DNA of 64,000 nucleotides from Aneurinibacillus uraniidurans (GTDB lineage Bacteria > Bacillota > Bacilli > Aneurinibacillales > Aneurinibacillaceae). The stretch lies in NCBI RefSeq assembly GCF_028471905.1, contig NZ_CP116902.1, forward strand, positions 390,001 to 454,000, in the 5' to 3' direction. Positions 1 to 64,000 of the stretch are shown in pieces; the first letter of the stretch is position 1, and the number at the start of each line of letters is the position of its first letter. Both the position numbers and the translations under genes were made by a program. The notes under the pieces are model-generated. The model was not told the origin of the DNA. It saw nothing but the letters and a program-made list of their open reading frames with translations, and did not search any database.

Positions 1-1695
<1,695 letters not shown>

Positions 1696-1819
1696 AATAC
1701 AACTTACGTTACGTTTCGATTCAGTTTTGAAGGTGTTACACACTTTCATTGATGATGGAGGTTCTGCTAAAGGCAGCGCACGTCCTGTGCACAACGCAGA
1801 ACGACCAACATCCTATTGG
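1696..1819 (+). other. 23S-to-tRNA spacer without a 5S rRNA gene
   Basis: The 124-nt spacer between the 23S 3' end and the first tRNA contains no 5S rRNA. It does hold a hairpin: gttctgc near 1763 pairs with gcagaac near 1795, and inside it gcac pairs with gtgc. This may be an rRNA/tRNA processing stem (inference). In most Bacillales operons the 5S gene would occupy this place. Confidence 0.6.
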
Positions 1820-1895
1820 TCCGCAGTAGCTCAGTCGGTAGAGCAATCGGCTGTTAACCGATCGGTCGCTGGTTCGAGTCCGGCCTGCGGAGCCA
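1820..1895 (+). tRNA. tRNA-Asn (GTT)
   Basis: Cloverleaf of 76 nt with encoded CCA. The acceptor TCCGCAG pairs with CTGCGGA, the anticodon loop ctGTTaa gives Asn, and the T arm reads ggttcgagtcc. First gene of a nine-tRNA cluster downstream of the 23S gene. Confidence 0.97.
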
Positions 1896-1896
1896 T

Positions 1897-1973
1897 GGCC
1901 CGTTGGAGAAGCGGCTTAACTCACATGCCTTTCACGCATGCATTCAGGGGTTCGAATCCCCTACGGGTCACCA
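1897..1973 (+). tRNA. tRNA-Glu (TTC)
   Basis: Acceptor GGCCCGT pairs with ACGGGTC, the anticodon is TTC, and CCA is encoded at 1971-1973. It begins one base after the Asn tRNA. Confidence 0.96.
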
Positions 1974-1976
1974 TAT

Positions 1977-2049
1977 GGAGGATTAGCTCAGCTGGGAGAG
2001 CATCTGCCTTACAAGCAGAGGGTCGGCGGTTCGATCCCGTCATCCTCCA
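1977..2049 (+). tRNA. tRNA-Val (TAC)
   Basis: Acceptor GGAGGAT pairs with ATCCTCC and the anticodon is TAC. The discriminator A is followed by tcc, so CCA is not encoded and must be added after transcription. Confidence 0.96.
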
Positions 2050-2065
2050 TCCTTATTTTAAATGC

Positions 2066-2142
<77 letters not shown>

Positions 2143-2163
2143 TTTATTCAAACATCGTTTTAT

Positions 2164-2239
<76 letters not shown>

Positions 2240-2242
2240 TAT

Positions 2243-2318
2243 GCCGGTGTAGCTCAACTGGTAGAGCACCTGACTTGTAATCAGGGGGTTGAGGGTTCAA
2301 GTCCTTTCGCCGGCACCA
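2243..2318 (+). tRNA. tRNA-Thr (TGT)
   Basis: Acceptor GCCGGTG pairs with CGCCGGC with one wobble pair. The anticodon is TGT and CCA is encoded. Confidence 0.96.
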
Positions 2319-2350
2319 TTTTTACTAAAGGTTTTACTTTCTATATTTTC

Positions 2351-2435
2351 GGAGGGGTAGCGAAGTGGCTAAACGCGGCGGACTGTAAATCCGCTCCCTG
2401 TGGGTTCGGCGGTTCGAATCCGTCCCCCTCCACCA
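2351..2435 (+). tRNA. tRNA-Tyr (GTA)
   Basis: 85-nt class II tRNA with a long variable arm and anticodon GTA. The acceptor GGAGGGG pairs with CCCCTCC and CCA is encoded. Confidence 0.96.
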
Positions 2436-2442
2436 GTTTTAT

Positions 2443-2517
2443 TGGGGTATAGCCAAGCGGTAAGGCAACGGACTTTGACTCCGTCACTCCCTGGTTCGAA
2501 TCCAGGTACCCCAGCCA
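2443..2517 (+). tRNA. tRNA-Gln (TTG)
   Basis: Acceptor TGGGGTA pairs with TACCCCA, the anticodon is TTG, and CCA is encoded. Confidence 0.96.
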
Positions 2518-2526
2518 TTTTATAGC

Positions 2527-2599
2527 GAGCCATTAGCTCAGTTGGTAGAGCACCTGACTTTTAATCAGGGTGTCACTGGTTCGAGTCCAGTATGGCTCA
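2527..2599 (+). tRNA. tRNA-Lys (TTT)
   Basis: Acceptor GAGCCAT pairs with ATGGCTC and the anticodon is TTT. The discriminator A is followed by tca, so CCA is not encoded. Last tRNA of the cluster. Confidence 0.96.
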
Positions 2600-2609
2600 T
2601 CACTTTATA

Positions 2610-2637
2610 GCTACTCCACATGGGAGTAGCTTTTTTA
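2610..2637 (+). terminator. Terminator of the rRNA-tRNA operon
   Basis: An 8-bp stem (gctactcc with ggagtagc) around a short loop is followed by six T. It sits 10 nt after tRNA-Lys. Confidence 0.9.
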
Positions 2638-2721
2638 TGTTCAAGGACTGGCTCTTATCTAGAGAATGGAAGAGGCAGTATGCTATACTTAACAAATAAG
2701 CAAAAGAAAATGGAGGGGCAT

Positions 2722-4422
2722 ATGGCCAAGCAGCAATACGCGCCAAAAAAAGAAGGCAAGATTGTTCCCATTCGTATGGATGCAACATTTTATAATAATC
2801 GTGCGCTCAAATATCTCGATAAGCTTAACTTCCAGAAAGCGCTCCGTTATTTTCGGAAAGCCATTGAACTGGAACCGAACAATCCAGACTATTACTGCAG
2901 TATGGCTGGCGTACTCGCTGAACTGGAAAAGTACGATGAATCAAATCGTATACTCTGGCATGTACTTGAAGAAATTGATTGTAAAATAAATGAATGCTAT
3001 TTTTATCTCGCCAGCAATTATGCTAACTTGCTGGAGTTTGAGTTGGCCGAACAATATGTAGCAAAATATCTCGAACTAGCTCCTGATTCTTTATATACAG
3101 AAGAAGCCGAGGATCTGCTTGACTATATTGATTTTCAGCTTCAATCGATACCGCGAGAGCGTGAAACGGGAGAAAATCAGGAAGTTACCCTTTTGCATGA
3201 TCGTGCTCGCCGCCTGCTAGAAGAAGGACGTTTCTCCGAGGCATCTAAAATACTTATCAAAATTCATACAGAACACCCCGATTTCATTGCTGCGCGTAAT
3301 AATCTGGCGTTATGTTTCTATTATATGGGCCGCTTTGAAAAAGCAATGGATACGATTCTTTCTGTCCTGGAAGAAGAACCGCACAACATACATGCTCTCT
3401 GTAACCTCGCCGTATTTTACTCCCATCTGCGGGACAAAGAGAAACTTCTTGATCTACTTACCCTACTGAAAAAAATTGTGCCGTATCATTTTGATCAATC
3501 CTATAAACTTGCTACAACGCTTGGAATCTTAGGGGAGGATGAAGCAGCATACTTTCTTTTTAGTAAAATGATTGCGCAAACAGGACTGGGAGACGTACAT
3601 CTGCTTCATTATGGTGCAGTAGCTGCTTATAATACCGGCCGCTTTGACGAGGCAGAAAGCCTCTGGAAAAAAATCGAGCGTCTTGATCCTGATGAGTCCA
3701 TTGCCGCCTATTACTTGACTCAGGTGGAACAGAAGCGGAATGGTCAGTCGGCATTGCCAGGGGCTTCCTACCATTACCAAACACCGATTTCCGATGATAT
3801 CCTTCGAATAGAAGCCGCGCGTGAGTTGAGTGAGAAATGTAAGAAAGATCCGCTTATTCGCGCCTCGTTTCTTTGGGCGCTTCGCTTCGGGGATCAAGAC
3901 ACGAAGCTGCAGGTCATACATGCGGCGGAATATTTGCAAGATGACGAGATTGAGGAAGCGCTTCGTCAATTTCTGTTGAATCCAGTAGAGGACGACCATT
4001 TGAAAGAAGCTGTGATCTTGGTGCTTCAGAAGATGGGAGCAGCTGAGCCGTATCGTGCTGTTATGGAAGATCGGGAACATCTTGTACAGGTTAATCCCCA
4101 TGTTCACTCTCTTCCCGTATGGCATGATAAATGGCAGCAGGTTATTGACTGTCTCGAACATCATATGCAAGATCAGTATGATCTGCTCGAACAGCAGGAA
4201 GCACGTGCCCTATGGTTTGACTATCTCGCGCAGGCTTACCCGAATATTCCTGTGATCCGCAAACAGGAGACATGGGCAGCTTCACTGGAGTATGCCGTTG
4301 CACAATTGCATAATCGTAGTGTGACGAAGGAAGAAGTGGCCAGCCGCTATGGTGTTTCGGCGGTCTCACTGACCAAAAATTATCGACTTTTATGCGAAGT
4401 ATGCAGATCATTTACGGAATAA
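2722..4422 (+). CDS. Tetratricopeptide repeat protein (YvcD-like)
   Basis: A 566-residue soluble protein made mostly of TPR helix pairs. The first clear repeat reads NNRALKYLDKLNFQKALRYF; others start near residues 50, 160 and 195. TPRs scaffold protein-protein contacts and the partner is unknown. The last 45 residues contain a helix-turn-helix-like segment (VTKEEVASRYGVSAVSLTKN). The ATG at 2722 is chosen because GGAGGGG lies just upstream; an in-frame ATG at 2680 is possible. No signal peptide or membrane segment. In Bacillus subtilis a TPR gene, yvcD, lies close to trxB, which suggests orthology, but the family assignment is by context. Confidence 0.85.
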   Translation: MAKQQYAPKKEGKIVPIRMDATFYNNRALKYLDKLNFQKALRYFRKAIELEPNNPDYYCSMAGVLAELEKYDESNRILWHVLEEIDCKINECYFYLASNYANLLEFELAEQYVAKYLELAPDSLYTEEAEDLLDYIDFQLQSIPRERETGENQEVTLLHDRARRLLEEGRFSEASKILIKIHTEHPDFIAARNNLALCFYYMGRFEKAMDTILSVLEEEPHNIHALCNLAVFYSHLRDKEKLLDLLTLLKKIVPYHFDQSYKLATTLGILGEDEAAYFLFSKMIAQTGLGDVHLLHYGAVAAYNTGRFDEAESLWKKIERLDPDESIAAYYLTQVEQKRNGQSALPGASYHYQTPISDDILRIEAARELSEKCKKDPLIRASFLWALRFGDQDTKLQVIHAAEYLQDDEIEEALRQFLLNPVEDDHLKEAVILVLQKMGAAEPYRAVMEDREHLVQVNPHVHSLPVWHDKWQQVIDCLEHHMQDQYDLLEQQEARALWFDYLAQAYPNIPVIRKQETWAASLEYAVAQLHNRSVTKEEVASRYGVSAVSLTKNYRLLCEVCRSFTE

Positions 4423-4456
4423 GGATAAAATCAACAAAAAATAAGCATATACGTGA

Positions 4457-4485
4457 ACCCCGGTACATACCGGGGTATATGTTTG
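4457..4485 (+). terminator. Probable terminator after the TPR gene
   Basis: A perfect 8-bp stem (accccggt with accggggt) with a 4-nt loop, but the following T run is poor (atatgtttg), so termination may be weak. Confidence 0.5.
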
Positions 4486-4509
4486 TAGAGAAGTGTAGTA
4501 TAGTAGTAG

Positions 4510-5577
<1,068 letters not shown>

Positions 5578-5675
5578 AATGATTACACTTTTTTCATAAA
5601 GCTGTAATCATTTCGAAACATAGAAGTAGTATAGTAAGAAGTAAGTAATTGACCCCTTTATACTCATTCTCTTGG

Positions 5676-5707
5676 ACGTAGACATGTATTGTCTGCGTTC
5701 TTTTTTT
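5676..5707 (+). terminator. Terminator between trxB and rapZ
   Basis: A 9-bp stem with one wobble (acgtagaca with tgtctgcgt) and a 5-nt loop is followed by tcttttttt. Confidence 0.85.
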
Positions 5708-5796
5708 GTATTGTTTGCTCGGATGTGTTTTAATGAAGGAAAGGACAGTGCGACTGGACGGGGTTTGACAAACTTTTTGTACGGGAAGTGAATACA

Positions 5797-6678
5797 ATGA
5801 AAGAAAAGCAAATAAATGAGATCAATTTATTAATTATTACAGGGATGTCTGGAGCGGGAAAAACGGTTGCCGTACAGAAACTTGAGGACTTAGGATTTTT
5901 CTGCGTCGATAACCTTCCACCGGTATTGATTCCGAAGTTTGCGGAGTTGATTGACCAGTCAGGAGGGCGTATTGAGAAAGTCGCGCTTGTGATTGACCTT
6001 AGGGGACGTGAGTTTTTTGATTCACTTTCCGAATCATTAGAACGCATTCATGATATGGAGAATATTTCATATCAAATCATCTTTTTAGATGCGAGCGATG
6101 AGACATTGGTACAGCGTTATAAAGAAACACGCCGGAATCATCCACTCGCGCAACATGGGTTACCGCTTGAGGGAATTCGGGCGGAACGGAAGCTGCTTGA
6201 AGAGTTCAAAGGTCTGGCAAATTTAATTATTGATACAACGCATTTAAAACCTGTATCATTAAAGGAAAAAATTAGTGGGATATTTGGCCAGATGACGCAA
6301 AGTCTCACCGTTAACATTCAGTCATTCGGCTTTAAATATGGTGTTCCGATTGATGCTGACCTTGTATTTGATGTTCGATTTTTGCCGAACCCACATTATG
6401 TAGATACACTGCGCCCTAAAACGGGTAAAGATGCAGAAGTATCGGAGTATGTGTTTAAATGGGATGTAACACAAGAGTTTTTACAAAAATTGACGGACCT
6501 TCTTGACTTTACACTTCCACATTACCAGCAAGAAGGCAAAAGCCAGCTGGTAATTGGAATTGGATGCACCGGTGGTAAGCACCGATCAGTGGCGATTACA
6601 GAATATTTGGCAGCACGATATGAGGATGAGTATAATGTTCGTGTAACGCATCGGGAAATGGAGAGGGGTCTCACATAG
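5797..6678 (+). CDS. rapZ: RNase adapter / nucleotide-binding protein RapZ (YvcJ)
   Basis: P-loop protein of 293 residues. The N-terminal Walker A is GMSGAGKT (about residues 15-22), and the C-terminal half carries the conserved [10 protein letters not shown] motif of the RapZ C domain. In Escherichia coli RapZ controls glucosamine-6-phosphate synthase via small RNA decay; the Bacillus homologue YvcJ binds and hydrolyses nucleotides and affects competence. The ATG at 5797 is preferred over a GTG at 5788 because GGGAAG lies 8 nt before it. It is followed after 9 nt by glmR and then whiA, a conserved operon. Confidence 0.95.
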
Positions 6679-6687
6679 AGGTGTAGA

Positions 6688-7653
6688 ATGAATACGACGT
6701 CGTATAAACCCCGTGTGGTAGTAATTGGGGGAGGAACGGGGCTTTCGGTCCTGCTTCGGGGTTTGAAAAAGCAGCCGATTGATATTACAGCTATTGTGAC
6801 CGTAGCGGATGATGGGGGAAGCTCAGGTAGGCTTCGGTGTGAGTTGCAAATGCCGCCTCCAGGTGACATCCGCAACGTGCTTGTGGCGCTTGCAGATACA
6901 GAACCGTTGCTTGAAAAGTTGTTACAGCATCGCTTTGTGAATGGGACCGGCATTGCCGGACATTCCCTTGGCAATCTGCTTCTTGCTGGCCTGACCGAAA
7001 TTAGTGATGGAGACTTTGTGCAGGCCATTGAACAATTAAGTCACGTTCTCGCTGTGCGCGGTCGTGTGCTACCTGCTGCTAGGCACTCGATTGTGTTACA
7101 TGCAGAGATGGAAGATGGCACGATTGTGTCAGGGGAGTCCATCATTCCAAAGTCAGGCAAACGAATTAAGCGTGTATTTATTGACCAGAAAAATGTGAAA
7201 GCGCTTGACGATGCGGTTACCGCACTTCGGGAAGCAGATGCCATTTTACTTGGTCCGGGCAGCTTATATACAAGTGTGCTGCCAAATTTACTCGTTCCAG
7301 GCATTGTAGAGGCGATTCGCGAGAGCCGGGCTGTAAAGGCGTATATTTGTAATGTAATGACGCAACCTGGAGAAACAGACGGTTACACGATGGAAGATCA
7401 TGTGCGAGCCATCTCGGATCATGTGGGTGACTCGCTTTTTCAATATGTCATTGTGAATAATGGATATATCCCTGATGAAATTAAAGCCCTGTACGCTGAA
7501 AAAGGAGCTCAGCCTGTCGTATATAAAGCTGAGCAGGCGGTAGGGTATCATATTATTGCCGATAACCTGCTTGTGTATGATAATGCTGCTTTGCGTCATG
7601 ATGCCGCTAGGCTCAGTCAGATTATCCTCGGGTTACTTGGCGCCAAAGTATGA
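6688..7653 (+). CDS. glmR: Gluconeogenesis / cell-wall precursor factor GlmR (YvcK)
   Basis: A 321-residue protein of the YvcK/CofD-like family. The N terminus has the glycine-rich nucleotide-sugar-binding motif VVIGGGTGLSVLL, then VTVADDGGSSGRLR and GDIRNVLVAL. In Bacillus subtilis GlmR binds UDP-GlcNAc, stimulates GlmS and is needed for growth on gluconeogenic carbon sources. The ATG follows the rapZ stop by 9 nt and whiA follows by 9 nt, so these genes are very likely co-transcribed. Full length, with no anomalies seen. Confidence 0.95.
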   Translation: MNTTSYKPRVVVIGGGTGLSVLLRGLKKQPIDITAIVTVADDGGSSGRLRCELQMPPPGDIRNVLVALADTEPLLEKLLQHRFVNGTGIAGHSLGNLLLAGLTEISDGDFVQAIEQLSHVLAVRGRVLPAARHSIVLHAEMEDGTIVSGESIIPKSGKRIKRVFIDQKNVKALDDAVTALREADAILLGPGSLYTSVLPNLLVPGIVEAIRESRAVKAYICNVMTQPGETDGYTMEDHVRAISDHVGDSLFQYVIVNNGYIPDEIKALYAEKGAQPVVYKAEQAVGYHIIADNLLVYDNAALRHDAARLSQIILGLLGAKV

Positions 7654-7662
7654 GGTGATTGT

Positions 7663-8610
7663 ATGTCGTTTGCTGCGCAGACAAAAAAAGAACTGACCCA
7701 GCTTAAGACATCAGGCTGCTGCGATAAGGCAGAGCTGACCGCACTGATTCGAATGAATGGTTCGCTTCAATTTGGCGGAAAGCGGTTTGTACTTGATGTA
7801 ATGACGGAGAATGCGGCGATTGCGCGGCGCATTTATTCGCTTGTCAAAACAATTTTCCAGATTAACGCGGAGCTCCTTGTACGCAGAAAAATGCGTTTGA
7901 AAAAGAACAATGTGTACATTGTGCGCATTCCGCAGCAGGCGCGGGAGATTTTAGAAGATCTTGGTATCATGATCGAAGGAACCTTTTATTATGGAATATC
8001 AGCGAGCATTATTGTTAACGAATGCTGCAAACGTGCGTATTTGCGGGGCGCATTCTTAGCAGGTGGGTCCGTGAATCACCCGGAGGCATCGAGCTATCAC
8101 CTGGAGGTTTTCTCGTCTCACCAGGAGCACTGCGAGAAGCTGGTGGAGCTGGCAAACTATTTTGATTTGAATGCCCGTTGTATCGAGCGCAAAAAAGGGC
8201 ACATTATGTATATTAAAGAAGGCGAAAAAATTGCAGAATTCCTGCGGATCATTGAAGCTCACCAGGCGCTGTTTTTTTTCGAAGATGTCCGTATCGTCAA
8301 AGAAATGAAAAACTCGGCCAATCGTCTGAACAATTGTGACATGGCGAATCTGAACAAAACAGTGGCGGCTGCTATGCAGCAGATCGAGAATATTATGCTG
8401 ATTGACCGCCATATGGGGCTTGCTAATTTGCCGGATCGACTGCGGGAAGTAGCAGAGCTTCGCCTTCAGCACCGCGACATGAATCTGGCTGAACTGGGAG
8501 AGATGGTGCCGAGCGGCAAGGTTAGCAAGTCGGGAATTAACCATCGTTTGCGAAAAATTAACGAAATCGCCTCGAAATTACGCGCTAATGAGGTAAAATC
8601 GCAAGAATAA
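7663..8610 (+). CDS. whiA: DNA-binding protein WhiA
   Basis: A 315-residue protein with an N-terminal LAGLIDADG-like homing-endonuclease fold (the segment [15 protein letters not shown] at about residue 125 is characteristic). The C-terminal helix-turn-helix region includes [15 protein letters not shown] and [10 protein letters not shown]. In Actinobacteria WhiA is a sporulation transcription factor; in Bacillus it influences cell division and chromosome segregation. GTGATT just upstream of the ATG provides the ribosome binding site, and it is translationally close to glmR. Confidence 0.95.
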
Positions 8611-8631
8611 TACGTATAATCATGGTATAAT
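8603..8631 (+). promoter_or_regulatory. Putative extended -10 promoter for crh
   Basis: TGG TATAAT at 8623-8631 is a good extended -10 just after whiA, and a second TATAAT lies at 8615-8620. No convincing -35. It would let crh be expressed separately from the whiA operon. Confidence 0.45.
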
Positions 8632-8670
8632 TGAAAAAAACTTTAGCCTAGTTAGGGTAGGAGGCGTATC

Positions 8671-8931
8671 ATGCACGCGCAGGAAAGCGTTACAGTAAAA
8701 TTAAAAACAGGACTGCAAGCTCGTCCGGCGGCCTTTTTCGTTCAGGAAGCAAACCGCTATGCGGCAGAAGTCTTTATTGAAAAAGACAACAAGAAAGTAA
8801 ATGCGAAGAGTATTATGGGTGTAATGAGCCTAGCTGTCAGCACGGGAACGGACATTATTATCAGTGCGGATGGTTCAGATGCGGAAGAGGCTGTGAAGAA
8901 TCTTACGCAGATGGTACAGAAGGAAGAATAG
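8671..8931 (+). CDS. crh: Catabolite repression HPr-like protein Crh
   Basis: An 86-residue HPr paralogue. The PTS phosphorylation site His15 is replaced by Gln (GLQARPAA), while the HPr-kinase site Ser46 is kept in NAKSIMGVMSL. That combination defines Crh: it cannot carry phosphate for sugar transport, but Ser-phosphorylated Crh acts as a CcpA corepressor. GGAGG precedes the ATG by 6 nt. It follows whiA as in Bacillus subtilis. HPrK and CcpA are not in this window. Confidence 0.96.
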   Translation: MHAQESVTVKLKTGLQARPAAFFVQEANRYAAEVFIEKDNKKVNAKSIMGVMSLAVSTGTDIIISADGSDAEEAVKNLTQMVQKEE

Positions 8932-8954
8932 GGTGTACACATCATATAGAAATC

Positions 8955-8993
8955 AAAAAAACCGGTATGCACATATGTGCTACCGGTTTTTTT
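8955..8993. terminator. Bidirectional terminator between crh and clpP
   Basis: An A-run and a T-run flank a strong stem (aaccggta with taccggtt), with a further palindrome gcacatatgtgc inside. It serves the convergent crh and clpP. Confidence 0.92.
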
Positions 8994-9001
8994 GATGAGT
9001 A

Positions 9002-9592
9002 TTACTTTTTGTCGAGACTTTCAATGACTTTATCAACAAGACCGTATTCTTTCGCTTCTTGTGCACTCATGAAGTAGTCGCGATCTGTATCTTTCTCTAC
9101 TCGTTCAAGCGGCTGGCCGGAACGATCCGCAATGATGCGATTTAGGCTGTCGCGCATTTTAAGAATGCGAGTAGCAGCAATCTGAATGTCAGATGCTTGA
9201 CCTTGTGCCCCACCGAGCGGCTGGTGAATCATGACTTCACTGTTTGGGAGCGCATAGCGTTTGCCTGGCGCACCTGCTGTCAGTAAGAAAGCACCCATGG
9301 AAGCTGCCATCCCTACGCAAATCGTAGATACGTCCGGTTTGATGAATTGCATTGTATCATAAATCGCCATCCCTGCCGTAATGGAGCCACCTGGACTATT
9401 GATGTATAGGCTAATATCTTTATCCGGATCCTCTGCGGTAAGGAACAGAAGCTGCGCCACCACGCTATTGGCAACCTGGTCATTAATACCTGTACCCAGG
9501 AAGATAATCCGGTCTTTTAAAAGGCGGGAGTAGATGTCGTAGGCGCGTTCGCCACGATTGGTTTGTTCGATAACTGTAGGAATCAAATTCAC
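9002..9592 (-). CDS. clpP: ATP-dependent Clp protease proteolytic subunit
   Basis: The 196-residue serine protease chamber that works with ClpX or ClpC. The catalytic triad is visible: Ser in GMAASMGA (about residue 97), His in MIHQPLGG (about 122) and Asp in DTDRDYF (about 171). The start is the GTG at 9592-9590, which gives the family-typical N terminus [11 protein letters not shown]; GAGGAGG lies upstream. An in-frame ATG further 5' would add 16 non-homologous residues and overlap the promoter. Transcription is expected to be repressed by CtsR (see 9622-9651). Confidence 0.97.
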
Positions 9593-9621
9593 TGATACTT
9601 CCTCCTCTCGTATATATGTAT

Positions 9622-9651
9622 ATAGTACAACGATGGTCAAAAAAGGTCAAA
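9622..9651 (-). promoter_or_regulatory. clpP promoter overlapped by a CtsR operator
   Basis: On the minus strand TTGACC (9650-9645) and TACTAT (9627-9622) are spaced by 17 bp. The heptad direct repeat GGTCAAA-N3-GGTCAAA at 9635-9651 (plus strand) exactly fits the CtsR consensus and covers the -35 box. Class III heat-shock control of clpP follows from established knowledge of CtsR. Confidence 0.92.
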
Positions 9652-9841
9652 TGAAAACACGTACTATACCATACTAGTTATATGCTTTTTTTTCATTTTT
9701 TAATCCTGATAAACGTCTGTCGACTTATTGAAGATTAGGAGAACCTTTGTCGAAAGTACAGAATAATCTAAAAAAATATGTATAATTAACAGCAAGACGA
9801 ATATAGATATCGTTATGGAACAGCGAAAGGGGCGTATAAAC

Positions 9842-10084
9842 ATGAGGCAGTATGATGAATATATCGGAAAAATGATAGAATTAACGTATAACGATTTGGA
9901 TGGAGAAACAGTGTGCGCCATCGGTCGCATTCTTTATACACTAAAAGAGCGGGCGTTTGTGTTTGAAATGGTAGACATGGGGAGACAAATGATCGTATAT
10001 AATCGCCACGTGCAGGCGTGTAAAGAGATACCGCTGACACCTCCGAATTTTTCTTCCAATATCGTGCCAGATTACTTCGCATAA
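9842..10084 (+). CDS. Small conserved-looking protein of unknown function
   Basis: An 80-residue soluble protein that I do not recognise. It is predicted mostly beta-strand (IGKMIELTYND, AFVFEMVDM, QMIVYNRHVQACKEI), which resembles a small barrel. GAAAGGGG precedes the ATG at 9842. It is followed 30 nt later by a hydrolase gene that has its own ribosome binding site, so they may share a transcript. No cysteines except one near the C terminus, and no signal peptide. Confidence 0.7.
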   Translation: MRQYDEYIGKMIELTYNDLDGETVCAIGRILYTLKERAFVFEMVDMGRQMIVYNRHVQACKEIPLTPPNFSSNIVPDYFA

Positions 10085-10114
10085 CTGTGCAAATGAGCGA
10101 GGAGGAAGCAAATA

Positions 10115-10960
10115 TTGAAGCAATCATTTCAATTGTGGCGGACAGAAGAGCTGAGCATTCGCGGTGATGTATTTGTTGCGAGTGAAGCTGATCGGGCAGG
10201 AATATACCCTGTTGTTGTGATCTGCCATGGATTTAAAGGATTCAAGGATTGGGGGATGTTTCCGCGCATTGGGGAGCATCTCGCAGCGCATGGATTTGTC
10301 GCGATAACCTTTAACTTCTCGGGCAATGGTGTTGGAGATGACCCAGAAACATTCGGTGAATTAGAAAAGTTTGGACGCAACACATATCGGCAGGAACTTG
10401 ATGATCTTGCTTTTTTGATCGCCGCGATCAAGGCGAAGGAATTGCCGCTTGCTTCGTATATGGATACGGAGCGTATTGGGCTTATGGGGCATAGCAAAGG
10501 TGGAGGGGATACCATTCTGTATGCGGCCTCGCATCCAGGTCAGATGGCTGCGCTTGTCACCTGGAATGGGATTTCACATGTAGATGTGTTCGGAGCAGAT
10601 GTACGCCGCCAGATCGAGGAGGGGGGGACGGGTTATATTATGAATGGCCGCACGAAGCAGAACATGCCGATTGAAAAGGTTGTGCTCGATGATATTGACC
10701 AGAATGCGGCTGCTTATGATATTCCGGCGCGTGCTGCCGAGCTTGCTACCCCTCTTCTGATTGTGCAGGGACGAGACGATTTTGCCCGCCTTGTAAAGGG
10801 AGCGCCAGTCATTGCGGAGCGAGCACAAGATGCTGCGCTGCATTGGGTAGAAGGCGCAGGCCATACTTTTAATACCGTTCATCCATATCAAGGGGATACG
10901 AAGGAATTGCAGGAAGCCCTTGAAGTGACTACGGAGTTCTTTACGAAACATTTAGTATAA
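10115..10960 (+). CDS. Alpha/beta hydrolase (dienelactone hydrolase-like)
   Basis: A 281-residue alpha/beta-hydrolase. The oxyanion region is VVICHGFKGFKDW, the nucleophile elbow is GHSKGG (Ser at about residue 131), and the C-terminal catalytic His is in GAGHTF. A likely acid is in IVQGRDD. The substrate is not predictable; related proteins are annotated as acyl esterases or dienelactone hydrolases. The start is TTG at 10115 with GAGGAGG 8-9 nt upstream. It ends in a bidirectional terminator shared with the convergent lipoprotein gene. Confidence 0.9.
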   Translation: MKQSFQLWRTEELSIRGDVFVASEADRAGIYPVVVICHGFKGFKDWGMFPRIGEHLAAHGFVAITFNFSGNGVGDDPETFGELEKFGRNTYRQELDDLAFLIAAIKAKELPLASYMDTERIGLMGHSKGGGDTILYAASHPGQMAALVTWNGISHVDVFGADVRRQIEEGGTGYIMNGRTKQNMPIEKVVLDDIDQNAAAYDIPARAAELATPLLIVQGRDDFARLVKGAPVIAERAQDAALHWVEGAGHTFNTVHPYQGDTKELQEALEVTTEFFTKHLV

Positions 10961-11006
10961 AAAACGAGTGCGGCTTCTCTCTGTGAGAAGACCTGCACTC
11001 GTTTTT
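10960..11006. terminator. Bidirectional terminator
   Basis: A long stem (aaaacgagtgc with gcactcgtttt) with an inner cttctc/gagaag stem and A/T runs on both sides, between convergent genes. Confidence 0.9.
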
Positions 11007-11681
11007 TTATTTTTGAATCAGTGGTTTCTGGTTATCTGCCCAAACCCACTCGTCCAAAATTTTATCGGCTCGAACGCCAATTCCTTCAGCTGCTTCTACA
11101 GGCATGTAGGTGGTGACGATGAAATATTTGCCATTGTGTTCACCAATCAATGCACTACCGCCATACGGTGCTCCGTTTTTGATGCTGTCGATGTTAAATT
11201 CTTTTTTGGTCCAAGTATAGTTTTTTTCAGCTGCTTCGTTAGTTACCTCTTTATTTTTCTTTACCCAGGTCACGGCTGCTTGCTCAGAAGAAAGATTAGG
11301 TGGAAATTCAACTTTGATAAACATGTCATCATTACGCTTATTATCAAAATTCGCCGTGAATTGGACTCCGTCTCCCTTTTTCTCCGCAATCATATCTTGC
11401 GGATAGTACGTGCGGAACGGAAGAGAAGTATGTGCGTCATATCGTTTTAGTGTTATGGGCTGTGCTGAACCTTCAAGTGTAAGTGTTGATTGTTTAGTCT
11501 GTGGAGCATCGGGTGTTGAAGCGGCAGCAGGTGATTTAGATGTTGTGTCTGCCTGCGCTGGCGCTGGTTTTGCTGGTGGTTTGTTCGGTTCTGTTGTAGT
11601 AGATGAACAGCCTGCAAGCATATAGCTTGCGAGAAGCAAAGCACTCATACTCCCGATCCATTTTTTGTGCATCATTGTCAC
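11007..11681 (-). CDS. Secreted lipoprotein of unknown function
   Basis: A 224-residue lipoprotein. A signal peptide of about 24 residues ends in the lipobox LAGC, followed by a low-complexity Thr/Pro/Ala/Lys linker (residues 25-65) and a globular domain of about 150 residues with no motif that I recognise. It is expected to be anchored to the outer face of the membrane. The start is taken as GTG at 11681 with GGAGGG 5 nt upstream; ATGs three and four codons from it are alternatives. Monocistronic, convergent with the upstream hydrolase. Confidence 0.85.
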   Translation of the reverse strand: MTMMHKKWIGSMSALLLASYMLAGCSSTTTEPNKPPAKPAPAQADTTSKSPAAASTPDAPQTKQSTLTLEGSAQPITLKRYDAHTSLPFRTYYPQDMIAEKKGDGVQFTANFDNKRNDDMFIKVEFPPNLSSEQAAVTWVKKNKEVTNEAAEKNYTWTKKEFNIDSIKNGAPYGGSALIGEHNGKYFIVTTYMPVEAAEGIGVRADKILDEWVWADNQKPLIQK

Positions 11682-11759
11682 AAGATCCCTCCATATAAAT
11701 TGTTGCGTTATTCATTGTACCATGTTTCTGCAAAATTCTTGTTGAAAATAATAAACGAA

Positions 11760-11789
11760 ATTGATAATCTTTATCAATTATAGTAAGAT
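11760..11789 (+). promoter_or_regulatory. Fur-like operator over the DUF2325 promoter
   Basis: A perfect 8-bp inverted repeat ATTGATAA-N3-TTATCAAT lies at 11760-11778. It contains TGATAATCTTTATCA, one mismatch from the 7-1-7 Fur box. A promoter TTGATA (11761-11766)-17 bp-TAAGAT (11784-11789) overlaps it. Metal-dependent repression is inferred; Zur or MntR cannot be excluded. Confidence 0.65.
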
Positions 11790-11826
11790 ACAAATAATAG
11801 CATATAAGGTCAGGGAGGAAAAACAG

Positions 11827-12156
11827 ATGTCATACGTAGTCATTGGTGCGGATCGATTGGGCAATATCATACATATGTTAGAAGAGAAACTGGACGGTAA
11901 ACTGATCCATGTGTCGGGCCGTAAGAAGAAGGATCAGGCTTATGAACTGCCACAGATGGTCAAGGGGGTTATTGTATTTACCGATTTCATTAATCACAAT
12001 CTGGCAAAGCGGGTCAAAGCAGATGCGAAAAAGCGAAACGTTCCCATCGTATTCGCCAAGCGCTCCGTACATCATCTCGAATGTACACTCGAACAAATGA
12101 TGAACTGTACAAATATGGAGTGTGACCGTGCCTGTGCTCGAAAAAGCTTGTTTTAA
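11827..12156 (+). CDS. DUF2325 domain protein
   Basis: A 109-residue protein matching my recollection of the DUF2325 family: an N-terminal strand/loop VVIGADRLGNI, a central GVIVFTDFINHNLAKRVK, then IVFAKRSVHHLECTLE. Cysteines cluster at the C terminus (CTNMECDRACARK), which could bind metal or a cluster, and this fits the Fur-like operator upstream. GGGAGG lies 9 nt before the ATG. The biochemical function of the family is not established to my knowledge. Confidence 0.8.
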   Translation: MSYVVIGADRLGNIIHMLEEKLDGKLIHVSGRKKKDQAYELPQMVKGVIVFTDFINHNLAKRVKADAKKRNVPIVFAKRSVHHLECTLEQMMNCTNMECDRACARKSLF

Positions 12157-12268
12157 TGGGCTGCGGGGTTACCCGATCCAATTCAAAAAGCATTTCCCTT
12201 CTCTTGGCAAGATTTTTGCTATAGAAACTAATGAGAATTGTTGTATAATATAAAAAATAGAACAAAAG

Positions 12269-12302
12269 AGCAGGGGACTACAAGATTTTAGTCAAACCTG
12301 CT
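12269..12302 (+). other. Leader hairpin upstream of sigL
   Basis: The two-part stem agcagg/cctgct enclosing gacta/tagtc lies 70 nt upstream of the sigL start, after a -10-like TATAAT at 12244-12249. No T run follows, so it is not an obvious terminator. Confidence 0.4.
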
Positions 12303-12373
12303 ACGTGTGGGATAAAAAAAGAGAGAGATAGAGACAAAAACAGGATAGCTTTGTGGAAAGAAGGTGATGCCCG

Positions 12374-13759
12374 ATGCAAATGGGATTCGGTTTGTATCAG
12401 CAGCAGACATTAAAGCTTGTAATGACACCTGAGTTGCGGCAGGCAATAACCATTCTCCAATACTCGGCAGTGGACTTGGTTGACTTTTTACAACAACAGG
12501 CAAATGAGAATCCGGTACTTGATATTGATCGTCCGCAGGAGATGCCAACCCCTGCGGCTAAAGACACCACAACAGACATTGATTGGCGCGAATATATGCG
12601 GGCAAATGCAACCGGAGATGACACGTACTATACACGAGGCGGAGCTGGTAACTCGGATTATGATCCGTTTAATTTCATCTCGGGAGAAGCCATTACACTT
12701 GAACGCCATCTGATGGAGCAGGTGTCTATGCTGCGCAATCTGACCGCACTTGAGCGTCGTATCCTTCATTTCCTTATTGGTAACGTAAATGAAAACGGTT
12801 ACTTGATTATTTCTGAAATGGAGGCTGCAGAACTTCTTGGAACAGAGCCGGAAAAGGTAGAGGAAATGATCTGGGTTCTTCAAAGCCTGGAGCCGACTGG
12901 AGTCGGTGCTCGTTCGCTTGCAGAATGTTTGTTGCTTCAACTCAAAGATGAGCCGGAAGAAAATGTGCTGGCTTCTGCTATTGTGGAACACCACTTAGAA
13001 GATCTGGCAGAAAAGCGCTATCAGAAGATTGCACAGGCCCTGCAGGTAACACCGCAGGAAGTGCAGCAGGCTGCTGACTATTTACGCACATTGAATCCGC
13101 GTCCGGCTTCAGAGTTCGCACACGGAACGCCGCGTTATATTGTCCCAGATGTTACGATCGAAAAAGTAGCAGGGGAATATGTGGTTATGGTGAATGAAGG
13201 TGGATTGCCGAATTTGACCATTAACCGTTTTTATCAGCAGATGCTGCAAAAAAATGAGCCAGATCCGGCACAGCGCTACATTCAGGATAAATTGAACTCG
13301 GCACTTTGGCTGATTCGCAGCATTGAACAGCGGCGCATGACGCTATTTAGAGTAACGCAGGCGATTGCAGAAGAACAGCAAGCGTTCTTTGAAAAAGGAA
13401 TTTCTGGTTTGAAGCCGATGACATTGCGAGATATAGCCGAAAAAGTGGGATTGCATGAATCAACGATTAGCCGGGCAACTAGTAATAAGTATGTGCAGAC
13501 ACCACGAGGATTGTTTGAGTTGAAATACTTTTTTACAACCGGGCTAAAGAGTACAGATGGAGGAGAAGCTTCTTCCGTTATCACGATTAAAGAGAAAATC
13601 AAGGCAATGGTGGAAGCGGAAGATAAGAAGAAGCCGCTTTCTGATCAGAAGATTACCGATATGCTGGTAGCAGAAGGAATCGATATCTCCCGACGCACGG
13701 TCGCGAAATATCGAGAAGAGTTAAATATCGATTCCTCATCGAAACGGAAGCGCTTCTAG
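12374..13759 (+). CDS. sigL: RNA polymerase sigma-54 factor
   Basis: A 461-residue sigma-54 (RpoN/SigL). The N-terminal activator-interacting region is glutamine-rich (QQQTLKLVMTPELRQAI), followed by an acidic linker. The core-binding domain and the helix-turn-helix region (LRDIAEKVGLHESTISRA) come next. Near the C terminus is the RpoN box SRRTVAKYREEL, which reads the -24 element. AAGGTGAT precedes the ATG. It needs an AAA+ enhancer-binding activator, none of which is in the window. It ends before the cggR promoter; the same position next to cggR is seen in other Bacillales. Confidence 0.96.
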   Translation: MQMGFGLYQQQTLKLVMTPELRQAITILQYSAVDLVDFLQQQANENPVLDIDRPQEMPTPAAKDTTTDIDWREYMRANATGDDTYYTRGGAGNSDYDPFNFISGEAITLERHLMEQVSMLRNLTALERRILHFLIGNVNENGYLIISEMEAAELLGTEPEKVEEMIWVLQSLEPTGVGARSLAECLLLQLKDEPEENVLASAIVEHHLEDLAEKRYQKIAQALQVTPQEVQQAADYLRTLNPRPASEFAHGTPRYIVPDVTIEKVAGEYVVMVNEGGLPNLTINRFYQQMLQKNEPDPAQRYIQDKLNSALWLIRSIEQRRMTLFRVTQAIAEEQQAFFEKGISGLKPMTLRDIAEKVGLHESTISRATSNKYVQTPRGLFELKYFFTTGLKSTDGGEASSVITIKEKIKAMVEAEDKKKPLSDQKITDMLVAEGIDISRRTVAKYREELNIDSSSKRKRF

Positions 13760-13763
13760 TGCC

Positions 13764-13792
13764 TTGAAGAATTTTCTTGTTTCTGTTAGAAT
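13764..13792 (+). promoter_or_regulatory. Promoter of the cggR-gap operon
   Basis: TTGAAG (13764-13769), a 17-bp spacer, then TAGAAT (13787-13792) preceded by TGT, an extended -10. Its start site would fall near 13799, upstream of a hairpin and the CggR operator. Confidence 0.7.
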
Positions 13793-13808
13793 GAAGGTAA
13801 GAAAAACG

Positions 13809-13833
13809 CCTGTATATATACAGGTATTTTTCT
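13809..13833 (+). terminator. Hairpin with T run in the cggR leader
   Basis: A palindrome cctgtatatatacagg followed by tattttt, with complementary A-run upstream. It can terminate sigL transcription, but it also lies downstream of the predicted cggR promoter. Confidence 0.65.
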
Positions 13834-13842
13834 TCATACTAA

Positions 13843-13878
13843 TGGGACATATTTTATCTGTGCGGGACATATTTTGTC
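13843..13878 (+). promoter_or_regulatory. CggR operator
   Basis: The tandem half-operators TGGGAC-N6-TATC-N4-CGGGAC-N6-TGTC fit the known CggR consensus CGGGACN6TGTCN4CGGGACN6TGTC with two deviations in the first half. It lies between promoter and gene, the road-block arrangement of Bacillus subtilis, where fructose-1,6-bisphosphate relieves repression. Confidence 0.93.
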
Positions 13879-13897
13879 CTTTAAAGGGATGAAAAAC

Positions 13898-14944
13898 ATG
13901 GAAGATATAAATGGGATGCTTCTGTTACAGCGCATGGTGCCGGAAGCATTGACCATAATGGAAGAACGTTACCATATTTTACGCCAGATTCGCTTGCTTC
14001 AACCGGTCGGCCGACGCATGCTTGCAGATATGATGAACAGCACAGAGCGTGTCATTCGACGAGAAGTCGAATTTCTCAGGGAACAGCGCCTGCTTGATTC
14101 GAACCGGGCTGGAATGTTTGTCACCCCGGACGGAGAGAAGATGATTGAGCAGCTTCATTCCTTCTGGAAGGAAGTTGGAGGCATACGTGAACGCGAGAGA
14201 GAAGCAGAACGCTTGCTGCAGATTAGGCGTGTCGTTGTTGTACCGGGAGACGCCGATGTGAATGAATGGGTAAAGGGAGATTTAGCACGGCAGGCGGCAG
14301 AGGAATTGAACAAGCTTCTTCCCGGACATGGAGTAGTTGCTGTGGCAGGTGGTACAACCGTTGCGCAAATGGCACGGGTGGTTCGATTATTTTCACAGGC
14401 AGATCAGATAACGGTTGTTCCGGCTCGAGGTGCGCTTGGCGAAAACGTGGAGCTTGAAGCGAATACGGTGGCGGCTGAACTTGCCAGTCATGCAGGAGCT
14501 AACTATCGGCTGCTATATCTGCCCGACATGATAGAAGAAGATGTGCGCCGCAACATCGAACGGGACCCAGGAATTGCAGAAGTTCTCGAACTTATTGCCA
14601 AGACAGACGTACTCGTTCACGGCATTGGAGTCGCTTCTGAAATGTCCCGCAGACGCGGTTTAAATGAGAATGTTACTCATATACTACAAGAATGTCAGGC
14701 TGTTTCGGAAGTGTTTGGGTATTATTTCAACCGGGCTGGCGAGCTTGTGTACCGCATGAGTACGGTGGGGATGCAGATGGAAAATGTACATATGATTCCT
14801 TCTGTATTAGCTATCGCCGGAGGCAAAAGTAAAGCAGAGGCAATTGTTTCGTATATTCGGCATCGGGAGAATTATGTGCTAGTAACCGACGAGGCAGCGA
14901 TACGTGAAGTGCTGGCGCTGCTTACTGAATCAACCACTAATTAA
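13898..14944 (+). CDS. cggR: Central glycolytic genes regulator CggR
   Basis: A 348-residue SorC/DeoR-type repressor. The N-terminal winged helix-turn-helix is at about residues 30-70 (RRMLADMMNSTERVIRREVE). The sugar-phosphate binding domain carries VVAVAGGTTVAQMA and VHGIGVASEMSRRRG. It represses the glycolytic operon and is induced by fructose-1,6-bisphosphate. The ATG at 13898 is chosen because AAAGGGAT lies 7 nt upstream; in-frame starts at 13874 (TTG, inside the operator) and 13889 are less likely. First gene of the operon and autoregulated. Confidence 0.95.
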   Translation: MEDINGMLLLQRMVPEALTIMEERYHILRQIRLLQPVGRRMLADMMNSTERVIRREVEFLREQRLLDSNRAGMFVTPDGEKMIEQLHSFWKEVGGIREREREAERLLQIRRVVVVPGDADVNEWVKGDLARQAAEELNKLLPGHGVVAVAGGTTVAQMARVVRLFSQADQITVVPARGALGENVELEANTVAAELASHAGANYRLLYLPDMIEEDVRRNIERDPGIAEVLELIAKTDVLVHGIGVASEMSRRRGLNENVTHILQECQAVSEVFGYYFNRAGELVYRMSTVGMQMENVHMIPSVLAIAGGKSKAEAIVSYIRHRENYVLVTDEAAIREVLALLTESTTN

Positions 14945-14959
14945 GGAGGAGATTTAGAT

Positions 14960-15964
14960 ATGACAAAGATTGCGATTAATGGATTTGGACGAATTGGCCG
15001 GAATGTATTGCGGGTAGCCTTGCAGCAAGCAGATATTGAAGTTGTCGGCATCAATGATTTGACGGATGCTCATACGTTAGCGCATTTGTTTAAATACGAT
15101 TCTGTACATGGAATCTATGGGGAAGATGTATCGGTCCGCGAGAATGCGATTGTTGTGGGTGACCGTGAGATCAAAGTATCTGCAGAGCGTGATCCGGCTA
15201 ACTTGCCGTGGAAAGAGTGGGGTGTTGATGTTGTCATCGAATCGACCGGACGTTTTACAAAGCGTGAGGATGCGGCGAAGCATCTGGAAGCAGGTGCGAA
15301 AAAAGTCATCATCTCGGCTCCAGCTAAAAATGAAGACATTACGATTGTGCTCGGCGTAAATGAAGAGAAATATGATCCGGCTACTCACCATATCATCTCC
15401 AATGCGTCTTGTACGACGAACTGTCTCGCACCGTTCGCGAAAGTACTACATGAGAACTTTGGTATTCGACGCGGCCTGATGACAACTGTGCATTCGTATA
15501 CAAATGACCAGCAAATTCTTGACCTGCCGCATAAAGACCTGCGCCGGGCACGCGCAGCGGGCATGTCGATTATTCCGACCTCGACCGGTGCAGCCAAGGC
15601 TGTATCGCTCGTATTACCAGAACTTAAGGGTAAGTTAAATGGATTTGCAATGCGTGTACCAACACCGAACGTATCGGTTGTGGATTTGGTAGCTGAACTT
15701 GATAAAAATACAACAGCCGAAGAGATCAATGCAGCGCTGAAAAAAGCAGCAGATAATGAGTTGGCAGGAATTCTTGGCTTCTCGGACGAGCCGCTTGTAT
15801 CTAAAGACTATAATGGTGATCCACGCTCTTCGATTATCGATGGCCTGTCTACGATGGTACTGGAAGATAATATGGTCAAAGTCGTTTCCTGGTACGATAA
15901 TGAATGGGGATATTCAAATCGTGTGATTGATTTGGTGAATTATATTGCCAAGCACGGTTTATAA
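14960..15964 (+). CDS. gap: Glyceraldehyde-3-phosphate dehydrogenase (glycolytic)
   Basis: A 334-residue NAD-dependent GAPDH. The N-terminal Rossmann motif is [13 protein letters not shown], the catalytic Cys is in [10 protein letters not shown] (about residues 150-159) and the catalytic His is in TVHSYTNDQ. The chain has the length and position of GapA rather than the NADP-dependent gluconeogenic GapB. AAGGAGG precedes the ATG. It sits 15 nt after cggR and is followed by an internal terminator before pgk, which should raise gap transcript relative to downstream genes. Confidence 0.97.
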
Positions 15965-15988
15965 AAGATAAAATAGAAAAAGCTACGT

Positions 15989-16023
15989 AAAAGGAGAGAA
16001 AAAAGATGTTCTCTCCTTTTTTC
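15989..16023 (+). terminator. Internal terminator between gap and pgk
   Basis: Stem aaggagagaa with ttctctcctt and a T run; the 3' part lies 27 nt before the pgk start. Partial read-through is likely because pgk has no clear promoter of its own. Confidence 0.85.
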
Positions 16024-16049
16024 TTGTATGGTAAGGAGGAAATATTCGT

Positions 16050-17231
16050 ATGAATAAGAAATCTGTACGCGATGTAGACGTACAAGGAAAGCGAGTATTC
16101 TGTCGCTTTGATTTTAACGTGCCGATGGAAAACGGCCATATTACAGATGACACGCGCATTCGTGCGGCGCTGCCGACAATCGAATATTTAGTGCAGAATG
16201 GCGCACGCGTTATTATGGCAAGTCACTCCGGTCGTCCGAAAGGTAAAGTTGTCGAAGAAATGCGTTTGAACGCTGTAGCAGAGCGTCTGTCTCAGCTACT
16301 TGGTCAAAACGTGATAAAAGTAGATGAAGTATACAGTGAAGCGGTACGCCAGCAGGCAGAACAGCTGAAGAATGGCGACGTGATGCTGCTTGAGAACGTG
16401 CGCTTTCATCCGGGCGAAGAGAAAAACGATGAGGGACTGTCGAAACAATTCGCTTCACTGGCAGACCTGTTCGTAAATGATGCATTTGGAACTGCGCACC
16501 GGGCCCATGCTTCTACAGCAGGTGTGGCACGCTATGTGGAAGGTGTGGCGGGCTTCCTGATGGAAAAAGAGATTGAGTTCCTGGGTAAGGCATTGTCTCA
16601 ACCAGAGCGTCCATTCACAGCGATCATCGGTGGAGCAAAGGTAAAAGATAAAATCGGCGTGATTGAAAATCTGCTGGAAAAAGTGGATACGTTAATCGTA
16701 GGCGGTGGCCTGTCTAATACATTTGTCAAAGCACAAGGACACGATGTAGGCAGCTCTCTTTTAGAAGAAGAAAAAGTGGAACTGGCGAAGTCTTTCATGG
16801 ATAAAGCAGCACAAAAAGGCGTGAAGTTCCTCATTCCAGTCGATGTAGTAGTAGCAGACCGTTTTGCTAATGATGCTGAAACAAAAATCGTCGAGACAAA
16901 TGCAATTCCTGTGGGCTGGCAGGCACTTGATATTGGTCCGAAAACGATCGAGTTGTACAAGTCTGCGATCCTTGAATCTAAAACTGTCATCTGGAACGGA
17001 CCGATGGGTGTGTTTGAGATGGATGCCTTTGCAGAAGGAACAAATGCAGTGGCACGCACGCTGAAAGAAGTGAATGGGATCACAATCATTGGCGGCGGCG
17101 ATTCGGTTGCAGCAGTAGAAAAAGCAGGCGTGGCAGAAGCTATGACACATATTTCGACAGGTGGCGGTGCTTCGCTTGAGTTCATGGAAGGCAAAGAACT
17201 TCCGGGGATCGCGGTACTTGCTGATAAATAA
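16050..17231 (+). CDS. pgk: Phosphoglycerate kinase
   Basis: A 393-residue cytoplasmic enzyme transferring phosphate from 1,3-bisphosphoglycerate to ADP. Family motifs in order: [11 protein letters not shown] near the N terminus, [38 protein letters not shown], and the C-terminal nucleotide-binding [11 protein letters not shown] with [17 protein letters not shown] lies upstream of the ATG. tpiA follows after 12 nt. Confidence 0.98.
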
Positions 17232-17243
17232 GGAGCGAAATGT

Positions 17244-18008
17244 ATGAATCGAACACCGATTATAGCAGGAAACTGGAAGATGCATAAAACGGTAGGCGAA
17301 GCTCGGGAGTTTGCTTACGCCATTCGCAATCATAAGGTAGAAAGTGCAGTCGAGATGGTTGTGTGTGCGCCATTTACGTCCTTGTCCGCACTAGCGGAAG
17401 AACTGAAAGGTTCTGAAGTGAGAGTAGGCGCACAAAATATGCATTATGAGGCGTCTGGTGCGTACACGGGTGAGATTAGTCCAGGAATGCTGACAGACTT
17501 GGGTATACACTATGTGATCATCGGTCATTCGGAGCGCCGTGAGTATTTTGCCGAAACGGATGAAACAGTGAACAAAAAGGCGAAAGCAGCGTTTGCGAAT
17601 GGACTCGTGCCGATTGTATGTGTGGGGGAAAATCTTGCACAATATGAGAGTGGCGAGACAAAAGCGCATATTCGTAATCAGGTCATTCGTGCGGTGGAAG
17701 GACTGTCAAGCGAGCAGACGAAGCAGCTTGTAATCGCCTATGAGCCGATCTGGGCAATTGGAACAGGTAAATCATCTTCAGTTGATGATGCGCAGGATGT
17801 GATCGGTTTTATCCGCAGCACGGTAGAAGATGCATTTGATAGTCAGGTAGCAGTACAGGTGCGAATTTTGTACGGAGGCTCTGTAAAGCCGGAGAATATT
17901 GCTTCATATATGGAACAGCCCGATATTGACGGTGCGCTGGTCGGGGGCGCAAGTCTGGCAGCAGATTCGTATTTGCAGCTAGTACAAGGGGTAGTAGGAG
18001 GTAAGTAA
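17244..18008 (+). CDS. tpiA: Triosephosphate isomerase
   Basis: A 254-residue TIM barrel. Catalytic residues are Lys in GNWKMHK, His in IGHSERR and Glu in AYEPIWAIGTGK; the phosphate-binding loop is ILYGGSVKP. It interconverts dihydroxyacetone phosphate and glyceraldehyde 3-phosphate. It lies 12 nt after pgk and 3 nt before gpmI, so it is in the operon. Confidence 0.98.
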   Translation: MNRTPIIAGNWKMHKTVGEAREFAYAIRNHKVESAVEMVVCAPFTSLSALAEELKGSEVRVGAQNMHYEASGAYTGEISPGMLTDLGIHYVIIGHSERREYFAETDETVNKKAKAAFANGLVPIVCVGENLAQYESGETKAHIRNQVIRAVEGLSSEQTKQLVIAYEPIWAIGTGKSSSVDDAQDVIGFIRSTVEDAFDSQVAVQVRILYGGSVKPENIASYMEQPDIDGALVGGASLAADSYLQLVQGVVGGK

Positions 18009-18011
18009 ATC

Positions 18012-19544
18012 ATGAATCGACCAAAACCGGTAGCATTAATTATTATGGACGGATTCGGTTGCCGGGACGAATTATACGGCAACGCGATTAAACAGGCAAA
18101 GAAGCCAAATTTTGATAAATACTGGGCGCAGTTCCCGCATACAACACTTGGTGCAAGCGGGTTTTCTGTCGGTCTGCCGGACGGACAGATGGGTAACTCT
18201 GAGGTAGGGCATCTTAATCTGGGCGCAGGTCGGATTGTATATCAGGATTTGACACGGATTACGAAGGCGATCCAAGAGGGCGACTTTTTTGAAAATGATG
18301 TACTGGTGAACGCTGTTCGTCATGCAAAAGAAAAGGGTACAGCACTGCATCTGTATGGCTTGCTCTCAGACGGTGGTGTACATAGTCACAATCAGCACCT
18401 GTACGCGCTATTGCGTCTGGCTAAAAAAGAAGGATTGGAGCGTGTTTACGTTCATGGCTTCCTTGATGGCCGCGATGTAGCACCGGATAGTGCAGTGGGC
18501 TATATTGAAGAACTGCAGGAAAAAATTAATGAGTACGGCGTGGGTCGTATTGCAACGGTACAGGGCCGCTACTATGCGATGGACCGCGACAAACGCTGGG
18601 AACGTACGGAGAAGTCCTATCGTGCGATGGTGTATGCAGATGGTCCGAAATTTACGGACGCAGTCGAAGCGGTGCGTGAATCGTATGAGCGCAGCGTATA
18701 TGATGAGTTCGTGATGCCAACAGTAATTACGAACGAAGATGGTTCCCCAGTGGCGACTATCAAAGATAACGATGCGATTATCTTCTTTAACTTCCGCCCG
18801 GACCGTGCGATTCAGCTATCTCAAGTATTCACGAATGAAGACTTCCGTGGGTTTGACCGTGGTGAGCAACGTCCGAAGAATTTGTTCTATGTTTGCTTGA
18901 CGAAGTTCAGTGAATCCGTAGACGGGTATGTAGCATATAAACCGGCGAATCTGGACAACACACTTGGTGAAGTGCTGGCACAAAACAACTTGCGCCAGCT
19001 GCGTATTGCTGAAACCGAGAAGTACCCACACGTGACCTTCTTCTTCAGTGGGGGACGTGAGGCTGAATTCCCAGGTGAGAAGCGGATTCTGATTAATTCA
19101 CCAAAAGTTGCGACCTACGATCTGCAGCCTGAGATGAGCATTTATGAAGTAACAGATGCGCTGCTTGCCGAGATTGAGCAGGATGCACAAGATGTTATCA
19201 TCTTAAATTTTGCAAACTGTGATATGGTGGGTCACTCCGGCATGATGGAGCCAACGATTAAAGCGGTGGAAGCGGTAGACGAATGCATGGGCAAAGTCGT
19301 AGAAGCGATTCTTGCAAAAGGTGGCGCAGCACTTGTGACAGCCGACCACGGTAATGCAGATCTGATGCTTGATGAGAATGGCAACCCGATCACATCACAC
19401 AGCACGTATCCGGTACCATTCATTTTGACCAAAGATGGCATCGAACTGCGTGAGGGTGGCGTACTGGCAGATATTTCACCGACGATCCTCAAGCTGCTCG
19501 GCGTACAACAGCCATCTGAAATGACAGGGGTTGCCCTGTTTTAA
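18012..19544 (+). CDS. gpmI: 2,3-bisphosphoglycerate-independent phosphoglycerate mutase
   Basis: A 510-residue Mn-dependent iPGM of the alkaline phosphatase superfamily. The nucleophile Ser is in [15 protein letters not shown] (about residue 62), and metal ligands appear in IIMDGFG near the N terminus, in NCDMVGHSG and in TADHGNAD near the C terminus. In spore formers activity depends strongly on Mn2+ and pH. GGAGGTAAG just upstream overlaps the tpiA end. Part of the glycolytic operon. Confidence 0.98.
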
Positions 19545-19605
19545 TGACTGATAAGAAAGCGGTGCGTTTCGCGCTGCTTTTCTATACATATTTTTAAAGA
19601 AATAA

Positions 19606-20907
<1,302 letters not shown>

Positions 20908-20929
20908 ATCAGACGCTAGTTTTTAGGGA

Positions 20930-20961
20930 AGAGCCCGGCTGTATAGGCTGGGCTCTTTTTT
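20930..20961 (+). terminator. Terminator of the glycolytic operon
   Basis: A 10-bp stem with one wobble (agagcccggc with gctgggctct) and a 7-nt loop, then tttttt. Confidence 0.93.
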
Positions 20962-21025
20962 GTTTGGAATGATTTTTAACAGAAAGTATATTATAATTAG
21001 GAGAAAGGTAAAGGAGGCTTGCGCG

Positions 21026-21460
21026 ATGAGACAAAACATCATTGACATCGTCATTGCCCGGATTAAGGAGCGGGGCGGTCGAGTGACTGTGCAGCGTCTG
21101 GCAATCATTAATGTTCTACTGCGGCTTGACCATCCAACAGCCGAAGAGATTTACCAGTTTATGCAGGATGATTTTCCGACGCTGTCATTTACGACCGTAT
21201 ATAATACACTCAAATCACTGAAAGAGCTGGGCGTTGTTCATGAACATTATCAAGATGAGCGTTCACGTTTCGAGATTACAGAAGAAGTGCATCATCACTT
21301 CCATTGTCTTCGTTGCGATAAACTGATCGACATCTTAGATGACAACGTATCGATTCAGATTGCTGCAGATATTAAAGAGCAGTATGACATACGGGAGACC
21401 AGAGTTATGTTAGAAGGTGTCTGTCCGACGTGCTTAGCTAAGGAAGAGGACAAGCCTTGA
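21026..21460 (+). CDS. Fur family regulator, PerR-like
   Basis: A 144-residue metal-dependent repressor. The N-terminal winged helix includes VTVQRLAIINVLLR and TVYNTLKSLKELGVV. The regulatory-metal segment is HHHFHCLRCDKLIDI, and two CxxC pairs (CLRC and CPTC) form the structural zinc site. The residue after LI in the metal loop is Asp (LIDI); PerR uses Asp here whereas Fur has Glu, so a peroxide-sensing role is suggested but unproven. AAAGGAGG precedes the ATG at 21026. Not obviously co-transcribed with eno, which has a terminator. Confidence 0.85.
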   Translation: MRQNIIDIVIARIKERGGRVTVQRLAIINVLLRLDHPTAEEIYQFMQDDFPTLSFTTVYNTLKSLKELGVVHEHYQDERSRFEITEEVHHHFHCLRCDKLIDILDDNVSIQIAADIKEQYDIRETRVMLEGVCPTCLAKEEDKP

Positions 21461-21540
21461 AGAGCAGGATTTTTTGTGATACAGTAAATGATGGCATAGC
21501 ATAAGCTTGTGTAGCACTCCGTAGTGGGGAGGACAGAAGA

Positions 21541-21771
21541 ATGGCAGTAGCATTAAAAATTGTACTTGTGATTATTTGTATTGCGTTGATCGGCGTTGTA
21601 CTGCTTCAGTCCAGTAAAAGTGCAGGACTTGGTTCGATTAGCGGGGGTGCGGAACAGATCATGGGCAAAGCAAAGGCACGTGGTATTGATGCCGTTTTAA
21701 ATAAAATCACAGTCGTACTGGCCGCACTGTTTATTGTATTATCGATTACTGTTGCTTACATCGTTAAATAG
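21541..21771 (+). CDS. secG: Preprotein translocase subunit SecG
   Basis: A 76-residue membrane protein with two transmembrane segments (about residues 4-22 and 55-74) separated by a Gly/Ser/Lys loop, as in SecG. The conserved VVLLQSSKSAGLGSISGG follows the first segment. It assists SecYEG in protein export. GGGGAGG lies upstream. Position before rnr-smpB is typical of Bacillales. Confidence 0.95.
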   Translation: MAVALKIVLVIICIALIGVVLLQSSKSAGLGSISGGAEQIMGKAKARGIDAVLNKITVVLAALFIVLSITVAYIVK

Positions 21772-21784
21772 GTACGAAAGCGGA

Positions 21785-21816
21785 AAACAGCAAGTGTGAT
21801 GACTTGCTGTTTTTGT
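21785..21816 (+). terminator. Terminator after secG
   Basis: Stem aacagcaagt with acttgctgtt, then tttg. Confidence 0.85.
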
Positions 21817-21850
21817 TTAGCTACAAACGCTCGCGAAAGGAGCCTTCTAT

Positions 21851-22537
21851 ATGATTGGATGTTTGTTGATCCATGGATTTACGGGGAGTCCTTATGAAAT
21901 AGAGCCGCTTGCGAGTCACCTATCTGGCCGCGGCTGGCGCATCGAAACACCGGTATTAGCCGGACATGGTGGAGATTCACGCAGCCTTCGTGATGTGACC
22001 TGGAATGATTGGGTACGCTCTGCCGAAGAGGTGCTGCAGGATATGGTAATAACCTGTCGAAAAGTGTATGTCATTGGTTTTTCAATGGGGGGCATGATTG
22101 CGGCTCATTTGGCCACCCGTTATAACATTGACCGGCTTGTGCTTTTGAATGCCAGCTTATTTTATATGAATCCACGTCAACTATTCCGCGATGCAGCATC
22201 GATCATCAAGAAACATTTCACCTCAGAAATAGATGCGCGAGACGCGTATCGTCGCTACTTGAGAAAAGCAGTAACTACTCCGCCGCGTGCTGTTATCCAT
22301 TTCCGTCATCTTGTGAAAGTGCTTCGACAAGAATTGCCGCACATTACTGTGCCGACTCTGATTATTCAAGGTGGGCAGGACGATCTGGTGGAGCCTCGCA
22401 GTGCTTCCTATATTTACAACCAGATTCGTTCAAAGGAGAAATATATGCATATTCTTCCACAATCCAAACATATGATTTGTCATGATTGTGAGCAGGCGCA
22501 GCTTTTTGACTTGATCGATCATTTTCTGGGAAAATGA
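21851..22537 (+). CDS. Carboxylesterase (Est30-like), first of a tandem pair
   Basis: A 228-residue alpha/beta-hydrolase. It begins directly with the oxyanion motif [12 protein letters not shown]. The nucleophile Ser is in GFSMGGM (about residue 79), the acid Asp is in GGQDDLVEP and the His is in SKHMICHD. The family (Geobacillus Est30, Bacillus subtilis YvaK) hydrolyses short-chain acyl esters in the cytoplasm. AAAGGAG precedes the ATG. It is 40 nt upstream of a second copy that resembles it in motifs; both sit between secG and rnr as yvaK does in Bacillus subtilis. Confidence 0.9.
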   Translation: MIGCLLIHGFTGSPYEIEPLASHLSGRGWRIETPVLAGHGGDSRSLRDVTWNDWVRSAEEVLQDMVITCRKVYVIGFSMGGMIAAHLATRYNIDRLVLLNASLFYMNPRQLFRDAASIIKKHFTSEIDARDAYRRYLRKAVTTPPRAVIHFRHLVKVLRQELPHITVPTLIIQGGQDDLVEPRSASYIYNQIRSKEKYMHILPQSKHMICHDCEQAQLFDLIDHFLGK

Positions 22538-22576
22538 GGAGAGGGAATATTTGCGCAGCAAGAAGGAGGATGCAGA

Positions 22577-23332
22577 TTGAAAAGCAAACGGCGATCTCCG
22601 GAAGCCTTCACGTATGAAGGTGGAGAAAAAGGGATATTGCTCATTCATGGATTTACCGGAAGTACTGCTGAACTACAGCCGATGGGCCGTTATTTCCAGC
22701 GTCTAGGCTATACCGTTCATGCGCCGCTTCTCGCCGGACATGGGACGTCTCCAGAAGATATGGCGAAGACACGATGGACGGACTGGTGGCAAAGTGTGCA
22801 GGAAGGATATGAGAATCTGAAGCAGGCAGGGTGCAGCTCGATTGCCGCAGTAGGTTTGTCGATGGGGGGACTCTTCGCACTGCGCGTCGCTCATCAGTAT
22901 CCAGTCGTAGCTGCGATTGCGATGAATGCTCCGATTGAAGTACGGGATAAGAGGATTCGTTGGGCCAGGTATGCTAGGTATGTCAAACCATACATTCCGC
23001 GTCGGGGTAGGAAGCCTGATCATATTGAATCAGGAATTATTCCGTATGACCGTGACCCACTTGTTTGTATCGCCAGCTTGTGGGATTTGATTGGCACAGT
23101 TAAAAAAGAACTTTCTTACATAACAATACCGACGCTTGTGATGCAGTCCGAGCAGGATGAAACGATTGAACCTGCAAGTGCGGATTATATTTATGAGCAG
23201 ATTCGTTCAAACTATAAAGAAATACAGCGCTACGCAAAATCCGGTCATATTATCACGCTGGATAAAGAGCGAGAGCATGTGTTTTCGGATGCAGCGGCGT
23301 TTTTGGACCGGATTTGGGGAAAAGAAGCATAA
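22577..23332 (+). CDS. Carboxylesterase (Est30-like), second of a tandem pair
   Basis: A 251-residue alpha/beta-hydrolase with [13 protein letters not shown], nucleophile GLSMGG (about residue 98), acid in SEQDETIEP and His in KSGHIITLD. The start is TTG at 22577, with AAGGAGG upstream. It carries about 18 more N-terminal residues than its neighbour and is the closer of the two to Est30. The two genes share the motifs HGFTGS, LAGHG and YIYEQIRS / YIYNQIRS, which indicates an ancestral tandem duplication with strong divergence. Confidence 0.92.
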
Positions 23333-23367
23333 AGCTGCAGATTATTACGAAAATGAGGAGGACTCGC

Positions 23368-25692
23368 ATGCCAACAGAAACAGATATTTTAACCTTTATG
23401 CGAGAGCAAATATATCGTCCGATGACTGTAAGAGAGCTCGAAGAAGCATTTGGTGTTGATTCGGCCAGCTCATTTAAGGACTTCGTAAAGATATTGAATC
23501 ATCTTGAGGATACAGGACAGATTATTCGGACAAGGGCGAACCGCTATGGCGTGCCGGAAAAAATGAATTTGATTCGTGGACGCCTGCAAGGTCACGCTAA
23601 AGGATTTGGATTCGTCATTCCGGAAGAAAAAGGACAGCAGGATGTGTATGTAAGCTCGGATGATATGCACGGGGCACTAAATGGAGATACCGTATTGGTC
23701 CGTTTGAATCCGAATGCACGTGGCCCACGTCTTGAAGGAGAAATTGTCCGCGTGGTGAATCGCGGTAATGCGATGATCGTTGGTACATACCAGGATGAGA
23801 AGCATTACGGATTTGTCATAACGGATGATAAGCGTATTGCAAAAGATATTTTCATTCCGAAGGGAGAGTCGCTGGGTGCAGTCGATGGTCATAAAGTTGT
23901 CGTCGAAATCGTACGCTACCCGGAGACAGGTCGGGGCAATCCAGAAGGTAAGGTAGTAGAAATTCTCGGCCATAAAAACGATCCAGGCGTTGATATTCTG
24001 TCAATTATCCGCAAATATGACTTACCGGAAAGTTTTCCGGATGATGTCATGAAAGAAGCAGAAGAGGTACCGGAGACGATTAGCGAAGACGAAATTCGTG
24101 GACGTCGTGACTTGCGCGATCGTGTGATGGTGACGATTGATGGAGCGGATGCCAAAGACCTTGACGATGCGGTATCGATTGAAACACTTCCGAACGGTCA
24201 TTACCGTCTTGGTGTACATATCGCAGACGTAAGCTATTACGTCAAAGAAGGCTCCGCACTTGATACAGAGGCGTTCAAGCGAGGGACAAGCGTGTATCTG
24301 GTAGACCGTGTAATCCCGATGATCCCTCATCGCCTGTCAAACGGGATTTGCAGCTTGAATCCACAGGTGGATCGACTCACCTTATCATGCGACATGGAGA
24401 TTGATTCAGAGGGCAACGTAGTCAATCACGACATTTATGAAAGTGTCATTCGGACAAATGAGCGGATGACATATTCGGATGTATACAAAATTTTGGAAGA
24501 AGATGATCAGGAGCTTATTGCACGCTATGGCGAATTAGTCGATCATTTCCGTGCAATGAAAGAGCTGGCACTTACGCTGCGTCAGTACCGGATGGAGCGC
24601 GGAGCGATTGATTTTGACTTTGGTGAAGCGAAAATTCTGGTAGACCGAGAAGGGAATCCGACAGAAGTACGGATGCGCGAGCGAACGATTGCGGAGCGAT
24701 TGATTGAAGAGTTCATGCTGAAGGCAAATGAAACCGTAGCGGAGCATTTCAACACGATGCGCGTGCCGTTCATTTATCGAATTCACGAAGACCCGGATAG
24801 CGACCGTCTGCAAACGTTCCTAGAGTTCGTGACGAACTTCGGTTATTTTGTTCGTGGAAGTTCGACCGATATTCACCCACGCACATTGCAGACGCTGCTT
24901 GAGCAGGCAAAAGATACACCGGAAGAGACGGTAATCTCGAAGGTTATGCTGCGCTCCATGAAGCAGGCGAAGTACGATGCAGAAAACCAGGGACACTTCG
25001 GGCTGGCAGCGGAATTCTATACGCACTTTACGTCGCCAATTCGTCGTTATCCAGACTTAATCGTACATCGGATGATTCGCGAATCGCTCAAGCCGGGTGG
25101 ATTCACGTCAGAGCGTATTGAAGAGTGGACATTAAAAATGCCGGACGTGGCCAAGCAGTCATCTGAGCGGGAGCGGAATGCGGTAGATGCTGAGCGCGAA
25201 ACAGATGATCTGAAAAAATCAGAATTCATGCTGCGTCATATGAATGAAGAGTTCGATGGCATTATTAGCAGTGTGGCTGCTTTCGGGATGTTTATTGAGC
25301 TGCCGAACACAATCGAAGGTATGGTTCACATTAGCAACCTGACAGACGATTATTACGACTTCCACGAGAAGCAATATGCGCTCGTTGGCCAGCGTACCGG
25401 ACGCATTTTCCGTATTGGGGATGAAGTGAAGGTGCGTGTGGTGAATGTGAATGTAGATGAGCATACGATTGATTTTGAAGTCGTTGGTTTGCCAAAAAGC
25501 AAGCATGCCTCACGAGATGGTGGAGCACGTAAAGCAAAAGTTATCCAGGCGACAACATCTGAACGGAAACATCGGGGCAAGGGAAAACCGGCACAGGGAA
25601 AGGACAACCCGTTCTGGAAAGAAGCGCTTGATAAGAAGAAAAGCAAGAAAAACGGTAAATCGAAGCCGGCTAAGAAAAAGAAGAAAAAATAA
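23368..25692 (+). CDS. rnr: Ribonuclease R
   Basis: A 774-residue processive 3'-5' exoribonuclease. Domains: N-terminal winged helix (about residues 1-65), cold-shock domains ([13 protein letters not shown] and GFVITDDKR), RNB catalytic domain with the Asp cluster [14 protein letters not shown] (about residue 265), S1 domain near residues 630-710 ([19 protein letters not shown]), and a Lys-rich tail ending in a poly-Lys run. It degrades structured RNA and, with SmpB-tmRNA encoded just downstream, the defective mRNAs of stalled ribosomes. The ATG at 23368 follows GAGGAGG; an upstream in-frame start overlaps the esterase. Confidence 0.96.
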
Positions 25693-25702
25693 GCATGGCT
25701 TG

Positions 25703-25731
25703 GGGAGCGCTTTTACTGCGCTCCCTTTTTG
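25703..25731 (+). terminator. Terminator of rnr
   Basis: A perfect 8-bp stem (gggagcgc with gcgctccc) and ttttt. Confidence 0.93.
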
Positions 25732-25757
25732 TGAAAAATAAGAGCGATCTAAAGATG

Positions 25758-25804
25758 AGACTGTCTCAAAAGCCAGAACATGGTGAGCAAGACAGTCTTT
25801 TTGC
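25758..25804 (+). terminator. Second terminator in series, shared-sequence type
   Basis: agactgtct pairs with agacagtct 23 nt later and is followed by tttttg. The 5' arm and loop start (agactgtctcaaaagc ... acatgg) recur at 50425, so this may be a mobile or homogenised terminator. Confidence 0.75.
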
Positions 25805-25940
25805 AGAATCGACAACGTTTCGGTTTACAAAAAGACTCTCATCGCCAGAATGAATTTGCTCGGGTAGCCACTGGCTTTTTGGAATCCTGCTCCCTTTATT
25901 TTTTACCTGCATAGCAAAGCTCAGCTTCTTGATATTGCTT

Positions 25941-26205
25941 GATGGTGTTTATCCAAAGTGTGCTAGGAGTCGGGATCGGGTGGGGCAGTGGAACGCCTGT
26001 GCGCGACTCCCTAGCGTAAGGTGGTAGGTGAACGGGCCTTTGCCCACAATGCTTCGATGCAAATACATCCCGGACATTTTTTGTGGGCGAGTTCGCTTGG
26101 CACCTGGAGCGGACAGTCCTCACTTCTCTGTAAGCGTACCGAAGTGACGTGGCCCCGCCCGATCCCGACTCCTCCACTACACGTTGGGAAAATCCAAAAC
26201 CCATC
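25941..26205. repeat. Long imperfect palindrome between rnr and smpB
   Basis: The inner arms 25966-25986 and 26152-26172 are 21 nt each and pair at every position (20 Watson-Crick, one G-U). The pairing continues outward imperfectly: gatggtgtttatcc at 25941 faces the reverse complement of ggaaaatccaaaacccatc ending at 26205. Inside are a gcccacaa/ttgtgggc stem and a tcacttc/gaagtga hairpin. This is either a structured RNA or a MITE-like element; strand is undetermined. The 129-codon minus-strand ORF over it is not credible. Confidence 0.75.
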
Positions 26206-26221
26206 ATGTTCATTTTTATCA

Positions 26222-26247
26222 GTAGGTGTCGTCCTACGCCTTTTTTG
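26222..26247 (+). terminator. Terminator-like hairpin upstream of smpB
   Basis: gtagg pairs with cctac, then gccttttttg. It could end a transcript coming from the palindrome region. The rest of the 612-nt gap between rnr and smpB (25693-26304) holds only the two terminators and the palindrome described separately, plus a TGG TACTAT extended -10 at 26262-26270 that probably drives smpB. Confidence 0.5.
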
Positions 26248-26304
26248 CAAACGACATTTTGTGGTACTATGTAGAGATAGAGCAAAGGAAGAAGGAGACG
26301 GCCT

Positions 26305-26769
26305 ATGGGTAAGGAAGGAATTAAAGTGGTTGCGCAGAATAAAAAGGCGCGTCATGATTATTTTATTGAAGAAACGATGGAAGCAGGTATCGTCCTAACA
26401 GGAACGGAGATCAAGTCCATCCGCCGGGGACGGGTGAATCTAAAGGACAGCTACGCCCGGATTCGTGATGGGGAAGCGTTCGTGCTGAACATGCATATTA
26501 GTGAATATGAGCAGGGCAATCGCTACAACCATGATCCACTGCGGGAGCGTAAGCTGTTGCTGCATCGCGCAGAGATTCATCGCCTGATTGGGCAGACGAA
26601 GATTCACGGGTTAACACTCGTGCCACTGCGTCTGTATCTGAAGGGTGGCTTCTGCAAGATCGAGATCGGCATAGCCAAGGGTAAGAAAAACTATGACAAG
26701 CGTGAGTCGCTTAAACAAAAAGATGCAAAGCGAGAAATGGAGCGGGCATTGCGGGAACGCAATCGCTGA
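26305..26769 (+). CDS. smpB: SsrA-binding protein SmpB
   Basis: A 154-residue protein that binds the tRNA-like domain of tmRNA and brings it to stalled ribosomes. Family motifs: [37 protein letters not shown], and the C-terminal basic tail [10 protein letters not shown] that enters the mRNA channel. GAAGGAG lies upstream. The tmRNA gene starts 132 nt downstream, as in most Bacillales. Confidence 0.98.
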
Positions 26770-26901
26770 TCAAGCTGGCAACTGGTCCATTATTAAGCAG
26801 AACAGTGTTCATTGCATGGTATAGCAACGTATGATATACTACGAATACAGCCTGATACGTCAGGCATTATGCTCTCACATTTCCCGGGAGCTTCCCATTG
26901 C

Positions 26902-27263
26902 GGGGGCGTTCTGGATTCGACGGGGATGGTTCGAGCATGAGTAGCGAGCCGGTGGGTTGCGATTCCGTTAACAACGCAAGCGTAAATATAAACGCTAAAG
27001 AACAAAACAACTTCGCTTTAGCTGCCTAATAAGCAGTAGCGGTCCTATCTCTCCATCGTCCATGTGGCGGGAATAGGACTCACCCTTTAGTGGACTACGC
27101 CTAACGCTTCCGTCTGGAGCCGAGGGAAGAGATCAATCAGACTAGCCTATTAGGTAGTGGGTTGCCTGGCAGCCCGATAGGCGAATCAACCACAGGCAAC
27201 TGCGCTCGGAGAAGCTTATGTCATCGGAGTCTTCGGACGTGGGTTCGATTCCCACCGCCTCCA
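26902..27263 (+). ncRNA. ssrA: Transfer-messenger RNA (tmRNA)
   Basis: The 5' end GGGGGCG pairs with CGCCTCC at the 3' end, with the tRNA-like T arm gggttcgattccc at 27241-27253. The reading frame ends with codons for NNFALAA followed by tandem TAA at 27027-27032; upstream in frame are AKEQ and VNIN. The ALAA ending is the usual ClpXP degron. The CCA end is not encoded (tca follows). The resume codon is uncertain: GTA at 26982 would give a 15-residue tag. Confidence 0.96.
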
Positions 27264-27307
27264 TCATAAGTATAGATGGAGAGAATGAAGCGAATATAAA
27301 ATAAAGT

Positions 27308-27339
27308 AGATCAGCTAATGGTATGGCTGATCTTTTTAT
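27308..27339 (+). terminator. Terminator of ssrA
   Basis: Stem agatcagc with gctgatct and a following T run. Confidence 0.9.
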
Positions 27340-27388
27340 TCCTCTATTTTCGGAGAATTGAACAAAAGCTAACACGGGAGGGGTAGCA

Positions 27389-27673
27389 GTGGAAGAGTGG
27401 TTCCTGTTATTTTCAGCGGATGATATCAATACACTGCTAGCTTTTGTCTCGGCTTGTATTGTTGCTGTTCTTTTATTCAGATATGGTAGTAACAGCTGCA
27501 AAATATCTAAAACTAATACAAAATTCAATAAAACGCCGAAGCTTATTAAAACTAATATTAATCCAAACGTAATCGAGAAATATCCCGTTCAGCCAATGCA
27601 CAACGTATTGTATACACGCTGGATTTCTATAAGAAGCGGTGATGAGGAACCGCTTATCTCTTTTCCTGTGTAA
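27389..27673 (+). CDS. Small membrane protein of unknown function
   Basis: A 94-residue protein not recognised. One transmembrane segment lies at about residues 14-34 (TLLAFVSACIVAVLLF), followed by a polar Lys/Asn/Thr-rich segment. The start is GTG at 27389 with GGGAGGGG 5 nt upstream, which is the main reason to believe it is translated. Codon use is more AT-rich than in the core genes. It is followed after 34 nt by another small ORF with a strong ribosome binding site. Confidence 0.5.
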   Translation: MEEWFLLFSADDINTLLAFVSACIVAVLLFRYGSNSCKISKTNTKFNKTPKLIKTNINPNVIEKYPVQPMHNVLYTRWISIRSGDEEPLISFPV

Positions 27674-27707
27674 CCTTATAAAATAATTTTCACAGGAGGA
27701 GATCGTT

Positions 27708-27839
27708 ATGTTAAAGCTAATTGGGGAAGTGCTTTTGTATTTTGTTGGATTACCTTTGTTTGCTTTTCAAACATTTGGAGGTCTTCAATCGATAGTTCGA
27801 CTTTTCGCAGATGTTTCTCAATATACGAATCATTATTAG
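27708..27839 (+). CDS. 43-residue hydrophobic peptide
   Basis: Begins MLKLIGEVLLYFVGLPLF and ends SQYTNHY, with one hydrophobic helix at residues 4-22. CAGGAGGAG lies 6 nt before the ATG, a very strong ribosome binding site, and a clear terminator follows the stop. The family is unknown. A membrane-inserting small protein or a type I toxin-like peptide are possible, but nothing here proves either. Confidence 0.55.
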   Translation: MLKLIGEVLLYFVGLPLFAFQTFGGLQSIVRLFADVSQYTNHY

Positions 27840-27847
27840 TGAGCCAG

Positions 27848-27881
27848 AAGTCCTTTAGGAGAAATCCTGAAGGGCTTTTTT
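27848..27881 (+). terminator. Terminator after the small ORFs
   Basis: Stem aagtcctttagga with tcctgaagggctt around gaaa, then tttttt. Confidence 0.88.
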
Positions 27882-27915
27882 GCGTGCGGGGGGCATTTAT
27901 GCTTATCGAAGTCGA

Positions 27916-28290
27916 TTAGCCATTGTTATCCCATGCTTCAAACACTTCACTAGCAACGAATAAAGCGTTCAATGCGCGAGGAACTCCTGCATAGCTGCCT
28001 ACCGTTTCACATACAGCGACGATATCTTCTTTCGTTGCCCCGCTGCGCAACGCTGCTTCAATGTGTACGCGCAGTTGTTCCTGAAGACCGCCCTGAGAGG
28101 CAAGGGAGGCGACAACACAAAGCTCTCTTGTGCGTATATCTAGTGCATGGTCTGCATACAATTCACCGGCAATGTATTCGTACACATGATCTACGAGCCT
28201 TGGGCTGAGCGGGCGAATTCTTTCTAATACATTATTTCCTGTTTCGCCAAAAATAGCTTCAAACTGGGTTATATTTTGAGGTGTTGGCAT
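27916..28290 (-). CDS. Carboxymuconolactone decarboxylase family protein
   Basis: A 124-residue all-helical protein of the CMD/AhpD-like superfamily; the characteristic core is RTRELCVVASLASQGGLQEQLRVH, here with one Cys instead of a CxxC pair. Without the second Cys a peroxidase role like AhpD is unlikely; several relatives act as gamma-carboxymuconolactone decarboxylases, and many are uncharacterised. The ATG at 28290 follows AAAGGAG by 8 nt; an upstream GTG at 28299 overlaps the ribosome binding site. Monocistronic. Confidence 0.88.
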   Translation of the reverse strand: MPTPQNITQFEAIFGETGNNVLERIRPLSPRLVDHVYEYIAGELYADHALDIRTRELCVVASLASQGGLQEQLRVHIEAALRSGATKEDIVAVCETVGSYAGVPRALNALFVASEVFEAWDNNG

Positions 28291-28444
28291 TTTATCCACT
28301 CCTTTTTAATTTTCCATTTTTTTATTATATTACAAAATTTATCTATATTAAAGTCTCCCTGCATTAGAATTCCTGTATAGCGCTCGAAAAGTACATAAAT
28401 GCAAATCAAGGTTTTAGGTAAAGCTAGGAGCAGGAGGGAGTCTG

Positions 28445-29329
28445 ATGGAATACATAAAAACAGAAGCGAAAAAGCATAAGAAGCTTACGAAGGCTAAAAT
28501 TATTCGCCGAACGTTGTTTATTTTTCTTGGAGCAGCCCTTGTTTCGATTGGATTGGAAATCTTTCTTGTTCCTAACAACATTATTGATGGGGGAATCGTC
28601 GGCATCTCAATTATTCTTTCCCATCTTACCGGGCTTACGCTTGGACTGTTTCTCTTCTTATTGAATCTTCCTTTTCTCATTATTGGATATAAGCAGATTG
28701 GCAAGACATTTGCGATTTCTACATTGCTTGGGGTTAGCGTGATGTCAATTGGGACCTCACTTTTGCATCCGGTTTCAAGCGTGACAGAAGATCCGTTATT
28801 AGCAGCTGTATTTGGAGGCATTATTCTGGGGATTGGCGTTGGGCTGGTGATTCGCTACGGGGGGTCGCTGGATGGAACGGAGATTGTAGCGATTCTCTTC
28901 AACAAGAAGCTTCCTTTCTCAGTTGGGGAAACCGTAATGTTCTTTAATATTTTTATTCTTGGCAGTGCAGGCTTTGTATTTGGCTGGGATCGGGCGATGT
29001 ATTCATTGATCGCCTATTTTATCGCATTCAAAATGATTGATGTAACCATTCTTGGTCTAGATGAATCACGCTCAGTCTGGATTATTAGTGACAAAGACGA
29101 AGAGATTGGGGATGCCCTTCTTAGACGCCTTGGACGTGGTGTGACGTATTTAAGCGGAGAAGGGGCATATACGGGGGAGCGAAAGAAGGTTGTGTTTTGT
29201 GTCATTAGCCGCCTGGAGGAAGCGAAGCTGAAGACAATTATTGAAGATATTGACCCTGGGGCGTTTCTCGCGGTTGGGGCGATTAGTAATGTAAAAGGTG
29301 GAAACTTTAAGAAGAAAAGTATTCATTAG
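28445..29329 (+). CDS. YitT family membrane protein (DUF161 and DUF2179)
   Basis: A 294-residue protein. It has a Lys-rich N terminus, about five or six transmembrane helices (residues 25-200) with the glycine-rich family signatures VPNNIIDGGIVGISIIL and VIRYGGSLDGTEIVA, then a soluble C-terminal DUF2179 domain of about 80 residues (SGEGAYTGERKKVVFCVI). YitT-type proteins are widespread in Bacillus, with no settled function. GGAGGGAG precedes the ATG. Separate transcription unit. Confidence 0.92.
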   Translation: MEYIKTEAKKHKKLTKAKIIRRTLFIFLGAALVSIGLEIFLVPNNIIDGGIVGISIILSHLTGLTLGLFLFLLNLPFLIIGYKQIGKTFAISTLLGVSVMSIGTSLLHPVSSVTEDPLLAAVFGGIILGIGVGLVIRYGGSLDGTEIVAILFNKKLPFSVGETVMFFNIFILGSAGFVFGWDRAMYSLIAYFIAFKMIDVTILGLDESRSVWIISDKDEEIGDALLRRLGRGVTYLSGEGAYTGERKKVVFCVISRLEEAKLKTIIEDIDPGAFLAVGAISNVKGGNFKKKSIH

Positions 29330-29432
29330 GAAAGAGTAGAGGATGAAAGGAGCTCGTCATAATCAAGAGCGGAAAGGTAGATAAGTCTAAAAATTTCCTC
29401 TATACTAATTCATAGTAGCGGAGGTGGATAAA

Positions 29433-30329
29433 TTGGGACAAACATCTAACAAACAAACAATCGGTTTTATCGGTACAGGCGTCATGGGAAAAAGCATGGC
29501 AGGACACCTTATGGCAGGTGGCTATCCGGTACTTGTTTATACACGTACGAAGGAAAAAGCAGCGGATCTGCTGGAGAAGGGTGCTATCTGGAAAGATACC
29601 GTAGCAGAATTGGCAGCTGAAGCAGACGTCGTGATTACAATGATTGGATACCCGAAAGACGTCGAAGAAGTATATCTTGGCGAAGGCGGGATTTTCGCGC
29701 ATGCGAAGCCTGGTACATATGCGATTGATATGACAACATCAAGCCCGATTCTAGCGCGTCGAATTTATGAAGCCGCTCAGGAAAAAGGCATTCATGTATT
29801 GGATGCGCCAGTATCCGGTGGTGATGTCGGGGCACAGAATGCTCGTCTGTCGATTATGGTTGGCGGGAATAAAGAGGACTTTGATGCGATGGTTCCGATT
29901 TTTGAGAAGATGGGGACGAACATCGTGTATCAAGGCAAGGCAGGATCGGGACAGCATACTAAAATGTGCAACCAGATCGCGATTGCATCCGGCATGATCG
30001 GGGTATGTGAAGCGATGATTTATGCGAAGAATGCGGGGCTTGATCAGCGAACTGTGCTCAAAAGCATTGAAACAGGAGCGGCAGGTAGCTTCTCTCTCAG
30101 CAATCTTGCGCCACGCATGATCGATGGCAACTTTGATCCAGGCTTTTATGTGAAGCATTTCATCAAGGATATGGGCATTGCGCTTGAATCTGCGAAAGAA
30201 ATGGGCCTATGGACACCGGGGCTTGAATTGACGAAGAAGCTGTATGAGGAACTTGCGGCTAAAGGCGAAGAAAATAGCGGCACACACGCTCTTTATAAGC
30301 TACTTGATACCCAAAAGCATGCAGAATAA
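29433..30329 (+). CDS. NAD(P)-dependent beta-hydroxyacid dehydrogenase (YkwC-like)
   Basis: A 298-residue 3-hydroxyisobutyrate dehydrogenase family enzyme. Rossmann motif IGFIGTGVMGKSMAGHL, substrate-binding DAPVSGGDVGAQ, catalytic Lys in GSGQHTKMCNQ. The exact hydroxyacid substrate cannot be told; YkwC-type proteins are annotated as tartronate semialdehyde reductase or beta-hydroxyacid dehydrogenase. The start is taken as TTG at 29433 because GGAGG lies 8 nt before it; the GTG at 29424 overlaps the ribosome binding site. A TATACT -10-like box is at 29401. Confidence 0.92.
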   Translation: MGQTSNKQTIGFIGTGVMGKSMAGHLMAGGYPVLVYTRTKEKAADLLEKGAIWKDTVAELAAEADVVITMIGYPKDVEEVYLGEGGIFAHAKPGTYAIDMTTSSPILARRIYEAAQEKGIHVLDAPVSGGDVGAQNARLSIMVGGNKEDFDAMVPIFEKMGTNIVYQGKAGSGQHTKMCNQIAIASGMIGVCEAMIYAKNAGLDQRTVLKSIETGAAGSFSLSNLAPRMIDGNFDPGFYVKHFIKDMGIALESAKEMGLWTPGLELTKKLYEELAAKGEENSGTHALYKLLDTQKHAE

Positions 30330-30345
30330 TGAATAGGTATATGGA

Positions 30346-30377
30346 AACAGCTTGCCAAATGGTAGGCTGTTTTTTTG
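30346..30377 (+). terminator. Terminator after the YkwC-like gene
   Basis: Stem aacagcttgcc with ggtaggctgtt around aaat, then ttttt. Confidence 0.9.
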
Positions 30378-30436
30378 TAAGTAAAGGAATTATGTCCATA
30401 CATCTCCTAATGTTTGAACTAAACTTTTCCGGTAAA

Positions 30437-30507
30437 GTAAGGGACGTAGATAAATAAGCAGAAAATTCTACAGCTAGGTGGGAACAGGGGAAACTCCCAC
30501 TCCTTAC
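30437..30507 (+). promoter_or_regulatory. Structured leader (three-way-junction-like) upstream of the NlpC/P60 gene
   Basis: Three nested stems: outer gtaagg (30437) with ccttac (30502-30507); inner gtaga (30446-30450) with tctac (30467-30471); inner gtggga (30478-30483) with tcccac (30495-30500). The ctccc inside the third stem could instead pair with the gggag of the ribosome binding site at 30515-30519, giving a simple translational switch. It matches no riboswitch class I know. Inference from sequence only. Confidence 0.45.
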
Positions 30508-30532
30508 ACATAAAGGGAGGAGACGGTTCAAC

Positions 30533-31066
30533 ATGAAGAAAAGATGGGCAGCGATTGCGCTTACAGGAATGATGGCGGTCAGTGTGTTTGCAGGTACGGT
30601 ATCTACTGCATCCAAGGTATCTGCTGCAAGTGTTTCGGTGACTGCACAAAAAGGGTCAGCTGTAAATATTGCTAATGAGCAAAAGGTTATTAATAACATA
30701 ATTCAAACAGGAAAAAGTCTAATTGGACAGGCTCGGTATAGCCATACATATAATGCGTCGTATACGATGGATTGTTCAGGATTCACGTATTATATTTTTA
30801 AGAAGAATGGTATTGATTTAAAGACACGGGACGATGATAAGCAAGTTTCCTATGGCAAATATGTTCCGAAGAACCAGTTAAAAGCGGGCGATTTGATTTT
30901 TTACAATGCCAATAAACCACGCCAGGATGTAACACATGTCGGGATATATATTGGTGATGGTAAGGTGCTGCACATGGCCAATTCATCATCTAATGTAACG
31001 ATCAGCAAGTTAAGCAGCAGCTGGCATACGAAAAACTACCTGACTGCTCGCCGTATCATCCAGTAA
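30533..31066 (+). CDS. Secreted NlpC/P60 cell-wall endopeptidase
   Basis: A 177-residue protein. Signal peptide of about 32 residues ending near KVSAAS; then a compact NlpC/P60 domain with catalytic Cys in MDCSGFTYYIF (about residue 81) and His in THVGIYIGDGKVLHM (about residue 136). The family cleaves gamma-D-Glu-DAP bonds in peptidoglycan. No SH3 or LysM anchor is present, so this is a minimal single-domain hydrolase. GGGAGGAG lies 9 nt upstream of the ATG. The 5' region is structured (30437-30507). Confidence 0.94.
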   Translation: MKKRWAAIALTGMMAVSVFAGTVSTASKVSAASVSVTAQKGSAVNIANEQKVINNIIQTGKSLIGQARYSHTYNASYTMDCSGFTYYIFKKNGIDLKTRDDDKQVSYGKYVPKNQLKAGDLIFYNANKPRQDVTHVGIYIGDGKVLHMANSSSNVTISKLSSSWHTKNYLTARRIIQ

Positions 31067-31073
31067 AGAAAGC

Positions 31074-31106
31074 AAAAAGGACGCCGAAATGCTCGGTGTC
31101 CTTTTT
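31074..31106. terminator. Bidirectional terminator between the NlpC/P60 gene and dapL
   Basis: Stem aaaaaggacgccga with tcggtgtccttttt (one wobble). Confidence 0.9.
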
Positions 31107-31111
31107 GTATA

Positions 31112-32248
31112 TTATGCAGAAGCTGTTTTTGTTAAGTATCCACTTAGCACGCGAATTGCCACTTCAATTGCGTCCTCACTCGGTTCAATTCGGGCGTGAT
31201 GCAGGCCGTATGGTGTACTCACACCAAGCCAGAACAGGAAGCCTGGAATTTGCTCGAGAAAGTAGCCGAAGTCTTCACCTGTCATCGCAGTCGGACATTC
31301 GATCAGCTCGGCTGTACCACTTTCACGTACCCAGTTCATAAAATCACGGGTAATGTCTTCGTTGTTATATACCTGACAGTAATTCGCGCCGTAATCAATC
31401 GCTCCCTGGCACTCGAATCCGGCTTCAATGCCATGAACAAGTGCTTCGATACGGGATTTTACTTTGTGCATCGATTCCATCGACAGCGTACGGATAGTGC
31501 CTTCTAAGCGTGCATGCTCAGCAATGATGTTCTGCTTCGTGCCGCCTTCGATCTTACCAACTGTAACGACGGCTGAATCAAGTGGATCGATATTGCGTGC
31601 GACGATACTTTGCAGTTGCGTTGCCAGATGGGCTGCTGCAACGACCATGTCATTAGCTGTATGCGGGAACGCCGCATGTCCACCTTTGCCGTGCAAGTCG
31701 ATGAATAGCTCGGACGTATTAGCGAACAGAATGCCGGGCTTAAGTGCAACGGAGCCAACCGGATGTTCCGGTGCGATATGCAGGGCGAAGATGCAATCTG
31801 GACGCCAGGCAGCGAATTCTTCGCTTTCCAGCATCGGTTGTGCACCGCCTGGACCTTCTTCCGCCGGTTGAAAAATAAACACAAGATCATCACGGACAGG
31901 ATGATGGACAAAATGCGTGAGCACACCGAGTCCGATGGCCATGTGCATATCATGACCGCATGCATGCATGTAGCCAGGATGTTCCGATTTAAAATCATAC
32001 GAGGTATCTTCGGTAATCGGCAGCCCGTCCATATCAGCTCGGTAGCCGATGCGTTTGGTAGGGTTTGTCCCTTTAACTAGCACAAGAATGCCAGTGCGCC
32101 ATGTTTTATGCTCCATACGCTCCTGTGGTAGGGTTGCTAAATAATCAAGCAGATACTTTTGTGTCTTAAACTCCGCAAATCCTGGCTCGGGAATGCGATG
32201 CAGGTCGCGGCGGATGGATACGAATGATTGTGCGTTTACGGTAGTCAT
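31112..32248 (-). CDS. dapL: N-acetyldiaminopimelate deacetylase
   Basis: A 378-residue M20/amidohydrolase enzyme. Metal and catalytic motifs: [29 protein letters not shown] and the dimerisation motif [10 protein letters not shown]. Related sequences include hippurate hydrolases, but the location 15 nt downstream of dapH marks it as the deacetylase of the acetylated DAP pathway to lysine and peptidoglycan (YkuR in Bacillus subtilis). A weak AGGGGC ribosome binding site precedes the ATG. The symbol dapL follows common Firmicute annotation and should not be confused with the LL-DAP aminotransferase. Confidence 0.92.
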
Positions 32249-32263
32249 CGGATGCGGCCCCTA

Positions 32264-32974
32264 TTACAGTTGGCGCAGTTCCTGTTTGATTTCCGTTTTG
32301 GATTTTGTTTTTTCATCGATCTGTTTAATCACACGAGCTGGTGTGCCAGCTACAACTGTGTATGGTGGCACGTCTTCGATTACAACCGCACCAGCTGCAA
32401 CAACCGCACCTTTTCCTACACGGCAGCCTTCGAGTACAACGGCATTTGCACCGATGACAACATCATCTTCTACAACAACTGGCTGCGCTGATGGCGGTTC
32501 GATAACGCCTGCGATAACCGTACCAGCACCGATGTGGCAGTTCTTGCCGATTGTACCGCGACCACCGACAACAACGTTCATGTCAATCATAGTGCCCTCG
32601 CCAATTACCGCGCCGATGTTGATGGAAGCACCCATCATGATAACCGCGTTGTTACCGATTTCAACTTGATCACGGATGATTGCACCTGGCTCAATGCGAG
32701 CATGGATGTTTTTCATGTCGAGAAGTGGAATCGCAGAGTTACGACGATCGTTTTCTACGACATAATCTTCGATGCGATCTTTGTTTGTTTCGAGTACAGG
32801 TTGAACTTCTTTCCAGTCGCCGAAAAGAACGCCTGTATTACCTGTGATGAAGCTTTTTGTACTAGCACCGAAATCGATGCCTGCCAGATCACCTTTTACA
32901 TATACTTTCACCGGTGTTTTCTTTTCGCTTTTTTGAATAAATTCGATAATTTGTTGTGCATTCATTTCTTGCAT
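32264..32974 (-). CDS. dapH: Tetrahydrodipicolinate N-acetyltransferase
   Basis: A 236-residue enzyme acetylating tetrahydropyridine-2,6-dicarboxylate with acetyl-CoA. The N-terminal 85 residues are helical; the rest is a left-handed beta-helix with hexapeptide repeats ([22 protein letters not shown] and later [10 protein letters not shown]-type repeats), ending with [16 protein letters not shown] lies 9 nt before the ATG. First gene of the dapH-dapL operon; an inverted repeat at 33016-33040 lies in its upstream region. Confidence 0.96.
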
Positions 32975-33274
32975 GATTTAGTGTCTCCCTTCGTCACTCG
33001 TAGCTTATAAAAATACAATGAGGATGTATAATCCTCATTGCGATTATTAGCATTATAACATTCCCGGTCAACCAGAGAAACGGGTAAAGGCAAAAAGCTT
33101 AGCATCTGAATGGGAACCTGTTGTAATCAGATCATGGATGATGTCACACGCTATGATGCTATAATATCCTTTTGTAGGAAGAAATGTTGTTAGTATTTCC
33201 TTTCGCACATGGTGTATGCTTTTTTATTTTTATTTCATACTAGGTAATATGGAACGTATAAGGGAGGGAAGGAA
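32975..33274. promoter_or_regulatory. Divergent intergenic region with a palindrome (33016-33040)
   Basis: caatgaggat and atcctcattg form a perfect 10-bp inverted repeat around gtata at 33016-33040, about 42 nt upstream of dapH. On the minus strand a TATAAT box lies just upstream of it, so it would be an operator or leader hairpin of dapH. On the plus strand TGC TATAAT at 33157-33165 may be an extended -10 for the small gene at 33275. Nothing else was recognised. Confidence 0.5.
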
Positions 33275-33469
33275 ATGAAATCCTCGCAATTTGATATTAC
33301 ACTAGCACATCGATTAGCTGACCAATTGAGCAACTGTGCACAAAGCTTAAAAGCAGAGGTCCAGACACCGGAACAGATGCAGCAACATCTTGATCGTATC
33401 AACTCGCTTATAAACAGCCTTCATACGATGATGCAGGAAGTAGAAGAAGATACCGGAAATCCTATTTAG
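33275..33469 (+). CDS. Small helical protein of unknown function
   Basis: A 64-residue, wholly helical, hydrophilic protein, probably a short coiled coil (LADQLSNCAQSLKAEV and LDRINSLINSLHTMM). AGGGAGG lies 7 nt before the ATG and a terminator follows, so it looks like a real monocistronic gene. No family recognised. Confidence 0.65.
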   Translation: MKSSQFDITLAHRLADQLSNCAQSLKAEVQTPEQMQQHLDRINSLINSLHTMMQEVEEDTGNPI

Positions 33470-33495
33470 CAATAATGGAAAGCATGAATAGTTAG

Positions 33496-33532
33496 GAAAG
33501 ACCGGATGATAAGGACATTCGGTCTTTTCTTT
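33496..33532 (+). terminator. Terminator after the small helical protein gene
   Basis: Stem gaaagaccg with cggtcttttc and a T-rich tail. Confidence 0.85.
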
Positions 33533-33622
33533 TCCCTTATTTTGAAGGTGAAATAGACAACTATAGATACAAAGATAAGTAAAGAGATAAGAAAGACTAA
33601 CGACAATAGGGAGGAATTTTTA

Positions 33623-35059
33623 ATGAAGCCGTTTACATCTATGGGTACAAGCGTCATTGTGCGTCTCGAGGTGGATGTCAAGCAAGTAAGCTTTATTGAT
33701 ATTGCTACTGCTGTTAGTAAGGCGCAGGGTGATATTGTGGCAATGGACGTTGTCCAATCATCAAATGAGGAGACTGTCAAAGACTTTACCATTAATACGA
33801 AAACCCGGGCACAGATTGAAGAAGTTGTACAAAACCTAGAGAGCCTGTCAGGCGTGAAAATTGTAACCGTATCGGACCGCACTTTCCTCAGTCATATTGG
33901 AGGAAAAATCGAAATGAGGCCGAAGCGCCCGATCCAAAACCGGGAAGACTTATCCCGTGTATATACTCCGGGTGTAGCTACGATATGTGAAGCGATTGCA
34001 AAGGACCCGTACAAGGCGTATAAACTGACAATTAAGCGCAATACGGTAGCGATTGTTAGCGATGGAACAGCAGTACTTGGGCTTGGTGATATTGGACCGT
34101 ACGCAGCTATGCCAGTTATGGAAGGAAAAGCGATGCTGTTTAAACAGTTTGCCGATGTAGATGGATTCCCGATCTGCCTCGATACAAAAGATACAGATGA
34201 AATCATTGAAACGATTGTTCGAATGGCTCCAGCATTCGGGGGGATTAATTTAGAAGATATTGCAGCTCCGCGCTGCTTTGAAATTGAGCAAGCTCTTCGT
34301 GAACGTCTTGATATCCCGGTTTTCCATGATGACCAGCATGGAACAGCGGTTGTAATTCTGGCAGGACTTCTAAATGCACTTAAGATTGTTGGCAAGAAAA
34401 TTGAGGATTGTAAAATTGTCGTAACCGGTATGGGAGCGGCAGGAGTGGCTTGTACGAAGATCATTTTGAGCGCTGGTGCGAAAAATGTGATCGGTGTTGA
34501 CCGTGATGGCATTCTGTCCCGTTCCGTCACTTACGAAAATCCGGTCTGGGAAGAAGTGTCCAACATGACTAATCCGTATGATGTTCAGGGGCAGCTGGCT
34601 GACGCACTTGTGGATGCTGATGTGTTCATTGGGGTGTCACGTGGTGGTATCCTGAAGCGCGAAATGGTGAAAACAATGGCGAAAGATCCAATCGTATTCG
34701 CGATGGCGAACCCGCAGCCGGAAATTGATCCGGAAGAAGCGGCAGGATTAGTACGCGTTCTGGCCACAGGTCGTTCCGATTATCCGAACCAGATTAACAA
34801 TGTTCTCTGCTTCCCTGGTGTATTCCGTGGCGCGTTTGACTGTCGGGCAACCGATATTACAGAAGAGATGAAAGTAGCGGCTGCACACGCGATTGCTTCG
34901 ATCATTACAGACGCGGAGTTGAATGAGCAGTATATCATCCCGAGCGTATTTAATGATAAAGTGGTAAAACGTGTTCGGGATGCAGTAGTCGACGCTGCCA
35001 TTGCTTCTGGTGCAGCTCGCAAAACTCCGCGTGATAAACGTAAAAAAGAAACTGTGTAA
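33623..35059 (+). CDS. NAD(P)-dependent malic enzyme with N-terminal ACT domain
   Basis: A 478-residue enzyme for oxidative decarboxylation of malate to pyruvate. Residues 1-85 form an ACT-like domain (SVIVRLEVDVKQVSFIDIA) that probably senses an effector. The catalytic part has RVYTPGV, the Lys region KRNTVAIVSDGTAVLGLGD, metal-binding VFHDDQHGTA, and the Rossmann motif VTGMGAAGVACTKI. The C-terminal tail is basic. GGGAGG precedes the ATG. The ACT domain is absent from the shorter Bacillus subtilis YtsJ, so regulation is likely different. Confidence 0.93.
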   Translation: MKPFTSMGTSVIVRLEVDVKQVSFIDIATAVSKAQGDIVAMDVVQSSNEETVKDFTINTKTRAQIEEVVQNLESLSGVKIVTVSDRTFLSHIGGKIEMRPKRPIQNREDLSRVYTPGVATICEAIAKDPYKAYKLTIKRNTVAIVSDGTAVLGLGDIGPYAAMPVMEGKAMLFKQFADVDGFPICLDTKDTDEIIETIVRMAPAFGGINLEDIAAPRCFEIEQALRERLDIPVFHDDQHGTAVVILAGLLNALKIVGKKIEDCKIVVTGMGAAGVACTKIILSAGAKNVIGVDRDGILSRSVTYENPVWEEVSNMTNPYDVQGQLADALVDADVFIGVSRGGILKREMVKTMAKDPIVFAMANPQPEIDPEEAAGLVRVLATGRSDYPNQINNVLCFPGVFRGAFDCRATDITEEMKVAAAHAIASIITDAELNEQYIIPSVFNDKVVKRVRDAVVDAAIASGAARKTPRDKRKKETV

Positions 35060-35064
35060 TAAAG

Positions 35065-35099
35065 AAAAGGCGCTTCGTCATTACGACGAGGCGCTTTTT
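35065..35099. terminator. Bidirectional terminator between malic enzyme and PilZ genes
   Basis: A 15-bp stem with two wobbles (aaaaggcgcttcgtc with gacgaggcgcttttt). The last codons of the convergent PilZ gene lie within it. Confidence 0.9.
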
Positions 35100-35548
35100 G
35101 ATTGGTGCTCTATTTTGTATTGGCTCGGATAGAGCGGACAAGTTTCTTTAACGCAAAAACGGCAGCCCGGAACGAATGAGCTGCTTTTAAGCCAACTGCC
35201 CATATCATTAAAGAGTTTGGTAAACATGGCGCTTGAAAATTCATCATGGTGTAGTTGAATGCCATATTCGTATATACCAGGAGTATGAGAATTATCTTTT
35301 CGCCAGGCAATGCTGCCATCAAGATTGATGACAGTATCCATAATTCGGGTTTGAAACCGTAAAACAAAGTTGTCATTAATCGGAAATCGAAGGGGAGAGA
35401 TGCAGCGCAGACCGTGGATGGAAATATCTTTAATACAGGTTTCTAGACTTCCGCAGAAAACTTCCTGTTGGTGTATAGAACTGATTGTTACATCCGAACA
35501 AAGTGGCAATTGTAAAATCCTTCGCTCTTCTTTTCTTCGCTCATTCAT
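35081..35548 (-). CDS. PilZ domain protein with cysteine-containing tail
   Basis: A 155-residue protein. The cyclic di-GMP binding signatures are both present: an arginine-rich RRKEERR near the N terminus (RxxxR) and DISIHGLR (DxSxxG) at about residue 42. The C-terminal 30 residues, after the beta-barrel, carry CRFCVKETCP, three cysteines that could bind a metal. Likely an effector that couples c-di-GMP to motility, envelope or transcription. Its partner is unknown. A related protein is encoded at 60398-60841. The gene ends inside a shared terminator. Confidence 0.85.
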   Translation of the reverse strand: MNERRKEERRILQLPLCSDVTISSIHQQEVFCGSLETCIKDISIHGLRCISPLRFPINDNFVLRFQTRIMDTVINLDGSIAWRKDNSHTPGIYEYGIQLHHDEFSSAMFTKLFNDMGSWLKSSSFVPGCRFCVKETCPLYPSQYKIEHQSKSASS

Positions 35549-35696
35549 AATATAAAATCACCAATTTCTCCCTTTTTATGAATTATGAACTATTTCCACT
35601 ACATATCATATACATGATTTACAAAAAAGAAAACAATTAGCGGGAATATTATGACTAAAAATATGATTATGTAGGTATTTCATACCATGATCTAGG

Positions 35697-35927
35697 ATGG
35701 AGAAGTACAACGTAGCCGTAGATGTTGGCGGAACTTTTACAGATGTATTTATGTTTGATGAAGAAACGGGAAAGATTGCGGTAACGAAGGTTTCTTCGAC
35801 ACCGGATAATCCGGCGCGAGAAACAGCAGCGATTGACTGCGGTAGCAAAGTATCTGGAAGAGTAGTCATATCACAAATAGTAAAGCACAGAGGCATGTTC
35901 CCTGTGCTTTTGTTATGGACTCTATGA
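35697..35927 (+). pseudogene. Remnant of a hydantoinase/5-oxoprolinase A subunit gene
   Basis: The first ~41 codons match the N terminus of HyuA-type hydantoinases (VAVDVGGTFTDVFMFDEETG followed by VSSTPDNPA), an ATP-binding actin-like fold that in the complete protein is about 650-700 residues. After about 35820 the reading frame continues with unrelated sequence to a stop at 35927 and a terminator-like hairpin (aaagcacag with ctgtgctttt). No good ribosome binding site precedes it. Interpreted as a gene reduced by a large deletion; no hyuB is present. Confidence 0.75.
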
Positions 35928-35928
35928 A

Positions 35929-36906
35929 TTATGGCAGTGTTAACACGATCTTTCCGGTATTTTTATTTTGTTCCATATGAGCGTGAGCTTCATTGACCTG
36001 TGTCCAGTCCCAGGTAGAATCAATAACCGGGACAAGACGTCCGTCTTGAAAACGTGGCAGGGCAAACTCACAAAACTCTTGAGTGAGAGCGATTTTTTTC
36101 TCCACGGGCTGGGAACGAAGTGCCGTTCCGATGACTTGTAAGCGGCGGCTGAGAAGCAGACCTAGATTGATTGTCTCCGCTTTTGCTCCACCCATCGTGC
36201 CGATGATTACAAGTCTGCCATCTACGGCAAGCGACTTAATGTTTTGCTCCCAATATGACGCACCGATGAAGTCGAGAATGATATTGACGCCTTTGCCATT
36301 GGTTGCTTCTTTTACGGCATCAAGGAAAGGACTTTCTTTATAATTGATCAGAGTCGAGGCGCCAAGTTTCTGACAGGTAGCGAGTTTCTCTTCACTGCCG
36401 GCTGTTACGATTGCTGTTGCGCCTGCTTCTCGTACAAGTTGAATGGCTGCTGTACCTACGCCGCTTGCTCCGGCGTGAATGAGCACGTTGTATCCAGATT
36501 GAAGTCCACCGAGCCAGAATAGATTCAGGTACGCAGTCAGGAATACTTCCGGGATGGCTGCTGCTTCTGCAAAGCTGAATGAATCCGGAATCGGAATTGC
36601 CATGCCTGCGGGAATCACTGCTTTTTCAGCGTATCCACCACCTGGCAGTAAGGCGCAGACGCGATCCCCTGGCTTATGTCCAACTACATGACGACCAACT
36701 GCCTCGATCACACCGGCCATCTCAAGACCAATAATCTCTGAGGCACCTTTTGGCGGTGGATACAGACCGCGTTTTTGTAAGAGATCGGCTCGATTTAAGG
36801 CCGTTGCTTTGACTTGAACTAGAATTTCGTCATCGCCTACTGTTGGATCGGGTGTTTCTCCGATATACAGATGCCGGGTTTCTTTTTCTACAAGTATAGC
36901 TTTCAT
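35929..36906 (-). CDS. NAD(P)H quinone oxidoreductase (PIG3-type MDR)
   Basis: A 325-residue medium-chain dehydrogenase without zinc. N-terminal GroES-like domain with TALNRADLLQKRGLYPPP and GLEMAGVIEAVG; NADPH-binding LIHAGASGVGTAAIQL at about residue 145; C terminus NTGKIVLTL. The signature ADLLQRxGxYPPPxGAS is typical of the p53-inducible gene 3 family. Activity on quinones is inferred from the family. GGAGG lies upstream of the ATG. It is adjacent to the TnpB element at its 5' side and has not been interrupted. Confidence 0.93.
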   Translation of the reverse strand: MKAILVEKETRHLYIGETPDPTVGDDEILVQVKATALNRADLLQKRGLYPPPKGASEIIGLEMAGVIEAVGRHVVGHKPGDRVCALLPGGGYAEKAVIPAGMAIPIPDSFSFAEAAAIPEVFLTAYLNLFWLGGLQSGYNVLIHAGASGVGTAAIQLVREAGATAIVTAGSEEKLATCQKLGASTLINYKESPFLDAVKEATNGKGVNIILDFIGASYWEQNIKSLAVDGRLVIIGTMGGAKAETINLGLLLSRRLQVIGTALRSQPVEKKIALTQEFCEFALPRFQDGRLVPVIDSTWDWTQVNEAHAHMEQNKNTGKIVLTLP

Positions 36907-36975
36907 GATAATCCTCCTAACGTGACAGATGAAAAATTAGAAGCCTGTCTGTATATATGGTATCGTACATATAGG

Positions 36976-38357
36976 TTGAACACTCCCACCACTTAAAATC
37001 TTACGATTTTTGAAGTGGGGGATTCCTGGATAGTCCGCTCTACTGAGCAGAATTCGTATCCTGTACGCCCAGGTTACCCCCGTGTGTCCCACGGTTGGTT
37101 AGATTCTATCTCTAACAGTCTACGTCCTTCTTGCAAAATATTCAGGGCCGCATTCACGTCACGATCATGATGCGCATGACATTCCGGGCACTCCCATTCA
37201 CGCAGGTTTAGATTCTTCACGTCCCGGTTCCGGTATCCACAAGCCGAACACAACTGACTCGATGGGAATGTCTTTCCGACAAAGCAAAGAGTACGCCCGT
37301 ACCATTTCGCCTTGTATTCCATCATCCGGCGAAACTTTGCCCATGAAGCATCGGAAATGCTCTTGGCCAGCTTATGATTCTTCTGCATATTCGACACCTG
37401 CAAGTCCTCCAAGCAGATCGTTTGGTTTTCACGAATCAGCGTAGTAGACAGCTTTTGCAGAAAATCAGTGCGACAGTTGGCGATTTTCTCATGCAAACGG
37501 GCGACTTTGATTCTGGCTTTGTTCCAGTTGGAACCACCTTTTGTACGCTTGCTCATGATGCGTTGCAGTCGTGCCAGCTTTCCTTCATACTTATGGAGAT
37601 ACTTCGGATTATCGAACGTTTTTCCATTGGAGAGAATTGCAAACTTCTTACTACCAAGATCAACTCCTACTCGCTTATCCAGTTTCGGTAACGGTTGAAT
37701 CTCTACTTTGCATAGCACGGATACAAAGTAGTGACCCGATGGATTCCGGCGAACGGTGGCAGAGAGGATGCGTCCTTCTACCTCACAACTTTTTGCGAAG
37801 CGGACAAAGCCAAGTTTCGGAAGTCGGATACGGGTTCCTTCAATCCGAATCGCATCGTTGTTATTTGTGGTGTTGTACGACTGCCGGGGATTTTTTCTGC
37901 TTTTGAATGTTGGGTACCCTTTTTTCTCCTTGAAAAACTTTTGGTAGGCCACATCTAGGTCTTGTAATGCGTTTTGTAAGGCGGTAGAATCCGGCTCTTT
38001 TAGCCAGACCAACTCTTTCTTTAGCTGTGTTAAAAGGATCGAACAGGCCTTGTAGCTCAGTGTCTTTTGCTCGGTCTCATACACGTCTTTTCGTCTCGCC
38101 AGAAAGTGATTGAACACATACCGAACACACCCAATGAACTTGTTGATGAGCGTAGCCTGTTTTTCAGTCGGGTAGAGACGGAATTTGAAGCCTTTGTGCT
38201 GGAGCATTTGAGTTTCATCTCCTCCGTCCATTGTACCTGACTGTTCAAAGAGAAAACAGTCGGACTTGCGCGAAGGCCGTTGCCTTCCCTCGTCCGAAGC
38301 CGATTCATCCCCCACTTTAGCTACCGCTTAGAAGTGGGAGTCTCCTCGGCTAATATG
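36976..38357 (-). mobile_element. IS200/IS605-group element with tnpB only
   Basis: tnpB is flanked by imperfect palindromes near both ends. The right end (36981-37023) folds ctcccaccactt against gaagtggggg and finishes with TTCAA on the minus strand, as in ISDra2-type right ends. The left end has cccccactt paired with aagtggg at about 38309-38336. No tnpA is present, so transposition would need a TnpA in trans. The outer limits are inferred: TTCAA at 36976-36980 and a possible TTTAT target motif next to 38357. Confidence 0.8.
37074..38207 (-). CDS. tnpB: TnpB RNA-guided endonuclease (IS605 OrfB)
   Basis: A 377-residue protein. N-terminal helix-turn-helix and wedge region from [19 protein letters not shown]; RuvC-like catalytic Asp in [11 protein letters not shown], Glu in [10 protein letters not shown], final Asp in [12 protein letters not shown]; zinc finger CSACGYRN ... 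CPECH. All three acidic residues are intact, so nuclease activity is plausible. The start at 38207 (MLQHKGFKF) is chosen by family N terminus; GGAGGAG lies 11 nt upstream. A longer ORF up to 38315 runs into the left-end palindrome. The guide (omega) RNA is expected from the 3' end of the gene through 36976. Confidence 0.93.
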
Positions 38358-38380
38358 ATAAAAGGAAAGGACGAGAGTAT

Positions 38381-38866
38381 ATGAATCAATCCAAACAATC
38401 TTTAAGCAAGCAGACGGCCATCTCACATGAAGAAATGGAAGCGCGGATGCAGGAAGTACAGGCATTAGACTCCAAAGAGCGTGAACGATACAGTATGGTG
38501 AAAGATACATGCACGGGTGAACATTATGTGCGTTATACACAGCATCATCTTAACCTGATGGAGGGTGGGGTGGAGGAAGTGTACGATTATCTTCTGCCCG
38601 TTGATACGGATGATGTGCTGTCGATTGTGCTTGGAGAACAGGAATATGATTATCCGAAGCAGTGGGGTCGCTCGTATTTGCGCGGCAGTCATGTAGATGC
38701 ATACATCTGGTTTGATCCGTCTACACTTGAAGGCGTGGAAGATGAGGAACAGGTGGCACGTGAATTAAGCGATATGCTGGACGGGTTCCGCGTACAAGGG
38801 AAGTTTGATGATGACGCGATTCGGGAGCTGTTTAAGCGGATTGATGCAAAGTTGGACCATGAGTGA
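38381..38866 (+). CDS. Acidic protein of unknown function
   Basis: A 161-residue acidic soluble protein, not recognised. The N terminus is helical with a charged coiled-coil-like stretch (SHEEMEARMQEVQALDSKERE), then a beta-rich part (GEHYVRYTQHHLNLMEGG) and an acidic C-terminal helix (EDEEQVARELSDMLDGFR). GGAAAGG precedes the ATG. It begins 24 nt beyond the left end of the TnpB element, so its native promoter may have been displaced by the insertion. Confidence 0.7.
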   Translation: MNQSKQSLSKQTAISHEEMEARMQEVQALDSKERERYSMVKDTCTGEHYVRYTQHHLNLMEGGVEEVYDYLLPVDTDDVLSIVLGEQEYDYPKQWGRSYLRGSHVDAYIWFDPSTLEGVEDEEQVARELSDMLDGFRVQGKFDDDAIRELFKRIDAKLDHE

Positions 38867-38884
38867 GGGCGTGAGTAGCAAAAG

Positions 38885-38990
38885 ATTGGTTTGATGGATG
38901 GATATGCCCACGCTTGGGTAGGTCAACGCTCAAGCGCAAATCTTTTACGGCTTCTCTCTTCTCGCCTTCCACCACTAAACGTTGTCGATT
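38885..38990. other. Hairpin-containing spacer
   Basis: Inverted repeats aaaagattgg/caaatctttt and cgcttggg/ctcaagcg nest here between the acidic-protein gene and the aconitase terminator. Short words (tgcccac, gcaaat, ccact-a-acgttg) also occur in the palindrome at 25941-26205; a relation is possible but weak. Confidence 0.3.
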
Positions 38991-39000
38991 CCCAAAAAAC

Positions 39001-39035
39001 AAAAAGAAGAGCGGCCCCTGTATCGGGACCGCTCT
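39001..39035 (-). terminator. Terminator of aconitase
   Basis: Stem agagcgg/ccgctct plus ccc/ggg with one mismatch; on the minus strand it is followed by ttctttttg. Confidence 0.85.
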
Positions 39036-39068
39036 CTTTGCTGTGTGTATATGAGGATGGATTAAAAA

Positions 39069-41795
39069 TTAAACGTTAGCTTTTTCTTCTGTTGCGATTT
39101 GACGAAGTACAGTTTGCAGGATACCGCCGTTACGGTAGTATTCTACATCGACTACGCTGTCGAGACGAACGATTGCATCGAACTCGAAAGAAGTACCGTC
39201 TGTACGTGTTGCTGTAACTTTGATTGTTTGACCTGGTTTTACATCGTTGCCAAGGCCAAAGATATCAAATGTTTCAGTACCTGTCAGGCCGAGTGATTCT
39301 GGAGTTGTACCTTCAGCGAACTGAAGAGGAAGAACACCCATACCTACGAGGTTGCTGCGGTGGATACGCTCGAAGCTTTCTGCGATAACCGCTTTAACGC
39401 CAAGGAGGAATGTACCTTTTGCTGCCCAGTCACGTGAGCTACCAGTACCGTACTCTTTACCTGCGATAACAACAAGTGGAGTACCTGCTTCTTGATATTT
39501 CATAGAAGCATCGTAGATTGGCATAACATCGCCAGTTGGCAGGTATGTTGTTACGCCGCCTTCTGTACCAGGAGCCATTTTGTTACGGATACGGATGTTT
39601 GCAAACGTACCGCGCATCATAACTTCGTGGTTACCACGACGGGAACCGTATGAGTTGAAGTCTTTGCGTTCTACGTTGTTCTCACCAAGGTATACACCTG
39701 CTGGGCTAGCCGGTGCGATGTTACCTGCTGGAGAGATGTGGTCAGTTGTAACGGAATCGCCAAGGAATGCGAGAGCTTTCGCACCCACGATTTCTTCAAT
39801 GCTGCCAGCTTCGTTGCCAAGGCCAGAGAAGAATGGTGGATGTTGGATGTAAGTAGACTTGTCATCCCACTCATACAGCTGTCCTTCTGGGAACTCGATT
39901 GCGTTCCAGCGTGGGTTCGCTGTGAATACGTTGCCGTACTCTTCTTCGAACATTTGCGCTTGAACTGCTTGTGCAACAGCTTCTTTGATTTCTGCATTTG
40001 TTGGCCAGATGTCTTTGAGGTATACTGGTTGACCATCTTTTCCTGTACCGATTGCGTCTTTGGAAAGATCGATGTCAACTGTACCTGCAAGTGCATATGC
40101 CACAACAAGCGGTGGAGAAGCCAGGTAGTTAGCTTTTACTTGTGCGTGTACACGGCCTTCGAAGTTACGGTTACCGGACAGTACAGATGCAACAGTCATA
40201 TCGTTGTCTGCAATTGCCTGGCTAACTTCTTCTGGAAGCGGACCGCTGTTACCGATACAAGTTGCACAACCGTAACCAGCGATATGGAAGCCAAGAGCTT
40301 CAAACGGCTGAATCAGACCTGCTTTTTCCAGGTATTGTTTTACAACACGGGAACCTGGAGTGAGGCTGGATTTTACGTATTCTGGTTTCACAAGGCCTTT
40401 TTCTACGGCTTTTTTCGCTACGAGACCTGCGCCCAGCATAACGCTTGGGTTAGAAGTGTTCGTACAGCTAGTGATTGCCGCGATCACAACAGCACCTGTG
40501 CCGAGTTCGGATTTCTTACCGTTTTTATGAGAAAGTGCTACTTTCTGTGCGATTTGTTCGTCGCTCAGACCGAAGCCGCCTTTTTCGATTGGAGTACGGA
40601 TTGCATCGTTGAAGGCACCTTTCATTGCAGTTAGTTCGATACGGTCTTGTGGACGTTTCGGACCTGCAAGTGTAGGAACAACTGTGCTCATGTCGAGTTC
40701 AAGTGTTTCAGAGAACACTGGATCAACAGTAGCATCTGTACGGAACAGACCTTGTTCTTGGTAGTATGCTTCAACAAGAGCTACTTGCTCTTCGCTGCGG
40801 CCTGTTGCACGCAGGAAGTTAAGAGTTTCTTCGTCAACTGGGAAGAAGCCCATTGTTGCGCCGTATTCAGGAGCCATGTTGGCAACTGTTGCACGGTCTG
40901 CCAGAGTGATGTTGCTAAGTCCTGGGCCGTAGAACTCAACGAATTTACCAACAACGCCCTTCTTACGGAGGATGTTAACAATTGTGAGTGCTAGGTCAGT
41001 TGCTGTTGCACCTTCTGCCAGTGTGCCAGTCAGTTTGAAACCAACAACTTCTGGAGTTACGAAGTAGAGAGGTTGACCGAGCATACCTGCTTCTGCTTCG
41101 ATACCGCCAACGCCCCAGCCTACTACGCCAAGACCGTTGATCATTGTTGTATGAGAGTCAGTACCTACGAGAGAATCCGGGAATACTTGTACTTCACCGT
41201 CTACTTCTTTTGTAGCTGCTACTGATGCAAGGTATTCAAGGTTAACTTGGTGAACGATACCTGTTGCTGGTGGAACAGCACGGAAGTTGTTGAATGCTGT
41301 TTGTGCCCAGCGCAGGAAGCGATAACGCTCAGCGTTGCGTTCAAATTCAAGTTTCATGTTGTTTTCGAGTGCATCCGGGTTACCGAAGTCATCAACCATT
41401 ACAGAGTGGTCGATTACAAGGTCAACCGGTACGAGCGGATTGATACGCTCTGGGTTGCCGCCCATTTCTTTCATTGCAAGACGCATAGCAGCGAGGTCAA
41501 CAACCGCTGGTACACCTGTGAAGTCTTGCAGTACGATACGAGCAGGTGTGAAAGGAACTTCCTGATTCGCATCGCGCTCTTCAGTCCATGTAGCAAGCTT
41601 TTTCACATGATCTTCTGTAACAGCTACGCCATCGAATTGGCGAACTGCTGCTTCGAGCAATACTTTAATGGAGAAAGGCAGTTTAGAAATTGGACCAAGG
41701 CCTTTTTCTTCGAGAGCCTTAAGAGAATAGTACGCGTACGATTTGTCGCCAACTTGAAGCGTAGAATGTACACCGTAAGTGTCTTGTTTAGCCAA
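39069..41795 (-). CDS. acnA: Aconitate hydratase
   Basis: A 908-residue TCA-cycle enzyme with a 4Fe-4S cluster, isomerising citrate to isocitrate. Motifs: [45 protein letters not shown], the first cluster cysteine in [12 protein letters not shown], the pair in [12 protein letters not shown], and [12 protein letters not shown] in the swivel domain. The start is TTG at 41795 with GGGAGGG 7 nt upstream; the ORF could extend to 41864, but those residues have no homology. The size matches Bacillus subtilis CitB, which also binds RNA when iron is low. Monocistronic. Confidence 0.97.
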
Positions 41796-42016
41796 GTAAA
41801 TTCCCTCCCGTACAAATGTATTGGTTTCATTCAGTGAAACTCTGTTTCTGTTTCCACAAAACATTATACTGCTTTTTTACCCGTACGTACACTAGTAAAA
41901 TCAATTTTTTTTGGTAAGGGTATCATTTACGGATGAATCACACATAAGGTATAATGAACAATACTGCAACAGGGTTTCGTTCTATGAAACCCTATTCAAC
42001 CAGGAAGGTGAGCGGG

Positions 42017-42766
42017 ATGGAAACAACAGATGCGAAGATGACGGTGCGTGCTGTAGATCGTGCGCTTGATATTCTTCTTTGTTTTATTGATGAACAGGAA
42101 CTGACGCTGACAGAGATTGCACAGCGGGTCAGTTTGAATAAAAGTACTGTATACCGCCTGCTCGGATCACTTGAGGGTCGGGGGTTTCTGACGCGAGACA
42201 CAGTGACGGAGAAGTATCATCTCGGGTTTCGTGTTTGGCAGATATCCGCGAATTATCCGCAGCAAGGGGACATTGGGACGGTATTGCTGCCGGAGATGAC
42301 ACGGTTACGCGATGAGATCGGGGAGACGATCAGTTTATATGTCCGTAATGAAAATGAACGGGTACGCATTCAGGCCGTGGAGAGTCAGGAGACGATCCGT
42401 CGTGTTGCACCAATCGGGGCACATATGCCACTTGCGGTTGGCGCATCGAGCAAAGTGCTGGTCGCGTATGCGCCGCCGGACGCCCAGCTGCGCGTATTGA
42501 ATGATCCTGCTTGGCCAAAGGCAGTCGATAAGGGTGTCTATATGGATCAGCTTCAGGAAATTCGCCGCAATGGTTATGCAACCAGTTCGGAGGAGCGGGA
42601 AGAGGGGGCAGCAGCTGTATCGGTCCCGCTGTTTAATGTGCGCGGTGAAATGGTGGCAGCCCTATCGGTATCCGGGCCGTCCAATCGGCTTACATCAGAG
42701 AAGATGGCACAAAATGCTCCGCTTGTCATGGAAGCGGCCCGTCGAATGGGAAACATGTTACAATAG
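42017..42766 (+). CDS. IclR family transcriptional regulator
   Basis: A 249-residue regulator. N-terminal winged helix-turn-helix at about residues 10-70 (RALDILLCFI, LTLTEIAQRVSLNKSTVYRLL, GSLEGRGFL), then the IclR effector domain (GETISLYVRNENERVRIQAVES, and EEREEGAAAVSVPLF). The effector is unknown; the family often controls catabolism of small organic acids. The ATG at 42017 follows GAAGGTG. A TATAAT box is at 41950. It is followed after 33 nt by a DMT permease that may be its target or just co-transcribed. Confidence 0.93.
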   Translation: METTDAKMTVRAVDRALDILLCFIDEQELTLTEIAQRVSLNKSTVYRLLGSLEGRGFLTRDTVTEKYHLGFRVWQISANYPQQGDIGTVLLPEMTRLRDEIGETISLYVRNENERVRIQAVESQETIRRVAPIGAHMPLAVGASSKVLVAYAPPDAQLRVLNDPAWPKAVDKGVYMDQLQEIRRNGYATSSEEREEGAAAVSVPLFNVRGEMVAALSVSGPSNRLTSEKMAQNAPLVMEAARRMGNMLQ

Positions 42767-42799
42767 AAAAAAAGCAGAAAGAGAGATGGAGATGGCATC

Positions 42800-43630
42800 A
42801 TGTGGCTTGCAGCAGCGATGATCACCGCACTGTGCTTTGGAGCGAATAACACGATTTTTAAGTGGAGTACATCGCGGCGGTTATCGAAAGTAAACATCCA
42901 GTTTTTCTTCTATTTTGTCGCATTTTTACTGACATTGGCGTACGGTTTGCAAGAAGGGGAGTTTCATACGAACTGGCTTTCCATTATATTTGGAACGCTG
43001 GTGGGCATTCTGAATGCCAACGGAAATATTCAAATGGCACGTGCTTTTGAGAAGGGACCGGCCAGCCTGACATCGCCAATTATTGCAGCCAATGCGATTT
43101 TGCCGGTTCTGGCAGCAGGACTGATCTTTAATGAACAGATCCCTTTTCTGCACTGGCTCGGGGTTTTTTGTATGATGGGTTCTGTGATCGTCATTCAGTA
43201 CACGCCGGGAAGCAAAGGCGGTACACAGTACGGTCCATGGATTGCCCGTGTGTTGCTGGCATTCGTATCGTTTGGTGTACTCGGAATCATAATGAAAGGT
43301 TCCTCCTCACTGCATATTCATTCGCTGGACATGCTTGTGTCGATGTACGGAGGTGGAAGTGTATTTTTGCTTTTCTGGCTTGGGCGTGAACGAATTCAGC
43401 GCAAAGAGGTGCAAATCGGAGCAGTTGTTGGGATTCTAAGTGTAATCGGTTATAGCTGTTATTTTTATGCCTTGCAAACCGGAACAGCAAGCATTGTGTT
43501 CCCTGTAGTAAGTTTAAACTGCCTGATCGTCATTTTAACAGGCTGTTATTTGTTTAAAGAACGACTTAAGTTGTATCAAGTATGTGGCATATGTACTGCT
43601 TTGTTAGGTCTTGTTTTAACGAAAATATAG
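42800..43630 (+). CDS. DMT superfamily (EamA-like) permease
   Basis: A 276-residue membrane protein with about ten predicted transmembrane helices in two homologous halves (first half ending near residue 135 with GVFCMMGSVIVIQYTP, second ending with GICTALLGLVLTKI). The repeat signature GPASLTSPI / GTASIVFPV is typical of EamA-like drug/metabolite transporters. The substrate is not predictable. GGAGATGG lies upstream. It is probably co-transcribed with the IclR gene and is followed by a terminator. Confidence 0.9.
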   Translation: MWLAAAMITALCFGANNTIFKWSTSRRLSKVNIQFFFYFVAFLLTLAYGLQEGEFHTNWLSIIFGTLVGILNANGNIQMARAFEKGPASLTSPIIAANAILPVLAAGLIFNEQIPFLHWLGVFCMMGSVIVIQYTPGSKGGTQYGPWIARVLLAFVSFGVLGIIMKGSSSLHIHSLDMLVSMYGGGSVFLLFWLGRERIQRKEVQIGAVVGILSVIGYSCYFYALQTGTASIVFPVVSLNCLIVILTGCYLFKERLKLYQVCGICTALLGLVLTKI

Positions 43631-43631
43631 G

Positions 43632-43673
43632 AAAAAAGGGTTGCTCTTTATAAAAAAAGGGCGACTCTTTTTT
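43632..43673 (+). terminator. Terminator after the permease gene
   Basis: Stem aagggttgctcttt with aaagggcgactctt (three wobbles), then ttttt. Confidence 0.8.
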
Positions 43674-43748
43674 TACAAGGGATATCAATTTTGTGTTACA
43701 ATTTGGGAGAAGAAGGGTAGAGGAAGAAATGAAAAGGTGGTTTGGGAC

Positions 43749-44831
43749 GTGAAAAAACTGCACATCAGCTCGGTTAAGCCGGGGGATAAGCTTGCAAAAA
43801 CGATTTATTCTGAAACCGGACATGTACTGCTTGGTGCTGGTCTGGAATTAACTGACCGTTATATTAACCGCCTTGAGCAAATGGGAATTGATACGGTATA
43901 CATAGAAGATAAACATACAACCGATATCATTCCAGAAGATATTATTAGTGATACGACACGTCGTCAGGCTATTCAGACCGTTCATAAAACGATGACTAAT
44001 CTGCTTGATCAACCGCAGGTGAAAGGTCGGATGAGTGTGCCGGATATGGGGCAAACCTTTCGGGACGTATTCGGGAGCATTATGGGGGATTTAAGTGGCC
44101 GCAAGGATGTTCTCGTCAATTTGGCGAACCTTCATGCGTTGGACGGTTATTTATTCCATCATTCTGTTAACGTAGCGGTTCTTGCTGGGATTATTGGTCT
44201 GGCCAAGGGATATAACCAGAATCAGATGCTGGATCTTGGGGTAGGGGCCCTCCTGTTCGATATTGGAATGACACAGCTTCCAAAAGAGTTGTGGAACAAG
44301 CGAGGGGCACTAACGGATGAAGAGCGTTCTAGAATTGAAAATCACACAGAAGATGGATTTAATATTTTACGCTATCAGTACGATGTATCCCTGCTGTCCG
44401 CCCACTGTGCACTGCAGCACCATGAACGCTATAACGGATCAGGGTATCCGCGCCAGCTTCGAGAACAACAAATTCATGAATACGCACAAATTGTTGGGCT
44501 TGCCGATGTGTATGACGCACTCACATCACACCGTTCCTATCGCCAGCACTACACACCGAATGAGGCGACTGAATATTTGTTTGCCGCAGGAAATTCGTTG
44601 TTTGATATCGAGCTGGTGAAGTTATTTGTTAAGCATATTGCCGTTTATCCAATTGCATCGGTTGTTGTATTGAATACAGGGCAGGTTGGGGTTGTCGCTA
44701 GAGTAGACCCACGTTCTGTTCATCGCCCTATTATTCGGATTACGAAGGAGCGGGATGGCAGCGAAGTGGCATCGCCATACGAGATTGATCTGCGCAATGA
44801 GACAAATCTTGTCATCACCCGTACATTATAA
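43749..44831 (+). CDS. HD-GYP domain protein with altered HD motif
   Basis: A 360-residue protein; the N-terminal ~110 residues (VKPGDKLAKTIYSETGHVLL) are typical of Gram-positive HD-GYP proteins. The HD-GYP domain follows: LFHHSVNVAVLAG, then ALLFDIGMTQLP where the canonical HD is FD and the Lys after IG is Met, ENHTEDGFNIL, QHHERYNGSGYP, and DVYDALTSHRSYR. The GYP triad is kept. Loss of the HD histidine may reduce or change cyclic di-GMP phosphodiesterase activity. The start is GTG at 43749, with AAAGGTGG 8 nt upstream. Two PilZ proteins in the window support c-di-GMP signalling in this organism. Confidence 0.9.
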   Translation: MKKLHISSVKPGDKLAKTIYSETGHVLLGAGLELTDRYINRLEQMGIDTVYIEDKHTTDIIPEDIISDTTRRQAIQTVHKTMTNLLDQPQVKGRMSVPDMGQTFRDVFGSIMGDLSGRKDVLVNLANLHALDGYLFHHSVNVAVLAGIIGLAKGYNQNQMLDLGVGALLFDIGMTQLPKELWNKRGALTDEERSRIENHTEDGFNILRYQYDVSLLSAHCALQHHERYNGSGYPRQLREQQIHEYAQIVGLADVYDALTSHRSYRQHYTPNEATEYLFAAGNSLFDIELVKLFVKHIAVYPIASVVVLNTGQVGVVARVDPRSVHRPIIRITKERDGSEVASPYEIDLRNETNLVITRTL

Positions 44832-44889
44832 TTTGGTGGTTGACTGTTTTTTGATAATGATTAATAATGAGAAAAATAAAAAGAAAAGC

Positions 44890-44996
44890 TTCTTATCAAG
44901 AGAAGGCTGAGGGACTGGCCCAATGACGCCCGGCAACCGGTATGGATATACACGGTGCCAAATCCAGCAGGAATGTAATTCCTGGGAGATAAGGAA
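44890..44996 (+). promoter_or_regulatory. SAM-I (S-box) riboswitch of metH
   Basis: Canonical S-box core: ttcttatc (44890-44897) pairs with gataaggaa (44988-44996) as P1, with the conserved aagagaaggctgagggactggc region, then gcccggcaacc and the ggtgccaa/tccagca elements. aaggaa of the 3' P1 strand can alternatively pair with ttcctt at 45031-45036 in the terminator, giving the antiterminator. High SAM should stop transcription of metH. Confidence 0.97.
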
Positions 44997-45022
44997 TGCG
45001 ATTGCCTTGTATGTATAGAGAC

Positions 45023-45055
45023 AAAAAGCCTTCCTTTGCCGAGGAGGCTTTTTTT
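45023..45055 (+). terminator. Riboswitch-controlled terminator upstream of metH
   Basis: Stem aaaaagccttc with ggaggcttttt (one wobble), continuing into a T run. It is the expression platform of the S-box. Confidence 0.93.
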
Positions 45056-45081
45056 ATTTGCCAAAAAAGGGGATGAGACAG

Positions 45082-48000
45082 ATGAAAGAAACAACCACGC
45101 CAGGTAAGCTGGCATTAGAAGCAAGACTCGCTGAGAAAATTCTAGTTATTGATGGAGCGATGGGAACGATGCTCCAGCAGGCAAATCTCGGCCCGGATGA
45201 TTTCGGAGGCGAGGCGTATGATGGATGTAATGAACTGCTGAACGTAACGCGACCGGATGTAATCCGTTCCATCCATGAGAAGTATCTCGAAGCGGGTGCT
45301 GATATTATTGAGACGAATACGTTCGGTGGTGCATCTGTTGTACTAGCTGAATATGATGTACAGGACCGCGCTCGCGAGATTAACCTGGCAGCTGCTCGCC
45401 TGGCAAAAGAAGCAGTCGATGCATATTCAACACCAGATTGGCCGCGTTATGTAGCCGGGGCGATCGGACCTACGACGAAAACATTGTCTGTAACAGGTGG
45501 TATTACATTTGAAGAGCTGATTGATTCATATTATGAACAAGTGCTGGCCCTTATAGAAGGAGGGGTCGATGTCCTGCTGCTGGAGACTGCACAGGATACG
45601 TTAAATGTGAAAGCAGGCGGGATTGCCATCCAGAAAGCGTTTGATACGCTTGGTTGTCGTCTTCCGGTGATGATTTCTGGAACGATTGAACCGATGGGGA
45701 CAACACTTGCAGGTCAGAATATTGAAGCATTTTATATTTCACTTACACATTTGAAGCCGATCTCGGTCGGCTTGAACTGTGCCACAGGTCCGGAATTCAT
45801 GCGCGATCATATTCGTACGTTGTCTGGCATGGCCGACTGTGCAGTGAGTTGCTATCCGAATGCAGGGTTACCAGATGAGGATGGAAACTATCATGAATCA
45901 CCACAGACATTAGCTGCGAAGTTAGCTGGATTCGCGGAGCAAGGCTGGATTAATGTGACGGGCGGTTGCTGTGGTACGACACCAGATCACATTCGGGCGA
46001 TTGCCGATGTGATGAAGCAATATGAACCGCGCAAGCCAGGTGGGCTTACGACGCATGTTGTTTCTGGCATTGAGCCGGTCTATCTGGAACCGGATAGTCG
46101 ACCGTTGTTTGTTGGAGAGCGGACAAATGTGATCGGGTCCAAAAAGTTTCGGGATCTCATCAAAGAAGGAAAGTATGAGGAAGCATCGGAAATCGCCCGT
46201 GCGCAAGTAAAGCGGGGCGCTCATGTGATTGACATTTGCCTGGCAGACCCGGATCGTGATGAAGCAAGCGATATGGAAGCGTTTCTCCAGTTTGTTGTTC
46301 GCAAAGTTAAAGTGCCGCTGATGATCGATTCCACAGACCCGAATGTGATTGCGCTCGCACTGAAGTATTCACAGGGCAAGGCGATTATCAATTCTATTAA
46401 TCTTGAAGACGGAGAAGAGCGGTTCGATGAGGTGGCGCCATTACTGACGAAGTTCGGTGGTGCGGTTGTAGTCGGAACGATTGATGAACAAGGAATGGCG
46501 GTCACACGGGAGCGCAAGTTGGAAGTAGCTGCACGGTCATATGATCTGCTTGTAAATAAATACGGATTGAATCCACGAGATTTAATTTTTGATCCGCTCG
46601 TATTCCCGGTTGGTACGGGGGATGAGGCGTATATCGGGTCAGCGAAAGAGACGGTAGAAGGCATCCGGCTCATTAAAGAGAAGTTCCCGGAATGTCAGAC
46701 GATTCTTGGTGTGAGTAACGTGTCTTTTGGTTTGCCACCGGCGGGTCGGGAAGTACTGAATGCGGTGTACTTGTATCATTGCACAAAAGCAGGGCTTGAT
46801 TATGCCATTGTTAATACCGAGAAGTTACAGCGCTTCGCCTCGATTTCAGACGAAGAGCGCACAATGGCCGAAGAATTGCTGTTTGACACAACTGATGAGA
46901 CGCTCGCTTCATTTACAGCTTTCTATCGTGAGAAGAAGGTAGAGGCGAATGTTGAAGTATCCAACTTAACGTTAGAAGAACGTCTGGCTCGTTATGTGGT
47001 GGAAGGAACAAAAGAAGGGTTAGTTCCAGATTTAGAAGAAGCACGCAGCAAGTATAAACCGCTTGATATTATTAACGGACCATTGATGACGGGTATGGAT
47101 GAAGTAGGGCGTCTATTCAACGATAATCAGTTGATCGTAGCAGAAGTACTTCAGAGTGCAGAAGTTATGAAGGCGGCGGTGGCCCATCTCGAACCATATA
47201 TGGAGAAAAGTGAATCCGCTGCAAAAGGTACGGTTATGCTAGCAACCGTAAAAGGCGATGTGCATGATATCGGTAAAAACCTTGTTGAGATCATCCTGGG
47301 CAACAATGGCTATGACATCATTAACTTAGGTATTAAAGTTACGCCGGAACAGATTATCCAGGCGTGCCGTGAAACGAAGCCGGATATGATCGGGCTGTCC
47401 GGTCTGCTTGTCAAATCAGCGCAGCAGATGGTGACAACCGCTCAGGATTTAAAAGCAGCAGGGATTGATGCTCCAATTCTTGTCGGAGGTGCGGCGTTAA
47501 CCCGTAAGTTCACAGATACTCGGATTGCACCGCAATATGATGGGCTTGTGCTGTATGCGAAAGACGCGATGTATGGTTTGGATCTTGCTAACAAGTTAGC
47601 AAATCCACAGGAACGCGCTGCTCTCGAAGCGAAGCGTGAGGAAGCACTGGCTGCTGCGGATGCGTCGGAAAATACAGCAGTAGAAGTGAAGGCAACCGAG
47701 GTTGCGCCGACTCGGTCGAATGTAAGCACATCGACACCAGTCTATGCAGCACCCGATACAGAACGTCATGTTCTGCGCGACTATCCACTTACACACCTGC
47801 AGCCGTATATTAACTGGCGGATGCTGCTTGGTAAGCATCTTGGGGTGCGAGGCAATGTGGATAAGCTGCTTGCAGAAGGCGATCCGAAAGCAACAGAATT
47901 AAAAGAAGTGATTGATGAATTGTTAGAAGAAGCCAAGCGCACGGGACTGCTGAAAGCACAGGCGATGTATCGTTTCTTCCCGGCTCAGGGGGATGGCAAT

Positions 48001-48537
48001 AAAGTGTATGTCTATGATCCAGCTAACCACAGCCGCATCATTCAAACATTTGAATTCCCACGCCAGACGAAAGATCCATACCTCTGCCTGGCTGATTTCT
48101 TGAAGCCAGTTGAGAGCGGTGAGATGGATTACGTGGCATTCCTTGTCGTAACAGCGGGCGAAGGTGTACGTGAGAAAGCAGAAGAGTGGAAAGAAAAAGG
48201 CGATTATTTGCGTTCCCATGCCTTACAGGCGCTGGCATTAGAGCTGGCGGAGGCATTTGCTGAGCGTGTGCATCATATTATTCGAGATACATGGGGCTTC
48301 CCGGACCCGGCTGAGATGACCATGTTGGAGCGTTTTGGGGCACGTTATCAGGGCATTCGCGTCTCATTCGGTTACCCGGCCTGCCCGGATTTAGAAGATC
48401 AGAAGCAGTTGTTTACGCTCATGCAGCCGGAAGACATTGGGGTTATTTTGACAGAAGGATGCATGATGGAGCCTGAAGCATCTGTATCAGCGATGGTGTT
48501 CTCTCATCCAGAAGCATGCTACTTCAATGCGGAGTAG
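45082..48537 (+). CDS. metH: Cobalamin-dependent methionine synthase
   Basis: A 1151-residue multidomain enzyme. Homocysteine-binding barrel with zinc ligands in VGLNCATGP (~residue 233) and GGCCGTTP (~293); pterin-binding domain around residues 345-610 (GERTNVIGSKKF, ADPDRDEASDM, LIFDPLVFPVGTG); cobalamin cap and binding domain with DVHDIG (~725) and GLSGLLVKSAQQM; C-terminal SAM-dependent activation domain (FPAQGDGNKVYV, SFGYPACPDLEDQKQLF, MMEPEASVSAM). The start at 45082 has AAGGGG upstream. It transfers methyl from methyl-THF to homocysteine and requires vitamin B12. It is under the S-box and 20 nt before the MetF-like gene. Confidence 0.97.
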   Translation: MKETTTPGKLALEARLAEKILVIDGAMGTMLQQANLGPDDFGGEAYDGCNELLNVTRPDVIRSIHEKYLEAGADIIETNTFGGASVVLAEYDVQDRAREINLAAARLAKEAVDAYSTPDWPRYVAGAIGPTTKTLSVTGGITFEELIDSYYEQVLALIEGGVDVLLLETAQDTLNVKAGGIAIQKAFDTLGCRLPVMISGTIEPMGTTLAGQNIEAFYISLTHLKPISVGLNCATGPEFMRDHIRTLSGMADCAVSCYPNAGLPDEDGNYHESPQTLAAKLAGFAEQGWINVTGGCCGTTPDHIRAIADVMKQYEPRKPGGLTTHVVSGIEPVYLEPDSRPLFVGERTNVIGSKKFRDLIKEGKYEEASEIARAQVKRGAHVIDICLADPDRDEASDMEAFLQFVVRKVKVPLMIDSTDPNVIALALKYSQGKAIINSINLEDGEERFDEVAPLLTKFGGAVVVGTIDEQGMAVTRERKLEVAARSYDLLVNKYGLNPRDLIFDPLVFPVGTGDEAYIGSAKETVEGIRLIKEKFPECQTILGVSNVSFGLPPAGREVLNAVYLYHCTKAGLDYAIVNTEKLQRFASISDEERTMAEELLFDTTDETLASFTAFYREKKVEANVEVSNLTLEERLARYVVEGTKEGLVPDLEEARSKYKPLDIINGPLMTGMDEVGRLFNDNQLIVAEVLQSAEVMKAAVAHLEPYMEKSESAAKGTVMLATVKGDVHDIGKNLVEIILGNNGYDIINLGIKVTPEQIIQACRETKPDMIGLSGLLVKSAQQMVTTAQDLKAAGIDAPILVGGAALTRKFTDTRIAPQYDGLVLYAKDAMYGLDLANKLANPQERAALEAKREEALAAADASENTAVEVKATEVAPTRSNVSTSTPVYAAPDTERHVLRDYPLTHLQPYINWRMLLGKHLGVRGNVDKLLAEGDPKATELKEVIDELLEEAKRTGLLKAQAMYRFFPAQGDGNKVYVYDPANHSRIIQTFEFPRQTKDPYLCLADFLKPVESGEMDYVAFLVVTAGEGVREKAEEWKEKGDYLRSHALQALALELAEAFAERVHHIIRDTWGFPDPAEMTMLERFGARYQGIRVSFGYPACPDLEDQKQLFTLMQPEDIGVILTEGCMMEPEASVSAMVFSHPEACYFNAE

Positions 48538-48557
48538 TAGGGGAAGGGGATAACGTG

Positions 48558-50408
48558 ATGAAAAAAGAGAACTTGAAAAGTTATTTGCAGAACCATCTGC
48601 TGATTGGTGACGGTGCGATGGCAACCTGGCTGTATCGCCTGGGCGTACCGATCGGTGTGTGTTATGAAGAGCTAACGTTGTCTAATCCTGAATTGATCGG
48701 AAGTGTGCACCGTTCGTATTATGATGCGGGTGCGCGTTTTATTCAGACAAACACGTACGGGGCGCATCGGGATTCACTCGCTCGCCATGGCTTAGAGCAC
48801 AAGGTAACTCGCATTAACCGCAAAGCAGCCCAGCTAGCGCGTGAGTCTGTGGGGGAAGATGCCTACATCGCAGGCGGCATCGGTTCCATCAATGCAGGTC
48901 GCGTGCGTGATACGAACATTCAGCCATATGCGGAGCAATTTGAGGAGCAGGCGGAAGCTCTTTTACTTGGCGGGGTTGATGCGATTTTGTTAGAGACGTT
49001 CCTTGATTTGGATGAGTTGCTGCTGGCATTGAATGTAATTCGTCCGATGACGGACCTACCGATTATTGCGCAGCTTGCTACCATTGAAGTAGGTCGCACG
49101 CGTGACGGATTTACACTTAGTCAGGCGTTTGCCGAAATGAAAAAGGCGGAAGCTGACGTTGTCGGTCTGAACTGCCGTCTTGGTCCGGCAGAAGCGCTGC
49201 GCTCGATTGAACAAACGATTATCCCGGACGATACGCCATTTTCTGTATTTCCAAATGCGGGTCGTCTGGCGATCTCGGATGGGGAATATTCGTATGCGTC
49301 TGTGCCGCAGTATTTCGGAGATAGTGCCCTGCGTTTCCGCACACAGGGCGCACGCTTGATTGGTGGCTGTTGTGGAACGACACCGGAGCACATCCGTATG
49401 ATGGCGCAGGTGTTAGCGGAGCGTGAGCCGTTACCGCGTGTGAACCCGGAGTGTGAGGCAGCAGAGGTGTTGATGCCGATTGAGGTTGGATCACCGCCTG
49501 TACGTCCACCGAGCATTGTCGATACGGTGAAGGAACGGCATACAGTCATTGTTGAATTAGATCCACCGCGTGATCTGGATACGGAGCGCTTCCTGGCGGG
49601 AACGGCTGCCCTGCAAGATGCAGGCGCAGATGCGGTCACACTGGCAGACAATTCGCTGGCGACGACCCGCATGAGCAATCTGGCGCTTGGAGCCATGATG
49701 AAATCGAAGCTTGGCGCGGAACCACTGCTGCATATCGCTTGCCGTGACCGTAATCTGATCGGTCAGCAGTCGCACTTAATGGGGATGCATGCGCTTGGCA
49801 TTCATCAGGCGCTCGTTATTACGGGCGACCCGGCACGATTCGGTGATTTGCCCGGGGCAAGTTCCGTGTTTGATGTTTCCTCGTTTGATTTGATTCGGAT
49901 GATTAAGCAGTTGAATGAAGGGTTTACGTTCTCCGGTAAGCCCTTGAAGCAGCGGGCAAACTTCGTTGTGGGGGCGGCATTCAATCCGCATGTGCGCCAG
50001 TTCGATGCTGCACTGCGTCGCCTGGAGAAGAAAATCGAAGCAGGCGCGGATTATATTATGACGCAGCCGGTGTATGACGTGGAGATGATTGAGCGGATTC
50101 ATGAGGGGACGAAGCATCTTGATGTGCCGATTTTTATCGGCATCATGCCGCTCACAGGATCACGTAACGCCGAGTTCCTTCATAACGAGGTACCGGGTAT
50201 TCGGTTGTCTGACGAGGCACGGGAGCGGATGAGGAAGTTTGAATCTGGCCCGGAGGCACGCGCAGAAGGTGTGGCGATTGCGCGGGAGCTGACGGATGTA
50301 GCGATGGAATATTTTAATGGCATTTATTTGATTACACCGTTCTTCTATTATGAGATGACAGCGGAGTTGACACGGTATATTCGTCAGAAGTCATCCGTTG
50401 TATTATAA
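48558..50408 (+). CDS. Bifunctional homocysteine S-methyltransferase / methylene-THF reductase (YitJ-like)
   Basis: A 616-residue fusion. Residues 1-300: homocysteine methyltransferase domain with LIGDGAMATWLYRLG, GLNCRLGPAEAL and zinc-binding GGCCGTTPEHI. Residues about 315-616: MetF-type reductase (VIVELDPPRDLDTERFL, ALVITGDPARFGD, YIMTQPVYDVEMI, FIGIMPL). It supplies methyl-THF to MetH and can methylate homocysteine. Its Bacillus subtilis counterpart YitJ is also S-box controlled; here it follows metH by 20 nt and shares that riboswitch. GGGGATAACG precedes the ATG. Confidence 0.95.
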   Translation: MKKENLKSYLQNHLLIGDGAMATWLYRLGVPIGVCYEELTLSNPELIGSVHRSYYDAGARFIQTNTYGAHRDSLARHGLEHKVTRINRKAAQLARESVGEDAYIAGGIGSINAGRVRDTNIQPYAEQFEEQAEALLLGGVDAILLETFLDLDELLLALNVIRPMTDLPIIAQLATIEVGRTRDGFTLSQAFAEMKKAEADVVGLNCRLGPAEALRSIEQTIIPDDTPFSVFPNAGRLAISDGEYSYASVPQYFGDSALRFRTQGARLIGGCCGTTPEHIRMMAQVLAEREPLPRVNPECEAAEVLMPIEVGSPPVRPPSIVDTVKERHTVIVELDPPRDLDTERFLAGTAALQDAGADAVTLADNSLATTRMSNLALGAMMKSKLGAEPLLHIACRDRNLIGQQSHLMGMHALGIHQALVITGDPARFGDLPGASSVFDVSSFDLIRMIKQLNEGFTFSGKPLKQRANFVVGAAFNPHVRQFDAALRRLEKKIEAGADYIMTQPVYDVEMIERIHEGTKHLDVPIFIGIMPLTGSRNAEFLHNEVPGIRLSDEARERMRKFESGPEARAEGVAIARELTDVAMEYFNGIYLITPFFYYEMTAELTRYIRQKSSVVL

Positions 50409-50425
50409 AAAGCTAGGTGGTTAAG

Positions 50426-50467
50426 ACTGTCTCAAAAGCTATTACATGGCTATTGAGGCAGTTTTTT
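50426..50467 (+). terminator. Terminator of the metH operon, shared-sequence type
   Basis: actgtctcaa (50426-50435) pairs with ttgaggcagt (50453-50462) with one wobble, then ttttt. The 5' part and loop resemble the terminator at 25758. Confidence 0.9.
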
Positions 50468-50593
50468 CTTTACTAATATTTCTTATCGTGTAAAATATCA
50501 TCAGACGACCTTATTATGGAAATGCAATATTTAGAAAATAGAAAAAGAGGGTATTGCATAAAGGAATAGTAGAAAGAGGAGAGACAGGGGAAA

Positions 50594-52651
50594 ATGAAAA
50601 AAATAGGCACGAAGATTATGCTGGCAATTTTATTATGTTCTGTGCTTACCTCCTTATCAGTCGGCATCATTAGTTTGATTCGTGGAAGCCAGGCTGTGAA
50701 GGGTGAAGCGGAGGACAAGCTGTTGTATATGTCCCAAAGCATTGCTAATGAATTCAATGTGAGCATTCAAAGTATCCAAGGTGCAGTTAGCGGGATCGCG
50801 ACAACGTCTGTTGCAACTTTCGACATGCAAAAGGCGAAAGCAGACCCTGCTTACTTTACAACATATGGTGATGTTCTAGACCCGATCGTAAAAAGGTTTG
50901 CCGAAAGTGCAGATGGAATTATGGGCGCCTATGTGTTTATAAACCCAGAGTTGACGAAAAGTCTACAGTATTCGTGGTATCTAAAAGATGAAAAGAAGAA
51001 CACCTTTGTTAAGAAACAGGGGTTTGCACCAGGTAGTTTTACGGCCGAAAACCCAAAACTTTCTTGGTATTTTAATGCCGTGAAGGCGAAAAAAGGAGTA
51101 TGGAGCGAGCCATACGAAGATTTAGGTGTAACGATGATTTCATACACGCAGCCGATTTATCAAGACGGTGTATTAATTGGTGTAGCGGGTATGGATGTTA
51201 ATTTCGATGTAATTAAGCAAGCGATTCAGAAAGTTAAGGTATACAAGACAGGATATGCGATGTTGTTTAATGAAAAGTTTAACTATCTTGTCCACCCTAC
51301 GTTCAAAATGGGAGAAAACCTTGCCAATATTCAAAATGGTAGTTTTACATTTATGATTGACGAGATGAAGAAAAAGCCGTCCGGGTTAATTTATTACAAG
51401 TTTAATAATGAGGACAAAATAAGTAGTTTTGCTCATATTTCAAACGGATGGATTGTCTCGATTGCTCCTCCGGAAAGTGAGCTGTATGAAGATATCACGC
51501 AGTTGCAGTCTATTTTAATTTGGGTCATTGTCGGAGGGATTGCCATTGCGGTAGTATTTAGTCTTTTTGTCTCTCGTTCGATTTCGAAGCCGATTATTAA
51601 TTTGACACGTACAGTAGAAGTAGCAGCTACCGGGGATTTGAGTGTACAAACGGATGTTCAGACAAAAGACGAGATAGGACGTTTGGGACAATCGTTTAAC
51701 ACGATGATTGAAAGTCTGCGAACAGTCATTACCCGGGTACGGAGCGTTTCGGATAGTGTGAACGTATCAGCGGGCACAATCTCTGCTGCAGCAGAAGAAA
51801 TTAGTGCGGCAAGCGAAGAGATCTCGGGAAGTATGCAGAGCCTGTCTGAAGATACGAGTCGACAATCTGAGCTAGTAGGTAGTGTGCTGCATGAAACGAG
51901 CACGTTGGGTGAAAAGATTAAAGGCATCGAAACCGAGTCCGAGTCTATGGTTACGCATGCGTATACGATGAAAGATAAAAACGAGAGTGGTCTTGTAGCG
52001 ATGGAGCAGCTGCGCCGTGTATTTGAGAGAAATACGGAAGCAAGTACTCAAGTTGGCCATGGTATTAAAGACCTTGCTGCGATGTCTGTTTCCATTAGTA
52101 CGATTATCGAAACGATCAACTCGATTTCTCAGCAAACAAATTTGTTAGCCTTGAATGCTGCCATTGAAGCGGCACGTGCGGGAGAGGCGGGCAAAGGATT
52201 TGCGGTGGTTGCTGATGAAGTGCGCAAACTAGCAGAACAATCATCTACAGCTACACAAGAAGTGCAGCAGATTATTGACCGGATTACAAGTGTAATTGAA
52301 ACGCTTGATTCTACGATGAATCATGCAACAGAGTTAGTGGATGATGTGAATGTGTCATTAGATCATACGAACAGTACATTTGCCGAAATTAATACGTCTA
52401 TTGATACGGTAACACAAGAAATTGTGCGCCTAGAGCAGGAAGTTCGTGAAATGGAAACGCTGAAAAATAGTATGGTTCAATCAGTCGAAGGTATTCATCA
52501 TGTAACAGAACAAGCAGCTGCGATGACGGAGGCTGTAAGTGCTTCGTCACAAGAACAGACTGCTTCCATCGAAGAGGCGGTAGCGTCTATTGATGAATTG
52601 CATACGATGACGAATAAGTTGATGGACACAGTGAACCGTTTCAAAGTGTAG
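50594..52651 (+). CDS. Methyl-accepting chemotaxis protein with Cache sensor
   Basis: A 685-residue transmembrane chemoreceptor. TM1 at about residues 8-30; extracellular double-Cache region about 35-300 ([37 protein letters not shown]); TM2 about 308-330; HAMP ([26 protein letters not shown]-type); signalling domain with the conserved hairpin tip [20 protein letters not shown] at about residues 510-530. The ligand is unknown; dCache receptors often bind amino acids or organic acids. GAGGAG lies upstream. An atgcaata/tattgcat hairpin is at 50522-50559 in the leader. Monocistronic. Confidence 0.95.
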
Positions 52652-52674
52652 GATATTTTTATATCAAAAAAGTA

Positions 52675-52724
52675 ACAAGGGGCTGACCGAAAAGCTGAAA
52701 TAGCTGAATGGGTCAGCCCCTTGT
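52675..52724. terminator. Bidirectional terminator between MCP and M20 peptidase genes
   Basis: A perfect 14-bp stem (acaaggggctgacc with ggtcagccccttgt). Confidence 0.9.
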
Positions 52725-52737
52725 AGTTTTGTATTTG

Positions 52738-54117
52738 CTAGTTCCAGTCTGTATGCACTAGCTCTTTCAGATAGGCGCAAATGGTCAGCAGTCCCTTATC
52801 AAAATTCTCAAGATGGAAATGCTCGTTCGGCGCATGGAAGTTCTCACCTGGTAAACCGAAACCCATCAGAACGATTGGAATAGCAAGCAAACGGCCGAAT
52901 CCTTCCACAATGGGAATCGAACCGCCCATTCGGGTCAGGGCAGGCTTGACTTCGTATGCTTTCTCATATGCGGTCATCGCCGCCTGAATAACTGGATGAT
53001 CGTACGGCATCTGGAATGGACGACCTTTGTCCGTTCGATTTACCGTGACACGGACGCCTGGTGGTGTATGGGCATGAATATGCGCTTCTACTGCATTAAG
53101 AATGTCATCTGGTTCCTGGTTTGCGACCAGTCGGCAGGAAAGCTTGGCATGGGCTTCAGCGGGCAGGACGGTTTTAGTGCCTTCGCCCTGGAAGCCTCCG
53201 TATAATCCATTCACTTCAAGTGTCGGGCGTGCCCATGTGCGTTCCAGGAAACTGTAGCCTGCTTCCCCATACAGTTCGGATACGTTTAGCTCCTGCTTAA
53301 CAGCCCCTTCATCATAATTGAGTTCCCGATACGCTTGCCGCTCCTCGGCAGTTAGCGGTACGACCTGATCATAAAACCCCTTGACCGCTACCCGTCCGTC
53401 CGCATCATGCAGAGAAGCGAGAATAGAGGAGAGAGCATGGAGCGGATTGGCGACCCCTCCACCGTAAATGCCAGAATGCAGATCGCCGTTCGCACCGTAC
53501 ACATCAACTTGCATTGCACATAACCCACGCAGACCGTAGCAAATCGCAGGCTTACCTCGTTCTAGCATCGGGGTGTCCGAGATGACCAGCACATCGGCGG
53601 CAAGCAGGTCTTTATTTTCCGCTACAAATGGCTCGAGTGTTGGACTGCCGACTTCTTCTTCGCCTTCGATGCAGAACTTGATGTTGACCGGAAGTTTTCC
53701 TTCTGTCTGAAGGAGTGCTTCTACCGCTTTAATATGCATAAACACCTGCCCTTTATCATCGGATGCGCCTCGCGCGTAAATTTTTTCATCCCGAATATCC
53801 GGTTCAAAAGGTGGTGTTTGCCATAGATGCAGGGGATCGACTGGCTGTACGTCGTAGTGCCCGTATACAAGTACGGTTTTATCGCTGTCTGCGTGCAGCC
53901 AGTCGGCATATACAATCGGATTGCCCGCTGTGGGCATTAGTTTCACATTTTCCAATCCTGCTTTTTTCATAGAGTCAACAAGCCACTTTGCTGCTCGATT
54001 CATGTCTTCCTTATGCTCGGAGAGTGCACTCACACTTGGGATGCGTAGAAAAGCCTTCATTTCTTCGAGGTGTTCAGATCGGCGTTCATTTAGAAATGCT
54101 TCATATTTCTCTTTCAT
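52738..54117 (-). CDS. M20 family dipeptidase
   Basis: A 459-residue di-zinc metallopeptidase of the M20A/CNDP type. Metal-site motifs: VLVYGHYDVQPVDP, ARGASDDKGQVFMH, FCIEGEEEVGSP and the C-terminal FHAPNEHFHLENF; a dimerisation lid domain lies at about residues 210-330. It probably hydrolyses dipeptides or related amides in the cytoplasm. AAAGGAG precedes the ATG. It is transcribed away from the deacetylase gene and ends at the shared terminator. Confidence 0.94.
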   Translation of the reverse strand: MKEKYEAFLNERRSEHLEEMKAFLRIPSVSALSEHKEDMNRAAKWLVDSMKKAGLENVKLMPTAGNPIVYADWLHADSDKTVLVYGHYDVQPVDPLHLWQTPPFEPDIRDEKIYARGASDDKGQVFMHIKAVEALLQTEGKLPVNIKFCIEGEEEVGSPTLEPFVAENKDLLAADVLVISDTPMLERGKPAICYGLRGLCAMQVDVYGANGDLHSGIYGGGVANPLHALSSILASLHDADGRVAVKGFYDQVVPLTAEERQAYRELNYDEGAVKQELNVSELYGEAGYSFLERTWARPTLEVNGLYGGFQGEGTKTVLPAEAHAKLSCRLVANQEPDDILNAVEAHIHAHTPPGVRVTVNRTDKGRPFQMPYDHPVIQAAMTAYEKAYEVKPALTRMGGSIPIVEGFGRLLAIPIVLMGFGLPGENFHAPNEHFHLENFDKGLLTICAYLKELVHTDWN

Positions 54118-54333
54118 GTTATCTAGTCTCCTTTATTCATGAAATAAGGTTTAGCATCACAATATAAATTTTTTATGGGATTTTTTGATGATTTCTCATC
54201 AATCTCTAATGTCTATCTTATTTCAAGTGATTATTATAAGAAATAAAACTTATTGTTAGCTTAAAAGGCATGATTTTTCAATAAATCTTAAAGAGAGAAA
54301 AACTCCATAATTTTCAAGGAGTGAGGGGGAAAT

Positions 54334-55275
54334 ATGAAAAAAATAGGACTAGTATTGTCTGTTCTACTTATCGTATATATGCTTTCTGCTTGTAGTACAT
54401 TCGATAAGGGGGAAGTTGAAACCCAGGAAAAACATAAGCATGAGTCTACTTCCCATAACAATCCGTTTATTCCAGCCCATACGTATGAGAAGGGGGATAT
54501 AGATACATCTGTTCCTGGGGTACCTGTTCTTATGTATCATCACATACTAAAGGTAAGTGAGAATAAAAAATTTCGTAAGAATCCAGCTGTAATTACACCG
54601 GAAGCTTTTGCTGTCCAAATGAAAATTCTACATGATAATGGGTACAAGACGGTTGGGCTTGATACACTTGAACAATATGTAGATAAAAAAATTAAGCTGC
54701 CCCCAAAAACAGTGGTAATTACCTTTGATGACGGTTATTTATCAAATTTTATGTACGCTTATCCGGTCCTGAAACGTTATCAGTTTAAAGCAACTATGTT
54801 CGTAATTACAGGGCCCATGCAGCAAAACCCGGAAAAGTTTAATCCAGATATGTTAAACCGCGTAAGCTGGTCTGAATTACCTAAGTACAGTGACGTGTTT
54901 ATGTATGAGCCCCATGCGCATCATTTCCATCGTGTACTCGGTAGGGAAAGTTTTATGTTGGCACAGCCAGTTGCAGCAGTTAAAAATGATATCCATACTG
55001 TTCAAGAATTATTACAGGCGCATCACTTTGATACTCGTTACTTTGCGTATCCATATGGTCAGTATAACCAAAATACGATTAAAATTTTAAAAGAAGAAGG
55101 CTTCCATATGGCCTTTACAACTAGAAAAGGAAGGGTATATCCAGGCAGTCCAAAATTTGAGCTGAATCGTATCGGTGTCTTTCCGTATACAAACATTAAA
55201 GAATTTAAAAAGATCATTGGTTTAGATGGTTTGCAAAATAGCCATTCTAAGGATGAAAATCATGTTACTCTATAG
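54334..55275 (+). CDS. Polysaccharide deacetylase lipoprotein
   Basis: A 313-residue lipoprotein. The signal peptide ends at the lipobox LSAC (Cys20), then a His/Ser/Lys-rich linker, and a NodB-homology domain: VLMYHHIL, catalytic TFDDGYLSNFMYAYPVL, WSELPKYSD, a His cluster EPHAHHFHR for metal binding, YFAYPYGQYN and a C-terminal RIGVFPYTN. Similar proteins deacetylate peptidoglycan or poly-N-acetylglucosamine (IcaB/PgaB-type). GGAGTGAGGGGG precedes the ATG. Its AT-richer codon use and isolated position differ slightly from neighbours. Confidence 0.92.
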   Translation: MKKIGLVLSVLLIVYMLSACSTFDKGEVETQEKHKHESTSHNNPFIPAHTYEKGDIDTSVPGVPVLMYHHILKVSENKKFRKNPAVITPEAFAVQMKILHDNGYKTVGLDTLEQYVDKKIKLPPKTVVITFDDGYLSNFMYAYPVLKRYQFKATMFVITGPMQQNPEKFNPDMLNRVSWSELPKYSDVFMYEPHAHHFHRVLGRESFMLAQPVAAVKNDIHTVQELLQAHHFDTRYFAYPYGQYNQNTIKILKEEGFHMAFTTRKGRVYPGSPKFELNRIGVFPYTNIKEFKKIIGLDGLQNSHSKDENHVTL

Positions 55276-55397
55276 TCATAAAGCGATCTATATTTTCTTT
55301 ACATTCAGTGAAATCATGGAATTTACGGGCAACAAAAATCGCCATATAATAGAAAAAAGGACAAATCTGTTGGTATATTCACTGTGAGGTGAGCATC

Positions 55398-55739
55398 ATG
55401 ATTGTGAACAAAGTCATTATCGTGGAAGGCAAGACCGACAAGAAACGTCTGGAAAAAATTATTGCAGAACCAGTCGAGATTATCTGCACCAACGGCACAT
55501 TAAGCAGTGATAAGCTTGAGAAGCTATACAGCGAGGCTGGGGATGGGGACGTGTATATTTTCGTAGATGAGGATGCATCCGGTCGCAAGCTGCGAGCTCA
55601 GCTCCGGCAGGAATTTCCTTCCGCACAACATTTGTATACGCGCAAAAGCTATGCGGAAATTGCACGTACGCCATATGATTACCTGGCCAAAATCTTACGC
55701 GACGCCTATATTGAGGTAGATGAGGCGGTGATTATGTAG
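55398..55739 (+). CDS. Toprim domain protein (YusF-like)
   Basis: A 113-residue single-domain Toprim protein. The conserved Glu is in VIIVEGKTDKKRL (residues 6-18), and the DxD motif is in FVDEDASGRKLR (about residue 55). Toprim folds occur in primases, topoisomerases, OLD nucleases and RNase M5; this short form resembles Bacillus subtilis YusF, whose role is unknown. GAGGTGA precedes the ATG at 55398. Next to a Nudix gene, 33 nt away, so probably co-transcribed. Confidence 0.9.
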   Translation: MIVNKVIIVEGKTDKKRLEKIIAEPVEIICTNGTLSSDKLEKLYSEAGDGDVYIFVDEDASGRKLRAQLRQEFPSAQHLYTRKSYAEIARTPYDYLAKILRDAYIEVDEAVIM

Positions 55740-55772
55740 GCGCGTATACGTAAAGGAGAAGAGTAGTAGTCG

Positions 55773-56384
55773 ATGCTAGAACAAATTCAACAGCGTATGA
55801 GTGAGCGGGCTTTTAACCTGTTTGGATTCGCTCCATTAATGCGGGCGGCCATTATGATCCCCTTGGTTGAAAAAGATGGAAAATGGCACATCCTATTTGA
55901 AGTGCGGGCTAGTACGCTTACGCGTCAGCCCGGAGAGATTTGTTTTCCGGGAGGCAAGATTGATCCGTCTGATAAAAATGAACAAGAAGCGGCGATCCGG
56001 GAGACATGCGAAGAGCTTGGCATTCAGCCAGATGATGTGGAAGTGATCGCCGATCTTGGGGTGCTGATTCCCCCTTATTCTTCTTCTATCTATTCTTTTG
56101 TTGGGCGTATCCGGGATGAGAAACGTTTGTCACCGAACAAAGCGGAAGTTGATGAAGTGTTTTATGTACCGCTTTCGTTTTTCCTGGAGAATGAGCCGCA
56201 GGTCCATTACATTCAGTTGGCTGTGAAACCGGATGAGGATTTTCCATTTGATCTCATTCCACTTGGGAAAGAGTATAAGTGGCGGACCACTCGTTTGCCT
56301 GAATTTTTTTATCAATATGATGGAAAAATTATCTGGGGATTGACGGCGCGGATTGTGCAGGAATTTATCTCGGTTATTAAGTGA
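55773..56384 (+). CDS. Nudix hydrolase, CoA pyrophosphatase type
   Basis: A 203-residue protein with a full Nudix box: GGKIDPSDKNEQEAAIRETC then EELGI (about residues 68-92). It also carries the upstream UPF0035 motif RQPGEICFPGG, which is diagnostic of coenzyme A pyrophosphohydrolases (NudL/PCD1, Bacillus subtilis YeaB). It would cleave CoA or acyl-CoA to phosphopantetheine and 3',5'-ADP. AAAGGAG precedes the ATG. Confidence 0.93.
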   Translation: MLEQIQQRMSERAFNLFGFAPLMRAAIMIPLVEKDGKWHILFEVRASTLTRQPGEICFPGGKIDPSDKNEQEAAIRETCEELGIQPDDVEVIADLGVLIPPYSSSIYSFVGRIRDEKRLSPNKAEVDEVFYVPLSFFLENEPQVHYIQLAVKPDEDFPFDLIPLGKEYKWRTTRLPEFFYQYDGKIIWGLTARIVQEFISVIK

Positions 56385-56775
56385 AATTGTGAAAGTACTG
56401 TGTCCAATGTGCTGGATCCCCTCCTGAAGTAAAGGCTGAAAAAGCCTTTGCTTTTTTGGTTTTATCGCACTTTTTTATCGAATTAGAGGGGTGGATAGAG
56501 CGCTTTCATCGTGGGGCCCGAAAACTATACAAAGCAAATGAAAATTGATAACATCTATATAGTGCAAACTAGATAGATGGCAGTTCACCTCAGCATTTTT
56601 AACAAATCCATCCTGGGTTAATTTGGAAGTGTGATGGTGGGAGAGAAATGATATTGGCACGAAATTGCCTTTCTTTCCGACGCATTATACTGGTATGATG
56701 AGGATGCTACGTCATGTATGTAACTATGACGTGGAGGTACAGCTATTATTTTTAAGCATAACGGGGGACTTTTGT
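56385..56775 (+). promoter_or_regulatory. Intergenic region before ctaA
   Basis: 391 nt without a gene. It contains a terminator for the Nudix gene at 56431-56457 (aaaggct with agcctttg, then ttttt), an extended -10-like TGG TATGAT at 56691-56699, and an inverted repeat acgtcat-N10-atgacgt at 56709-56732 just upstream of ctaA that could bind a regulator such as a response regulator. The rest shows nothing recognisable. Confidence 0.45.
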
Positions 56776-57711
56776 ATGGGTTATCGTTTACCTTTTGTAA
56801 CAAGTGTCGCGATCTTCCTGCTGCTTATTGCTGGAGCGCTCGTCGTTGGACTTGATGCTGGATTGGCTTGTTCGGACTGGCCGCTCTGCAACGGGCATAT
56901 CATTCCACCAATGGAAGGCAAGATTATTATTGAGTACACGCATCGGATGCTGTCGACAACGATCGGATTTATGGTTTTGGCCAATGTGTACATGGGATGG
57001 CGCCATCGGAAAGAGAGTCCGCGGGCCGCTAAACTGACGTTTGTTTCGCTTATTCTGTTGGGCGTGGTCGCCGTATTAGGCGGTATAAACGTGCTGCACA
57101 AACTTCCACGTGGTTTTACGGCGATGGATACGAGTGCCGCGATGTTATTGTTTGCTACGTACGTTACGATTACGGGGATTAACCTGACGCAGTATCGGAA
57201 AAAGCAAGGACAATTTGAGGAGAATCGTAATGTAATTGCCCTTCGCAAACGTGCCATGTGGGCAGCCGGTGCGATTTATTTGCAAATTGTGCTGGGCGCG
57301 TTTATCAAGCATAGTCATGCTGGGAAAGTATGGGTGACGGGCGACCCTCAGTGGTTGAGTGAGCTTATCACCACTCCAAGGGTTGCTGAAGTTTTGATGT
57401 ACCTACACTTTATTGTGAGTGTAGTGGTTGCTGGTGCGATTATTAGCTTATTCTTCCATTGTATACAGAAGAAAGTGTTGAAGTTCGAGGCAGCGATGAT
57501 GGCAGGCATACTTGTATTAGAGATCGTTGCTGGTTTTGCCGATGTTAGTACAAATCTGGCGCTCTGGGCTAGTATTATGCATACATCATTGTCTTCATTA
57601 CTGTTTGCGTTTAGTGTATTTATTACTGTAGAGACACGCTCTGGCGGCGAACTGCTACGTTCAGAGTCTCTCGTGTCACAGCGTCGCCATTCCACGGGAA
57701 ATATCGGCTAA
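56776..57711 (+). CDS. ctaA: Heme A synthase
   Basis: A 311-residue membrane enzyme that oxidises heme O to heme A for cytochrome oxidase. Eight predicted transmembrane helices; heme-ligand histidines in EYTHRMLSTT, NVLHKLPRG, IKHSHAG and YLHFIVS; an extracytoplasmic cysteine pair in CSDWPLCNG. The ATG at 56776 is preceded by GGGGG; a longer in-frame reading from 56665 lacks a ribosome binding site. Followed by ctaB and a Sco gene in the same direction. Confidence 0.94.
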   Translation: MGYRLPFVTSVAIFLLLIAGALVVGLDAGLACSDWPLCNGHIIPPMEGKIIIEYTHRMLSTTIGFMVLANVYMGWRHRKESPRAAKLTFVSLILLGVVAVLGGINVLHKLPRGFTAMDTSAAMLLFATYVTITGINLTQYRKKQGQFEENRNVIALRKRAMWAAGAIYLQIVLGAFIKHSHAGKVWVTGDPQWLSELITTPRVAEVLMYLHFIVSVVVAGAIISLFFHCIQKKVLKFEAAMMAGILVLEIVAGFADVSTNLALWASIMHTSLSSLLFAFSVFITVETRSGGELLRSESLVSQRRHSTGNIG

Positions 57712-57739
57712 CGAGTAATTTATTGTAAGGAGGGGGATT

Positions 57740-58675
57740 ATGGGAACTCCTATCTCAGAAATTGAAGCAGCAGAATATGAGAATACGACGGGGGCTGTAC
57801 GGGGAGAACCAATGACTTTAAAAGAAACAATTCGTGAATATATCGGGGTGACAAAAGTCGGGATTACGGTCTCGAACTTAATGACACTGTTTACTGGCTT
57901 ATGGCTGGCAGCGGATGGACCGCTACCGCTCTCGATCACGATTCTAGCCGCACTTGGCTCATCTTTTATCATTATGTCGGGGACGTCATTAAATAACTAT
58001 CTTGACCGTGATCTGGATCGCCATATGGAGCGTACGAAAAGTCGTGCACTCGTAGAAGGACGCTTGAAACCACAAAATGTTATGCGTCTTGGATTGATTC
58101 TTGGTGTGCTCGGTTCTTTGATGCTTCTCGCCGTTAATACGCTTTGTGCAGTGCTTGGGCTTGTTGCACTGTTCTTCTATGTTGTTGTATATACGATGTG
58201 GACGAAGCGTACGACGACATTGAACACACTTGTCGGTGCAGTATCCGGCGCTATGCCGCCAGTCATGGGCTATACAGCAATTAGTGGAACACTTGATTTG
58301 ACTGCCTGGATTTTATTTTTCTTCATGTTTATCTGGCAGTGTCCGCATTTCCTGGCGCTTGCTATGCGTCGGGCGAATGATTATCGCAGTGCTGGATTCC
58401 AGATGATGCCGGCTGTATACGGATTCCGTGTTACAAAAAATCATATTCTCAGTTATACGATTGCACTGGTTCCGATTTCTCTCATGCTATATGCAGTAGG
58501 AGAGGTTGGCAAAGTATATCTGGTAGCGATGAGTGTACTTGGTCTGGGCTATCTTGCATTAAACTTCTCGGGTCTGTTTGCAAAGGATGATATTAAGTTC
58601 GGTCGTCGTTCATTTACGTACTCGATTATTTATTTAATGATGTTCTGCTTGTTTATCTTCATTGACCGCTTATAA
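57740..58675 (+). CDS. ctaB: Protoheme IX farnesyltransferase (heme O synthase)
   Basis: A 311-residue UbiA-family prenyltransferase with about nine transmembrane helices. The Asp-rich catalytic motif is NNYLDRDLDRHMERTKSRAL (about residues 88-107), with a second YDxKR-like loop near WTKRTTTLN. It converts heme B to heme O, the substrate of CtaA encoded just upstream. AAGGAGGGGG lies 5 nt before the ATG. A strongly coupled pair with ctaA, as in many Bacillales. Confidence 0.96.
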   Translation: MGTPISEIEAAEYENTTGAVRGEPMTLKETIREYIGVTKVGITVSNLMTLFTGLWLAADGPLPLSITILAALGSSFIIMSGTSLNNYLDRDLDRHMERTKSRALVEGRLKPQNVMRLGLILGVLGSLMLLAVNTLCAVLGLVALFFYVVVYTMWTKRTTTLNTLVGAVSGAMPPVMGYTAISGTLDLTAWILFFFMFIWQCPHFLALAMRRANDYRSAGFQMMPAVYGFRVTKNHILSYTIALVPISLMLYAVGEVGKVYLVAMSVLGLGYLALNFSGLFAKDDIKFGRRSFTYSIIYLMMFCLFIFIDRL

Positions 58676-58695
58676 GAATAAGGGAGAGACGTCGT

Positions 58696-59307
58696 ATGCT
58701 TTCGTCCGGGAAGCGGGAGTGGCTGACGCGGTTTACTGTCGTGTTGTTACTTGCTGTTTGTAGTCTGATCGGCTGGAAGTTATGGGGAGGAAGTGACAAG
58801 CTGCCTGTCGCAGGCCACGCCCCGAATTTTACACTGACAGATATGTATGGCCGTACGGTACCGCTACGTGAATCGGACGGCAAGGTACGTATTGTATCGT
58901 TTCACTATACGCGCTGCCCGGACATCTGCCAGGCAACGAACTTTAAGTTGCTACGTCTAGCTGAGAAGTTGCGTGAAGAGAAATCGCTTGGAGATCGTGT
59001 GCTATTAATGACTATATCATTTGATGCAAAGTATGATACGGAAGCTGTACTCAGGCAGTATACGGAACGGACCGGTATGAAGCAGGACGGCTGGTTGTTC
59101 CTACGCGGGAGTCAGGAACAAACCAAACAGGTACTCAAAGGATTTAAGGTACTGGCACAGGAACAAGATGGCGGATTGTTCATGCATTCGAATCAACTGT
59201 TCCTACTTGATGGCAGCGAGAACATTCGGGCCGTGTATCGAATGGGGAACGAGCTGGATACGGATGGGATGCTCGCAGATATTCATACGCTCGTAAAGAG
59301 TGAATAG
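58696..59307 (+). CDS. Sco1/SenC copper chaperone
   Basis: A 203-residue membrane-anchored thioredoxin-fold protein. N-terminal transmembrane anchor (residues 12-29), then FTLTDMYGRTV, the copper-binding CxxxC in YTRCPDICQAT (about residue 75), and the distal His ligand in FMHSNQLFLLD. It delivers copper to the CuA site of cytochrome c oxidase. It fits functionally with ctaA-ctaB immediately upstream (20 nt gap), although no oxidase subunit genes follow. GGGAGAG precedes the ATG. Confidence 0.94.
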   Translation: MLSSGKREWLTRFTVVLLLAVCSLIGWKLWGGSDKLPVAGHAPNFTLTDMYGRTVPLRESDGKVRIVSFHYTRCPDICQATNFKLLRLAEKLREEKSLGDRVLLMTISFDAKYDTEAVLRQYTERTGMKQDGWLFLRGSQEQTKQVLKGFKVLAQEQDGGLFMHSNQLFLLDGSENIRAVYRMGNELDTDGMLADIHTLVKSE

Positions 59308-59309
59308 GT

Positions 59310-59342
59310 AAAGGCTGCTCGAAGAAGAGCGGCCTTTTTTTC
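59310..59342 (+). terminator. Terminator of the ctaA-ctaB-sco unit
   Basis: Stem aaaggctgctc with gagcggccttt (one wobble) around gaagaa, then tttttt. Confidence 0.9.
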
Positions 59343-59420
59343 TATTTGTAACGATTTGAGGTTGCATCATTCTTGTAGGATTTGATAAGGTTAAAGGTTA
59401 GAAAGTAAAGGGGGATAACG

Positions 59421-60335
59421 ATGAACTGGATTGAATACCAGCTCCGGTTTCCGTTCCAGACGGATGAGGAGTCAGTGATGTACAGTCTTGGAGAGATGGG
59501 GTTTGAGAATAGCTGGATTGACAGCCCGGTTGAAATTATTCAAATTCCAGATGGATATGATTATGCGGTTAAGGAAATCGATCATACAGTGATTACATAT
59601 GAGTCGGTATCATGTGCGAAAGAAGAGTTGGCTAGTTATGCTGAGAAGTCGTTGGCACGTATTCGAGAAGAGTTTGTGTCATTTGGTTTGATTGAGGTCA
59701 CATGGAAAGAGCCAGAATTGCAGCATGTGGATGATTGGAAGGAACACTTTGTAATTGAAGAAGTATCAGAGGAACTTGTATTGGTGCCGATCTGGTTACA
59801 GGAAGAGGCAGAGGAATATTCGCAGCATTATAAGCTGCTGATCGAGCCAGGTGGTGCATTTGGTACGGGCAAGCATGGCACAACGAAAAGCTGTCTCCGT
59901 GTGATTGAAGAGTTAGACGTGTCAAGTAAGGCGGTAGTAGATATCGGAGCTGGCTCGGGGATTCTTGGTGTATACTGCATCATGCGTGGAGCGGGGCACG
60001 TGCTGGCCATTGATATTAACCCATCCTCTCCATCAGAAATTCAGTATCTTGCGGAGTTGAATGGAGTATCTTCTCCTGAAGTATTCGTCGGAGATGGAAA
60101 CTGTCTGGAAGGGGAGGGCATGTATGATATTCTGCTCATTAACATTGGGGGAGAAGAGGCGATTCGACAGGTTGCTACGTGTCGCCGTCTGCTGAAAGCG
60201 GGTGGAGTAGCTGTCGTTTCGGGTATCGTAAAATGGGCAGAAGCGGATGTTATACAGGAATACGAAGCTCATGGTTTTGTTTTGCGTGAGCGCAGGGTGG
60301 ATGAGGAGTGGCTGACGCTTCGTTTTGACGCATAG
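59421..60335 (+). CDS. PrmA-like SAM-dependent methyltransferase (divergent)
   Basis: A 304-residue protein with the architecture of ribosomal protein L11 methyltransferase: an N-terminal substrate-recognition domain (~1-120) and a C-terminal methyltransferase domain with PGGAFGTGKHGTTKS (~150), SAM-binding VVDIGAGSGILGVYC and acidic ADOMET ligand in LAIDINPSS. The usual NILA motif reads NIGG here, and the helix after INP is atypical, so the substrate may not be L11. A canonical prmA normally lies near dnaK, not seen here. AAAGGGGG precedes the ATG. Confidence 0.85.
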   Translation: MNWIEYQLRFPFQTDEESVMYSLGEMGFENSWIDSPVEIIQIPDGYDYAVKEIDHTVITYESVSCAKEELASYAEKSLARIREEFVSFGLIEVTWKEPELQHVDDWKEHFVIEEVSEELVLVPIWLQEEAEEYSQHYKLLIEPGGAFGTGKHGTTKSCLRVIEELDVSSKAVVDIGAGSGILGVYCIMRGAGHVLAIDINPSSPSEIQYLAELNGVSSPEVFVGDGNCLEGEGMYDILLINIGGEEAIRQVATCRRLLKAGGVAVVSGIVKWAEADVIQEYEAHGFVLRERRVDEEWLTLRFDA

Positions 60336-60352
60336 AAATAAAATCCATGCAA

Positions 60353-60395
60353 AACATGAAAAAGCGAGCGAATAAGGGGCTCGCTTTTTCATGTT
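60353..60395. terminator. Bidirectional terminator
   Basis: A perfect 17-bp stem (aacatgaaaaagcgagc with gctcgctttttcatgtt) between the PrmA-like gene and the convergent PilZ gene. Confidence 0.92.
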
Positions 60396-60397
60396 GT

Positions 60398-60841
60398 TCA
60401 AGAAGAAGGTGGAAAATCCTTTATAGAAATGATCTCCTCTTGTGTAGCAAAGCGGCAGCTTGGACTAAGTGGAGAACGACGTAGTCGAACTTCAAGTTGG
60501 TGAAGGATACTAGTTATGGTAGGAAATTGTTCGTTATCAATCGTAAACTGAACCCCATATTCTTGAATTCCAGTTTCACTGCTTTTTTTCCAGACAATAT
60601 AACCAGGAAATTTAACTTGCTGGTTCAGAATGGTGGTCTCGAACTCAAGAATGACCTGGGGTGTAACTGGAAGTCGAACGTTAGAGGTGAAGCGAAGTCC
60701 GCCAGCACTAATATCCTCGATTAATACATTTGCGTTTCCTGTTTCCACTGCATTTTCTTTTATACGAATAATTGTTAAATCCGAGATAAGAGGATTTTTA
60801 AGTGTAAGACGGAAAAACTGTCGTTTTTCCTGATCTTTCAT
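60398..60841 (-). CDS. PilZ domain protein
   Basis: A 147-residue PilZ protein with RQFFR (RxxxR) at residues 7-11 and DISAGGLRF (DxSxxG) at about residue 42, the two c-di-GMP binding motifs. Its architecture equals that of the protein at 35081-35548 and it shares a C-terminal PxCRF motif, but with only one cysteine in the tail. GGAAGTGAG precedes the ATG at 60841; a longer reading to 60880 is possible. A paralogous effector of cyclic di-GMP is likely. Confidence 0.86.
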   Translation of the reverse strand: MKDQEKRQFFRLTLKNPLISDLTIIRIKENAVETGNANVLIEDISAGGLRFTSNVRLPVTPQVILEFETTILNQQVKFPGYIVWKKSSETGIQEYGVQFTIDNEQFPTITSILHQLEVRLRRSPLSPSCRFATQEEIISIKDFPPSS

Positions 60842-60982
60842 AACTCTCACTTCCTTGTTGTCGATGTTCTGCTTGACCATTATGATAAAGCTATGCTATG
60901 ATTTTTTTGCAAATGGTTACTACATCTTACGTAGTACATTACTATATTACCATCATTATTGAAATTTTTGTGAATTTTTTAT

Positions 60983-61069
60983 GCGAGTGTGGCGGAATTG
61001 GCAGACGCGCTAGATTCAGGTTCTAGTGGGGGCAACCCCGTGGAGGTTCAAGTCCTCTCATTCGCACCA
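60983..61069 (+). tRNA. tRNA-Leu (CAG)
   Basis: 87-nt class II tRNA with a long variable arm. Acceptor GCGAGTG pairs with CATTCGC, the anticodon loop ttCAGgt gives CAG, and CCA is encoded at 61067-61069. Confidence 0.96.
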
Positions 61070-61088
61070 TACATTGCATATTACAGTC

Positions 61089-61114
61089 AAGTCGCCATTG
61101 TGCGGCTTTTTTTC
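61089..61114 (+). terminator. Terminator of tRNA-Leu
   Basis: Stem aagtcgc with gcggctt (one wobble), then a T run; it ends 38 nt before the adeR start. Confidence 0.8.
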
Positions 61115-61151
61115 GTATACACCACAAAACCTGGAAGAAAGGAGGAGTACG

Positions 61152-62390
61152 ATGGAAGTATTTGGAGAATTTGCTGATTTGATGGAACTGGCAGATTTAA
61201 TTGCGGAACGGCTAGAGAATCCGATTACAATTGAGGATATGAATCATCATGTAGTGGCTTATAGCATGCATGGTGATGCAACGGACCCGGTTCGCATTCA
61301 GACGATCATGAAACGTAGAGTTCCAGAAAGTGTACTGATCCGCTTCTGGAAAGAAGGGGTAATTCAAGCACTTATGCACAGCGATGAGCCAGTGCGAATT
61401 CCAGCAGCCCGTGATGTCGGTCTTGATAGCCGTGTTGCGGTCTCCATCCGGCGCGGAACAGAAGTATTCGGCTATATCTGGGTACAGGAAGCGAATCGTA
61501 CCCTAGAGGATGGAGATTTGCTTGTGTTAAAGCAAGCAGCCCGTTTGGCATTGCCAAGGCTTCTGTATCGGAAGAGCCGATACGAAAAAAACGAAGAAAA
61601 ACGGAAGCAGCTGCTCTGGCGCTTACTATCCCGCAGTGGGGAAGCGGACAATCGAACCATTGAGAAGGCAGCTCGTGAACTGGGAGTTTCGCTTTCGGGC
61701 GTATTGGAGGTACTTGTGTTCGAGGCTAGGTGCCCGGAGGCTGTCTGGGATTCCATGCAAAAAGAATTGGCGTACTTGCTTGAGCACCTTGGAGATTTTT
61801 TTGTATTCCGCGAGCTACCGCTCTGGACGTTTGATGATCGGCACCTTATTGTACTTGCAAGCATGCATGCAGATGAAGAAAAGCAAATGCACGAAGCAAG
61901 CCGTGTGTTTGTGAATGAGCTGCGGACGCGTCTGAACCGGAGATTCGGTGAGGAATACCTGGAAGTAGGGCATGGAAACCCAGTCGTACAATTCGGAGAA
62001 GTATGGCGCAGCTATCAGCAAGCGTTAGAAGTACTGCACCTTAAAAAATGTTTTCCAATGGAACTTGCTGGGGCAGCGGGCTATGGTGAACTGGGAATAT
62101 ATCGTTTGCTGCCACAAATAAAACGCTGGAATGAGGAACAGGGCTACCAGAATGATAAATTGGCACGGCTTGTAGCATATGATCAGCATAATCAGAGTAA
62201 CTTAGTGGAAACGTTAGATGTATTTTTATGTGCAGCTGGTAAGGTAAATACAGCTGCACAGCAGCTTCATATTCATCCAAATACACTGACTTACCGATTG
62301 AGACGTATTTGTGAGGTCGGGGGCATTGACTTGCAAAATGCAAACGACAGGGCGACCTTATTTCTTGATTTGCAAGTTCGGAAGTACTGA
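61152..62390 (+). CDS. PucR/CdaR-type regulator, probable activator of ald (AdeR-like)
   Basis: A 412-residue regulator. The N-terminal ~140 residues form a sensor domain (ERLENPITIEDMNHHVVAYS, AVSIRRGTEVFGYIWVQE), a linker domain follows, and the C-terminal PucR helix-turn-helix is at about residues 350-405 (FLCAAGKVNTAAQQLHIHPN, then TLTYRLRRI). In Bacillus subtilis the PucR protein AdeR activates alanine dehydrogenase; here the gene is immediately followed by ald, supporting the same role. AAAGGAGGAG precedes the ATG. Separate terminator after the gene. Confidence 0.9.
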   Translation: MEVFGEFADLMELADLIAERLENPITIEDMNHHVVAYSMHGDATDPVRIQTIMKRRVPESVLIRFWKEGVIQALMHSDEPVRIPAARDVGLDSRVAVSIRRGTEVFGYIWVQEANRTLEDGDLLVLKQAARLALPRLLYRKSRYEKNEEKRKQLLWRLLSRSGEADNRTIEKAARELGVSLSGVLEVLVFEARCPEAVWDSMQKELAYLLEHLGDFFVFRELPLWTFDDRHLIVLASMHADEEKQMHEASRVFVNELRTRLNRRFGEEYLEVGHGNPVVQFGEVWRSYQQALEVLHLKKCFPMELAGAAGYGELGIYRLLPQIKRWNEEQGYQNDKLARLVAYDQHNQSNLVETLDVFLCAAGKVNTAAQQLHIHPNTLTYRLRRICEVGGIDLQNANDRATLFLDLQVRKY

Positions 62391-62397
62391 ATAGTAG

Positions 62398-62447
62398 AAG
62401 GCTATCTCAAGCGTCATATTCTGGCAAAGGGGATAGCCTTTTTTTGT
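62398..62447 (+). terminator. Terminator of the AdeR-like gene
   Basis: A perfect 9-bp stem (aaggctatc with gatagcctt) and ttttttt. It resembles the terminators at 25758 and 50426 only in the tctcaa at the start of its loop. Confidence 0.92.
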
Positions 62448-62461
62448 ATAAAGTAAGAGGG

Positions 62462-62479
62462 TTTGTGGAAATCTACAAA
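62462..62479 (+). promoter_or_regulatory. Candidate operator upstream of ald
   Basis: Inverted repeat tttgtggaaatctacaaa (TTTGTnGA-aa-TCnACAAA), 115 nt upstream of ald. Proposed AdeR-type activator site; no direct proof. Confidence 0.45.
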
Positions 62480-62593
62480 TAAAGAGAAGCAATTTTTAGT
62501 TTTCTGATAAAGAAAAAGAACAGAAAAATCAATACAATGAATGTACATAAAGGATAGACATTTAATTCAGTCAACTATAGAGGGGGCTAAAAG

Positions 62594-63724
62594 ATGATTA
62601 TTGGAGTTCCAAAAGAAATCAAAAATAATGAAAACCGTGTAGCTATGACGCCGGCAGGTGTAGCCGCATTTGTACATGCGGGACATCAGGTCGTAATTGA
62701 GACGCAGGCAGGTGTCGGAAGCGGATTTACAGATGAACAGTACGTACAAGAAGGTGCTACAATTGTAGCGGCAGCAAAAGAAGCGTGGGCAGCTGACATG
62801 GTTATGAAAGTAAAGGAACCGATTGCAGAAGAATATACGCATTTCCGTGAAGGATTAGTATTATTCACCTACCTTCATCTAGCCCCTGAACCAGATCTGA
62901 CCAAAGCACTAGTGGACAAGAAAGTAACCGCTATCGCATATGAAACCATCCAGCTTGACAATGGTGCGCTGCCGCTTTTGACACCGATGAGTGAGGTAGC
63001 AGGCCGAATGTCTGTTCAGATTGGTGCGCAATTCCTTGAGAAATCGAAAGGCGGAAAAGGTGTCCTGCTCGCTGGTGTACCAGGTGTGGAAGCTGGGCGC
63101 GTAACGGTTGTAGGCGGTGGGATCGTTGGTACAAATGCGGCCAAAATTGCACTTGGCATGGGTGCGAAAGTAACATTGCTTGACATCAATCCAGATCGCC
63201 TGCGTGAACTGGACGAACTCTTCCAAGGGCATGTTCAAACATTGATGTCGAATCGTTACAATATTGCTAAAGCGGTGAAAGAAGCAGACCTTCTAATCGG
63301 AGCTGTTCTTGTACCAGGGGCGCGTGCACCACGCCTTGTGAGTGAAGAGATGGTGAAAGAGATGGAGCCAGGATCTGTTATCGTTGATGTAGCGATCGAT
63401 CAAGGTGGTTCGATTGAAACAATTGACCGCGTGACAACGCACAGTGATCCGACTTATGTAAAACACGGTGTCGTTCATTATGCAGTGGCGAACATGCCAG
63501 GAGCAGTAGCTCGTACATCAACACTGGCGCTTACAAATGTCACAATCCCATACGGTGTTCAGATTGCGACGAAAGGCTACAAAAAAGCCGCCCAGGAAAA
63601 CCGGGCACTTGCTCGCGGCATTAATGTAGTGGATGGCAAAGTGACGTATAAAGCAGTTGCTGATGCGCTTGGCTACCCACATGTAGAGGTAGATACGATT
63701 TTAAATGGTGAAGTAAACGTATAG
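62594..63724 (+). CDS. ald: Alanine dehydrogenase
   Basis: A 376-residue NAD-dependent enzyme converting L-alanine to pyruvate and ammonia, important in sporulation and alanine catabolism. Motifs: N-terminal [20 protein letters not shown], the catalytic Lys/His regions VMKVKEPI and YLHLAPEP, Rossmann [21 protein letters not shown] at about residue 167, and the family segment [24 protein letters not shown] lies upstream of the ATG. Downstream of an AdeR-like activator gene; closed by a terminator. Confidence 0.97.
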
Positions 63725-63751
63725 TATCATATAAAAAAGCAGACATACAAA

Positions 63752-63783
63752 GAAGCGTCGGGATAATCTGACGCTTTTTTCTT
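63752..63783 (+). terminator. Terminator of ald
   Basis: Stem aagcgtc with gacgctt and a T run. Confidence 0.88.
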
Positions 63784-63987
63784 TTAAGGTGTGGAATAAT
63801 ATGTTATGTTTTTTTATAATATGATAATGGTATTTATTAGGATTTAGCTACGAAAGTCACTAGATATATAAGTTTAAAGTCCTTTGCTGAATATAAATAG
63901 TTAGTATAAAGTATATGTGATGGAATAAAAGTTTCTAATACAAATGGGTTGGAATTTGCTAAGCAAACACGAGGAGAATACAGACAT

Positions 63988-64000
63988 ATGATGGACTACA
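63988..64000 (+). CDS. Start of a gene cut by the window end
   Basis: ATG ATG GAC TAC with GAGGAGA 10 nt upstream; only four codons are visible, so the product cannot be named. The 203-nt gap before it is AT-rich with a TATAAT-like box near 63817 and no other recognisable feature. Confidence 0.4.

Follow-up and report, generated by a model that had tools for sequence, protein, structure and literature searches.

The window, a stretch of 64,000 nucleotides of Aneurinibacillus uraniidurans DNA, carries a long imperfect palindrome between rnr and smpB, where the initial annotation had placed it. The two arms of its main stem, P1 (25965-25986 and 26152-26173, forward strand), are 22 nt each, 95% complementary with one G-U, and 165 nt apart. 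RNA folding of 25930-26255 gave -136.6 kcal/mol against a mean of -104.3 kcal/mol for 100 shuffled sequences, none of which folded as low (z = -6.1). The imperfect pairing that extends outward from the arms (tatccaaagtgtgc / actacacgttggga) and the inner stem gcccacaa/ttgtgggc are present as described. Relatives do not conserve the other inner stem proposed, tcacttc/gaagtga; what they conserve at that place is stem P2, in which GTGCGC (25999-26004, forward strand) pairs with GCGTAC (26134-26139). The apical stem P5 and its variable loop occupy 26040-26088 of the same strand (TTGCCCACAA / TTGTGGGC). The conserved RNA core, characterized by covariation and a strand-specific excess of G-U pairs, spans 25972-26166 (forward strand) and scores 203 bits with R1, a covariance model whose source is 32 Aneurinibacillus-group sequences.

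The true extent of the feature is larger than first described. Its left edge is a terminator-like hairpin (25759-25797, forward strand; GACTGTCTCAAAAG...GACAGTC) followed by TTTTT up to 25802, with homologues at both ends of other copies. Next comes the stub of a module that we call B (25803-25819, forward strand), left by a clean deletion between two ACAACGT direct repeats; the junction lies at 25812-25818 and recurs in two further copies, L025a and L029. The following spacer (25820-25941, no strand assigned), which in complete copies stands between B and A, shares 81% identity with that of copy L030. Module A with the outer imperfect palindrome (25942-26193, forward strand) has about 30 dispersed copies at approximately 80-88% identity. 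The window copy thus retains the left hairpin, the B stub, the spacer and module A, and lacks the end hairpin that other copies have on the A side. The terminator-like hairpin noted before at 26222-26247 was found (hairpin proper 26222-26241, then a T run, forward strand); it lies between the element and smpB and is not a homologue of that missing A-side hairpin. In addition, rnr has its own terminator (GGGGAGCGC...GCGCTCCCTTTTT, 25702-25731) upstream of the element, which is therefore not needed for ending rnr transcripts.

The suggestion that the palindrome might belong to a MITE was borne out by its dispersal. In the A. uraniidurans genome (G000), BLAST of 25930-26260 matched 72 places and the covariance model found 91 modules, and the model found at least 150 modules in the sister species, G005. 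The anatomy was read from about 40 copies. A complete element of about 0.7 kb consists of an end hairpin, module B, a spacer of about 100 bp, module A and a second end hairpin, and the majority of the copies in G000 are such two-module elements. Modules A and B are about 72% similar and stand head to head, each pointing outward from the spacer. Element length ranges from about 0.3 to 0.75 kb, and no conserved reading frame was seen. The elements are short, are dispersed in many copies and have no transposase gene, and they carry terminal inverted repeats, in the form of homologous hairpins in G000 and G005 and of CAGCCTGTAGACAAAG ends in two more distant carriers, G204 and G240. The end hairpins of G000 (GAGGCTGTCTCAAAAGC...GACAGCCTC) are terminator-like, mutually inverted and borne by the element; being inverted and type-specific, they were rejected as simple target duplications. 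Solitary hairpins of the same type also exist elsewhere in the genome, and one of them, with the sequence type of the element ends, directly follows a gene at 50424-50466 of the window (GACTGTCTCAAAAGCTATTACATGGCTATTGAGGCAGTTTTTT).

Insertion polymorphism was apparent in a comparison of two 400-kb stretches from G000 and G005: at several syntenic sites, one species has a complete element that is absent from the other. At several of the empty sites, the genes end at a short gap that contains one terminator hairpin, as though the element had replaced a stem-loop. Dispersed copies, end repeats, target duplications, empty sites and the many damaged copies would all be expected of an ordinary MITE, whose palindrome matters only as DNA, for transposase binding or as a cruciform, and whose compensatory changes arise by hairpin-templated correction of a quasi-palindrome. 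We regard this explanation as unlikely, for reasons that lie in the substitution pattern of the stems. At the rnr-smpB site itself, a relative, G006, has neither module and G005 has a differently damaged remnant, which places the insertion before the split of G000 and G005 and shows it decaying in both. Given that the window copy and its counterpart are both damaged, the window copy need not be functional. These two sites also bear on the regulatory RNA that had been proposed for the rnr-SmpB-tmRNA neighbourhood: a structured RNA is supported, and a special tie to rnr or smpB is not. Several other loci decay in both species as well. No two copies within one genome are more than 93.5% identical, which makes recent activity unlikely. 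At one site, the element stands in opposite orientations in G005 (L072) and G000 (L043), either by inversion within the element or by independent insertions into the same terminator. A search of plasmids, phages and viral contigs returned no match to the element.

The flanking genes are convergent at 34 copies, tandem at 28 and divergent at 1, so that the copies lie at gene 3' ends, and terminator-like hairpins bound them. Both facts would suit a bidirectional terminator or a 3'-end mRNA stabilizer that acts in cis, terminating or protecting read-through transcripts. However, the way in which stem-loop-targeting transposons choose their targets accounts for this position (PMC5678879), and termination requires neither a branched fold, nor conserved unpaired motifs, nor sense-strand constraint in both orientations; we consider such a role very improbable.

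Which enzyme moves the element is best seen in G204. There, an RNA element (L200) begins with CAGCCTGTAGACAAAG and is flanked by direct repeats of a terminator stem-loop, and a resident IS1182-family transposon has the same end, with a transposase scoring 491.7 bits (cut-off 270). Several IS1182 copies of this genome lie between direct repeats of whole terminator stem-loops. Like ends and duplicated stem-loops of 25-27 bp were also seen in another four elements, which belong to G240 and G054. The ends of a resident IS1182 transposon thus go together with a duplicated target stem-loop in G204, and in G240 and G054 the ends and the duplications are what was observed. The model for IS1272, a member of the IS1182 family, predicts either replacement of a stem-loop or duplication of the whole stem-loop (PMC5678879). 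As a side observation, G204 holds about 20 IS1182-like copies (among them L206, L210, L213, L222 and L224), and those between repeated stem-loops illustrate clearly how stem-loop duplication looks in nature.

The ends of the window lineage differ from the IS1182 type, and its sites in G000 and G005 look like stem-loop replacement. Searches for PF13751 and PF01610 transposases found none in G005 and fragments only in G000. Another kind of end was seen in single-module copies of the Aneurinibacillus relatives G003, G006 and G008, where the ends resemble those of ISL3-family transposons (GGCTCAA.ATCAAA..TGTGCTTGAC); a clean target duplication of 8 bp, ATAAATAT, flanks one such copy. The search for an ISL3 transposon whose ends are identical to those of the single-module copies found none, and ISL3 as mobilizer of the window lineage was not supported in G000 or G005. 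Around the IS1182 and ISL3 genes, no autonomous transposon carrying the RNA was found. The RNA core therefore appears, from the sequences compared, to occur in more than one kind of transposon end. In G003, at L109, about 100 bp separate an ISL3 transposon (1308-2786) from the remnant of an RNA element (2888-3096), whose right end reads GGCTCAACACCAAAAAATATGCTTGACCG.

The compensatory changes for which the initial annotation had asked are present in relatives, and so are a G-U signature that depends on the strand and a core that is conserved between families of Bacilli. Compensatory changes alone could arise through hairpin-templated DNA repair, and the strand-specific test is therefore decisive. 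In a functional RNA, a change from G-C to G-U is tolerable and one from G-C to A-C is not, while in DNA both represent the same duplex. A first version of the test, on RNAalifold pairs (163:27 and 86:12), was biased because it favoured columns allowing G-U; the corrected effect is smaller and still strong. In the final version, pairs came from folding that excluded G-U, and changes were counted on trees. The five helices common to A and B, which were chosen after module A had been seen, gave 181 changes to G-U against 37 to A-C, compared with 216 G-U-type and 250 A-C-type changes at unpaired positions (Fisher p = 1e-20). Module B alone gave 75:19 (p = 5e-9 against 1:1 and 4e-5 against its own baseline). 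After correction, the excess was kept only in these five helices; the remaining predicted helices do not show it (30:66 in A).

These counts bear directly on the ordinary MITE. Correction of a palindrome is blind to strand, yet the core stems are strongly skewed. The outermost stem, that is, the outer extension of the palindrome, shows no RNA-type constraint (13 G-U against 14 A-C changes), although in a pure DNA repeat it should look like the core, and the core is kept across families whose elements have different ends. Moreover, each of the two modules favours its own outward sense although A is on the strand opposite to B, which makes an effect of DNA strand or replication unlikely. As judged from these substitution patterns, the fold is under selection as RNA in the sense orientation, since it tolerates G-U but not A-C pairs. 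Covariation together with strand-specific wobble pairs marks the module as a putative structured RNA gene. The choice between an RNA and a MITE that had been posed was therefore a false one, because both halves are supported.

Constraint may also persist after insertion. Copies at the same loci in G000 and G005 differ at 52 pairs as Watson-Crick/G-U, at 15 as Watson-Crick/Watson-Crick and at 4 as Watson-Crick/A-C, which suggests that the stems are kept in place. Along with the age of the copies, whose constraint seems to outlast their mobility, this pattern could be taken to mean that the modules are domesticated host regulatory RNA genes, spread by past transposition and now maintained site by site. 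We find this distinctly unlikely. Treatment of the same-site copies as strict orthologues was abandoned, because private variants are common to both copies at only one locus (L038/L099) and most pairs may not be orthologous. The decay of several loci in both species also speaks against host genes, as do a copy number that varies widely and the existence of certain Aneurinibacillus relatives with no match at all.

The RNA is not confined to the genus. R1 matched 37 of 299 Bacilli genomes. Within the genus, an exact core pattern matched A. terranovensis. A second model, R2, built on the matches of R1, found 9 to 127 modules per genome in the carriers examined and 14-127 copies per genome in a set of 12 carriers; a search with R2 of about 380 genomes in other classes of the phylum, under stricter filters, found none. 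Two-sided changes occur in 20 of the 40 pairs of the R1 alignment. In the wide alignment they occur in 36 of 40, and the share of cells that pair is 95.5%, where shuffles reach 62.4%, figures that lean towards the structure as this alignment was fitted to it. Stem P2 is wholly different between groups (UUUGCCAACC/GGUUGGCAA, UUUGGGCUCC/AGCCCAAG and UUCGAGUUCG/CGAACUCGA). The motifs flanking P2 (CUUU, CAGCGGA and GCGGACAG) persist across groups, and this persistence is partly what the model selects for, which is not the case for the covarying stems. In other families, the strand test counted too few changes. In three carriers (G137, G195 and G007), all 12 close module pairs stand head to head, and 7 of the 8 pairs in G137 combine one member from each of two sequence types that are about 37% identical. 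The two-RNA arrangement of A. uraniidurans therefore recurs in distant genomes. Further carriers (e.g. G204, G240 and G006) have mainly single modules.

The earlier statement that the palindrome matches no known RNA family held up: the RNA module had no match in Rfam even at E <= 10, RNA elements at eight related loci had none either, and the sole match was at chance level (13 bits) and outside the palindrome. No described equivalent came up in searches of the literature. The closest known systems are the MITEs of the IS1182 family and IS1272-type elements, which share the CAGCCTGTAGACAAAG ends and the duplication of a whole terminator stem-loop with the copies of G204 and G240, and the replacement-like sites with G000 and G005. 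Unlike them, the present element carries a conserved RNA fold, the window lineage ends in hairpins (GGCTGTCTCAAAAG), and the sister genome has no IS1182 transposase. The single-module copies of the Aneurinibacillus relatives resemble ISL3-family transposons in their ends and, in one copy, in the 8-bp duplication. Stem-loop repeat families such as bcr1 are likewise dispersed, structured, mobile intergenic repeats of Bacilli, a few hundred base pairs long or less. bcr1 is described as restricted to the Bacillus cereus group, with a length of about 150 bp (PMC2267715); judged by this description, the present family differs in spanning several Bacilli families, in its head-to-head modules and in its AGCGGA/AGCGGACAG core. 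Group II introns, the omega RNAs of IS200/IS605 and HEARO also place a structured RNA within a mobile element, but the element described here has no Rfam match and no reverse transcriptase or nuclease gene.

Taken as a whole, the sequences point to a non-autonomous, MITE-like mobile element with a conserved structured RNA as its cargo, a reading to which we assign a probability of roughly 0.7. The window copy would then be a two-RNA form, with B and A head to head and outward from a common spacer, from which B was deleted, and the RNA would measure about 195 nt. The element may enter or replace intrinsic-terminator stem-loops at gene ends by means of a DDE transposase acting in trans. An IS1182-family enzyme is shown by sequence as the mobilizer in one relative lineage and would probably have served the window lineage too, whose own mobilizer appears to have been lost. 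Transcription would run outward from the spacer, where a promoter search gave one weak promoter-like match, about as expected by chance. Our confidence in any particular job of the RNA is much lower than in the RNA-bearing element as such. The likeliest function, although the least certain step, would be that the RNA acts in trans in the service of the element, binding a host or transposase protein through its AGCGGA/AGCGGACAG core, and such binding would raise the copy number or the persistence of the element.

More broadly, and tentatively, this may be a widespread uncatalogued RNA class that travels as cargo of non-autonomous transposons of several unrelated kinds, often with two different RNAs set head to head, and that is selected for a role in transposition or element protection, so that DDE-type elements spread with the assistance of an RNA; we hold this wider proposal to be possible but doubtful. 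A structured RNA that is absent from Rfam and has 9 to about 150 copies in each carrier genome, across several Bacilli families, would rank among the most repeated RNA folds of these bacteria. The element links the study of terminator-targeting transposons with that of structured non-coding RNA, and poses the question of why selection should make a MITE keep its RNA fold while its transposon ends are swapped. Should the RNA aid transposition or persistence, RNA would be serving DNA transposons in a new way; should it work for the host, the modules would form a large unstudied family of regulatory RNAs. The modules can themselves receive other repeats: at two loci of G003, L011 (from about 1602) and L020 (1301-1500), the loop of an RNA module is replaced by a palindromic repeat (GAAGGAAGGGAGGAGGAACTGAGATTTACGG...) with several more copies nearby, which is a repeat nested in a repeat.
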